Positions 1 through 35,362 of a DNA stretch of 35,362 bases are shown piece by piece. The position numbers were made by a program, and so were the translations under genes. Under the pieces are notes generated by a model. It was not told the origin of the DNA and did no database searches. It saw nothing but the letters and a program-made list of their open reading frames with translations. Every line of letters begins with the position of its first letter. Positions within the stretch are counted from its first letter, which is position 1. The stretch spans positions 1 through 35,362 of the forward strand of contig JAJYJJ010000020.1 in NCBI GenBank assembly GCA_021789595.1, in the 5' to 3' direction. Source of the DNA: Nitrospirota bacterium. GTDB taxonomy: Bacteria > Nitrospirota > Thermodesulfovibrionia > UBA6902 > JAJYJJ01.

Positions 1-88
1 TCTTAGCAAGCCCTGCCTGTGTAAGACCCAATCTTTTTCTGAGTGCCCTTACTTTAAAGCCTATCTCTTTTCTCAAGGCCTCTTCCAT
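1..88 (-). CDS. XRE-family helix-turn-helix regulator, N-terminal part only
   Basis: The minus strand reads from an ATG at 86-88 out of the window, giving 29 residues that include VRALRKRLGLTQAGLAK. The segment LRKRLGLTQAGLA is the typical first part of a Cro/CI (XRE) helix-turn-helix: a basic helix, then the L-T-Q-x-x-L-A turn. Such proteins are DNA-binding repressors or antitoxin-type regulators. The rest lies outside the window, so the class cannot be fixed. The gene is divergent from the small gene at 185, and the symmetric sites between them are probably its own operators. Its promoter ends only a few bases before the ATG, so the mRNA may be leaderless. Confidence 0.75.
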   Translation of the reverse strand, partial: MEEALRKEIGFKVRALRKRLGLTQAGLAK

Positions 89-97
89 AGATTAAAA

Positions 98-126
98 AGT
101 GTATATTTTTCAAGCCCTTTTGTCAA
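98..126 (-). promoter_or_regulatory. Sigma70-type promoter of the XRE gene
   Basis: On the minus strand a perfect -35 TTGACA (121-126) and a -10 TACACT (98-103) are 17 bases apart. The expected transcript start is near 91, about three bases before the ATG at 88. The -35 box lies inside one arm (120-129) of the inverted repeat, so a protein bound there would block polymerase. Confidence 0.6.
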
Positions 127-172
127 CAAGACAAATTGTCATTTTATTGTTGACAAAAAGGACATATTGTCA
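120..172. promoter_or_regulatory. Symmetric operator between divergent regulators
   Basis: TTGTCAACAA (120-129) and TTGTTGACAA (147-156) form a perfect 10-bp inverted repeat. Interleaved with it are two near-palindromes, GACAAATTGTCA (130-141) and GACATATTGTCA (161-172), whose starts are 31 bases apart, about three helical turns. The arms cover both -35 boxes and the second near-palindrome abuts the plus-strand -10. Seen: the repeats. Inferred: they are autoregulatory sites of the XRE protein encoded to the left. Confidence 0.6.
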
Positions 173-178
173 TATTAT
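150..178 (+). promoter_or_regulatory. Sigma70-type promoter of the gene at 185
   Basis: TTGACA (150-155), a 17-base spacer and TATTAT (173-178) make a near-consensus promoter. The expected transcript start is about 185, exactly at the ATG used for the downstream gene. This argues for a leaderless mRNA and against the upstream TTG at 167, which lies inside the promoter. Confidence 0.6.
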
Positions 179-184
179 GGCATT

Positions 185-463
185 ATGCCGCTATCAAGGG
201 GACAATTCCTCAGGTTAATTGAAGAATCACCATTATTTAAGCAGTTAAGGCCAGAAGAGCTGAGGCTTATAGTCATTCTTATTGGCTGTGCTGATAATCT
301 TTCAGGGGAAAATATGGTTGATACAGGGTTTTTAAGACATCTTACAAAGACAGACGAGGAAAGCATTATGAAACATCTATCATCCCTCGATGAAATGGGG
401 TTGCTTAGATTCAATAGCGATGCAGGCTGGATAACCTATCGGCTTATACCGCCAAAGACATAG
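185..463 (+). CDS. Small putative winged-helix protein
   Basis: A 92-residue protein that I do not recognise by name. The second half (FLRHLTKTDEESIMKHLSSL followed by DEMGLLRFN and WITYRLI) has the rhythm of a winged helix: a helix-turn-helix, then a beta-hairpin with a Trp. It may be a small DNA-binding partner of the divergent XRE protein. I chose ATG 185 because the promoter -10 ends at 178; an alternative TTG at 167 would lie within the promoter. No ribosome binding site is visible, in keeping with leaderless translation. It is followed 51 bases later by a GGDEF gene on the same strand, probably co-transcribed. Confidence 0.6.
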   Translation: MPLSRGQFLRLIEESPLFKQLRPEELRLIVILIGCADNLSGENMVDTGFLRHLTKTDEESIMKHLSSLDEMGLLRFNSDAGWITYRLIPPKT

Positions 464-514
464 ATAGCGGGTTAGCCACAGGCTGTGACCTATAATTCAT
501 GGCAAAGAGATAGC

Positions 515-1312
515 ATGGGAAAAGAAGTCTTAAGGATCCTGAATTCTATCAATGGGCTTGAAGATATTGGAAAGATGGAAAAGGCCATGGCTCTTCTTGG
601 GGTTAATGCCTTCTGCCTTTATATAGAGGATAAGGGAAGGATTATAAACTGTCTAAACAGATTAAACGGTTTAAACAGATTAAACCATTTATACACCTTA
701 CCGCTATGCCTTGATGGTGAGACCTACGGTGTAATAGACATCTATAACTCCATCGACTCTTATCAAGCTATTGAAGAGCTAAAGGAGGATATAGCCCACA
801 CACTTAAGAGGGTTACGGAATTCGAGAACACAAAGGAGCTTGCCCTACTTGACCCACTTACCTGCCTTTATAACCGCCGATACCTCCTTCTCAGGTTCCC
901 TGAGGAGATGAACAGGGTTAAACGCTCCGGCGATCCTCTCTCCATTGCCATGCTTGACATAGACCACTTTAAGGAATTCAATGACCTTCAGGGTCATCTC
1001 GAAGGTGACAGGGTCTTAAAGAAAATGTCAATGCTATTCTCTGAAGTTATGAGAAGGGGAGATTTTGCGATTCGGTTTGGTGGAGATGAGTTTATTGTTG
1101 TTCTTCCAATGACTGATCGATTAGGAGTCGTTGATGTTATAGAAAGATTAAGGACAGCCTTTAAAAGGCGTTTTAATGGCCTCAGTATGACTGCTGCAGC
1201 ACTCACCCTCTCAAGTGAGAGGGAGATAGGTCATATCCTCGTTGAACTCGATAATCTCCTCTATGCAGGTAAAGGCGCTGGCAGGGACATAGCCCTTGCA
1301 AAGGAACTGTAA
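515..1312 (+). CDS. GGDEF diguanylate cyclase with an N-terminal sensor-like domain
   Basis: The C-terminal half is a GGDEF domain, which makes cyclic di-GMP from two GTP. DPLTCLYNRR opens it, LDIDHFKEFND carries the metal-binding Asp, and RFGGDEF is the intact active site. An inhibitory I-site RxxD (RRGD) lies five residues before GGDEF, so product feedback is likely. The N-terminal ~110 residues have no obvious membrane segment and resemble a small GAF-like domain, so the protein is probably cytoplasmic. A GTG at 485 is in frame, but ATG 515 follows an AAAGAGA element at a better distance and I use it. The N-terminal part contains a duplicated NRLN[GH]L hexapeptide encoded by an 18-bp tandem repeat. 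Confidence 0.85.
   Translation: MGKEVLRILNSINGLEDIGKMEKAMALLGVNAFCLYIEDKGRIINCLNRLNGLNRLNHLYTLPLCLDGETYGVIDIYNSIDSYQAIEELKEDIAHTLKRVTEFENTKELALLDPLTCLYNRRYLLLRFPEEMNRVKRSGDPLSIAMLDIDHFKEFNDLQGHLEGDRVLKKMSMLFSEVMRRGDFAIRFGGDEFIVVLPMTDRLGVVDVIERLRTAFKRRFNGLSMTAAALTLSSEREIGHILVELDNLLYAGKGAGRDIALAKEL
652..687 (+). repeat. 18-bp tandem duplication inside the GGDEF gene
   Basis: Two 18-bp copies (652-669 and 670-687) share the core TAAACAGATTAAAC and encode NRLNGL then NRLNHL. The repeat keeps the frame, so it lengthens the sensor part by six residues. Confidence 0.7.
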
Positions 1313-1336
1313 CTATATTTTCTGTTAATATATGGG

Positions 1337-1888
1337 ATGATTATCTCTGTTGCAGGTGCCCACAGCAATGTTGGCAAAACTACACTGATAACCCATATAC
1401 TAAGGGCTATCAAGGGTCTTGGGACTGTAAAATATACAAAAACTGCATTTTATACATCGATTATTGATGACATCGAGATACTCAGACAGGCTGATAAGGA
1501 TACAGCACTCATGCTTGAGGCAGGGGCTGAAAAGGTCTTATGGGTGCAGGCCCCTCCCAATGAGCTTGAGGAGCTTGCGCCGCTGGTTATTGGCCAGTTT
1601 GACGGGCTTAAGGCCGTCATCATCGAGGGCAACAGCCCTGTTGAGTTTTTTAAGCCGCATCTGGTAATATTTCTTTTAAGTACTCCTGAAAGGATAAAAT
1701 CCTCTGCTATAAAGCTTATTGAGAAGGCAGATGTAATAGTTGTCCCCGGAAAGGGATTTGATGCCTGCAAAAGGCCCGGTGTAAAGGTAGGCGTAAAGGT
1801 ATTTGTTATAGATACAGTAACCGGTAAAGGCGAGCTTGACAGGCTCATCGGGTTTATAAAGGAAAAGATTGATGAATGTGAGGATTAG
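1337..1888 (+). CDS. MobB-like P-loop nucleotide-binding protein
   Basis: A 183-residue protein starting with a P-loop, VAGAHSNVGKTTLITHIL (Walker A G-x4-GKT at about residues 7-14). A Walker B-like stretch, LKAVIIEGNSPVEFF, follows near residues 90-105. This order and the E-G-N after the hydrophobic strand resemble MobB, the GTPase-like helper of molybdopterin-guanine dinucleotide synthesis. A relative with another role is possible: the similarity is at the fold and motif level, and no other molybdenum cofactor gene is in the window. It overlaps the next small gene by 17 bases, so the two are probably translated together. Confidence 0.6.
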   Translation: MIISVAGAHSNVGKTTLITHILRAIKGLGTVKYTKTAFYTSIIDDIEILRQADKDTALMLEAGAEKVLWVQAPPNELEELAPLVIGQFDGLKAVIIEGNSPVEFFKPHLVIFLLSTPERIKSSAIKLIEKADVIVVPGKGFDACKRPGVKVGVKVFVIDTVTGKGELDRLIGFIKEKIDECED

Positions 1889-2042
1889 CGAGGCAATCAA
1901 AGATAAGGCAAAAGACAGCAGGATTGCATGTTCAGATGCCAGGGCTATAGCAGAGCAGTTGAATGTCTCCTATAAAGAGGTCGGCACTGTAGCAGATAAG
2001 ATGAAGATAAAGATTACAGACTGTGAGCTTGGCTGCTTTTAG
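1872..2042 (+). CDS. Small HTH-like protein with a C-terminal Cys-x4-Cys-Phe tail
   Basis: A 56-residue protein beginning at an ATG inside the end of the MobB-like gene and ending at TAG 2040-2042. The middle, DARAIAEQLNVSYKEVGTVA, reads as a short helix-turn-helix. The protein ends in KITDCELGCF, with two cysteines five positions apart and a terminal Phe. From memory, small proteins with a similar C-QLGCF-type tail occur in anaerobes near cofactor genes; I cannot verify this here and know no function. Overlaps on both sides and tidy coding sense support it as a real gene in the operon. Confidence 0.6.
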   Translation: MNVRISEAIKDKAKDSRIACSDARAIAEQLNVSYKEVGTVADKMKIKITDCELGCF

Positions 2043-2070
2043 GATCCTGTATCCGTTATTCGGGGTAAAG

Positions 2071-2886
2071 GTGGATATACTTTTTTTTGAAGGCTCTATG
2101 AGCCTTTATTTTGTCGCAAGTCTTATAGCAGTCGTATATGCATTTAAAGGAGAAAAACTCCTTTCCAGGACTTTCCTTATCCTTGTTGTACTTGCCTTTA
2201 TCCTCCATACCCTGAGCATTGTCACAAGGCTCTCTGCAGCATCACACCTGCCTGTGACAAACCTCTACGAGGCAACATCATTTTTTGCATGGTGCATAGT
2301 CCTGCTTTTTCTTTTTATAGAATACAGATACAGGATTGGCATCCTCGGCTCCTTTATCCTTCCGCTTGTCTTCATGCTTATGCTTTCATCATCTGCCCTC
2401 CCAAAGGAGATAAAGCCCTTGAGTCCGCTCTTACAGAGCTCATGGCTTGGGGTTCATACATTGCTTGCCTTTCTCGGCGATGCGGCATTTGCAATGGCAT
2501 TCGGGATTGGAATCATGTATCTCATCCAGGAGCATTACCTGAAAACCAAGCGTCTGAGCGGGCTTTTTGAAAGGCTGCCGAGTCTTCAGATACTCGATGA
2601 GATAAACTACAGGCTTATAACCCTCGGCTTCCCCCTTCTTACACTTGCAATAATCACAGGCGCTATATGGGCACAGAGCGCATGGGGTAGCTACTGGAGA
2701 TGGGACCCAAAAGAGGTGTGGTCGCTCATTACATGGTTCATCTATGCGATTGTCTTACATGTCAGGATTGCTGCCGGCTGGCGCGGGAAAAAGGCAGCAA
2801 TCCTCTCTATCATAGGCTTTGTGTCAGTGCTCTTTACCTTCTTTGGTGTAAACCTGCTTATAAAGGGCAGTCATACATTTCTATGA
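2071..2886 (+). CDS. CcsA/HemX-type membrane protein (cytochrome c assembly family)
   Basis: A polytopic membrane protein of about 270 residues with roughly eight hydrophobic segments. The signature WGSYWRWDPKEVWSLITW is the tryptophan-rich WWD-type haem-handling motif of the CcsA/CcmC/HemX family. Members bind haem for cytochrome c maturation (CcsA/ResC); the HemX branch sits beside hemA and affects glutamyl-tRNA reductase levels. Its position directly before hemA favours the HemX-like role. The open frame extends to GTG 2023, overlapping the small gene; I chose GTG 2071 because GGGGT lies just upstream and the first membrane helix then starts about ten residues in, as is usual. ATG 2098 is also possible. 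It overlaps hemA by four bases (ATGA). Confidence 0.8.
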   Translation: MDILFFEGSMSLYFVASLIAVVYAFKGEKLLSRTFLILVVLAFILHTLSIVTRLSAASHLPVTNLYEATSFFAWCIVLLFLFIEYRYRIGILGSFILPLVFMLMLSSSALPKEIKPLSPLLQSSWLGVHTLLAFLGDAAFAMAFGIGIMYLIQEHYLKTKRLSGLFERLPSLQILDEINYRLITLGFPLLTLAIITGAIWAQSAWGSYWRWDPKEVWSLITWFIYAIVLHVRIAAGWRGKKAAILSIIGFVSVLFTFFGVNLLIKGSHTFL

Positions 2887-4151
2887 ATATCATTGTCCTG
2901 GGAGTAAACCACAAAACCGCTGATGTTGAGCTGAGGGAGCGGATTGCCTTTCCAGGAGAAAAGCTAACCCATGCGCTGAAGGCCATGACAGCTATAGATG
3001 GGATAAAGGAAGGGATAATACTTTCAACCTGCAACAGGGTTGAGATCTATGGCAATATCTCTGATATAGATACAGGCCCGGGAAAGATAAAGGACTTTGT
3101 CTCTTCATACCACAGCATACCTATAGAGACCATAGATAACGCCCTTTATGTAAAGCAGGGCCCTGAGGCGGTAAGGCATGTCTTCAGGGTAGCATCAAGC
3201 CTTGATTCCATGGTGCTTGGTGAGCCGCAGATACTCGGGCAGCTCAAGGATGCATTTGAGAAGGCGATTGAGATGAAAACCACAGGCATCCTGCTAAACC
3301 GCTTGATGAAAAAGGCCATATCAGTTGCAAAGAGGATAAGGACAGAGACAAGGATAGCAGAGAATGCCGTATCCATCAGCTATGCAGCAGTTGAGCTTGC
3401 AAAAAAGATATTCGAGGACCTAACAACAAGGGTTGTTATGTTACTCGGTGCAGGAGATATGGCAGAACTCGCTGCACGGCATCTCGTAAATAACGGTGTC
3501 AGGACAGTCCTTGTGGCAAACAGGACATATGAAAGGGCATGTGAACTCGCAAGGGATTTCCAGGGGAGACCTGTAAAATTCGATTCATTTTTACAGGAGA
3601 TGATACATACAGACATAATTATATGTTCAACAGGAGCACTAAACTATGTGCTGTCCAAAGACCAGGTAAACTGGGTTATGAAGGGCAGGAAGAATAAACC
3701 AATGTTTATCATCGATATATCTGTCCCGAGAAATATAGACCCTGAGATAAACAAACTCGACAATGTGTATCTTTACGACATAGACGACCTCAACAGTATT
3801 GTTGACGCCAACCTCAGCGAAAGGAGAAGGGAGGCAGAAAAGGCTGAGGCAATTATTGCTGAGGAGGTGGATGTATTTCTAAAATGGCAGGCATCCCTCG
3901 ATGCTGTACCAACAATAGTGGACCTGCGGCAGAAGGCAGAGGACATCAGAAAAGAAGAGCTTAAAAAGGCCCTGAATAAATTGGGCAGCCTTGATGACAA
4001 TGAGATAAAGGTAATAGAGGCACTGACAAATTCCATTGTAAACAAACTCCTCCACCCGCCAATGGTCGCCCTTAAGGGCGATTCAGACGATAAGGATATA
4101 CTTGCGGCAACCATCAGAAAGCTATACGGAATAAATGGAAAGACAGAATAG
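2883..4151 (+). CDS. hemA: Glutamyl-tRNA reductase
   Basis: HemA reduces glutamyl-tRNA(Glu) with NADPH to glutamate-1-semialdehyde, the first step of C5-pathway haem synthesis. The protein (422 residues) opens with [20 protein letters not shown]. The nucleophilic Cys is at residue 50 in STCNRVEIY, as in known family members. [15 protein letters not shown] and the NADPH-binding segment [17 protein letters not shown] follow, and the C-terminal dimerisation helices are complete. The frame is open further upstream into the CcsA gene, but ATG 2883 matches the family N-terminus and overlaps the upstream stop as ATGA. It overlaps hemC by 17 bases, so the three genes are probably one operon. Confidence 0.97.
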
Positions 4152-5151
4152 AATCATCATCGGTACCCGTGGCAGTAAGCTCGCATTGTGGCAGGCTGAA
4201 TGGGTCAAATCTGAGCTGACAAGGCTCTATCCTGATCTGAATATTGAACTGAAAAAGATCAAGACCACAGGGGATAAGATCCTTGATGTCCCGCTTGCAA
4301 AGGTAGGCGGCAAGGGCCTCTTTGTAAAAGAGATCGAAGAGGCACTTTTAAGGAAACAGGCAGATATCGCTGTGCACAGCATGAAGGATGTGCCCACAGG
4401 CTTTCCAAAGGGACTCCACCTTGCTGCCATATGCAAAAGGGAGGATCCGAGGGATGCGTTTATAACAGCAGTCGGCAGGCGGCGGTCAGTAGTCAGCAGT
4501 CAAAAAACAATAAAGAGTTTTAAAGACCTGCCTCAAAGTGCGATTATCGGCACAAGCAGTCTCAGACGTTCGTGCCAATTGCTGAATATAAGAGCAGATT
4601 TAAAAATCGTCCAATTGCGGGGTAATCTTGATACAAGGCTCAGGAAACTTGATGAGGGACAGTTTGATGCCATAATCCTTGCTGCTGCGGGCGTCAAAAG
4701 GCTTGGACTGGCAGACAGGATAACAGGAATCCTTCCACCTGAGATAAGCCTTCCTGCAATCGGACAAGGTGCCATCGGCATCGAATGCAGGACCGACGAC
4801 GACCTTATAAATAATATACTTAAACCATTGAATCACGAAGAGACAGCAATGTGTGTCAGGGCAGAAAGGGCATTCCTCAAAAAGCTTGAGGGAGGATGCC
4901 AGGTACCAATAGGAGCACATGCAAGACTAATCGGAGGGGGGCGTGGGGGGATTACTAACTTTGAACTCCGAACTCTGAACTCTGAACTCTTAGTTATGGA
5001 TGGGCTTGTTGGCAGCATATCAGGCGACAGGGTTATCAGGGTTCATATTGAGGGGAAACCAGAAGATGCAGAGGTGCTTGGTATGAATGCTGCAGCAGAC
5101 ATCCTTTCAAAGGGAGCAAAAGAGATACTAAATGAGGTTTATGGAAGATGA
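4135..5151 (+). CDS. hemC: Porphobilinogen deaminase (hydroxymethylbilane synthase)
   Basis: HemC joins four porphobilinogen units into hydroxymethylbilane in the cytoplasm. Family motifs are all present: [37 protein letters not shown] with the catalytic Asp at residue 85, [17 protein letters not shown], and [12 protein letters not shown] with Cys255 for the dipyrromethane cofactor. At 338 residues it is about 25-30 longer than usual. The excess falls in two places: around residues 113-127, between REDPRDAF and the KDLP segment, and around 267-286, just after the cofactor Cys region. Both inserts are simple-sequence DNA kept in frame. The start overlaps hemA by 17 bases. Later haem genes are not in the window. 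Confidence 0.96.
4470..4507 (+). repeat. In-frame simple-repeat insertion 1 in hemC
   Basis: A degenerate run built from GTCAGTAGTCAGCAGTC-like units, purine-rich and unlike the surrounding coding DNA. It encodes about 15 residues ([10 protein letters not shown] and flanks) that have no counterpart in the E. coli HemC sequence as I recall it. It lies between two conserved segments, so the extra loop is presumably on the surface. Confidence 0.6.
4955..4996 (+). repeat. In-frame simple-repeat insertion 2 in hemC
   Basis: Tandem copies of GAACTCTGAACTC-type units (period about 7) are bounded by TAACT at the left and AGTTA at the right, a short inverted repeat. The insertion is preceded by a G-rich stretch and encodes [13 protein letters not shown]. 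It replaces the short turn normally found after the cofactor-Cys region. Reading frame is maintained on both sides. Confidence 0.65.
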
Positions 5152-5181
5152 TGTGTTACAAAATTCGACAAGCTCATTCTT

Positions 5182-5673
5182 TCAGGTTTGAAACACGCGA
5201 AACCTTCTTTTAAATTCCTTTTCTACAATCTCAGGGACAAGGCCGTTTACAGAGCCGCCAAACGATGCCACCTCTTTGACCATGGTTGATGTCAGGAATG
5301 AATACTCCTCTGAAGGCATCATAAAAACTGTCTCAATCCCTGAATCAAGCCTCCTGTTCATCAATGCCATCTGCATCTCATACTCAAAATCAGATACTGC
5401 CCTCAGCCCCCTTATAATGGCGATGCCTTTCATTGTTTTTACATAATCCACAAGCAATCCATCAAATGCCTCTACCTTAACGCCCTTTATCCCAGCAATA
5501 GCCTCCTGTATCATATGCAGCCTCTTTTTAAGGGTAAAAAGTGGTTTCTTTTTTGGATTCAGGGCAACAGCGACAATAACCTCATTAAATATCCTGAGAC
5601 TCCTTAATATCAAGTCTATATGGCCGTTGGTTATAGGATCGAATGTCCCTGGATAGACGGCTATTTTCTTCAT
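5182..5673 (-). CDS. coaD: Phosphopantetheine adenylyltransferase
   Basis: CoaD transfers AMP from ATP to 4'-phosphopantetheine, the penultimate step of coenzyme A synthesis. The 163-residue length is normal. YPGTFDPITNGH holds Thr10 and His18 of the nucleotidyltransferase T/HxGH-type site. RGLRAVSDFEYE and the late YSFLTSTMVKEV segment complete the ATP and substrate pocket. It starts three bases after the rsmD stop on the same strand, the usual rsmD-coaD pairing. Its end faces the end of hemC across a 30-base gap with no convincing terminator. Confidence 0.97.
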   Translation of the reverse strand: MKKIAVYPGTFDPITNGHIDLILRSLRIFNEVIVAVALNPKKKPLFTLKKRLHMIQEAIAGIKGVKVEAFDGLLVDYVKTMKGIAIIRGLRAVSDFEYEMQMALMNRRLDSGIETVFMMPSEEYSFLTSTMVKEVASFGGSVNGLVPEIVEKEFKRRFRVFQT

Positions 5674-5676
5674 TTC

Positions 5677-6225
5677 TCAATCCTTTCCATATAAGGATAA
5701 AACCGTGTCGCCATAACGATATGAGCGCAAGAACCTGGCCGAACCTATTGTCTCTGGCATGGCCTTTTTTACAGAATGCTCTGTCACAATTATACCACCA
5801 CTTTTTAGTATATCTATCTCTGCAAGGGATTTTATTGTCCTGTCAAGCTCATCTGTATGATAGGGGGGATCAAGAAACACGATATCAAAGGACTCTCCAT
5901 CTTTCTCTGCCTCTTTAAGGAATGCATGGGTATTCCTCTTAACTACCCTGTGGCCTCCCCTGAATGGGATGAGTTTGAGGTTCTGCCTGATAGCATCTGC
6001 CCTTGATGGGTCTGACTCCACAAAGGTGACATCCTCAGCACCCTCGCTTAACGCCTCAATACCGATAGCGCCGCTGCCTGCATACAGGTCGACAAAGTGT
6101 GCGCCCATAATCCTGGGCCTCAGGATATCAAAAAGAGCCTCCCTTACCTTTGCAGAGGTCGGCCTGTAATCTCCTTTTGGGGCAGGGAGTTTCCTTCCCT
6201 TTGCAATACCACCTGCAATCCTCAT
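5677..6225 (-). CDS. rsmD: 16S rRNA (guanine(966)-N2)-methyltransferase
   Basis: RsmD methylates G966 of 16S rRNA using S-adenosylmethionine. MRIAGGIAKGRKLPAPKG is the family N-terminus. RPTSAKVREALFDIL, VDLYAGSGAIGIEALS (SAM-binding motif I) and the catalytic FLDPPY tetrad region follow in order. Length (182) is normal. It overlaps the upstream membrane-protein gene by four bases (ATGA) and leads directly into coaD, so the three are likely co-transcribed. Confidence 0.95.
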   Translation of the reverse strand: MRIAGGIAKGRKLPAPKGDYRPTSAKVREALFDILRPRIMGAHFVDLYAGSGAIGIEALSEGAEDVTFVESDPSRADAIRQNLKLIPFRGGHRVVKRNTHAFLKEAEKDGESFDIVFLDPPYHTDELDRTIKSLAEIDILKSGGIIVTEHSVKKAMPETIGSARFLRSYRYGDTVLSLYGKD

Positions 6226-6812
6226 ATCTTTTTCTCAGGCAATCCACATACATTTGTTTCACAGGACTTTAAAAGGGGCTGTTTGAGTTTTTTCCTCAGG
6301 AAGGATACATGCATGAGGCTGAGTATAACAAAAACAACAGCATTAATGTCGTGACCCGAAGATAGCATAATCATAAACACAATAACAGGATACATAAGCA
6401 GTATAATCCAGCCCTCGATAAACCCGAAACAGTATGCCTCCTTCCCTGTGAGCCCAGCACCTCCGGCAAGCGTAAGGGCAAGGCCGATGATAAAAACGCC
6501 TGCATTAAAGGGAATCGGCAGCGGCAGCAGGCTGATTAATTGCAGTGCTATTCCGAAAAAAGTGCACCAGAGGATGAACCTCTTTATGGCCGCCTTCCAG
6601 ACAAGGAGAAATATAGAGGATAGGGCTATGCCTGACTCAAAGATTATAAGCCCTACAAGGGAAAATGGACTCCTGAAGATATATAATGCTGTAAAGATCA
6701 GAAGCCCTGTGCTCTGTAACACATAGCCGATCCGATATGTAATATCATATGACCTCGGGTAGTGTATCCCTGCCTCAGCAATAATCCTCTCTAAGGAATA
6801 TCCCTCTTCCAT
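6222..6812 (-). CDS. Integral membrane protein, DUF2301-like
   Basis: A 196-residue protein with about six hydrophobic helices after a ~25-residue N-terminal extension (YSLERIIAEAGIHYPRSYDI). The conserved-looking loop AGLTGKEAYCFGFIEGW is what I associate with the uncharacterised DUF2301 membrane family, known from cyanobacteria and others; this is from memory. The function is unknown. The tail is basic and presumably cytoplasmic, with two Cys (SCETNVCGLPEKKI). It is the first gene of a minus-strand run with rsmD and coaD. About 190 bases separate it from divergent htpX. Confidence 0.65.
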   Translation of the reverse strand: MEEGYSLERIIAEAGIHYPRSYDITYRIGYVLQSTGLLIFTALYIFRSPFSLVGLIIFESGIALSSIFLLVWKAAIKRFILWCTFFGIALQLISLLPLPIPFNAGVFIIGLALTLAGGAGLTGKEAYCFGFIEGWIILLMYPVIVFMIMLSSGHDINAVVFVILSLMHVSFLRKKLKQPLLKSCETNVCGLPEKKI

Positions 6813-6923
6813 CTAAGTATAATGATACTACAATCCATGAATCATCGTCAAACAACCACAACAGTCCAATCTTAGCGTCAAGACTGCTATATGCTTGTCC
6901 TATCTGCTTAATGTGGCCTTGAC

Positions 6924-6953
6924 TTGACACCCTATTGCTAAGTATTTTATCAT
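6924..6953 (+). promoter_or_regulatory. Likely promoter of htpX
   Basis: TTGACA (6924-6929) is followed after 18 bases by TATCAT (6948-6953). The expected start near 6960 leaves a 45-base leader with a strong AGGAGG (6992-6997) eight bases before the htpX ATG. A heat-shock type CTTGAA/CCCCAT pair was looked for and not found. Confidence 0.45.
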
Positions 6954-7005
6954 AACACTATAAGCTATTTAGGTAGAAGCTGATAGCTGTCAGGAGGTTT
7001 AGGCT

Positions 7006-7848
7006 ATGAATACGATAAAGACCATGTTTTTGATGGTGACCCTTACCCTCGTGCTCATATGGGCAGGGGCTGCCTTTGGAGGCAAACAGGGGATGACTAT
7101 GGCACTGGTCTTTGCTGTTGCAATGAACCTGTTTTCCTACTGGTTTAGCGACAAGATAGTCCTCAGGATGTATGGTGCCAAGGAAGTTACCGAGGCAGAC
7201 GCCCCTGAACTTTATTCCATTATAAGACGCCTTGCACAGAAGGCAGAGATACCCATACCGAGAGTCTATATAATAGAGGCAGACCAGCCTAATGCCTTTG
7301 CAACAGGCAGAAACCCAAATCATGCATCTGTTGCAGTAACAACAGGGATTATGAGGATTATGGATTCCAATGAACTTTCAGGCGTTATAGGCCATGAACT
7401 TTCACATGTAAGGCACAGGGATATTCTTATAAGCACCATTGCCGCAACCATTGCAGGGGCTATAAGCTACCTTGCCCAGATGGCCCAGTGGGCAGCAATC
7501 TTTGGTATTGGAAGAAGGGATGACGATGAGGGCGGAAGCCCGATAGCTGCCCTTATTATGATGATTGTTGGCCCAATAGCAGCACTGTTAATTCAGATGG
7601 CCATATCCCGCTCAAGGGAATATGCAGCAGATGAAAGCGGGGCAAGGCTCTGTGGAAATCCAAGGTATCTTGCAAGTGCCCTTAGAAAGCTCGATTCAGC
7701 CTCAAGGATGATCCCGATGGATGTGAATCCAGCCACGGCACATATGTTCATAGTAAATCCACTTACAGGCGGCGGGTTACTAAGGCTGTTTAGCACGCAT
7801 CCACCGATTCAGGAGAGGATTGCAAGGCTGGAAGACATGAGACTGTAG
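7006..7848 (+). CDS. htpX: HtpX-family membrane zinc metalloprotease
   Basis: HtpX degrades damaged membrane proteins, with its active site facing the cytoplasm. This 280-residue protein has two N-terminal membrane segments (about residues 5-25 and 28-46), then the zinc site HELSH at 130-134. Two more hydrophobic stretches (about 140-160 and 182-203) and the third-ligand region [12 protein letters not shown] follow. The RMYGAKEV and [13 protein letters not shown] segments are typical of the family. The start is set by AGGAGG. It stands alone between two minus-strand groups. Confidence 0.95.
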
Positions 7849-7879
7849 TATCGGCAGTATGGGGTGTATATGGCAGAGA

Positions 7880-9334
7880 CTATTGCTCTTCAGGTTCTGG
7901 TATCTGGCTTAAACCCTGCAGCGCCTTTTGGTTTTTTGGATCCCATCTAAGGGCCTTTTCAAACTGGCTCTTTGCCCTCTTCTTCATACCTGCCTTTAGA
8001 TATAAAAGCCCCAGATTTGCATAATGCTCTGCCTTGTGAGGCTCAAGCTCAATCGCCTTGAGCAATGTCTCCTCTGCCTCTTTCAGCCTGTTCGGCATCT
8101 TACTTAGAGAAAGGGATAGATAGCTCCAGTATCTTGCCTTATCAGGGGCAAGCCTCGTAGCCCATCTGAAGAGATCTGCTGCGCTCCAGTAGTCGCCCTT
8201 CTTGAACTCTTCAATGCCCCTTTTATACTGCTCCTCCGCCCTCTCAGCATCGGCTGAGACTAGCGCAGCTACATCTTTTCTAAGGAAAGACCGCTCGTAT
8301 TCTTCCCTGTTCTTGTCATCCTTTAATATATCGTATGCCTTGCTTAGACGATCAAAGATTGCAGTGAGTTTTTCCTTAAGATCGGCATCGGTAGTTGAAT
8401 GATGCCTGTCAGGGTGATATTCCTTGGCAAGGCGGTAGTACGCCTTCTTGACTGTGTTGGAATCAGCCGTATCATCTACGCCCAGAAGTTCATAATGTGT
8501 CTTATTGTCAATATCTATATAAAGGGAATCGACCTTTTCTATAAATGCCTTTTCTTCTGGCGTCTCGCTTCTTAGTATTTCCTCCATCGACATGTCGACA
8601 GGTTCTTCTGCCCTGCCCTCTTTTAGCACTAAGATGCCGAGGGAATAAAGGACATAAAGGGCCTTAAGGGCATTAAAAGAGCTCAGGCCTGAATTTTCCA
8701 TAATCTCCTTTATTGTTGTTTTGCCATCAACGAGGGATAGTATTGTCATGTCGTGCCCTTTCAATCCAACATCCTGGAAAAGACAGAGCGGGTCGTCATT
8801 CAGCTTTAAGACGGATTCTGTTGGCGGCATCTCACCCCTTATCCTTGTCCAATTATCTATACGGCCTATCCCTTCATATATGAGGTTGCCCATGCTCATC
8901 TTGAGTGTAATGACCTCCTCTGCTAAAAGGGGAGCCTCTATAAAATTAAAAAGGCCCTTTTCCCACATGAAAAGGCTGTATATTATCTCCCTGACCTGGT
9001 ATTTAACGCCTGCGAAGAGGTCCTTTGGCGTGAGAGAGCCAAGCTCTACAAGGATTGCACCCTGTCTCTTGCCTGTCTGCTTGAGCATCTCAACGGATTT
9101 GTCGTATTGCTCTAAGGTTATCGTTCCTGCCTTTAGCAGCATCTCACCAAGTCTGTCATCATCATAGTTTGAAGATGCAAATATGGCATCGCCATTCTTG
9201 AAATATATCTTCTTCTCTGCTGGTGGATTGCTAAGGACAAGGGTGCCTGTCTTTTGCTTCTGGTTGAGATATACGAGGATCTCTGGAAGGCTGTAATCTT
9301 CAAGGTTTCCTGAAAGTGGAACCTCAGCTCTCAT
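7880..9334 (-). CDS. DUF4388 - DnaJ domain - TPR protein
   Basis: A 484-residue soluble protein with three modules. Residues ~5-130 (LSGNLEDYSLPEILVYLNQKQ then GTLVLSN and KNGDAIFASS) match the DUF4388/PATAN-type domain found in signalling and gliding proteins. Residues ~278-350 are a J domain (YELLGVDDTADSNTVKKAYY) with the HPD triad at 307-309, so it may stimulate an Hsp70 ATPase. Residues ~365-475 form TPR helices ending in a clear tetratricopeptide (HYANLGLLYLKAGMKKRAKS). The function is unknown; this build suits an adaptor that links a signalling complex to DnaK. It overlaps the upstream coiled-coil gene by four bases and is the last gene of its operon. Confidence 0.85.
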   Translation of the reverse strand: MRAEVPLSGNLEDYSLPEILVYLNQKQKTGTLVLSNPPAEKKIYFKNGDAIFASSNYDDDRLGEMLLKAGTITLEQYDKSVEMLKQTGKRQGAILVELGSLTPKDLFAGVKYQVREIIYSLFMWEKGLFNFIEAPLLAEEVITLKMSMGNLIYEGIGRIDNWTRIRGEMPPTESVLKLNDDPLCLFQDVGLKGHDMTILSLVDGKTTIKEIMENSGLSSFNALKALYVLYSLGILVLKEGRAEEPVDMSMEEILRSETPEEKAFIEKVDSLYIDIDNKTHYELLGVDDTADSNTVKKAYYRLAKEYHPDRHHSTTDADLKEKLTAIFDRLSKAYDILKDDKNREEYERSFLRKDVAALVSADAERAEEQYKRGIEEFKKGDYWSAADLFRWATRLAPDKARYWSYLSLSLSKMPNRLKEAEETLLKAIELEPHKAEHYANLGLLYLKAGMKKRAKSQFEKALRWDPKNQKALQGLSQIPEPEEQ

Positions 9335-9696
9335 TTCCTTGTCCTATTCTTCTTAACCCTTATAGCTGTCTTTCTTGGCTTCTTCTCAGCCTTTGCCTTT
9401 GATGATGCCTCAAGCCTCTGATTCAGGTCTTGAAGCTCTGTCTTAAGGTTGTCCCTCTCCATCTTAATGTTGTTAATAGAGGATAAAAGGGCATCCCGTT
9501 GTTTTTTTATCGCTGACAACTCATTTTGCATTGAGTTTATCATGGATTTCTCGGTAACAACTGCACTGCGCAACTTATAGGAATATGCACCCAGTGCAAT
9601 GCTGGTAAGAATAAAGATTATTATAACAATCCTGGCTACTGCACCCCTTTTGCTTTCACTCCTCTCAATGTCCCTTTCAAGCGATGAACGGTCCAT
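9331..9696 (-). CDS. Single-pass membrane coiled-coil protein
   Basis: A 121-residue protein with a charged N-terminus, one membrane helix at about 22-40 (VARIVIIIFILTSIALGAY) and a long heptad-rich coiled coil (about 52-100). It ends in a very basic tail (PRKTAIRVKKNRTRK) that could bind nucleic acid or acidic lipid. The topology resembles FtsB/FtsL-like small bitopic proteins, but there is no specific motif, so I give no function. It begins one base after the AMMECR1 stop and overlaps the DnaJ/TPR gene as ATGA, so it is co-translated with its neighbours and may anchor the TPR protein. Confidence 0.7.
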   Translation of the reverse strand: MDRSSLERDIERSESKRGAVARIVIIIFILTSIALGAYSYKLRSAVVTEKSMINSMQNELSAIKKQRDALLSSINNIKMERDNLKTELQDLNQRLEASSKAKAEKKPRKTAIRVKKNRTRK

Positions 9697-10206
9697 TTAC
9701 CTATACCTCCTCACCTCAAACCTGTATAGCTCAACATCCTCCTCAAGAGATATCCCTGCCTTGAGTTTTGCTATCCTCAATTGTTCCTCCACACTATCAA
9801 CGCCCTCTAAGTCAGGCAGGAGCAGCCCCTTTCTCAAGCCCTTTTTGACTATAACACCATATATCTTCGGGTCAAGCTCCAATGGGCTTGAGACCTTCTC
9901 TGGCGTTCCGAGGATGTCAACAGAGTACTGTATGTCATCAAGCTCAGATTCCTCTAAAGGATAAAACCTTGAGTCGTTGACCGCTGCAGATATGGCGTTC
10001 TGGATAACCTCTGCAGCTATATTCTCGGTTGACGGCATATAGGTGCCGATACATCCCCTTAATTGCCCCTGCTTTTTCAGGGATACAAACACCCCTGCCT
10101 TTTGTCTCATCTCATCAGATATATCATCAGGCAGGGCAATAATCCTCTTTTCTCTTATGTATGTTTCAACAGCATGCCTGGCAAGTCTTACAATAGGATG
10201 CATCAT
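9697..10206 (-). CDS. AMMECR1-domain protein
   Basis: A 169-residue protein of the AMMECR1 family. The hallmark GQLRGCIGTYMPS (family core LRGCIG) is at about residues 53-65. It is followed by NAISAAVNDSRFYPL and the long YGVIVKKGLRKGLLLPDLEGVDSVEEQL segment that lines the presumed active groove. The function in bacteria is unknown; relatives sit beside MEMO proteins or radical SAM enzymes, but no such partner is adjacent here. It overlaps the end of the prenyl synthase gene by four bases, in an operon with two signalling-like genes. Confidence 0.9.
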   Translation of the reverse strand: MMHPIVRLARHAVETYIREKRIIALPDDISDEMRQKAGVFVSLKKQGQLRGCIGTYMPSTENIAAEVIQNAISAAVNDSRFYPLEESELDDIQYSVDILGTPEKVSSPLELDPKIYGVIVKKGLRKGLLLPDLEGVDSVEEQLRIAKLKAGISLEEDVELYRFEVRRYR

Positions 10207-11186
10207 CTCTCCCTGTTTAACACATAATCGGCTACGGCGAGCATGGCATCCCTTATATCTGAATCCGCAAAGGCCATCAATTCTGCCTTTGCATCGTCAA
10301 TGAGCCTTCTTGCGCGGTCAATCGAATAATCTATTGCCTTATACCTTCTGAGCAGTTCAAGTATACAGTCAAGGTCTTCTGCTGATGTCTCTTCCTTCCT
10401 GATTATACCCTTTGTCAGGCCTGCCTCCTGTCTGGAGGAAACATTGAGTAGATGTATCAGGGGGATTGTTATCTTGCCTTCCTTAAGGTCTTTTCCGAGG
10501 GTTTTGCCGAGTTTATTCTCATCAGCCATGTAGTCCAAGATGTCATCAGCCATCTGAAATGCTGTCCCAAGCTTCATGCCGAATGCCCCGAGGGCATCCT
10601 CTTTCCCCCTGTCAAGTCTTCCTGTGATTGCCCCCAATCTGCATGAGGCAGAGATAAGCACCCCTGTTTTTGCCTCAATAATCCTGAAGTACTCCGCCTC
10701 TGTTATGTCGGGATCCCCGATCTTTGACAACTGGAACAGCTCACCTTCGGTCATCCTTGTTGTTGCCTCTGACAGGACATCCATTATCCTCTGGCTTTTC
10801 AGGGCAACACCTATCTTGAGGGCGTTAGAGTATAGATAATCGCCGACAAGTATTGTAATCTGATTACCCCAGATGGAATGGGCTGATGGCTTACCCCTGC
10901 GCATATCCGCGCCGTCAACCACATCGTCATGCAAAAGCGATGCGCTGTGGATAGATTCAACAATACCTGCAAGTATCACAGCCTCATCCTCGTTATATGC
11001 GCCAAGCCGTGAACTCAGGATGAGCAGAAGGGGTCTGATCCTTTTCCCGCCACCCTGCAGGAGGTGTTTAACAACCATCGGTATTGCCGGAACATGGGTC
11101 GAGAGGTTCTTCAGTATCTGCTTTTCTACACGGATAAGGTCTTGCCTATAGATATCCCAAACATTCTGAATTGTTACTGTCTGCAT
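10203..11186 (-). CDS. ispB: Long-chain trans-polyprenyl diphosphate synthase
   Basis: Extends farnesyl diphosphate with isopentenyl diphosphate to the side chain of a respiratory quinone, here probably menaquinone because mqnA is in the window. The 327-residue protein has GGGKRIRP (48-52), the first Asp-rich motif DDVVD at 87-91 and the second DDILD at 214-218, followed by GKTLGKDLKEGK. The position five residues before the first motif is Ala82, a small residue consistent with a long product; the exact chain length cannot be told. A minus-strand promoter ends within ten bases of the ATG, so the transcript may lack a leader. First gene of a four-gene run. Confidence 0.93.
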   Translation of the reverse strand: MQTVTIQNVWDIYRQDLIRVEKQILKNLSTHVPAIPMVVKHLLQGGGKRIRPLLLILSSRLGAYNEDEAVILAGIVESIHSASLLHDDVVDGADMRRGKPSAHSIWGNQITILVGDYLYSNALKIGVALKSQRIMDVLSEATTRMTEGELFQLSKIGDPDITEAEYFRIIEAKTGVLISASCRLGAITGRLDRGKEDALGAFGMKLGTAFQMADDILDYMADENKLGKTLGKDLKEGKITIPLIHLLNVSSRQEAGLTKGIIRKEETSAEDLDCILELLRRYKAIDYSIDRARRLIDDAKAELMAFADSDIRDAMLAVADYVLNRER

Positions 11187-11194
11187 TTACTTGA

Positions 11195-11224
11195 ATCATA
11201 TGATAGGGCATGGTTTATTGTCAA
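11195..11224 (-). promoter_or_regulatory. Promoter of the ispB operon
   Basis: On the minus strand TTGACA (11219-11224) and TATGAT (11195-11200) are 18 bases apart. The expected transcript start (~11188) is only two or three bases before the ispB ATG at 11186. Confidence 0.55.
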
Positions 11225-11280
11225 GCCATCCTCCTGATTACAAAAAACTCATATGAATACCTATGTTATGATATTATTTT

Positions 11281-11733
11281 ATGGAGAAAATAATCTGCAC
11301 AAATAAAAAGGCATATCACGACTACTTCATCGAGGAGACATATGAGGCAGGGATGATACTCCTTGGGACAGAGGTGAAGTCCCTGAGAGAGGGTAAGGCA
11401 AACCTGAAAGACAGCTACGCGATATTGAAGTCAGGAGAGGTCTTCCTTTTAGGCTGCCATATAAGCCCTTACAGTCACGGAAATATCCAGAATCACGACC
11501 CATTAAGGACAAGGAAACTCCTCCTTCACCGTAAGGAGATAGACCGGCTCACTGGCAAGGTATCACAGCGGGGTTATGCACTTATCCCGCTGAAGATCTA
11601 TTTTAAGAGCGGCAGGGCAAAGATAGAGCTTGGCCTTGCCAAAGGCAAAAGGGAATATGAAAAAAGAGAGGTTATAAAGGAAAGGGAGGCAAAAAGGGAG
11701 ATAGAAAGGGCAAAAAGAAAGGACTTAAGATAG
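11281..11733 (+). CDS. smpB: SsrA-binding protein
   Basis: SmpB binds tmRNA and brings it to stalled ribosomes for trans-translation. Length (150) is normal. [29 protein letters not shown], the HISPYSHGN loop and [11 protein letters not shown] are diagnostic. The positively charged C-terminal helix, rich in [18 protein letters not shown], is the part that enters the mRNA channel. The tmRNA gene itself was not seen in the window. It is divergent from ispB and begins the long plus-strand run of small housekeeping genes. Confidence 0.97.
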
Positions 11734-11766
11734 AAATAACACCGCAAAACATGTTATTCTTTATGA

Positions 11767-12798
11767 ATGAAATCCGTATATCGCATCTTATTTATTGTAA
11801 TCCTGATGCCGTTCCTATTTGGTATTTCAGGAAAGGCAGATGAGCCTGTTACCGTCGTTGTCAGGGCAAGCCGCCACCCCGATTTCCTCCGTATAGTGGT
11901 TGAAGGAGAGGAATCTGTAATCCAGACAGCAAAAACCAAACAGGCAGGCAATATGCTTTCAGTGGAATTTCAGTCAGTTCTAAACCTTGTTACATTAAAT
12001 GTGCCCTTCAAGATCAATGTGCAGGGTAAGACCCTGAACATGGCTGTTGGTCCTTTTAAGACGATGAAGACCATGCATCTTAACAATCCCTCAAGACTCG
12101 TTATTGACATATATCAGGGAGAGGCCCCAATATTGGGCGTCCAAGGGATACAGGAACATAAAGGAAAGACAGAAATAAAGCCAAATGTCGGGGCGATTAT
12201 CGAGTCGACAATACAAACAGGGGTAATAAAGTCAGTAGTTATAGACCCTGGGCATGGCGGCTCTGACCCTGGGCTTTCAGCGGGGAATATAGGGGAAAAA
12301 GCCATAGACCTTGATCTATCAAAGAGATTAAAGGCAATGCTTGCACGGTCAAAGATTCGGGTATACCTGACAAGGCAAGCAGACCAGAGCATGGGCCTGA
12401 TAGACAGGGCATTGTCTTCAGATAAACTAAGACCCGATGCCTTTATATCAATCCATGTGGGGACAGGGAAGAACTTTGTAATCTATACAGGATCAGGGCA
12501 GCAAGATACATCAGAATCCTATTCCATTGACAGGGCTCAGGAGAAATTTACCGGCAGCAGTGCATCCCTTGCAAAGATTATATCCCAATACATAGATGGG
12601 GACTTTGGAGCGGGCTCTTCTATCATAACCCATATAAGGTCATCTGTCCTCTCATATATCAGCAGTCCTGCGATAATCATAGAGGTTCCATCCCTTGCCT
12701 CAATGAGCTACAGCGATGCATCCAGGGATAGGATAACCCGTGCCATATCAAAGGCCATTTTAAACTATGGAAAAGATACAGAGACGACTTCCCAGTAA
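11767..12798 (+). CDS. N-acetylmuramoyl-L-alanine amidase with AMIN domain
   Basis: Cleaves the bond between muramic acid and the stem peptide, normally for daughter-cell separation. The N-terminus (MKSVYRILFIVILMPFLFGISG) is a signal peptide, so it is exported. Residues ~26-117 look like an AMIN peptidoglycan-targeting domain, and residues ~156-338 are the Amidase_3 zinc domain. Ligands are His163 in VVIDPGHGGSDPG, Glu177 in NIGEKAIDLDLS and His230 in AFISIHVG. The last catalytic Glu is probably in IIIEVPSLASM near the end, in a slightly unusual context. It overlaps the GerMN gene by 32 bases. Confidence 0.9.
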   Translation: MKSVYRILFIVILMPFLFGISGKADEPVTVVVRASRHPDFLRIVVEGEESVIQTAKTKQAGNMLSVEFQSVLNLVTLNVPFKINVQGKTLNMAVGPFKTMKTMHLNNPSRLVIDIYQGEAPILGVQGIQEHKGKTEIKPNVGAIIESTIQTGVIKSVVIDPGHGGSDPGLSAGNIGEKAIDLDLSKRLKAMLARSKIRVYLTRQADQSMGLIDRALSSDKLRPDAFISIHVGTGKNFVIYTGSGQQDTSESYSIDRAQEKFTGSSASLAKIISQYIDGDFGAGSSIITHIRSSVLSYISSPAIIIEVPSLASMSYSDASRDRITRAISKAILNYGKDTETTSQ

Positions 12799-13342
12799 AA
12801 GAAGGCTGTGGCCTTTTATAATCCTTATCCCTATTATCTTTCTCATCGGGGTTGGGGTGAGCTATTTTTATCTCCGGCCGAGATTCATAGTCCTCCCTCA
12901 CATAAATAAGACAGTGCCCGAGCAGGCAGGGGATACAACAAACATAAACATCTATATCCCGAAAGGGCAAGGGCTTCAGGTAGAGACCCGACAGATCAAA
13001 AAACCAGTGGGTTTTTCAGCCACTATAGATGCCATTATGGCTGAGATATCAAAAGGCAGTTCAGATGGAAGATATTTACTGCCTCCAGGCTCAAAGCTCA
13101 TTACAGCCTATCTTGACAAAGACGGCGTCCTGTATCTGGATATGAATCCGGAGTTTCAGAGAAATTTTAAAGGAGATGCCCTGGGCGAGTACCTGATGAT
13201 AGAGGGGATTTACCGCAGTTTTAAGGAAAATATACCAGATGTAAACAGAATGAAGATCCTTGTTGACGGGAAAGAGGTAGAGAGCATCGGGGGCCATATA
13301 ATCATATTAAATGGCATTGGAGATGATTTTGTCCAGAGATAA
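12767..13342 (+). CDS. GerMN-domain membrane-anchored protein
   Basis: A 191-residue protein with a basic N-terminus, one membrane helix (about 15-36, PFIILIPIIFLIGVGVSYFYL) and an extracytoplasmic GerMN domain: VNIYIPKG-like NINIYIPKGQG, then AIMAEISKGSSDGRYLLPPGSK, YLDMNPEF and NRMKILVDGKE. In Bacillus GerM affects spore cortex and germination; in non-spore formers the domain is thought to act at the cell wall. Lying between an amidase and glutamate racemase fits a peptidoglycan role. The start lies inside the amidase gene and the end inside murI, suggesting translational coupling. Confidence 0.85.
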   Translation: MEKIQRRLPSKRRLWPFIILIPIIFLIGVGVSYFYLRPRFIVLPHINKTVPEQAGDTTNINIYIPKGQGLQVETRQIKKPVGFSATIDAIMAEISKGSSDGRYLLPPGSKLITAYLDKDGVLYLDMNPEFQRNFKGDALGEYLMIEGIYRSFKENIPDVNRMKILVDGKEVESIGGHIIILNGIGDDFVQR

Positions 13343-14132
13343 ACCCATAGGCATATTCGATTCGGGCATAGGCGGATTAACAGTCCTGAAGGAGATACAG
13401 AGGGAATTGCCCCTTGAAGATCTCATATATCTTGGGGATACTGCGAGGGTTCCATACGGCACCAGGTCGCCTGAAACTGTTACGAGATACTCCTTTGAGA
13501 ACACAGGGTTTCTTGTGTCGCACGGGATAAAGCTGCTTGTAGTTGCATGTAATACAGCATCCTCTATAAGCCTCGAGGCAATAAAGGCTGCCTTCTCTGT
13601 CCCTGTTATCGGCGTTATAGAGCCTGGTGCAAGGGCTGCTGTGAGGGCCACAAGGAACAAGAGGATTGGTGTCATAGGCACAGAGGCAACTATAAAGAGC
13701 GGTTCATACCAGAGGGCAATAAGAGCCATTAACAGCGGGGTAAGGACGATTACAACACCCTGCCCGCTCTTTGTCCCCCTTGTAGAGGAAGGATGGCTCA
13801 ATGAAGAGGTAACATATCTTGTTGCAAAGAAATACCTCTCTCACCTAATCGAGGAAGACATAGATACCCTTGTCCTTGGGTGCACACATTATCCTCTTTT
13901 AAAGATACCTATTGAAAGGGTTATGGGCGATGGCATGACCCTCATAGATTCGGCAGTAGAGACAGCAACGGTGGTAAGAAATGTCCTTGATGAAAAGGGG
14001 CTGCTGCGGGTTGAAAACAAAGACCCCTGCACAAGATTTTTTGTAACAGATTCCCCTGAAAAGTTTGCTGCAGTTGGAGAGAGGTTTCTTGGAAAGAGGA
14101 TTGACAACATCCATAAGATTGAACTTGCTTGA
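13311..14132 (+). CDS. murI: Glutamate racemase
   Basis: Interconverts L- and D-glutamate for peptidoglycan. IGIFDSGIGGLTVLKEI and LGDTARVPYGTRSPE are family landmarks. The two catalytic cysteines are at residue 80 (VVACNTAS) and residue 191 (LGCTHYPLL), both intact, and the 273-residue length is normal. I kept ATG 13311; ATG 13323 is four codons on and equally possible, as neither has a clear ribosome site because both lie within the gerM end. The order gerM, murI, rph, rdgB resembles the Bacillus racE-gerM-rph-ysnA cluster. Confidence 0.96.
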   Translation: MALEMILSRDKPIGIFDSGIGGLTVLKEIQRELPLEDLIYLGDTARVPYGTRSPETVTRYSFENTGFLVSHGIKLLVVACNTASSISLEAIKAAFSVPVIGVIEPGARAAVRATRNKRIGVIGTEATIKSGSYQRAIRAINSGVRTITTPCPLFVPLVEEGWLNEEVTYLVAKKYLSHLIEEDIDTLVLGCTHYPLLKIPIERVMGDGMTLIDSAVETATVVRNVLDEKGLLRVENKDPCTRFFVTDSPEKFAAVGERFLGKRIDNIHKIELA

Positions 14133-14179
14133 GCCTAAAGTAAATTAAATGCCCAAAGGCAATTTAAACGGAGGTCAGG

Positions 14180-14917
14180 ATGCGTCCAGATGGAAGAATG
14201 CCAGATGAGATAAGGATAGTAAAGTTGACAAGGAATTTTATACCGACGGCAGAGGGCTCTGTCCTTATAGAGCTCGGAAACACAAGGGTAATATGCACAG
14301 CCTCTATAGAAGAGAAGGTTCCACCATTTCTCAGGGACCAGAAAAGGGGATGGATTACAGCAGAGTACTCCATGCTGCCCCGCTCCACAGTAAGCAGAAC
14401 TCCAAGGGAATCTGTAGCAGGCCGCATTGGCGGAAGGACACATGAGATACAGAGACTGATTGGCAGGTCATTGCGTGCGGTTACTGACCTGAATATCCTT
14501 GGAGAAAGGACCATCTGGATAGACTGTGATGTCATACAGGCAGACGGCGGCACAAGGACAGCATCCATAACAGGGGCATTTATCGCCCTTTCTGACGCAG
14601 TCAGGCATGCATTAAGGGCTGGACTTATAGAAAGAACGCCGATAAAGGACTACCTTGCTGCAGTAAGCGTTGGGATAATCAGCGGCGAACCAAGGCTTGA
14701 CCTATCATATGCAGAGGACTCCATAGCAGATGTGGATATGAATGTGGTTATGACAGGCTCTAAAAAATTTATAGAGGTCCAGGGGACTGCAGAGGCAGAG
14801 CCATTTGGAAGGGATCTTCTGGATAAACTCCTTAAGATGGCAGAGGATGGTATCATACAATTGATAAATATACAGAGAGAACCCATTGAAAAGGCTTCAG
14901 ATAGTCTTAGCTACTAA
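14180..14917 (+). CDS. rph: Ribonuclease PH
   Basis: Phosphorolytic 3'-5' exoribonuclease that trims tRNA 3' ends. [38 protein letters not shown], the arginine-rich [28 protein letters not shown] and [15 protein letters not shown] are all present. Length (245) is normal. A strong GGAGG lies seven bases before the ATG. The 47-base gap after murI contains a small imperfect hairpin without a T-run. The 3' end overlaps rdgB by 32 bases. Confidence 0.97.
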
Positions 14918-15488
14918 GAATACAGGAAAACTCAGGGAGATAAGGGAGATACTGGGCGACATCCCTATAGAGTTTCTCACACTTCAATCATTCCCCGATG
15001 CACCTGATGTGGAGGAAGATGGTCATTCATACAGGGAAAATGCCCTTAAAAAGGCAACAGCAATCTTTAATCACACATCAATGTTAACCATGGCAGAGGA
15101 TTCAGGCCTTGAGGTGGAGGCGATTGGTAATGCACCTGGCATATACTCTGCCCGTTTTTCAGGGAAGGATGCAACCTCCAAAAAGAATATCGAAAGGCTC
15201 CTTTCCATGATGAAGGATATACCTGCAGAGAGGAGGACAGCAAGGTTTGTCTGTGTCCTTGCACTTGTAGGCATGGGGATAGAGCAATTTTTTGAGGGAG
15301 AGGTAAAAGGGACAATAGCCCTGCATGAAATGGGGGAAAGCGGGTTTGGATATGACCCTGTTTTTATACCTGACGGCTATGAAAATAGCTTTGCAGAACT
15401 TGGCAAAGAGGTTAAAAACAGGATAAGCCACAGGACAGCAGCCCTGAGAAGGTTCAAGGAGTTCATGGATAATTATCAACAACGCTAA
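14886..15488 (+). CDS. rdgB: dITP/XTP pyrophosphatase (RdgB/HAM1 family)
   Basis: Hydrolyses dITP, XTP and ITP to monophosphates, keeping deaminated purines out of DNA and RNA. The substrate motif [16 protein letters not shown] is at the N-terminus. [24 protein letters not shown] holds the catalytic Asp, and [12 protein letters not shown] plus [10 protein letters not shown] complete the pocket. At 200 residues it is normal. The start is a TTG at 14886 inside the rph end, required by the conserved N-terminus. Note the theme: other enzymes linked to deaminated bases (endonuclease Q and the radical SAM gene) lie 5-13 kb downstream. Confidence 0.95.
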
Positions 15489-15668
15489 GATGCTTGAAAT
15501 TTGAAAGAGGCATGTAAGAGGCTAAATAAACAAAGAGTTATGCCCAAAGCCAACGAGGCGACGGATACTGATTTAAAGGTTATTGAGAGGCTGGAAGCGG
15601 GGGGGGTATAATGTTTTCTGGAAATTATTTATAATTATGGCAATCCTTAATATAGGATAAGGAGCAGT

Positions 15669-15856
15669 ATGGCAAAGGGGAGAAAGCCGAAAAAATCAGG
15701 CTCTAACGATATTGAAGCCTACAGGCATGAGAGCGAGACGAGAAAAAATGCTGCCCCTGTAGGTCTTGCCTCTTATGACACCTCAAAGCCCAAACCCAAA
15801 AGTATGAATATGACCCGCATCTTGATCCCCAGCTTGTCTGGACTGGGAAAATATGA
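15669..15856 (+). pseudogene. Remnant of a type III-like DNA methyltransferase, N-terminus only
   Basis: Begins MAKGRKPKKSGSNDIEAYRHE and continues to SKPKPK in one frame. In the next frame (from about 15800) it reads KYEYDPHLDPQLVWTGK, a segment I know from the N-terminal part of Mod-type adenine methyltransferases (Y-x-Y-D-P-x-L-D-P-x-L-x-W-x-G). The two halves join if one base is restored in the A-rich run near 15798, so this is a frameshifted N-terminal scrap. Everything after W-T-G-K, including the catalytic domain, is missing. The second-frame stop TGA (15854-15856) overlaps the next start as ATGA. GGAG lies ahead of the ATG. Confidence 0.7.
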
Positions 15857-16206
15857 AGAATAAATCTATCTTGCCGCTTGATAAAGCCTATAAAGACATT
15901 AAGGACATACTCGAAAAAGCCAGCGCAAAGTCTTTCAAGGCTGTTAATACGGCAATGGTGCAGGCTTACTGGCATATCGGAAAGGTAATTGTAGAAGAAG
16001 AACAGAAAGGGATTGCGCGTGCGGGATATGGAAAGGGGCTTATTCAAGGACTTGCCAAACGACTGTCTGCTGAATTCGGCAGGGGATTTGATGAAAGAAA
16101 TCTTTGGTTTATGCGCAGTTTTTATTTATCCTACCCAAAAGTGAACGCAGTGCGTTCAGAATTAAGCTGGACACACTACCGGTTATTACTAAGAGTAGAG
16201 AAATGA
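15853..16206 (+). pseudogene. DUF1016 (YhcG-like) protein, N-terminal domain only
   Basis: 117 residues matching the DUF1016 N-terminal domain: VNTAMVQAYWHIGKVIVEEEQ, YGKGLIQGLAKRLSAEFGRGF, NLWFMRSFYLSYPKV and LSWTHYRLLLRVE. Full-length relatives are ~340 residues with a C-terminal PD-(D/E)xK nuclease domain, absent here; the frame stops right after LLRVEK. Family members sit in restriction-modification loci. The stop TGA overlaps the next fragment's ATG (ATGA at 16203). It could still make a stable N-terminal domain, but I treat it as a truncated gene. Confidence 0.8.
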
Positions 16207-16337
16207 AAGACCTTTTAAATAAAATCGACTCTATCAAATCAGCCCTCGATAAGTATCGGCCTTTTCCCGACCACGTTGTCAAACAGTTAAGGGATTATTA
16301 TCGCATTAATCGGATAATTGCAGAGGTGCGGGAGTAG
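16203..16337 (+). pseudogene. Fragment resembling the N-terminus of a Fic-type protein
   Basis: 44 residues, MKDLLNKIDSIKSALDKYRP and FPDHVVKQLRDYYRI, resemble the start of short Fic proteins (K-I-D-x-L-x(5)-R-P-L-x(6)-L-R-x(3)-R-I), which would next run into the S-N-A-I-E-G-N motif. Here similarity stops at about residue 37 and the frame ends at TAG. The match is short, so the family call is moderate. The start overlaps the previous stop. The next 155 bases (16338-16493) show only very short open frames and nothing I recognise. Confidence 0.5.
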
Positions 16338-16493
16338 TGAAAGCATCACCACCGCATGGGGCGGGACAGTGGAGGCTATGAGATTAATGAGCCGATCATG
16401 AACTCACGCCCCGGACATTGAGGCAAAGATTACAGGACGAGGGGAAAGAGATGACGGAGGCAGGAGAAAGGTTTATAACGGGAGAAAGGAAAT

Positions 16494-16568
16494 ATGGTTT
16501 TAAAATCAGTTGAACCTCAAAATGTGGAATTCAAATCCAACTGGAGAGATGATGCTGGTGATGTTTAA
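16494..16568 (+). pseudogene. Fragment resembling the start of an AlbA_2-domain protein
   Basis: 24 residues read MVLKSVEPQNVEFKSNWRDD before stopping. E-x-x-N-[VL]-E-F-K-x-x-[WY]-R-D-[DE] is the usual opening of AlbA_2 putative DNA-binding domains in ATPase-like regulators of defence loci. AAAGGAAAT precedes the ATG as a ribosome site. The frame ends inside the first codons of the intact Fic gene, an overlap expected if the two were once adjacent coupled genes. The rest of the protein is gone. Confidence 0.5.
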
Positions 16569-17595
16569 ACCGAATTTTCGGTATACCGACAAAATAGTCA
16601 GCGATCTTACTCAGATAGCCGCTGCAAGGGAACTCGTGCTGAATTCTCCTTTTATTCCAAAATGGGAGGCCTCTCTCCGCCGGGAAGCGATTATCAGGTC
16701 TGCCCATTCATCAACCGCCATAGAAGGAAACAGACTGTCTCTGGAACAGGTCAGCGAGCTTGCGCAAGGCCGTGAAATCATGGCAACGCGAAAAGACAAG
16801 CAGGAAGTTCTGAATTATCTCAAAGTTCTCGAATCCATTGACAAACTCGCAGACGGCAAGATTAACGAAAAAAATCTTTTGCATATACATAAACTATTAA
16901 CAAAAAATACCCTCGAAAATCCTTCTGATTGCGGTGTTTATCGCACCCGCTATGTTGTAGTCGGGAACAGACTGACGGGAGAGGTTATTTTCAGGCCGCC
17001 TTCAAATGAAGATGTTCCACGGTTAATGAAAGCATTAATTGCATGGGTAAACTCTCCTGAGGCAAAGAGTCTTGACCCAGTTATAGAGGCAGGCGTTGCC
17101 CATTATGAATTTGTGCGAATCCATCCCTTTGTGGACGGTAATGGAAGAACAGCCCGTGTCCTTGCAACCATGATACTCTATCTTAGAGGTTTTGATGCGA
17201 AGCAGTTCTTCTGTCTGGATGACTACTATGACTCTGACAGACCTGCATATTACAGGGTTCTTCAGGGCGTGGATCAGAAGACCCTTGATTTAACCAAATG
17301 GCTTGAATATTTTGTTGAAGGCGTTAAGGTAAGCATTGCGTCTGTCAAAGAAAGGGTTATACGCCTCAGCAGTGAAAGACTGAGAAAGACGACAAAAGGG
17401 CAAATTGCTTTGACTGAAAGGCAGATGAAGATCGTAGAATTTATCAACCAGAATGCCCGCATAACAAATCGGGATGTGCGGGATATGTTTGAATTATCTG
17501 ACGAAGCTGTGCGGAAGGAGATTACCAAACTCACGAAGATAGGCGTTTTAAAGGGCAAAGGCAAAGGACGGGCAGTCTATTATGTCCTTCTATAA
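16552..17595 (+). CDS. Fic-domain AMP-transferase with C-terminal winged helix
   Basis: An intact protein of about 347 residues. The active site HPFVDGNGRTAR matches HPFx(D/E)GNGRxxR, so it should transfer AMP (or a similar nucleotide group) from ATP to a protein hydroxyl. The inhibitory helix motif SSTAIEGN ([S/T]xxxE[G/N]) lies N-terminal to the core, so it is self-inhibited (class II). The C-terminus (LTERQMKIVEFINQNARITNRDVRDMFELSDEAVRKEI) is a winged helix-turn-helix, suggesting DNA binding or autoregulation. GGAG is five bases before ATG 16552; ATG 16561 (MFKPNFRYTD) is an alternative closer to the usual family start. It is the only complete gene among the surrounding restriction-locus fragments. 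Confidence 0.9.
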   Translation: MLVMFKPNFRYTDKIVSDLTQIAAARELVLNSPFIPKWEASLRREAIIRSAHSSTAIEGNRLSLEQVSELAQGREIMATRKDKQEVLNYLKVLESIDKLADGKINEKNLLHIHKLLTKNTLENPSDCGVYRTRYVVVGNRLTGEVIFRPPSNEDVPRLMKALIAWVNSPEAKSLDPVIEAGVAHYEFVRIHPFVDGNGRTARVLATMILYLRGFDAKQFFCLDDYYDSDRPAYYRVLQGVDQKTLDLTKWLEYFVEGVKVSIASVKERVIRLSSERLRKTTKGQIALTERQMKIVEFINQNARITNRDVRDMFELSDEAVRKEITKLTKIGVLKGKGKGRAVYYVLL

Positions 17596-17596
17596 T

Positions 17597-17632
17597 GGTT
17601 GGCGATTAGGTTGGTGATTAGGTTGGCGATCA
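17597..17632 (+). repeat. Three 12-bp tandem repeats just after the Fic gene
   Basis: GGTTGGCGATTA, GGTTGGTGATTA and GGTTGGCGATCA lie head to tail directly after the Fic stop codon. Each unit differs from the next by one or two bases. No function is evident; slippage at a deletion endpoint would explain it. Confidence 0.75.
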
Positions 17633-17666
17633 GGAAAAGTCTGGTTTATGATTAGAAGGGGGTACA

Positions 17667-17747
17667 GTGTCATTAGCCGTTGACAACCCGATTTTAAACA
17701 ATCCCTTTGAAGAACCGAGGGAATACTGGATTTTTATAAGCTTCTAA
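17667..17747 (+). pseudogene. N-terminal scrap of a Res-like restriction helicase
   Basis: From GTG 17667, after an AAGGGGG ribosome site, 26 residues read MSLAVDNPILNNPFEEPREYW and then IFISF and stop. A-[IV]-[ED]-N-P-I-L-N-x-P-F-x-E-P-x-x-[HY]-[WF] is how DEAD/DEAH restriction helicases of the type III-like kind begin (the BPTD_3080-like group, from memory). The gene is cut after about 21 matching residues. As the last fragment of the array it mirrors the Mod scrap at the other end, as expected for a collapsed mod...res locus. The bases from here to mqnA (17748-17798) hold nothing notable. Confidence 0.6.
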
Positions 17748-17798
17748 GGATATTTACACTGGCATCAGGGAGATTTTCAGACTAATAAAATAATCAGG

Positions 17799-18599
17799 TT
17801 AAATAAGTTTATATTTCTTTAGATATTCTTCAAAAAGTCCTAACCCCTTCATGTGCCTTTCTTTGAGGTCGTATGATATCCCTTTCCAGTAGGACACAAG
17901 TTCATCTTCTGAAATGACAGCCCTTAGAGGCGATGCCTCTGCAATAATACTCAGATCCTTGAGTGCAGTTTCTTTTGCATGGTTTAAATCGTTCCTGAAT
18001 CTTTCAAAAAGTTCCTTTTCTTCAACGCAGCAATCCCTGCCTGTAATCCACAGGGCAAAGACAAAGGGAAGCCCTGTATATCTATACCATAGCTCTCCAA
18101 GGTCATAGATATAGAGTTTGTGCCATTTGCGGGCCTCTATCAGTGCTTCATCGCCAATAAGAAGATAGGCTGTATTTGACCGAATAGCCTCTTCAAGGAC
18201 TTGTCCTGACGGTCTTAGACGGCAGTCTATCTCATAGAATTCCTTCAAGATAATCTCAAGTAAAGCAGTAGAGGTCTCAGACTGTGACGATGTAAGGATA
18301 TCCAATCCTGCCAATGTCTCTATGGGCCTCCTGCTGAAAAGAAATATGCTTCCCACAGGTCCTTCGGAGCTTATGGAATGACCATTGATAAGGATGTATC
18401 TATCCCTATTCCTCATATACTCGATGGATGAAGAGGGACTGATGTCTATCCTGCCTTCCCTCACCAGCCTGTTGAGGCCCGACGGCACACCGTCTATAAA
18501 TTCATATTTAGAGCAATCACTGTCTCGTTGCAGGATGTAGAATATCGGGAATAGATTTGCGTATGCGATTCTGCCAATCCTGAGTCTGCGGTTAGTCAA
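17799..18599 (-). CDS. mqnA: Chorismate dehydratase, futalosine-pathway menaquinone synthesis
   Basis: MqnA removes water from chorismate to give 3-enolpyruvoyl-benzoate, the first step of the futalosine route to menaquinone. The 266-residue protein starts RLRIGRIAYANLFPIFYIL. It has GVPSGLNRLVREGRIDISPSSSIEY, the region around SISSEGPVGSIFLFSRRP and LLIGDEALIEA, and the LGELWYRYTGLPFVFALW stretch typical of the MqnA/MqnD fold. It stands without other mqn genes in the window and may be co-transcribed with the ArsR gene just upstream (22 bases). It fits an organism using menaquinone for anaerobic respiration. Confidence 0.92.
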   Translation of the reverse strand: MTNRRLRIGRIAYANLFPIFYILQRDSDCSKYEFIDGVPSGLNRLVREGRIDISPSSSIEYMRNRDRYILINGHSISSEGPVGSIFLFSRRPIETLAGLDILTSSQSETSTALLEIILKEFYEIDCRLRPSGQVLEEAIRSNTAYLLIGDEALIEARKWHKLYIYDLGELWYRYTGLPFVFALWITGRDCCVEEKELFERFRNDLNHAKETALKDLSIIAEASPLRAVISEDELVSYWKGISYDLKERHMKGLGLFEEYLKKYKLI

Positions 18600-18621
18600 A
18601 GGGTCTTAATCCTGCTTTTGT

Positions 18622-19047
18622 CTATACCTTGATCTCGACAGGCTGTTTCTGATTCACTCTCTCTATAAGTTTCTTCCTCTCGCTCATCTGTTCAACAAGG
18701 ACCTCACGCATCAGGATACATGCCTGGATTACCTTTGAATTGGCCACGCTGTAATATATATTTACCCCTTCCCTCCTTGTTGAGACTATGCCTTTATGCC
18801 TCATAACAGCAAGGTGCTGGGATACATTTGCCTTTGGGACATTCAGCCTGTCCACTATCTCAGTCACTGTCAGCTCGCCTTCCTTCAGGATATTCAGTAT
18901 CTCAAGCCTTTTAGGGTTGGCAAGGGTTTTACAGGTTTCTGCCTGCAGCTCGAAAATGGCCTTTTCAGGATTCTTTTTCATTGTTTTATGATAATCATTT
19001 ACACAGTAATAATCAAGTGCCCGAATTGCCATCCTATAAATATGCAA
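18622..19047 (-). CDS. ArsR-family winged-helix repressor
   Basis: The core CKTLANPKRLEILNILKEGEL, TVTEIVDRLNVPKANVSQHLAVMRHKGIV and REGVNIYYSV is an ArsR/SmtB winged helix. There is a Cys in the first helix (AETCKTLANP) and one near the end (VIQACILMREVL); together they could sense thiol, sulfide or metal, but no standard metal motif (CVC, or the DxHx10HxxE site) is complete. AAGGAGG at 19058-19064 fixes translation near here: TTG 19047 is at a good distance, GTG 19056 is too close, and the homologous part begins at MKKNPEKA (18981). It precedes mqnA on the same strand and is divergent from the HxlR gene. Confidence 0.85.
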   Translation of the reverse strand: MHIYRMAIRALDYYCVNDYHKTMKKNPEKAIFELQAETCKTLANPKRLEILNILKEGELTVTEIVDRLNVPKANVSQHLAVMRHKGIVSTRREGVNIYYSVANSKVIQACILMREVLVEQMSERKKLIERVNQKQPVEIKV

Positions 19048-19134
19048 TAATTCCACCCCTCCTTCTTCTTGCTTTAAACATCAGTTTGTTGTATCTTATA
19101 GCCATTACAATCAATTTGTAAGTATGCACTTTTT

Positions 19135-19159
19135 TATAATATAGTTACCAAAAAGTAAG
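19135..19159 (+). promoter_or_regulatory. Promoter -10 and likely HxlR operator
   Basis: A perfect -10 TATAAT lies at 19135-19140. No good -35 is present, which suggests an activator or a weak promoter. Immediately downstream GTTAC-N6-GTAAG (19144-19159) forms an imperfect palindrome overlapping the expected start (~19147). HxlR-type regulators commonly bind GTAAC-like half-sites around their own promoter, so self-repression is likely. Confidence 0.5.
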
Positions 19160-19174
19160 TATTGCGGAGGATAA

Positions 19175-19513
19175 ATGGCTAACAAAAAGATAGGCTGTCC
19201 TGTGGAGGTAACGCTGTCATTAGTTGGGGATAAGTGGAAAGTGTTTATATTAAAAGAACTGCTTGAAAGGACAAAGAGATTTGGTGAACTCCATAGGGCC
19301 ATCTCAGGCATAAGTCAAAAGACGCTGACCCAACAGCTAAGACAGATGGAGAAAGACGGTCTTGTAAAAAGAAAGGTTTACGCAGAGGTGCCACCACGGG
19401 TAGAGTATTCTTTAACAAAAATCGGAAGGAGCTTGAAATCCATTCTCGATGCGATGCATAAATGGGGAGGCAACTATGCTGCATTAAAGTGTAAGGAACA
19501 GCAGGATGAATAG
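19175..19513 (+). CDS. HxlR-family winged-helix regulator
   Basis: A 112-residue protein with the family core CPVEVTLSLVGDKWKVFILKEL, RFGELHRAISGISQKTLTQQLRQMEKDGLV and VPPRVEYSLTKIGRSL. The Cys before P-V-E is the redox- or electrophile-sensing Cys seen in YodB/HypR-type members. GGAGG sits 6 bases before the ATG. It overlaps the phzF-like gene by eight bases (ATGAATAG), so the enzyme is probably its target or partner: a pair of sensor and detoxification or isomerase enzyme. Confidence 0.92.
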   Translation: MANKKIGCPVEVTLSLVGDKWKVFILKELLERTKRFGELHRAISGISQKTLTQQLRQMEKDGLVKRKVYAEVPPRVEYSLTKIGRSLKSILDAMHKWGGNYAALKCKEQQDE

Positions 19514-20390
19514 TTTCCACATCCTTGATGTCTTTGCTGAACAGAAGTATGCCGGCAATCAGCTTGCTGTGGTGATTGTTGAAAAACCTATTTCTGATTC
19601 TGCGATGCAGAAGATTGCTAAGGAAATTAATTTCTCGGAGACGACATTCATCCTCTCCGGTATTCCTGAGAATAACGGCGGCTACAATGTCCGCATATTT
19701 ACGCCTGAGAAAGAGGTTCCTTTTGCAGGGCATCCAACATTGGGAACTGCCTATGTGATACAGAAAGAGATTATCAAAAAACCTGTTGACACTGTCATCC
19801 TTAATTTAAAGGCAGGACAGATACCGGTAAAATTGGATTATAGAGATGAAAGAATTGAAATGCTGACAATGAAACAGATTGAGCCAACCTTTGGAAAAAC
19901 ATTTGATGCAGAGGAGATTGCATCAGTATTAAATCTCGATAAATCTGATATTGATGAGAGATTTCCCATACAAGAGGTCTCCACAGGATTGCCCTTTATC
20001 ATTGTGCCTTTAAAATCCCTCAGTGCTGTAAAAAAAGCTTGCATAGACAAAGAAAATTATTTTGAGTTGATTAAAGATGTGGATGCAAAGGCAATATTTA
20101 TATTCTGCCCTGGGACATATAAGAAAGAAAACCATCTGAATGCCCGCATGTTTGCCCCTTATTACGGCATTGATGAAGACCCCGCCACAGGCAGCGCAAA
20201 CGGATGCCTGGCAGGGTATCTGGTAAGACATAATTATTTTGGCAAAGACCATATTGATATCATGGTCGAACAGGGCTACGAAATAGGAAGACCGTCTTTA
20301 TTGTTTTTAGAGGCAAAGAGGGAAGGTGTTGCCATAGAGGTCTATGTAAGCGGCAAGGTTATAACGGTTGCAAAGGGAGTTCTGTTATAA
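19506..20390 (+). CDS. PhzF-family isomerase/epimerase-like protein
   Basis: A 294-residue PhzF-fold protein with two similar halves. FHILDVFAEQKYAGNQLAVV opens it, the catalytic Glu is in EINFSETTFIL near residue 46, VPFAGHPTLGTAYVI follows, and the second half has DEDPATGSANGCLAGYL. PhzF isomerises an intermediate of phenazine synthesis, but most bacterial members are of unknown substrate, and there are no phenazine genes here. Coupling to an HxlR sensor suggests induction by a small reactive molecule. Confidence 0.9.
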   Translation: MNSFHILDVFAEQKYAGNQLAVVIVEKPISDSAMQKIAKEINFSETTFILSGIPENNGGYNVRIFTPEKEVPFAGHPTLGTAYVIQKEIIKKPVDTVILNLKAGQIPVKLDYRDERIEMLTMKQIEPTFGKTFDAEEIASVLNLDKSDIDERFPIQEVSTGLPFIIVPLKSLSAVKKACIDKENYFELIKDVDAKAIFIFCPGTYKKENHLNARMFAPYYGIDEDPATGSANGCLAGYLVRHNYFGKDHIDIMVEQGYEIGRPSLLFLEAKREGVAIEVYVSGKVITVAKGVLL

Positions 20391-20396
20391 TTCCCT

Positions 20397-21668
20397 ATGC
20401 GTTTTATTGCTGACCTCCATATCCATTCAAGATATTCAAGGGCAACAAGCAAAGATATGTCCCCTGAAAGCATATGGAAATGGGCACAACTTAAAGGGAT
20501 TACAGTCATTGGCACAGGGGACTTTACCCATCCCCAATGGTTTAAGGAGCTCAATGAAAAACTGGAATCCTCTCTCAACGGATTATTCAGGTTACGAAAG
20601 GATTTCAGGACGAATAACATTCCTGATTCCTGTAAGGCAGATGTCTTTTTTCTCCTTTCTGCAGAGATAAGCTGCATTTACAGTAAAAATGGGAAAACAC
20701 GGAAGATACACTCCATCTTATTTGTCCCTGATTTCACCGATGCTGCAAAGATAAACGTAGCCCTTTCAAAGATTGGAAACCTCAATGCGGACGGAAGGCC
20801 TATACTCGGGCTTGATGCAAGAGAACTATTGAAAATACTGATGAATGAAGCGCCGGATGGCATGCTCATCCCTGCCCATGCATGGACTCCCCATTTTTCT
20901 GTATTTGGTTCAGAATCTGGCTTTGATTCTCTTGAGGAATGTTTTGAAGAACTAACACCCCATATTTATGCTATTGAGACAGGGCTTTCATCAGACCCGC
21001 CAATGAACTGGAGGCTTTCGGCGCTTGATAAAATAACACTCATCTCCAATTCAGACGCCCATTCGCCGAACAAGATAGGCCGGGAGGCAAATATATTTGA
21101 CACGGAGATTTCTTATAAGGCAATGATGGATGCATTAAAGACAAAAAAGGGCTTTCTCGGAACCATCGAGTTCTTTCCGGAGGAAGGCAAATATCACTAC
21201 GACGGACACAGGACATGCAGCATAAGCTTATCACCAAAAGAAACCATCAAACATAATTATCTCTGTCCCATATGTGGCAAACGGGTAACGGTCGGCGTTA
21301 TGCACAGGGTCGAAAAACTTGCGGATAGGGAAGATGGTTTTAGCCCACAAGGAGCACCGCCCTATTATTCCATAATCCCTTTGCCTGAAATTATAGCAGA
21401 GGTTTTGAAAGTGGGCGTAAACAGCAAGGCAGTGGCTAATGAATATCAAAAGCTACTACAGAAACTCGGCAGTGAGTTTAAAATCCTCATGGATGTTCCG
21501 CTAAATGATATTGAACAGGCAGGCTCGCCACTTCTCAGGGAAGCAATATCCCGTATGCGTATAGGAAATGTCCACATCGCACCAGGCTTTGACGGAGAAT
21601 ACGGCAAGATAAAGATATTTGAGGCAGTGGAGAGGAAGGAGATAAAGGGGCAGGGAATGCTGTTTTGA
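20397..21668 (+). CDS. Endonuclease Q family protein (PHP domain)
   Basis: A 423-residue protein with an N-terminal PHP metal site (IADLHIHSRYSRATSKDM, later ISCIYSKNGKTRKIHSILF, PAHAWTPHFSVFGSESGF and ISNSDAHSPNKIGREAN). A Cys-rich zinc element near HNYLCPICGKRVTVGVMHR follows. This matches endonuclease Q, which nicks 5' of deaminated bases (uracil, hypoxanthine, xanthine) and abasic sites. The last five residues are QGMLF, shaped like a sliding-clamp-binding peptide; archaeal relatives work with PCNA. A UvrD-type helicase and a repair-linked radical SAM gene lie beyond the 3.4-kb patchwork downstream. Confidence 0.88.
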   Translation: MRFIADLHIHSRYSRATSKDMSPESIWKWAQLKGITVIGTGDFTHPQWFKELNEKLESSLNGLFRLRKDFRTNNIPDSCKADVFFLLSAEISCIYSKNGKTRKIHSILFVPDFTDAAKINVALSKIGNLNADGRPILGLDARELLKILMNEAPDGMLIPAHAWTPHFSVFGSESGFDSLEECFEELTPHIYAIETGLSSDPPMNWRLSALDKITLISNSDAHSPNKIGREANIFDTEISYKAMMDALKTKKGFLGTIEFFPEEGKYHYDGHRTCSISLSPKETIKHNYLCPICGKRVTVGVMHRVEKLADREDGFSPQGAPPYYSIIPLPEIIAEVLKVGVNSKAVANEYQKLLQKLGSEFKILMDVPLNDIEQAGSPLLREAISRMRIGNVHIAPGFDGEYGKIKIFEAVERKEIKGQGMLF

Positions 21669-21674
21669 ATGATA

Positions 21675-21789
21675 TTTGCTATCTTCTTTCAAAAGCAGTT
21701 GCTCAGGTGAAGGCAGAAAATCTTTAACGACTCTCAATTTCCCCATCTGTATTTTAGCTCTTCATAGTATTCCCCTTTATTGACCTAAC
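21675..21789 (-). pseudogene. Toxin-antitoxin scar: toxin 3' end and antitoxin 5' end
   Basis: On the minus strand one frame ends VNKGEYYEELKYRWGN and stop. A second frame starts in the same bases (ATG 21744-21746) and reads MGKLRVVKDFLPSPEQLLLK then EDSK before running into the end of the endonuclease Q gene. From memory, R-V-V-K-D-F-L-P-x-P-E-x-L-x-x-K is typical of small CopG/ribbon-helix-helix antitoxins whose start overlaps a toxin stop. Seen: the overlap and the truncations on both sides. Inferred: a module cut down to its junction. Confidence 0.45.
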
Positions 21790-21846
21790 GTTGGAGTTCA
21801 AAATACGACAAAAGCGTAGCTCTTGGCAGTCCACACAACGAAGGGG

Positions 21847-22173
21847 TTAGATTTCTGTCCCATCGAGCATTGCGCTCCATAACCTGCCTGTTCTTTTGTA
21901 TGTCCTGTTTATATACTGAGTATAACAAAGGGTTACTCCCTGCATCATTTTGTGTAGGGACTCTTCTTTTTTCGGCCTCGCCAATAAGTGAACATGATTG
22001 CTCATAAGACAGTAGGCAAGGACAGGTGAGTTCCATTTATCTGCATATTTATTGAGTAACGATAAATAGTTCTCTCTGTCTTTCTTATTGAAGAAAAACT
22101 TTTCCTTATTATTTCCTCTTTGGACTATATGATGTGGAAAACCTACTGCAACCGCTCTTGCTATTCTCGGCAT
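21847..22173 (-). pseudogene. REP-associated tyrosine transposase (Y1/HUH), C-terminally truncated
   Basis: A 108-residue piece starting MPRIARAVAVGFPHHIVQRG. It contains the HUH-type metal motif in LMSNHVHLLARP and the presumed nucleophile Tyr in TLCYTQYINRTY. Full proteins are ~200-250 residues and continue after G-R-L-W with a conserved Trp/Arg block; here the frame becomes unrelated (SAMLDGTEI) and stops. So the catalytic core is mostly present but the end is lost. A TTGACA on the minus strand (22212-22217) may be its promoter. It lies at the junction with the truncated hemerythrin gene. Confidence 0.75.
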
Positions 22174-22224
22174 AAAAGGATTCTATAAAATAAATTCTAT
22201 AAATTCTCATGTGTCAAGAAAATA

Positions 22225-22239
22225 TGGGATGTGTCCCCA
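22225..22239. repeat. Small REP-like hairpin beside the transposase
   Basis: TGGG-ATGTGTC-CCCA can fold into a short GC hairpin (the 15-base core TGGGATGTGTCCCCA). Short hairpins with a GTGTCC/GGGACA-type core are what REP-associated transposases recognise. Only one copy is in the window, so this is a suggestion. Confidence 0.35.
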
Positions 22240-22248
22240 ATTACCTTT

Positions 22249-22371
22249 TCAAACTTTTGCAACCGCTTTTGCCGCCTCACCTACTTTGCCACTTTCTTTC
22301 GTGGCTTTGACCAGCTCGGCATGAAGTTCGTCGTGCTCCAGCTTCATAGGTTGGGGAATCTTGAATTCCAT
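22249..22371 (-). pseudogene. Hemerythrin-domain protein, N-terminal fragment
   Basis: From ATG 22371, behind AAGGAG, 40 residues read MEFKIPQPMKLEHDELH and continue AELVKATKESGKVGEAAKAVAKV to a stop. L-x-x-E-H-[DE]-x-[LI]-H is the start of bacterial hemerythrin-like domains, with the first iron-ligand His. The other helices and ligands are missing. The break coincides with the REP-like hairpin and transposase segment, so insertion or deletion there likely removed the rest. It is on the same strand as the NADH dehydrogenase gene, 36 bases downstream. Confidence 0.65.
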
Positions 22372-22407
22372 GGTTTGATCTCCTTTTGTTTAACGATGTG
22401 TTTCAAA

Positions 22408-23733
22408 TCAATGCTCTTCTTTGTGCATTTCAACTTCAGTCGCAAACATCTTATCGCCATCGCCGGTGATCAGCCGCGCTGAACGTTGAAAGGTTATGTA
22501 CGCCCACGCCCATTCAAACAGCACAATGAACCGGTTACGAAATCCGATCAAAAAGAAGATATGGACAAAAATCCAGGCAATCCAAGCGGCAAACCCGGAC
22601 AATTTCACCACGCCAAAATTCGCGACGGCCGCAGCCCGTCCGATGGTTGCCAGTGCCCCCCTGTCCACATAGCGGAATGGTTCGGAAGACAGCCCTTGAC
22701 AGCGCAGTAGGATGTTCTTGGCCGCATGACGGCCTTGCTGGATAGCGACCGGAGCGAGACCTGGCAACGGTTTGCCAGTTTGATGAATAAAGGCAGCCAG
22801 ATCACCGATTACAAAGACCTCCGGATGACTGGGAACGCTCAGGTCCGGTTCTATCAGCACGCGGCCTGCGCGATCCAGCGGCACGCCGAGTGATTGAGCC
22901 AAAGGCGAAGCTATTACGCCAGCGGCCCAGAGCACCGTTGCGGCAGGAATTTGTTCGTTTCCGATCACAACCACCCTCGGCTGGATCGAGGTCACTGGCG
23001 AATTCTTGCGTACTTCCACGCACAGCTTTCTGAGCGACACCTCAGCTTTGGCGGAAAGATCTTCGGGGAAAGATGGCAGAACTCGCGGTCCCGCTTCGAC
23101 CAGAATGATCCGGGCATGCCGGGGATCGATATTGCGAAAATCTCGCGCCATCACCTTGCATGCGATTTCTCCAATCGCTCCCGCCAGTTCGACACCGGTC
23201 GGCCCCGCACCCACAATCACAAATGTGAGCAGCGCCTGCCGTTTGGCTTTGTCCGTTTCACGCTCAGCCTTTTCGAAAGCAAAAAGAATGCGTCGTCTGA
23301 TTTGCAGCGCGTCATCGATACTCTTTAGTCCAGGTGCATACACCTCCCACTCCGGATGTCCAAAGTAAGAATGACTGGCGCCCGTAGCCAGAATTAGGTA
23401 ATCGTAGCTGATCTTGCCGTCGTGCAATACAAGCTTTCTGGCTTTTACGTCAACCGCAATCGCTTCCGCGAGGAATACTTCAGTATTTCTCTGCCGCCTT
23501 ACGACGCTGCGAATGGGATAAGCAATGTCGTTCGGAGAAAGGCCTGCCGTCGCAACTTGGTACAGCAAAGGTTGAAACAGATGATAATTGTGACGGTCAA
23601 TCACTGTGATCCGCACCGGAGCGTGTTTAAGTGCACGAACAGCATAAAGGCCACCGAATCCAGCGCCCACAATAACCACGCGAGGCTCGCCACGCTGTTG
23701 TATAGTTTGGTTCATAATGGCTGCTCTTGGCAA
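22408..23733 (-). CDS. Type II NADH dehydrogenase-like FAD oxidoreductase
   Basis: A 441-residue two-dinucleotide-fold flavoprotein. It has the FAD motif VVIVGAGFGGLYAVRAL at the N-terminus, RHNYHLFQPLLYQVATAGLSP, and the NAD(P) motif FVIVGAGPTGVELAGAI near residue 180. VFVIGDLAAF and APVAIQQGRHAAKNIL follow. The C-terminal amphipathic segment (WIAWIFVHIFFLIGFRNR) anchors it to the membrane, as in NDH-2, which passes electrons from NADH to quinone without pumping protons. AGGAGG precedes a TTG start; ATG 23715 is an alternative. The DNA is visibly richer in GC, with GCG/CGC-type codons unlike its neighbours, so lateral transfer is likely. Confidence 0.9.
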   Translation of the reverse strand: MPRAAIMNQTIQQRGEPRVVIVGAGFGGLYAVRALKHAPVRITVIDRHNYHLFQPLLYQVATAGLSPNDIAYPIRSVVRRQRNTEVFLAEAIAVDVKARKLVLHDGKISYDYLILATGASHSYFGHPEWEVYAPGLKSIDDALQIRRRILFAFEKAERETDKAKRQALLTFVIVGAGPTGVELAGAIGEIACKVMARDFRNIDPRHARIILVEAGPRVLPSFPEDLSAKAEVSLRKLCVEVRKNSPVTSIQPRVVVIGNEQIPAATVLWAAGVIASPLAQSLGVPLDRAGRVLIEPDLSVPSHPEVFVIGDLAAFIHQTGKPLPGLAPVAIQQGRHAAKNILLRCQGLSSEPFRYVDRGALATIGRAAAVANFGVVKLSGFAAWIAWIFVHIFFLIGFRNRFIVLFEWAWAYITFQRSARLITGDGDKMFATEVEMHKEEH

Positions 23734-23790
23734 TCGAGGGAATTCCTCCTATGTTTTTTCTTGGTTCTGATGGTTTGCCAAATATATCCT

Positions 23791-24042
23791 TTATGTCTCA
23801 ATTTTGACATGCAGCAGCTCGATCGAATTGAGAAATACCAGACGGGTGTTCTTTGGTTTGCGCATCCCGGTCACTGCGCGACCGATGTACGGCGCGCCTC
23901 TCATGATGTGCCAGTCAAATGGATTGACGGAAGCCGCGCGAACTCGTACCAGCACTTCATCATCCTTGACCACCGGCTTGTCCAGCTCTTGGAGTTCCAG
24001 GACATCAGGTGAGCCGTACTTGTGGTAGACTATTGCCTTCAT
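23791..24042 (-). pseudogene. Zinc-type quinone reductase/alcohol dehydrogenase, N-terminal fragment
   Basis: From ATG 24042, behind AGGAGA, it reads [20 protein letters not shown], then [25 protein letters not shown]-type sequence. This is the standard opening of NADPH:quinone reductase-like MDR proteins (V-R-V-x-A-A-S-V-N-P-x-D). After about 65 residues it becomes unrelated and stops at residue 83, where the family would continue with the G-x-D-x-A-G segment and the Rossmann fold. It lies upstream of the NDH-2 gene on the same strand, with similar GC-rich composition, as part of one imported block. Confidence 0.75.
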
Positions 24043-24093
24043 CTCATTCTCCTGATCTGTCGCGTGCTTGTGGGAGTCGGCCTAACAATTACT

Positions 24094-24109
24094 ATACGAA
24101 CTGTCGTAT
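24094..24109. promoter_or_regulatory. Perfect 16-bp palindrome, TetR-type operator candidate
   Basis: ATACGA-ACTG-TCGTAT has perfect 6-bp arms. Read on the minus strand, a TATAGT -10-like element overlaps its edge, upstream of the quinone-reductase fragment and NDH-2. The shape suits a TetR-family repressor. No TetR gene is present in the window, so the regulator may have been left behind when the block moved. Confidence 0.45.
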
Positions 24110-24242
24110 TTTCCTAAAACTGATTAAAATATAGCATGCCTTGAAGATTTTTTAAAGAGGGAAAGTTGTATAAAATCAATTATGGGGTAGTTTCATAATT
24201 TCGCGTTTTGTGGTAATATGGGCTAAAATAAGGTTACGCGCA

Positions 24243-24494
24243 ATGGACGCAATTAAAAAAACCATCAACATTCCTCCCGGACTCCTCTGGGATTACAAGA
24301 AGCCGCCAGATGACATTCTGTGGAGGCTCCAGAGGATAGTTGATTTCTTTCCGGCATACGGAACTGATAAAGAAACCGTTGACCTCCTTTTTGAATACAG
24401 GGACAAACTCAGGATGGAAGAAGGGAAATACAAACTTATAACCCTTTATAAAGAGGTGTGGGATGAGAAAACCGGTAAGGGGACTCAGGGATAA
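24243..24494 (+). CDS. Small partner protein of the AbiEii-type gene (DUF6922-like?)
   Basis: An 83-residue protein, acidic and basic by turns, with the motif GLLWDYKKPPDDILWRLQRI and FFPAYGTDKETVDLLFEYRDKL. Short proteins with L-W-D-Y near the start are found next to AbiEii-type nucleotidyltransferases; I recall the label DUF6922 for some of them but cannot confirm it. The likely role is antitoxin or regulator of the next gene, whose start it overlaps by 32 bases. I chose ATG 24243 rather than the in-frame upstream codon at 24210, because a TAAAAT -10-like element at 24224-24229 lies between them. Confidence 0.6.
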   Translation: MDAIKKTINIPPGLLWDYKKPPDDILWRLQRIVDFFPAYGTDKETVDLLFEYRDKLRMEEGKYKLITLYKEVWDEKTGKGTQG

Positions 24495-25143
24495 CAGGGT
24501 TCTCACTGATAATCAAATTGCTTTCCTTGAGGAGTTTGTTAAATCTGACTTGAATAATGTCTTCAGACTCACAGGCGGCACAGCCTTGAGCGCCTTTTAC
24601 CTTGAACACAGGTTTTCAGAAGACCTTGATTTTTTCTCCTCTGAAAAAGTTCCTTTTTACCTGCCGGAGGAGTTTTTAAAGTCTCTGGGCTTTGTGGATA
24701 CAATAACTCATACAAAGCTGTTTGACAGGAATATATTCAACCTCAAGCTGAAAGACGAGACAATCTTAAAGACAGAATTTACTTTTTATCCTCTCAAAAA
24801 TCTTGAAGCATCTGTCGCCATTGACGGTTTGCAGGTAGACAGTTTTCTCGACATTACTGTGAACAAGCTATGCGCTATCTCGGACAGATTGGATGCAAAG
24901 GATTATGTTGATGTTTATTGCGCCTTGACCGGCAACGGACTTAATCTGAGAGAGTTGTTTGCCCTTGCCGAGAAAAAATGCGAGATTAAGGGCATTAGAC
25001 ATATACTGCAAAGCAGGCTTTTACAAATACCGGAGAGGGTTGAAAATCTGCCTTTAAAGGTTGACATAACTAAAACAGACATTGAAAATCTTTTTAAAAG
25101 ACTTGTAAAAGAACTTCTTGAGAAAGAGATCGATTGCGGTTAA
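24463..25143 (+). CDS. AbiEii/AbiGii-type nucleotidyltransferase (toxin family)
   Basis: A 226-residue protein with the nucleotidyltransferase signature FRLTGGTALSAFYLEHRFSEDLDFF: Gly-Gly at 38-39 and the metal-binding D-L-D at 54-56. The conserved FLDITVNKLCAISDRLDAKDYVDVYCAL block follows. AbiEii toxins are thought to transfer nucleotides (to tRNA in studied cases) and are held in check by a partner; this one has a small, non-AbiEi-like partner just upstream. Its 3' end overlaps the helicase gene by 10 bases, so the two may be translationally coupled. Confidence 0.85.
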   Translation: MRKPVRGLRDNRVLTDNQIAFLEEFVKSDLNNVFRLTGGTALSAFYLEHRFSEDLDFFSSEKVPFYLPEEFLKSLGFVDTITHTKLFDRNIFNLKLKDETILKTEFTFYPLKNLEASVAIDGLQVDSFLDITVNKLCAISDRLDAKDYVDVYCALTGNGLNLRELFALAEKKCEIKGIRHILQSRLLQIPERVENLPLKVDITKTDIENLFKRLVKELLEKEIDCG

Positions 25144-26873
25144 GCGCATCTCACGTTTTTGACGGTCTCAATGAATCGCAGAAACATGCTGTAATGACAA
25201 CCGAATGCCCTGTATTGATCGTCGCAGGGCCGGGGACAGGGAAGACTCTCACTATTGTCAGGCGGATAGCCTATCTTATTCATCAAGGCGCCAAACCAGA
25301 AAATATCGCGGCAGTGACATTTACCAACCGTGCAGCGCGTGAGATGTGTGAAAGGGCAAAAGCATTATTAGACAGTGATGCCCGCAAAGTATTCATCGGC
25401 ACATTCCACCTCCTCGGACTCAGGATTATAAAAGAAACCGTTTCCAATACCTTTGTAATTTACAACAGGAATGAACAGGTTAATCTCCTCAAGCCATTAA
25501 TGCAGGGTTCTGTCGTAAAGGCACAGCAGGCTGCAGAGAAAATATCCCGTATAAAGAATCTTCTTGAAGATATGGATAACGGCATTCGGGACATCTACCA
25601 GAAATATCAGTTTGAACTTCAAAAAAATTCGGCCATTGATCTTGACGACCTCATACTGAAACCAATAGAAATATTCAGCGATAGCGATCTGTTGAATAGA
25701 TACAGAGATAGATTCACGCATATCATCGTTGACGAATATCAGGACATAAACCCTGCGCAATATAGATTATTAAAACTCTTCGCCGGCGAAAGAGGGAATA
25801 TCTGTGCTGTGGGAGATTCTGACCAAGCAATCTATGCATTCAGGGGTGCTGATGTAAGCAATTTCCTGAACTTTGGAAAGGACTTCAAGGATGCAAAAAG
25901 AATCGCACTCACAGAAAATTATAGATCAACGGGTGCAATACTCAATGCCTCCGATGTACTGATAAGAAATAACCTTAAAAGGATAGATAAAGAAATCAGA
26001 CCAATTCGAGAAAAAGGAATATCAATTGCTGTCGTTTCGGTTCCTGACGAGAAGGCAGAAGGCGAGGTGATAGTAAGAGAGATAGAGCAAATGATAGGCG
26101 GCACAAGCCACTACCAATTGTATGCGAGGGGGACAAAGTTTCCTTTGCAAAATCCCCCCGAAGAAAATTGTTCCTATAATTTCTCTGATTTCGCTGTAAT
26201 CTTCAGGACAAATGCACAGGCAAAGGCAATAGAAGAGGCATTTATGGGATCCGGAATTCCATATCAGGTGATAGGAAGACATCTCCTGAAAAGAAAGGGG
26301 ATGACGGACATCATCTCAGAGCTCAAGAGCCTTGCAAGCAGGACGGACAATCTCCAGGATATGTCCATGGATGAATTCCTGAAGATGGCATTGGAGGATT
26401 CGGACTTGAAAGAAGATGATACTAATTTTGAACTTCTCAAAAATCTCGGTACTGCATATCAAAACAGCGATACTTCTATTATTGACTTTATCAATGAACT
26501 CAGCCTCCTTACACCGACAGATGACTTTGATCCGCGTGCAGATGCTGTAACGCTCATGACCCTCCACATGGCAAAGGGCCTTGAGTTTAAGGTTGTATTT
26601 ATCACAGGAGTTGAAAACAGTTTAATCCCTTACACCATCAAAAAGGACGGTGTTGATATAGAGGAAGAGCGGAGGCTTTTCTACGTAGGCATGACAAGGG
26701 CAAAAGATAAGCTTTTTCTCATACATGCAAGAAACAGATTTTTGTATGGGCAAAGACTTGAGCAGTCGCCATCGCCATTCATCAGAGAAATTCCTGATAA
26801 TTTCATAGAATGCAGGTTTATACCTGATAGAATAAAGAGGGACAGGGAAGATAAGCAGATAGGGTTGTTTTGA
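25134..26873 (+). CDS. Compact UvrD/Rep-type superfamily 1 DNA helicase
   Basis: A 579-residue ATP-dependent 3'-5' DNA helicase with all motifs: Q-motif LNESQKHAV, Walker A AGPGTGKT (31-38), VTFTNRAAREM, motif II IIVDEYQDINPAQ, motif III AVGDSDQAIYAFRGAD, motif V MTLHMAKGLEFKVVF and motif VI RLFYVGMTRAKDKL. It is shorter than UvrD (~720), lacking much of the 1B/2B insertions and the C-terminal tail. The last residues are KQIGLF, with QIGLF like a sliding-clamp-binding motif. An in-frame TGA at 25119 leaves TTG 25134 as the only reasonable start, inside the AbiEii end. It probably works in repair with the endonuclease Q protein. Confidence 0.93.
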   Translation: MRLSASHVFDGLNESQKHAVMTTECPVLIVAGPGTGKTLTIVRRIAYLIHQGAKPENIAAVTFTNRAAREMCERAKALLDSDARKVFIGTFHLLGLRIIKETVSNTFVIYNRNEQVNLLKPLMQGSVVKAQQAAEKISRIKNLLEDMDNGIRDIYQKYQFELQKNSAIDLDDLILKPIEIFSDSDLLNRYRDRFTHIIVDEYQDINPAQYRLLKLFAGERGNICAVGDSDQAIYAFRGADVSNFLNFGKDFKDAKRIALTENYRSTGAILNASDVLIRNNLKRIDKEIRPIREKGISIAVVSVPDEKAEGEVIVREIEQMIGGTSHYQLYARGTKFPLQNPPEENCSYNFSDFAVIFRTNAQAKAIEEAFMGSGIPYQVIGRHLLKRKGMTDIISELKSLASRTDNLQDMSMDEFLKMALEDSDLKEDDTNFELLKNLGTAYQNSDTSIIDFINELSLLTPTDDFDPRADAVTLMTLHMAKGLEFKVVFITGVENSLIPYTIKKDGVDIEEERRLFYVGMTRAKDKLFLIHARNRFLYGQRLEQSPSPFIREIPDNFIECRFIPDRIKRDREDKQIGLF

Positions 26874-26878
26874 GTGTT

Positions 26879-28000
26879 TCACTTAAAAATAATATACCTC
26901 TTTATCTTTTCGAGCCTTTTCCCTTTTATTCCCAAATCCTCCAGACATCTGATCATTCTTTCCCGCCGTATTTTCAATATTCCCGCTACAGTATCCGGCC
27001 CTAATCCTGGCACTCTCAGCAGCGACTCTCTGTCAGCGCTATTGATTCTGACAGGGTAAAACTCTGAATGCCTGTCTGCCCAGATTTCTTTCGGATCTTT
27101 ATCCAGCCTCAAATTGCCGCTTCTGTCAAGAATAATATCATCGCTGCTAAAGCCATATCTACGGATAAGGTAATCTGCCTGATATAAACGGTGCTCACGC
27201 ATAAAGGATTGTTCGGGATTAACCATGAATTGCCTTTCGCCAGGGATGTCGGGATGACCGAGACCCTTCTGGTAAGCGGAAAAATATACCCTCTGAAAAT
27301 GCAGATTTTTATACAGCCTGAACATATAGTCTATAATTTCTGAATCAGTCTCATCAGAGGCTCCCACAATGAACTGAGTGGTGCATTTCACCCTTGCAAA
27401 TCTTTCGTTTTGCCTTGTGAGTTTAGTTAGAAGTTTTAACGGACGGATAATATCCTGTATGTAATCCTTTTTACTGGAAAGCACATCAAAGCGTTTCTTG
27501 CCAGGCGTCTCGATATTCAGAGACACAGCAGTGGCCAGTGAGAGGGAATCTTCGATTGCGGCATCGGATGCGCCGGGAATGATTTTCAGGTGTATGTAGC
27601 CCCTGAAATCATGTTTGTATCTGAGGAGTCTGGCAACGGCATTGATTCTATCCATGGTGTAGTCAGGGTTATTAATAACGCCAGAACTCAGGAATAATCC
27701 GAATACCTTTTTCCTCCTCAGGTATTCCATAAACACATTTGCCACCTCCTCAGGCTGGAGCGTGCATCGCCGCACATCAGTTTCAGAGCGCAGGGGACAG
27801 TATTTGCAGTCATTCTTGCATGCATTGGAAAGGAGGGTCTTTAAAAGGATGGAATAGCCGCCCTGAGGCAGTGCAACAGGATAAAGCCATTTGCCGTCCA
27901 GCCCTCTTCTCCTACGGTCATCCTTTCCAGTGCCGCATGCGCAGGCAAGGTCATACTGCGAATCTTCGGAGAGTATTTTAAGTTTTTCTATAGTGTCCAT
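26879..28000 (-). CDS. Radical SAM protein of the DNA modification/repair-linked type
   Basis: A 373-residue protein with a CKNDCKYC motif (C-x3-C-x2-C, residues 61-68) for the SAM-cleaving 4Fe-4S cluster. The preceding DLACACGTGKDDRRRRGLDGKWLYP is characteristic of the family named as a putative DNA modification/repair radical SAM protein (TIGR03916, from memory). A C-terminal helix-hairpin-helix, LLRVPGLGPDTVAGILKIRRERM, points to DNA binding. That family is normally paired with a uracil-DNA-glycosylase-linked partner, not present here; instead the helicase converges on it six bases away. The start is ATG 28000, six bases after GGAG; an in-frame TTG at 28012 overlaps that site. Confidence 0.85.
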   Translation of the reverse strand: MDTIEKLKILSEDSQYDLACACGTGKDDRRRRGLDGKWLYPVALPQGGYSILLKTLLSNACKNDCKYCPLRSETDVRRCTLQPEEVANVFMEYLRRKKVFGLFLSSGVINNPDYTMDRINAVARLLRYKHDFRGYIHLKIIPGASDAAIEDSLSLATAVSLNIETPGKKRFDVLSSKKDYIQDIIRPLKLLTKLTRQNERFARVKCTTQFIVGASDETDSEIIDYMFRLYKNLHFQRVYFSAYQKGLGHPDIPGERQFMVNPEQSFMREHRLYQADYLIRRYGFSSDDIILDRSGNLRLDKDPKEIWADRHSEFYPVRINSADRESLLRVPGLGPDTVAGILKIRRERMIRCLEDLGIKGKRLEKIKRYIIFK

Positions 28001-28015
28001 AAGAAACTCCAAGAC

Positions 28016-28804
28016 TTATTTTGCCAATACCAGTATCCATGCCCTTTGATGGCGCCACTGCACATCCACAGGCCGCTCAAAGAAATCGGAAAGGTTGGAT
28101 TTTGTCAAAACCTCCTTTGTCTTAGCAACAGAATGTATCTTTCCACGCCTCAGCAGTAAAGCGTGCTTGAAAACAGGCACAATTTCTTCTATATGATGAG
28201 CGACATAAAGCAGTGTTGGAGCAAACTCCTGACTGTCTATATGTTCAAGGGTGGAAAGCAGTTGCTCCCTCGAAAAGATGTCCAGTCCTGTGCACGGCTC
28301 ATCAAGAATCAATATCTTGGGAGAATTTATGAGTGCCCGTGCAATAAGAACCTGCTGTTTTTCGCCCTGTGACAGTGTGCCGTAAGGCTGGCCTGCTACA
28401 TGCTTGCATCCGAGCTGTTCCATGAGGGATAAGGCCTGTTTAATGTCCTTTTTGTCAGGCTCATCATAAAGCCCTATGGTTGCAAATTTTCCGCTCAGGA
28501 CGATTTCCTCTGCAGTCTCTGTGGTATACAGCCTTTCCTGCAGGGATGAACTCACCCATCCAATAAATTTCCGCAGTTCACGCACATCACAATCGCCAAA
28601 GCGTCTGCCGAGGACGCTGATTTCCCCTTTTGACGGCCAGAGGTATCCGTTAATCATATTTAAAAGGGTTGTCTTGCCTGAACCGTTCAGTCCGATAATT
28701 GCCCAATGCTCGCCGGGGTTCACATCCCAGTTGATATTCCGCAGGATATGCCTGCCGTCGCATATCCACGAAACATCTTTCATATGAATAATCTTTTCTG
28801 TCAT
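28016..28804 (-). CDS. ABC transporter ATP-binding protein, YlmA-like
   Basis: A 262-residue ATPase subunit with Walker A (GLNGSGKTT), the signature LSQGEKQQ and Walker B ILILDEPCTGLD, then a switch His in LLYVAHHIEEIVP. NGYLWPSKGEISVLGRRFG and AEEIVLSGKFATIGLYDEP resemble the stand-alone YlmA/ModF-like group. No permease lies beside it, so its partner is unknown. It is upstream of the radical SAM gene on the same strand with a 15-base gap. ATG 28804 is used; a GTG at 28822 is also in frame. The 266 bases to the next gene hold the promoter described at 29029 and nothing else recognised. Confidence 0.88.
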   Translation of the reverse strand: MTEKIIHMKDVSWICDGRHILRNINWDVNPGEHWAIIGLNGSGKTTLLNMINGYLWPSKGEISVLGRRFGDCDVRELRKFIGWVSSSLQERLYTTETAEEIVLSGKFATIGLYDEPDKKDIKQALSLMEQLGCKHVAGQPYGTLSQGEKQQVLIARALINSPKILILDEPCTGLDIFSREQLLSTLEHIDSQEFAPTLLYVAHHIEEIVPVFKHALLLRRGKIHSVAKTKEVLTKSNLSDFFERPVDVQWRHQRAWILVLAK

Positions 28805-29028
28805 ACTCTTGCTGTCAACCACACACCTTTATAAGGTTTGTAGTTCGCATATTTTAAACGATAGAACAACTTCTTTGTAAGTTATTTCCTGCATGAGGTT
28901 ATTGACATGTTACACAAAATCTAATTACCATGAATCAAAGGAAGCATGTGGCAGATCAGTTTTCGGCATATCCGCAATAAAAATTCGCAAGAATGGTAAA
29001 TACACCGAGCCAGACAACCCCGCCCCGT

Positions 29029-29057
29029 TTGGCATTTATTTCTTCATTATGTTATAA
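29029..29057 (+). promoter_or_regulatory. Promoter of the MacAB-like efflux operon
   Basis: TTGGCA (29029-29034), a 17-base spacer and TTATAA (29052-29057). Expected start ~29064, giving a 25-base leader to ATG 29089 with AAGGG as ribosome site. This also argues against the longer reading of the first gene from 28993. Confidence 0.5.
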
Positions 29058-29088
29058 ATATCTTCAAAATCGGTCTCAAGGGCGAATA

Positions 29089-30303
29089 ATGGCGAATGAA
29101 GACCTTGCGAAGTTGAGGATAGATAAAACAAGCACGGTTTATAAGGCACGAAGGAAAAAGAGGCCACTTTTCTGGATAGCTGTTCTTTTGCTGGTCCTGC
29201 TTATCTTTATTTTATACAGGACTGTCTTTAATCCATCGGTGGAAGTTGAGGTGATAACTGTCTCGCAGGTCTATCCCTCCCAGTCCTTCACCCTCCTAAA
29301 TGCGAGCGGATATGTTGTTGCCCAGAGGAAGGCATCTGTTGCTTCGAAGACTACAGGCCGTCTCGAATGGCTGGGGGTCGAGGAAGGAAACAGGGTTAAA
29401 TCCGGTCAGATAATAGCACGGCTTGAAGGGAAGGATGCATTAGCTTTGAAGGAACAGGCAGCCGCCAACCTTAACAGCGTCCGTTCTTCCCTTGATGAGG
29501 CAAAGGCAGAGCTTGAAGTTGCTACCCTCAACTATAACCGCAGCAGGGATCTCCTTTCCCATGAGTTTATTGCGAAAGCCGACTTCGATGCTGCCGAGGC
29601 GCGATATAAGAAAGCGAAGGCCTCGGTCGAAGGTGCGGAGGCCAACATAAAGGCTGCTAAAGCAGCGCTCGATGCAGCAAATGTGGCGGTTGAATATACC
29701 TTTATACGGGCGCCCTTTGATGCTGTGGTGCTCACAAAGAATGCCGATATAGGTGATATCATAACTCCCCTCGGCGCTGCTGCAAATGCAAAGGCCGCTG
29801 TAGCAACAATTGCTGATATGTCCTCTCTTCAGGTGGAGGCGGATGTGTCAGAGTCAAATCTCGAAAAGGTGAGAGCAGGTCAGCCCTGCGAGATACAGCT
29901 CGATGCAATCCAGGGATCGAGGTTCAGGGGCATTGTACATATGATAGTTCCGACAGTCGACCGTACGAAGGCATCCGTAATGGTTAAGGTGCGTTTTAAT
30001 GATAAGGACGAAAGGGTTCTTCCAGAGATGAGTGCAAAGGTGGCCTTCCTCGAACGTCCTGTCACCCCTCAGGAACAGCAGCCAAAGACTGCACTGAATC
30101 CTGATGCGATTATCAAAAGAAATGGAAATCAGGTCGTATTTTTAGTGAAGGGAGAAAGGGTTGAGGAGACACCTGTTAAGACAGGAGGAAAGATAGGCGA
30201 TGTCCTCGAAGTCCTGAGCGGTGTGAAACCAGGAGACAGGGTTGTTATAAAGCCGCCAGGGAAACTGAGGAATGGTTCGAAGGTCACGACCAAGGAAAAA
30301 TAG
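29089..30303 (+). CDS. Membrane fusion (adaptor) protein of a MacAB-like efflux system
   Basis: A 404-residue adaptor of the HlyD/RND type. A short cytoplasmic part and one membrane helix (about 27-46, LFWIAVLLLVLLIFILYR) precede a periplasmic body: the barrel-sandwich hybrid (GYVVAQRKASVASKTTGRLEW ... VEEGNRVKSGQIIARLEG), a coiled-coil hairpin rich in Ala/Lys/Glu (about 120-200), the second half-motif IRAPFDAVVLTKNADIGDI, and a beta-barrel. It links the inner-membrane ABC pump to an outer-membrane channel. The ATPase and permease genes follow within 15 bases. Confidence 0.9.
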   Translation: MANEDLAKLRIDKTSTVYKARRKKRPLFWIAVLLLVLLIFILYRTVFNPSVEVEVITVSQVYPSQSFTLLNASGYVVAQRKASVASKTTGRLEWLGVEEGNRVKSGQIIARLEGKDALALKEQAAANLNSVRSSLDEAKAELEVATLNYNRSRDLLSHEFIAKADFDAAEARYKKAKASVEGAEANIKAAKAALDAANVAVEYTFIRAPFDAVVLTKNADIGDIITPLGAAANAKAAVATIADMSSLQVEADVSESNLEKVRAGQPCEIQLDAIQGSRFRGIVHMIVPTVDRTKASVMVKVRFNDKDERVLPEMSAKVAFLERPVTPQEQQPKTALNPDAIIKRNGNQVVFLVKGERVEETPVKTGGKIGDVLEVLSGVKPGDRVVIKPPGKLRNGSKVTTKEK

Positions 30304-30318
30304 ATCACGATTATTCAG

Positions 30319-31011
30319 ATGAAGCAGAATAATTCCAATATAGTCGAGATCAGAGATCTCTCAAAGTCCTACCAGAGGGGAGATCAGATAATCCATGTGC
30401 TTGAGGATATCACCTTTGATATCATTGAAGGGGAATTCCTTGCACTTATGGGACCTTCAGGCTCTGGCAAAAGCACGCTGTTAAATCTTGTTGCAGGAAT
30501 AGATAAGGCCGATAAGGGGTCGATAAAGGTGGCAGGGGTTGAGATAACATTACTTTCTGAAACAGAACTCGCCCACTGGCGCGCAGTAAATGTCGGTTTT
30601 ATATTCCAGTTTTATAATCTCATACCTGTACTTACAGCCTTCGAGAACGTGGAGCTCCCGCTTCTCCTCACAGGGCTTTCAAGAAAAGAGAGAAGAGAAC
30701 ATGCGGAAACAGCATTGAATGTTGTAAACCTTGGAGACCGGATGGACCATTATCCTGGCCAGCTCTCAGGAGGGCAGCAGCAGCGCGTGGCAATAGCCCG
30801 CGCTATAGTAACGGACCCCACAATAGTTGTCGCCGATGAGCCTACAGGTGACCTTGACCGTGTCTCTGCCAGAGATGTCCTGGAACTGATGTGCAGATTG
30901 AACAAGGAGTTTGGCAAGACCATAATAATGGTGACCCATGACCCGCGGTCGGCAGAGAAGGCCAACATCATCAGGCATCTCGAAAAGGGTGTTCTGAATG
31001 AAGCTTCCTAA
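30319..31011 (+). CDS. MacB/LolD-type ABC ATPase
   Basis: A 230-residue ATPase. Walker A is GPSGSGKST, the Q-loop region FIFQFYNLIPVLTAFENVELPLL is typical of the MacB/LolD class, and signature LSGGQQQR, Walker B IVVADEPTGDLD and the switch His in MVTHDPRSAEKA are all intact. It powers a mechanotransmission-type exporter rather than classic substrate translocation. It overlaps the first permease by 14 bases. Confidence 0.93.
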   Translation: MKQNNSNIVEIRDLSKSYQRGDQIIHVLEDITFDIIEGEFLALMGPSGSGKSTLLNLVAGIDKADKGSIKVAGVEITLLSETELAHWRAVNVGFIFQFYNLIPVLTAFENVELPLLLTGLSRKERREHAETALNVVNLGDRMDHYPGQLSGGQQQRVAIARAIVTDPTIVVADEPTGDLDRVSARDVLELMCRLNKEFGKTIIMVTHDPRSAEKANIIRHLEKGVLNEAS

Positions 31012-32155
31012 ACTGATATTAAAAAACCTCTTCCGCCACAAACTCCGCACCGGACTAACAATCCTCGGCATCACCATCGCTATCCTTGCCTTCGGGCTCC
31101 TGCGTACTGTTGTGAGTGCCTGGTATGCAGGCGTTGAGGCATCCTCATCAACACGACTTATCACAAGGAATGCCATATCCCTCATATTTTTTCTTCCCCT
31201 TTCGTACAAGGATAAGATACGCCAGATCCCCGGTGTAAAGAACATATCCTATTCCTACTGGTTCGGGGGCATCTATATCTCTGAGAAGAATTTCATCCCG
31301 AATTTTGCTGTTGATTCAAAAACAGTTTTTGAACTCTGGCCGGAATTTGTTCTTCCCGAAAAGCAGAAGAATGATTTCCTGCGGGACAGGAAGGCGTGTG
31401 TTGCAGGAAGAAAGGTTGCTGAAAAATTCGGCTGGAAGATTGGAGACACCATCACTCTTAAAGGTACGATATTTCCAGGCAACTGGGATTTTGTGCTCAG
31501 GGGCATCTACCGGGGCGCATATAAGGGCACTGACGAGACGCAATTTTTCTTTCACTGGGAGTATCTCAATGAATCACTGAAAAAGACCGCTCCTGACCGG
31601 GCTGACAGGGTCGGCTGGTATGTAGTAGGTGTAACCAATCCTAACCTTGCCTCAGAGGTGGCTGCTGCAATTGACAGGACATTCAAAAACTCATTGGCAG
31701 AGACCATAACAGAGACCGAGAAGGCATTCCAGTTGGGCTTTGTTTCCATGACAGAAGCAATTGTGGTTGCTGTTCAGATAGTCTCGGTTGTTGTAATAAT
31801 TATCATTCTGGCAGTTATGGCCAATACAATGGCAATGACTGCGAGGGAGCGTATCGGAGAATATGCAATAATGAAGACCCTTGGTTTCGGCGCATGGCAT
31901 ATTGCAGTACTCATATTCGGCGAATCGCTGATTATTGCATCTATGGGCTGCGCCCTCGGGATTGGTGCAACATTTCCTGCTGCAAAGGCATTCGGGGATG
32001 CTATGAGTACGTATTTCCCTGTCTTTAATGTCCAGATGCAAACTATTTATATGGATATAGCCGCTACATTTGTTGTAGATGTAGCTGCAGCAGTCTTTCC
32101 AGCATGGAGGGCAGCGAAACTAAGGATTGCTGATGGACTGCGAAGGATTGGTTAG
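30998..32155 (+). CDS. FtsX/MacB-type permease, first copy
   Basis: A 385-residue permease with one N-terminal membrane helix (LRTGLTILGITIAILAFGLLR), a large periplasmic MacB-PCD-like domain (~50-260) and three C-terminal helices (AIVVAVQIVSVVVIIIILAV, IAVLIFGESLIIASMGCALG and the segment before VFPAWRAAKLRIADGLRRIG). The motif MARERIGEYAIMKTLGF-type (TARERIGEYAIMKTLGF) is the coupling helix region. The next gene is a second, paralogous permease, so the working pump may be a heterodimer. Confidence 0.9.
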   Translation: MKLPKLILKNLFRHKLRTGLTILGITIAILAFGLLRTVVSAWYAGVEASSSTRLITRNAISLIFFLPLSYKDKIRQIPGVKNISYSYWFGGIYISEKNFIPNFAVDSKTVFELWPEFVLPEKQKNDFLRDRKACVAGRKVAEKFGWKIGDTITLKGTIFPGNWDFVLRGIYRGAYKGTDETQFFFHWEYLNESLKKTAPDRADRVGWYVVGVTNPNLASEVAAAIDRTFKNSLAETITETEKAFQLGFVSMTEAIVVAVQIVSVVVIIIILAVMANTMAMTARERIGEYAIMKTLGFGAWHIAVLIFGESLIIASMGCALGIGATFPAAKAFGDAMSTYFPVFNVQMQTIYMDIAATFVVDVAAAVFPAWRAAKLRIADGLRRIG

Positions 32156-32161
32156 AGAAAA

Positions 32162-32959
32162 GTGAAAATACCACTTTCATACAGTTTGCGTAATCTCTTG
32201 ACAAGAAGGCTTACAACAACACTTACAGCTTCAGGAATGGCGCTTGTGGTATTTGTGTTTGCCTCGGTTCTGATGCTTTCCGAAGGGCTCAGAAAAACCC
32301 TTGTTGAGACAGGCTCTTATGATAATGTGGTGGTAATCCGCAAGGGAGCAAATTCAGAGGTCATGAGCGGGGTTGAGCGGCTTCAGGCTTCCATAATAGA
32401 GACACAGCCCGAGGTTGCCATTGGAGAAAACGGCCAGAGACTGATCGCTAAAGAAATAGTTGTGCTTGTAAATCTTTTGAAAAGAGGAAGTAACAAGCCT
32501 TCTCTTGTCCAGATTAGAGGTATTGATAAATTTTCAATGATTTTGCGTCCGCAGGTTAAACTAATACAGGGCCGCATGCCAAAATCTGGCTCATCTGAGA
32601 TAATCGCAGGTTCAAGCATAGATAGAAGGTTCAAAGGAGGAGGACTGGGGGAGATGCTCCATTTTGCTATGAGAGACTGGACTGTGGTGGGGGTGTTTGA
32701 AGCAGGCAATACGGGATTTAATTCTGAGATCTGGGGAGATGCAGACCAGCTCATGCAGGCATTCAGAAGGAATGCCTATTCATCAGTGATTTTCAAGCTC
32801 CGCAACTCTTCTGAATTTCAAAGATTTAAAGAAAGGATAGAGAGCGAGCCCCGCCTTACCCTTGAGGCAAGGCGTGAAACAAGATACTATGCTGACCAGT
32901 CAGAGATGATGACAAAGTTTCTCAGTATCCTCGGCTTATCACTGACAATAATCTTTTCT
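32162..32959 (+). pseudogene. Second FtsX/MacB-type permease, 5' part before the IS
   Basis: Starts MKIPLSYSLRNLLTRRLTTTL with one membrane helix (MALVVFVFASVLMLSEGL) and the periplasmic domain. At residue 266 (LSLTIIFS) the coding DNA is cut by the insertion sequence; the open frame runs on into the IS to 33040 with unrelated residues. Removing the IS and one target copy joins this to 34340 in frame and gives a 388-residue protein like its neighbour. As it stands the three C-terminal helices are detached, so the exporter is probably inactive. Confidence 0.92.
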
Positions 32960-32985
32960 GGCTCTTCTGGAAAGAGTGTGGGTAA
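32960..32985 (+). repeat. Left terminal inverted repeat of the ISL3 element
   Basis: 26 bases, exact reverse complement of 34306-34331. The target duplication TCTTTTCT lies directly outside at 32952-32959. Confidence 0.95.
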
Positions 32986-32998
32986 TTTTTTGCATTTT

Positions 32999-34218
32999 TT
33001 ATATCTCCTTGAGCATACAGGTAAGGATTTTAAGCCTTAAGTACTCCTCATCTCTTAAACCGTAAGCCCTTCTCTGTATAACCCTGATCTTATTATTCAG
33101 TCCCTCTACAAATCCCAATGATACTTTGTTTTCAGGTCTTGAGTATGCTGCAATACCCTCCCAATGTTTCTCAATCATCTCCGCAAACAACTCGTAAGAT
33201 TTTAACCTCTGCCATTTCAATGATTCCTTCCAGTTGTCAAAAAATCTCCGCGCCCATCCCTCCGTCTGATAACTCCATAACTGCCCAAATGATTCCTTTA
33301 GCAGATAGGCAGTATTAAGCCGTTTGTTTGCCGTAAGCAGCTTCTTTAATGCCTTCCTTCCATCAAGGGTAAGGTTCTCCCTGTTTGATAGCAGTGTGTA
33401 TTTTTGCCCTTTGATGTAGGAACGGTCTTTACCGGAAAGCCTTGCATATTCCATCTTCCGCACTGTGTCCAATGCCTCTCCCAGATGCCTCATTACATGA
33501 AACTTGTCATAAAGAATCGCTGCCTGGGCTGCATTCTTCTTTGTAGATTTCTTAAATGCCTTCCACATATCCATTACTGCCAACTGTATCTTCTTTGTCT
33601 TCTTTTGCCCAAGCCATTGGTAAAATATATCAAGACTTTCTTCAGACCGATCTTTGCCTCCAAACCAAATAGGTCTTCTACGCTCTATGTCGCTTACTAC
33701 TACCCGATAGGTATGCCCCTTCCTTAACGATACTTCGTCTATCCCAATGACACGAGGCGCAGCAACAGGATTTCTCTCAAGCTGCTTCTCCATATACTCT
33801 TTGTCCAATGCCTTCACAGTTTCCCAGTCCAGCTTGAGTTCCTTCGCTGCATCCTTTATCGTCATCCCACGACACTTCCGTCCTGCATAATAGGCAAACC
33901 GCTTCGTGTAAAAGGGATTGTTCGCTATCCACTCCAGCTTCTCCGTCTTCACTTTGCCGCACTCCCGACATAATACCCGTCGAACCTCCACTTCCAGATA
34001 TACCCTTGCATCCCCACATGATAAATCCCGTATCCATCGCACCTTCTTGTCGTAATGACTCCGATGGACCTTGCCACAACATCCACATACTGTTTTTTTT
34101 GAGTCCTTTCAAGCCGAATAACCCGTGCCTTCGGGTCTCCAAATATCCCCTTAACTTCTGCTTTCGGACGAAACCCGGGGAACCGATATTCGTCCAGCAG
34201 CTTCCTCTTTTTTCGCAT
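32999..34218 (-). CDS. ISL3 transposase, probably made by -1 frameshifting
   Basis: Two frames make one protein. The first runs from ATG 34218 for 42 codons (ending RVIRLERTQKK) to an A8 run at 34093-34100. Slipping back one base there continues TVCGCCGKVHRSHYDKKVRW into the long frame ending at 32999, total about 406 residues, the normal ISL3 size. The shift restores the N-terminal zinc element (CGCC ... CRECG), whose first half is lost if translation starts at 34042. The catalytic core includes PRVIGIDEVSLRKGHTY, QLAVMDMWKAF and the late Glu in SLGFVEGLNNKIRVIQRRAYG. Either programmed slippage or a one-base mutation in the A run; I cannot tell which. Confidence 0.82.
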
Positions 34219-34305
34219 ATAAAGATCATACAGATTTTTCTACCTTAAAGAAACTTCTTTTTTCCCTTATTTTATGCTATTCTATGGCTAATTTATGGCT
34301 CATTT

Positions 34306-34331
34306 TTACCCACACTCTTTCCAGAAGAGCC
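34306..34331 (-). repeat. Right terminal inverted repeat of the ISL3 element
   Basis: 26 bases, exact reverse complement of 32960-32985. The second copy of the target duplication follows at 34332-34339. Confidence 0.95.
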
Positions 34332-34339
34332 TCTTTTCT

Positions 34340-34708
34340 TTTGGAGCCGTTGTCGGAGCAATGATTACAATGTATGCTGCGGTTGCAAACCGCACAGACG
34401 AGATCGGCACTCTCCGCGCTCTCGGTTTCCGGAGAAGAAATATACTTATGGCATTTCTTGGGGAGTCACTGCTCTTGGGTTTTATTGGCGGGTGTGTCGG
34501 ACTATTTTTTGCCTCTTTCATGCAGCTTCTTACAATTTCGACGATGAACTGGCAGACATTTTCAGAGCTTGCTTTTTCATTTTCGTTGACTTTTGAGATT
34601 ATTTGCAAGTCTCTGTTTTTTTCATTGGTCATGGGCTTCGTGGGTGGTGTGCTTCCGGCATTTCGTGCAGCGAGGATGAATATTGTTGATGCCCTGAGGA
34701 TAACTTAG
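34340..34708 (+). pseudogene. Second FtsX/MacB-type permease, 3' part after the IS
   Basis: Continues the frame of the 5' part: FGAVVGAMITMYAAVANRTDEIGTLRALGFRRRNILMAFL (the coupling region, matching the first permease), then the last membrane helices and the end AFRAARMNIVDALRIT. A start inside the IS (34295) would read through into it, but would give only the C-terminal helices. It is the last gene of the efflux operon. Confidence 0.92.
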
Positions 34709-34750
34709 TTTTGAAAGAAAGTGCATGCATCGCTTTAAAATAAAAAGAGC

Positions 34751-34997
34751 ATGACCTCAAACCTTAAATCGTTCTGTAAATCTACAGGCGCTGACCTCGT
34801 GCGCTAAGGCCTGTCCTGCATCTGCAATAAAAAATGTATCCACAGAAAGCCATTATGAGAGCAGAGACGAGGCGATTCATTTGGAAAAATGCCATGCCAA
34901 GACAAAGGAGTTCAAAGCCATGCCAAGCATCGGCGCAAGGATCTGCGGGATTTGCATAAAGGCCTGTCCTTATGGAAAAAGATTAAAAAGCAGGTGA
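34751..34997 (+). pseudogene. QueG-like iron-sulfur protein with a large internal deletion
   Basis: The first 17 codons read MTSNLKSFCKSTGADLV and then stop. In another frame, right after the joint (~34800), a C-terminal piece reads CAKACPASAIKNVSTESHYE and later LEKCHAKTKEFKAMPSIGAR, ICGICIKACPYGKRLK and stop at 34995-34997. C-x3-C-P and C-x2-C-x3-C-P are two halves of ferredoxin-like 4Fe-4S sites as in epoxyqueuosine reductase-like proteins. So the start and the end of one gene are kept and several hundred codons are gone. AAGGCCTGTCCT occurs twice, once in each cluster motif. Confidence 0.65.
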
Positions 34998-35028
34998 CCA
35001 ATGGCAGGGATTGGGATGCTATACATAT

Positions 35029-35059
35029 AAAAAAAGACCCAAGCAATGCCTGAGTCTTT
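35029..35059 (-). terminator. Intrinsic terminator of the rRNA operon
   Basis: On the minus strand AAAGACTCAGGC-ATT-GCTTGGGTCTTT forms a stem with one or two mismatches, followed by a T-run (A-run at 35029-35036 on plus). It lies 15 bases past the 5S 3' end. Confidence 0.75.
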
Positions 35060-35073
35060 CTTTGCATTTTAAT

Positions 35074-35189
<116 letters not shown>

Positions 35190-35267
35190 AAATATAATAT
35201 ACCACAATCCTTTTCAAAAAAGCAATATCTATTCTTTGACAACAGGAGGTATTAGTTTAGGGTTAAT

Positions 35268-35362
35268 AGAAGGTCAAGGCACACGGCCTATTAGTACTGG
35301 TTAGCTCAATGCCTTACGGCACTTACACATCCAGCCTATCGACCTAATAGTCTATTAGGGGC
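35268..35362 (-). rRNA. rrl: 23S ribosomal RNA, 3' end only
   Basis: The minus strand shows the last helices of 23S rRNA: GGTCGATAGGCTGGATGTG, CCGTAAGGCATTGAGCTAAC and CAGTACTAATAGGCC before the 3' end near 35268. The gene continues beyond the window. The spacer to 5S is about 78 bases and contains no tRNA. Confidence 0.93.

Follow-up and report, generated by a model that had tools for sequence, protein, structure and literature searches.

A row of amino-terminal gene stumps around an intact Fic gene in a Nitrospirota defence island

Architecture of the stump row

The window, by which we mean the whole stretch of 35,362 nucleotides that was analysed, comes from a groundwater-type Nitrospirota bacterium and carries an island between two housekeeping genes, rdgB and a mqnA-like gene. 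From 5' to 3' on the plus strand, the island consists of an extra stump, a leader with a palindrome, Mod-N, DUF1016-N, Fic1-N, a leader segment, AlbA_2-N, Fic2 and Res-N, where the suffix N marks an amino-terminal stump (Table 1; comparison genomes and loci carry G and L numbers). An earlier note, made from the letters alone, had named stumps of Mod, DUF1016, Fic, AlbA_2 and Res proteins, and both the coordinates and the family names hold when tested on intact relatives, with Mod assigned to N6_N4_Mtase and MTase_III, Res to ResIII, AlbA_2 to SLFN_AlbA_2 and Fic1 to PF02661. That list of five was sound but incomplete, having overlooked the extra start stump next to rdgB. The stumps are conserved at the DNA level (80-94%) in independent assemblies, which excludes a chance origin.

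Table 1. Features of the island and its flanks, in window positions except for the last line
Feature	Position	Strand	Remarks
rdgB (Ham1 family), left flank	14886..15488	+	PF01725, E=1e-63
Extra amino-terminal stump	15540..15611	+	23-codon ORF, MPKANEATDTDLKVIERLEAGGV then stop
Candidate island promoter, TTGAGA-18-TATAAT	15583..15612	+	promoter-like; 11/12 consensus match
Leader palindrome ATCCTTAATATAGGAT	15643..15658	+	5' of Mod-N; read from the sequence
Mod-N, type III Mod stump	15669..15863	+	~60 codons, frameshifted near codon 46
DUF1016-N	15853..16206	+	117 codons; PF17761, E=9e-34, profile 1-104 of 137; start overlaps Mod-N stop
Fic1-N, first Fic stump	16203..16337	+	Fic to ~16310, then short tail INRIIAEVRE and stop; start overlaps DUF1016-N stop (ATGA)
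Leader segment	16347..16493	+	repeated in other islands ahead of AlbA_2 or other genes
AlbA_2-N	16494..16568	+	first ~17 codons homologous; stop overlaps Fic2 start
Fic2, intact	16561..17595	+	344 aa; PF02661, E=2e-21; PADLOC SoFic, E=2.4e-63
Fic2 N-terminal inhibitory motif STAIEGN	16711-16731	+	
Fic2 Fic motif HPFVDGNGRTAR	17122-17157	+	
3' tail, short tandem GGTTGGCGATTA units	17597..17637	+	also after Fic2 in G156; remnant in G401
Res-N, ResIII-type restriction helicase stump	17667..17747	+	GTG start; homologous to ~17735
mqnA-like menaquinone biosynthesis gene, right flank	17799..18599	-	PF02621, E=2e-63
Intact Mod homologue in G067	L131:4397-6916		N6_N4_Mtase, PADLOC MTase_III

The outer members of the row belong to a type III restriction-modification system. 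Across 59 aa, Mod-N shares 61% identity with an intact type III Mod of 839 aa in genome G067. Res-N resembles the beginning of a ResIII protein in the same genome (83% identity, 23 aa), where Mod, accessory genes and Res form an intact locus. This locus, which supplies the nearest relatives of both stumps, is an intact counterpart of the kind that the earlier note had proposed to seek, and its existence upholds the family names. The type III-like order that was claimed for the row is likewise borne out, since the Mod and Res starts bracket accessory genes in the order mod, accessory, res on a single strand, as in G067. The island differs from such a locus in that both of its Mod and Res are nonfunctional: in place of a complete mod gene with an N6/N4 methylase domain it has only ~60 frameshifted N-terminal codons, the last ~20 of them out of frame because one base is missing after KPKPK, and of a res gene, which in full would encode helicase and nuclease domains, it retains no more than ~23 homologous N-terminal codons. 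The palindrome-bearing leader of Mod-N is also conserved in G012. Promoter-like sites are no more numerous in the island region than in shuffles, a limit that applies to the candidate promoter of Table 1.

The inner stumps are similarly traceable to full-length genes. The window's own genome has an intact Fic of 254 aa elsewhere (L002), with which Fic1-N shares 78% identity across 37 aa, and tails similar to its last codons occur in islands L106, L114 and L125. AlbA_2-N matches intact SLFN_AlbA_2 genes of 464-477 aa, with similarity spanning from ~20 bases 5' of the start to ~codon 17. The start of the extra stump gave 16 matches in 11 of 296 genomes of the phylum; almost every match sits in an open frame 37-63 aa long, a single one lies in a frame of 885 aa, and variants of the stump occur in L104, L113, L114 and L118.

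The one intact gene of the row is Fic2, for which the earlier description of a self-inhibition motif and a winged helix is confirmed. The protein fits both the Fic motif HPFx(D/E)GNGRxxR and the inhibitory motif (S/T)xxxE(G/N) of class II, SoFic-like proteins, ends in a C-terminal winged helix and has relatives of known structure that include 4rgl and SoFic itself (3zcn). It thus shares the Fic core, the N-terminal inhibitory motif and the C-terminal winged helix with SoFic-type proteins, although its sequence similarity to the solved proteins is modest. With dN/dS of 0.08-0.17 against its relatives, Fic2 is under purifying selection, and it is, judged by sequence, the surviving functional gene of the row, a self-inhibited SoFic-like protein with a predicted AMP-transferase role.

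Starts and junctions shared among Nitrospirota islands

When the island region was compared with 60 relatives, it matched piecewise and at unrelated places. The most widespread piece is the AlbA_2 start (ATGGCTTTAAAATCAGTTGAATC...), which matches at least 22 of 396 genomes of the phylum, a lower bound with two candidates scored per genome. Among relatives, including loci fetched later, ~20 loci have the start only versus ~5 intact copies, and the similarity ends at varied points from ~codon 13 to ~codon 56. The genes that follow this start are of at least five kinds, namely Fic2, another Fic (MPFKPKFTITPKIN), MNT-HEPN, MazE/PemK-like (MazEF-like) pairs and DUF1016, and some copies of the stump have lost the start codon or gained a stop. 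A search of 84,980 species genomes for the exact pattern turned up 13 loci, almost all of them from metagenome-assembled genomes of Nitrospirota and one from a genome that carries the label Planctomycetota. The latter (L079:5243-6500, VGXX01000017.1) holds an AlbA_2-N stump, DUF1016 and a Res-N stump of the window type, and reflects either transfer across phyla or a misbinned contig.

The other starts behave alike. The Res start recurs between cassettes of other islands, and 19 of 396 genomes have a match to its joint with a toxin-antitoxin (TA) leader; Mod-N stumps elsewhere precede HsdM (L111), DUF5615 and a helicase (L028) or ORF6N (L114). We read the stumps as probable footprints of repeated gene swaps behind older starts because the same starts, in many cases with the same cut points, recur in related bacteria before many different genes for toxins and defence. 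Another long row, L114 at the cysS/rlmB site of G199 (contig C11), has Mod-N and Res-N stumps at its ends and, between them, ORF6N, DUF262-type and other defence-like genes together with a broken AlbA_2 gene.

Whole junctions are shared as well. The window and G012, which belong to different families, are collinear from the extra stump through Mod-N into DUF1016, and have in common the Mod-N/DUF1016 junction ...TGGACTGG(A/G)AAAATATGAAG(A/G)ATAAATCTATC. DUF1016 then breaks at codon 117 in the window, where the Fic1 start follows, and at ~codon 145 in G012, where the gene, which carries the window-type Mod-N leader, runs straight into CRISPR-like repeats of the CGGTTCATCCCCGCATATGCGGGGAACAT type (L024:4869-5081). 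The window, G003, G156 and G170 have the same AlbA_2-N/Fic2 joint, and G168 has it with a small insertion; the flanks of the joint differ (rdgB/mqnA, sdhB, dGTPase/hemA, cysS/rlmB), so that three genomes or more carry it at another place in the chromosome. The recurrence of the two joints across sites and lineages indicates that they are pre-formed pieces that were moved or copied. Carriage by known plasmids or phages was considered and rejected: the island region matches no phage, its matches on plasmids are limited to two short ones in the DUF1016 region, and the AlbA_2-start pattern has no match in viral contigs.

The preference for gene starts that had been proposed for the row describes the window (six of six stumps), but it is not exclusive in the sister islands, in which C-terminal remnants also occur: Mod C-termini in three loci, the AlbA_2 pieces described below in another three and the Fic2 3' end in G401. 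A strict start-only bias is therefore rejected. Start-to-end ratios are themselves inflated in favour of starts because nearly all comparison loci were fetched with start sequences, and an automatic classification of fragments into 32 N-terminal, 22 C-terminal and 23 internal pieces is noisy, non-independent and biased by retrieval. A control with the AlbA_2 3' end matched 2 of 296 genomes, both remnants, versus 22 of 396 for the start, a comparison that falls short of proof since the AlbA_2 subfamilies diverge at their 3' ends and the genome samples differ.

Signs of insertion at related sites

Two sister sites are filled in some genomes and empty in close relatives, all of the genomes compared being from families other than that of the window. 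The dGTPase/hemA site is empty in G295 and apparently in G335, and is filled with different genes in G156, G401 and G188. Within one genus this site ranges from empty (G295) to AlbA_2-N followed by Fic2 (G156) to DUF1016 with a 3' remnant of Fic2 (G401), and the last of these looks like replacement of an occupant because the Fic2 remnant was kept behind DUF1016 and the genes following AlbA_2-N differ from those of G156. G168 and G119 have an occupied prepilin-peptidase site; in five other genomes (G170, G052, G142, G363 and G199) this site is empty.

In three loci, an inserted cassette has an intact gene on one side and, on the other, a partial copy (73-118 bp) of that gene's start. The genes are APS kinase in L029 (copy of 89 bp, 97%), prepilin peptidase in L105 (118 bp, 91%) and a phosphotransferase-like gene in L189 (73 bp, 81%). 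With identities of only 81-97%, at least some of these copies must be old or come from a diverged donor. The duplicated end in L027 is instead the 3' end of the gene (248 bp, 83%), and no target duplication remains at the window island. Direct repeats that carry the Res start separate TA cassettes in L125 and L103, and other direct repeats separate the cassettes of L191. AlbA_2 itself is split in L103, L117 and L120, where the newcomers have its start on their left and its 3' or internal parts on their right, an arrangement that places the newcomer inside an old AlbA_2 gene.

Origin of the row

The row is probably, though this is held with considerable reserve, a mosaic defence/TA island formed by repeated insertion or replacement at gene starts, followed by deletion. 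Small defence or TA genes would insert at, or swap in behind, the starts of residents (Mod, AlbA_2 and Res, but also housekeeping genes), entering by short-homology recombination or with a long target duplication. The promoter and ribosome-binding region of the resident and its first codons would remain on the left, where the newcomer would use them as its expression site, be expressed and hence be kept, and the resident body would be lost or leave a remnant on the right. Several such rounds would have produced the window row, with joined pieces (Mod-N plus DUF1016, AlbA_2-N plus Fic2) spreading between genomes as units and later deletion within DUF1016 and Fic1. The order of these events is inferred, as are the recombination route (through short homology or with a long duplication of the target) and the idea that newcomers are expressed from the left-hand start. 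What weighs against this reading is that DUF1016-N (351 bp) is longer than the duplications seen, which calls for a deletion or another kind of cut, and that no recombinase was linked to the islands. The loss of any target duplication from the window, the duplicated 3' end in L027, the divergence of the duplicated starts and the start bias introduced by retrieval count against it too.

The earlier note had instead taken the row for a collapsed restriction locus. In such a collapse in place, a complete type III locus with accessory genes at rdgB/mqnA would have undergone successive deletions that spared the promoter and the downstream gene that was needed. This is unlikely, albeit with some evidence behind it: the outer Mod to Res order is that of the intact G067 locus, G199 has a second such row with accessory genes between Mod-N and Res-N, and clean internal deletions of Mod do exist, its N-terminal part being joined to the C-terminal part in L140 and the two ends lying close together in L105. 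However, the junctions of the row are common to other families and sites, the same stumps stand before different genes elsewhere, and newcomers lie within split AlbA_2 genes. Rather less likely is that the stumps are selected, translated leader ORFs whose ribosome-binding site and first codons drive the next gene through start-stop coupling, an idea close to the earlier suggestion of selection for coupled starts. The tight stop-start overlaps at three junctions of the window, together with close coupling at several other AlbA_2-N junctions, fit translational coupling as far as sequence can indicate it, and the restriction of AlbA_2-N similarity to the surroundings of the start, as well as dN/dS of 0.19 for Mod-N and ~0.24 for AlbA_2-N (the latter from pooled, non-independent pairs), point the same way. 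Yet lasting coding selection on Mod-N is doubtful given its frameshift in the window and an in-frame stop in G012, some AlbA_2-N copies lack a start or contain a stop, several stumps end 20-75 bases or more ahead of the next gene, and the low dN/dS may date from the time when the genes were whole.

The repeats at gene starts might also be the recombination sites of an integron-like or other dedicated site-specific system that assembles cassettes. Consistent with this are the arrays of L125, L103 and L191, in which each cassette has one repeat, and an integron-integrase gene in the window's genome, but the repeats fold no better than shuffles (z ~0), the island and the arrays tested lack attC-like box pairs, junction positions vary and the integrase gene is on contig C4 whereas the island is on C12, making such a system very improbable. 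An integron/attC origin of the joints is rejected on the grounds of the lack of paired boxes, the shuffle-like folding and the location of intI on another contig. Integron TA cassette arrays do resemble the islands in that related short repeats separate the cassettes and that both empty and full sites exist; the islands differ in having gene starts as joints, with neither attC-like structure nor an adjoining integrase. Finally, misassembly could have collapsed full-length genes in a draft genome of 36 contigs, an explanation we consider scarcely credible because identical junctions appear in independent assemblies, at other sites and from other laboratories.

The pieces and the general process invoked by the favoured reading, insertion and replacement at gene starts, are of a known kind. 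Two papers (PMC1643837, PMC3031569, citing Nobusato et al. 2000) describe restriction-modification genes that insert with long, variable target duplications. L029, L105 and L189 resemble that description in that long, variable direct target duplications flank their inserts, and two sister sites do so in that they are empty in close relatives. The islands differ from what those papers describe in that the inserts are mostly TA or accessory cassettes, the duplicated stretch is typically a gene start, repeated rounds leave rows of starts, and the window is without a remaining duplication. The open-licence papers searched on restriction-gene remnants and TA cassette arrays held nothing matching, and in this literature we did not find the accumulation of gene starts as joints of TA/defence cassettes across Nitrospirota, which we regard as the new element. 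Short orphan ORFs ahead of toxin or defence genes are usually taken for annotation noise, whereas in this row the order of past occupants can still be read from them. They illustrate how small defence genes may move with no transposase in sight, to places that already offer a promoter and ribosome-binding site. Since sister genomes include empty as well as filled sites, both the mechanism and a possible preference for gene starts can be put to a direct test. A bolder version, in which an undescribed and active Nitrospirota cassette system places TA/defence genes behind duplicated or captured gene starts as expression sites, is decidedly speculative and in our view improbable; if true, rows of starts would record successive occupants.

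The integron-integrase match in the window's genome is full-length and over the cut-off (G000:C4:162436-163368, 427 bits); a simple scan around it, to the contig end, found no attC-like pairs, and a transposase-like fragment lies at the edge of this contig. Elsewhere in the window, a small truncated ORF on the minus strand (21847-22173) resembles the start of a REP-associated/IS200-type transposase (MPRIARAVAVGFPHHIVQRGNN), and an ABC-transporter permease gene (32162-34708) is seemingly split into halves at 32162-33040 and 34295-34708 by a transposase-like ORF on the minus strand (32999-34042).

Follow-up and report, generated by a model that had tools for sequence, protein, structure and literature searches.

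A conserved slippery heptamer points to programmed −1 recoding of the transposase in one clade of ISL3 insertion sequences

That recoding controls transposition is textbook knowledge for IS1 and IS3, and the IS3-type system yields three products, OrfA, OrfB and OrfAB. Elements of this kind, such as IS911 and IS1, have overlapping ORFs with ORF2 in the −1 frame, an A-rich heptamer and a fusion product that bears the DDE domain. Among the heptamers found in IS1 and IS3 elements, A_AAA_AAG and A_AAA_AAA together make up 72% (PMC4066793). Recoding also splits the transposases of IS630 and IS5, in many cases at an A-rich site (PMC5009743, PMC3711429), and the occurrence of both +1 and −1 groups in IS630 has been taken as pointing to polymerase slippage (PMC3711429). 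Only IS1, IS3, IS5 and IS630 are named as frameshift users in a 2016 review (PMC5009743), the main text of the GeneTack study makes no mention of ISL3 (PMC3711429), and a search of the literature for ISL3 together with frameshifting or slippage, with ISfinder and a 2011 recoding survey outside its scope, returned no relevant report. Canonical ISL3 elements have a single ORF with DDE_Tnp_ISL3, HTH_Tnp_ISL3 and Zn_ribbon_ISL3 domains, inverted repeats that begin with GG, and 8-bp target duplications. The element described here shares these domains and ends but, unlike canonical ISL3 elements, including the 18 that we compared, it does not encode the zinc ribbon and the N-terminus in one frame.

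The window, which is the whole 35,362-nucleotide stretch of DNA analysed, contains a complete and intact ISL3-family insertion sequence of 1372 bp (Table 1). Its transposase matches the ISL3 catalytic domain (PF01610, DDE_Tnp_ISL3, E 3.4e-67; NF033550, 310 bits against a cut-off of 180), and PF13542 (HTH_Tnp_ISL3) also scores above cut-off. The ends match one another in full and are flanked by the 8-bp duplication TCTTTTCT, as is typical of the family. A profile search of the element detected only ISL3 domains, and no IS3-type integrase-core transposase. The interrupted host gene can still be read from its two halves, of which the upstream one matches MacB_PCD and the downstream one FtsX. We conclude that the element is a recent, intact insertion. 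It is present as a single copy in the source genome, and no second genome in the genus or family of the source organism was found for a comparison of copies. The split permease gene is the second of two MacB-like permease genes in a tandem arrangement (28993-34708) that also includes a MacA-like adaptor and an ABC ATPase. Elsewhere in the window, 5S and the 3′ end of 23S rRNA genes lie about 0.7 kb from the element (35073-35362, minus strand), a gene for an AbiEii-type nucleotidyltransferase (24463-25140) adjoins a UvrD-like helicase gene (25134-26870) in a possible toxin-antitoxin or defence context, and a Fic/DOC-family protein with a winged HTH at its C-terminus is encoded at 16510-17592.

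Table 1. Positions of the ISL3 element, its reading frames and associated signals in the window
Feature	Position	Strand	Basis or remark
ISL3 element	32960..34331	-	terminal inverted repeats, flanking direct repeats, domains PF01610, PF13542 and PF14690
Left terminal inverted repeat, transposase 5′ side, GGCTCTTCTGGAAAGAGTGTGGGTAA	34306..34331	-	26/26 against other end
Right terminal inverted repeat	32960..32985	-	26/26 match, perfect
Target duplication copy 1, 8 bp, TCTTTTCT	32952..32959	.	identical to 34332-34339
Target duplication copy 2, 8 bp, TCTTTTCT	34332..34339	.	perfect repeat of 32952-32959
MacB-like FtsX permease gene, split by the insertion	32162..34708	+	5′ part to 32959, 3′ part from 34340
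ORF1, 89 aa (42 codons to slip, 47-codon tail)	33949..34218	-	tail read only without shift
A8 run	34093..34100 (34100-34093 in reading direction)	-	sequence
ORF2, −1 frame, 364 codons and stop	32999..34093	-	zinc ribbon, helix-turn-helix, DDE catalytic domain
GTGA, ORF2 codon V48 (GTG) over ORF1 TGA	33949..33952	-	proposed coupled restart, just before HTH
GGGAG, Shine-Dalgarno-like, 9 nt before GTG	33962..33966	-	sequence
TATGAT, −10-like, 6 nt before ORF1 ATG	34225..34230	-	putative function

A single continuous transposase frame is usual for ISL3, although not strictly defining, and the window element lacks one. The sequence-only reading had proposed that this transposase needs a −1 shift at an A8 run within 34085-34105, and both frames were confirmed on the minus strand. 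ORF1 starts with an ATG at 34218 and stops at a TGA at 33951-33949. As proposed, 42 codons of the ATG frame reach the run; they encode MRKKRKLLDEYRFPGFRPKAEVKGIFGDPKARVIRLERTQKK and close with CAA AAA AAA. The slippery heptamer A_AAA_AAA occupies 34099-34093 in the phase of ORF1, and the next base is C (A_AAA_AAA_C). After a slip, the −1 frame reads KTVCGCCGKVHR... through to the stop at 32999, and the junction of the predicted fusion lies within ..ERTQKKTVCGCCGK.. The same reading held that the shift restores the first CxxC half of the zinc element. This was borne out, since the PF14690 zinc ribbon scores 22.2 bits from the first ORF2 start codon, below its cut-off of 25.5, and 33.6 bits in the frameshifted fusion (model positions 2-47 of 47). 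Neither the 42-residue arm of ORF1 nor its tail contains a known domain. The arrangement resembles that of IS911 and IS1, but the transposase family is unrelated, and ORF1, a 42-residue arm with an unconserved tail, is no recognisable DNA-binding regulator.

A homopolymer indel, through a broken gene or a sequencing error, would give the same appearance in a single copy, and such indels are common. We collected relatives from a one-genome-per-species scan, which gave 80 related loci, and from a search that covered 295 genomes within the phylum. At each locus, all three frames ahead of the zinc ribbon were compared. After removal of duplicates, 78 elements with a recognisable N-terminus remained, the window's included, most of the relatives coming from draft metagenome assemblies. 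A −1 shift is needed in 64 of them; of the others, 12 have the N-terminus in the other frame and 2 scored as sharing the frame of ORF2. The −1 elements range from 43% to 87% identity to the window ORF2. Inverted repeats are found at the expected position in 41 of them, once a spurious 42nd match, that in L077, is set aside. Perfect 8-bp target duplications flank 18 of the −1 elements, indicating that elements of this build have transposed. In a maximum-likelihood tree, a single branch (91/99 support) separates all −1 elements from the single-frame ISL3 elements; more distant ISL3 elements, such as L115 and L140 at 38-44% identity, are single-frame. The off-frame copies are scattered tips that form no lineage and no maintained +1 group. 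In favour of an indel, 12 relatives are off-frame with odd run lengths, and one copy, in Brocadia sapporoensis (L035), has an A6 run and a single frame. Against it, the identical frame relation in 64 distinct elements, the fixed AAA codons, the conserved ORF1 stop (see below), the position in one clade, and the intact ends and target duplications make damage or error extremely unlikely, and we rejected private damage as an account of the clade. The main idea of the sequence-only reading, programmed slippage rather than a private mutation, thus stands, as does its remark that a shift would be unusual for ISL3, given the single frame of distant ISL3 elements and the four families listed in the 2016 review (PMC5009743).

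The elements that need the shift belong to a single ISL3 clade, which extends over about a dozen phyla. According to record titles and taxonomy, these are Nitrospirota, Planctomycetota, Thermodesulfobacteriota, Myxococcota, Omnitrophota, Elusimicrobiota, Methylomirabilota, Chloroflexota, Pseudomonadota, Actinomycetota, Patescibacteria and Wirthbacteria, a list drawn mostly from metagenome bins in which individual assignments may be wrong. The Brocadia sapporoensis copy reads in one continuous frame over the junction, near locus position 1500. If real, it is a natural member of the clade that needs no shift, and would be a useful comparator for transposition rate.

The sequence-only reading had suggested a comparison of the run across copies, and its outcome favours programming: A7 or A8 is kept in 55 of the 64 distinct −1 elements (A8 in 33 and A7 in 22), A6 is found in 6, and no site has A9 or longer. 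A_AAA_AAA stands in the phase of ORF1 in 54 of the 64, and four of the six A6 elements have G_AAA_AAA, a weaker site. The base after AAA_AAA is C in 56 of the 60 elements that carry this hexamer. Counting related elements as independent, as in all codon statistics here, the lysine codons at the slip are AAA in 59/64 (first) and 55/64 (second), whereas in the rest of these genes, which are often GC-rich, AAA accounts for 30% of the lysine codons. In two elements (L039 and L102) the site is displaced by one codon, and the run is still in phase.

Programmed slippage could instead be transcriptional, with RNA polymerase adding an A, or dropping two, such that normal translation gives the fusion. 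It has been proposed that A8 runs support productive slippage in some IS elements (PMC1088944), slippage within seven A's is reported for IS1447 (PMC6211511), and a pattern such as ours, with 12 of 78 copies off-frame, was read as polymerase slippage by the authors of GeneTack (PMC3711429). We nevertheless consider this explanation improbable. Of the 64 sites, 22 offer only A7 and none has A9 or longer, the run holds the phase needed for tandem tRNA slippage even where it is displaced, and the off-frame copies do not form a maintained +1 group. IS630, a different family as is IS5, has both +1 and −1 groups, whereas the window's clade is mainly −1. The fixed direction, the fixed phase and the short runs lead us to favour ribosomal over transcriptional slippage as the probable mechanism.

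Both frames appear to be translated. In the ORF1 N-terminus, divergence at codon positions 1, 2 and 3 is 0.36, 0.29 and 0.61, so this segment evolves mainly at third positions, as expected of a translated protein frame; in ORF2, the stretch from the slip to V48 keeps its cysteines and has ordinary synonymous divergence. No start codon occurs at a conserved place in the ORF2 frame before residue 48 across the clade elements. Since the zinc-ribbon residues between the slip and V48 exist only in that frame, a fusion is likely to be made. The ORF1 tail is a different matter: it is not conserved as protein, and selection on it was rejected because ORF2 synonymous identity is 0.35 in the overlap vs 0.36 elsewhere.

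The end of that tail is conserved. Unshifted ORF1 ends 47 codons past the slip in most elements, at a TGA that arises from ORF2 codons V48-K49 (GTG AAR), with V48 three residues ahead of the HTH domain. V48 is GTG in 56/59 elements, against 20.9 predicted from the codon use of each individual element, so that a by-product of codon usage was rejected; the matching valine of single-frame ISL3 elements is GTG in 6/13. Selection for a stop alone was also rejected, as GTA (giving TAA) would serve too, yet occurs in 1/57 where 17.5 are expected. The GTG excess and the GTA shortage indicate that the kept feature is GTGA, in which stop and start codons overlap. Across the clade, Shine-Dalgarno-like sequence is modestly enriched before the GTG (mean z −0.64 ± 0.15). 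These observations suggest stop/start coupling that would yield a second product without the zinc ribbon, as in IS3-type systems. Taken further, the strong conservation of GTGA and the signal ahead of it could mean that no fusion is made at all, with ORF1 and ORF2 as separate products and ORF2 translated from the coupled GTG. This is very unlikely: it leaves the phased heptamer unexplained, along with the conserved zinc-ribbon residues found only in the ORF2 frame, and coupling can coexist with frameshifting.

A downstream stimulatory RNA structure is often, but not always, part of programmed −1 ribosomal frameshifting. Here none was detected, as folding energies at offsets of 4-30 nt equalled those of synonymous shuffles (mean z about 0), and in this respect the window element differs from IS3 and IS1. 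Upstream of the slip there is a modest Shine-Dalgarno-like excess (mean z −0.58 ± 0.13); an upstream Shine-Dalgarno stimulator is estimated for 56% of IS elements (PMC5009743), and some published IS frameshift sites have no established stimulator, among them the A_AAA_AAC_1 cluster, a proven case (PMC4066793). Further upstream, 29 of 60 elements (L087, L033 and L020 among them) have ATGAT at a distance of exactly 6 nt from the ORF1 ATG. If ATGAT belongs to a −10 box, its position suggests a nearly leaderless transposase mRNA. Elements with ATGAT sometimes have a TTGAC-like box about 16 nt further upstream.

On this evidence from sequence comparison, the window transposase is likely to be made by programmed −1 recoding that is conserved through one ISL3 clade. 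Most ribosomes would read ORF1 to the TGA at 33949 and release the 89-aa product, and a few would shift backwards by one base on the heptamer to make a fused transposase of 42 residues plus ORF2, in which the zinc ribbon is predicted to be complete and to be joined to the helix-turn-helix and DDE domains. The frequency of the slip would then cap transposition. With less certainty, ribosomes that end at the TGA might restart at the overlapping GTG to give a third product with HTH and DDE domains but no zinc ribbon, possibly a regulator like that of the IS3-type three-product scheme. The full combination, in which an ISL3 branch across about a dozen phyla independently became IS3-like, with −1 ribosomal frameshifting, a regulatory HTH-DDE protein made through GTGA and a near-leaderless mRNA, is a tentative proposal to which we give rather less than an even chance.

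The split is very likely to be an intrinsic brake on transposition and not the mark of a damaged gene. Recoding fixed in a large ISL3 clade would mean that it arose anew in an unrelated transposase family. It would also mean that genes of this kind are mis-annotated; in CP114560, the one annotated example examined, the start is placed in the ORF2 frame and the true N-terminus is missing. As the division separates the N-terminal arm from the zinc ribbon, the slip frequency would set the share of transposase in which the zinc ribbon can be complete. A shorter product is predicted from the GTGA overlap.
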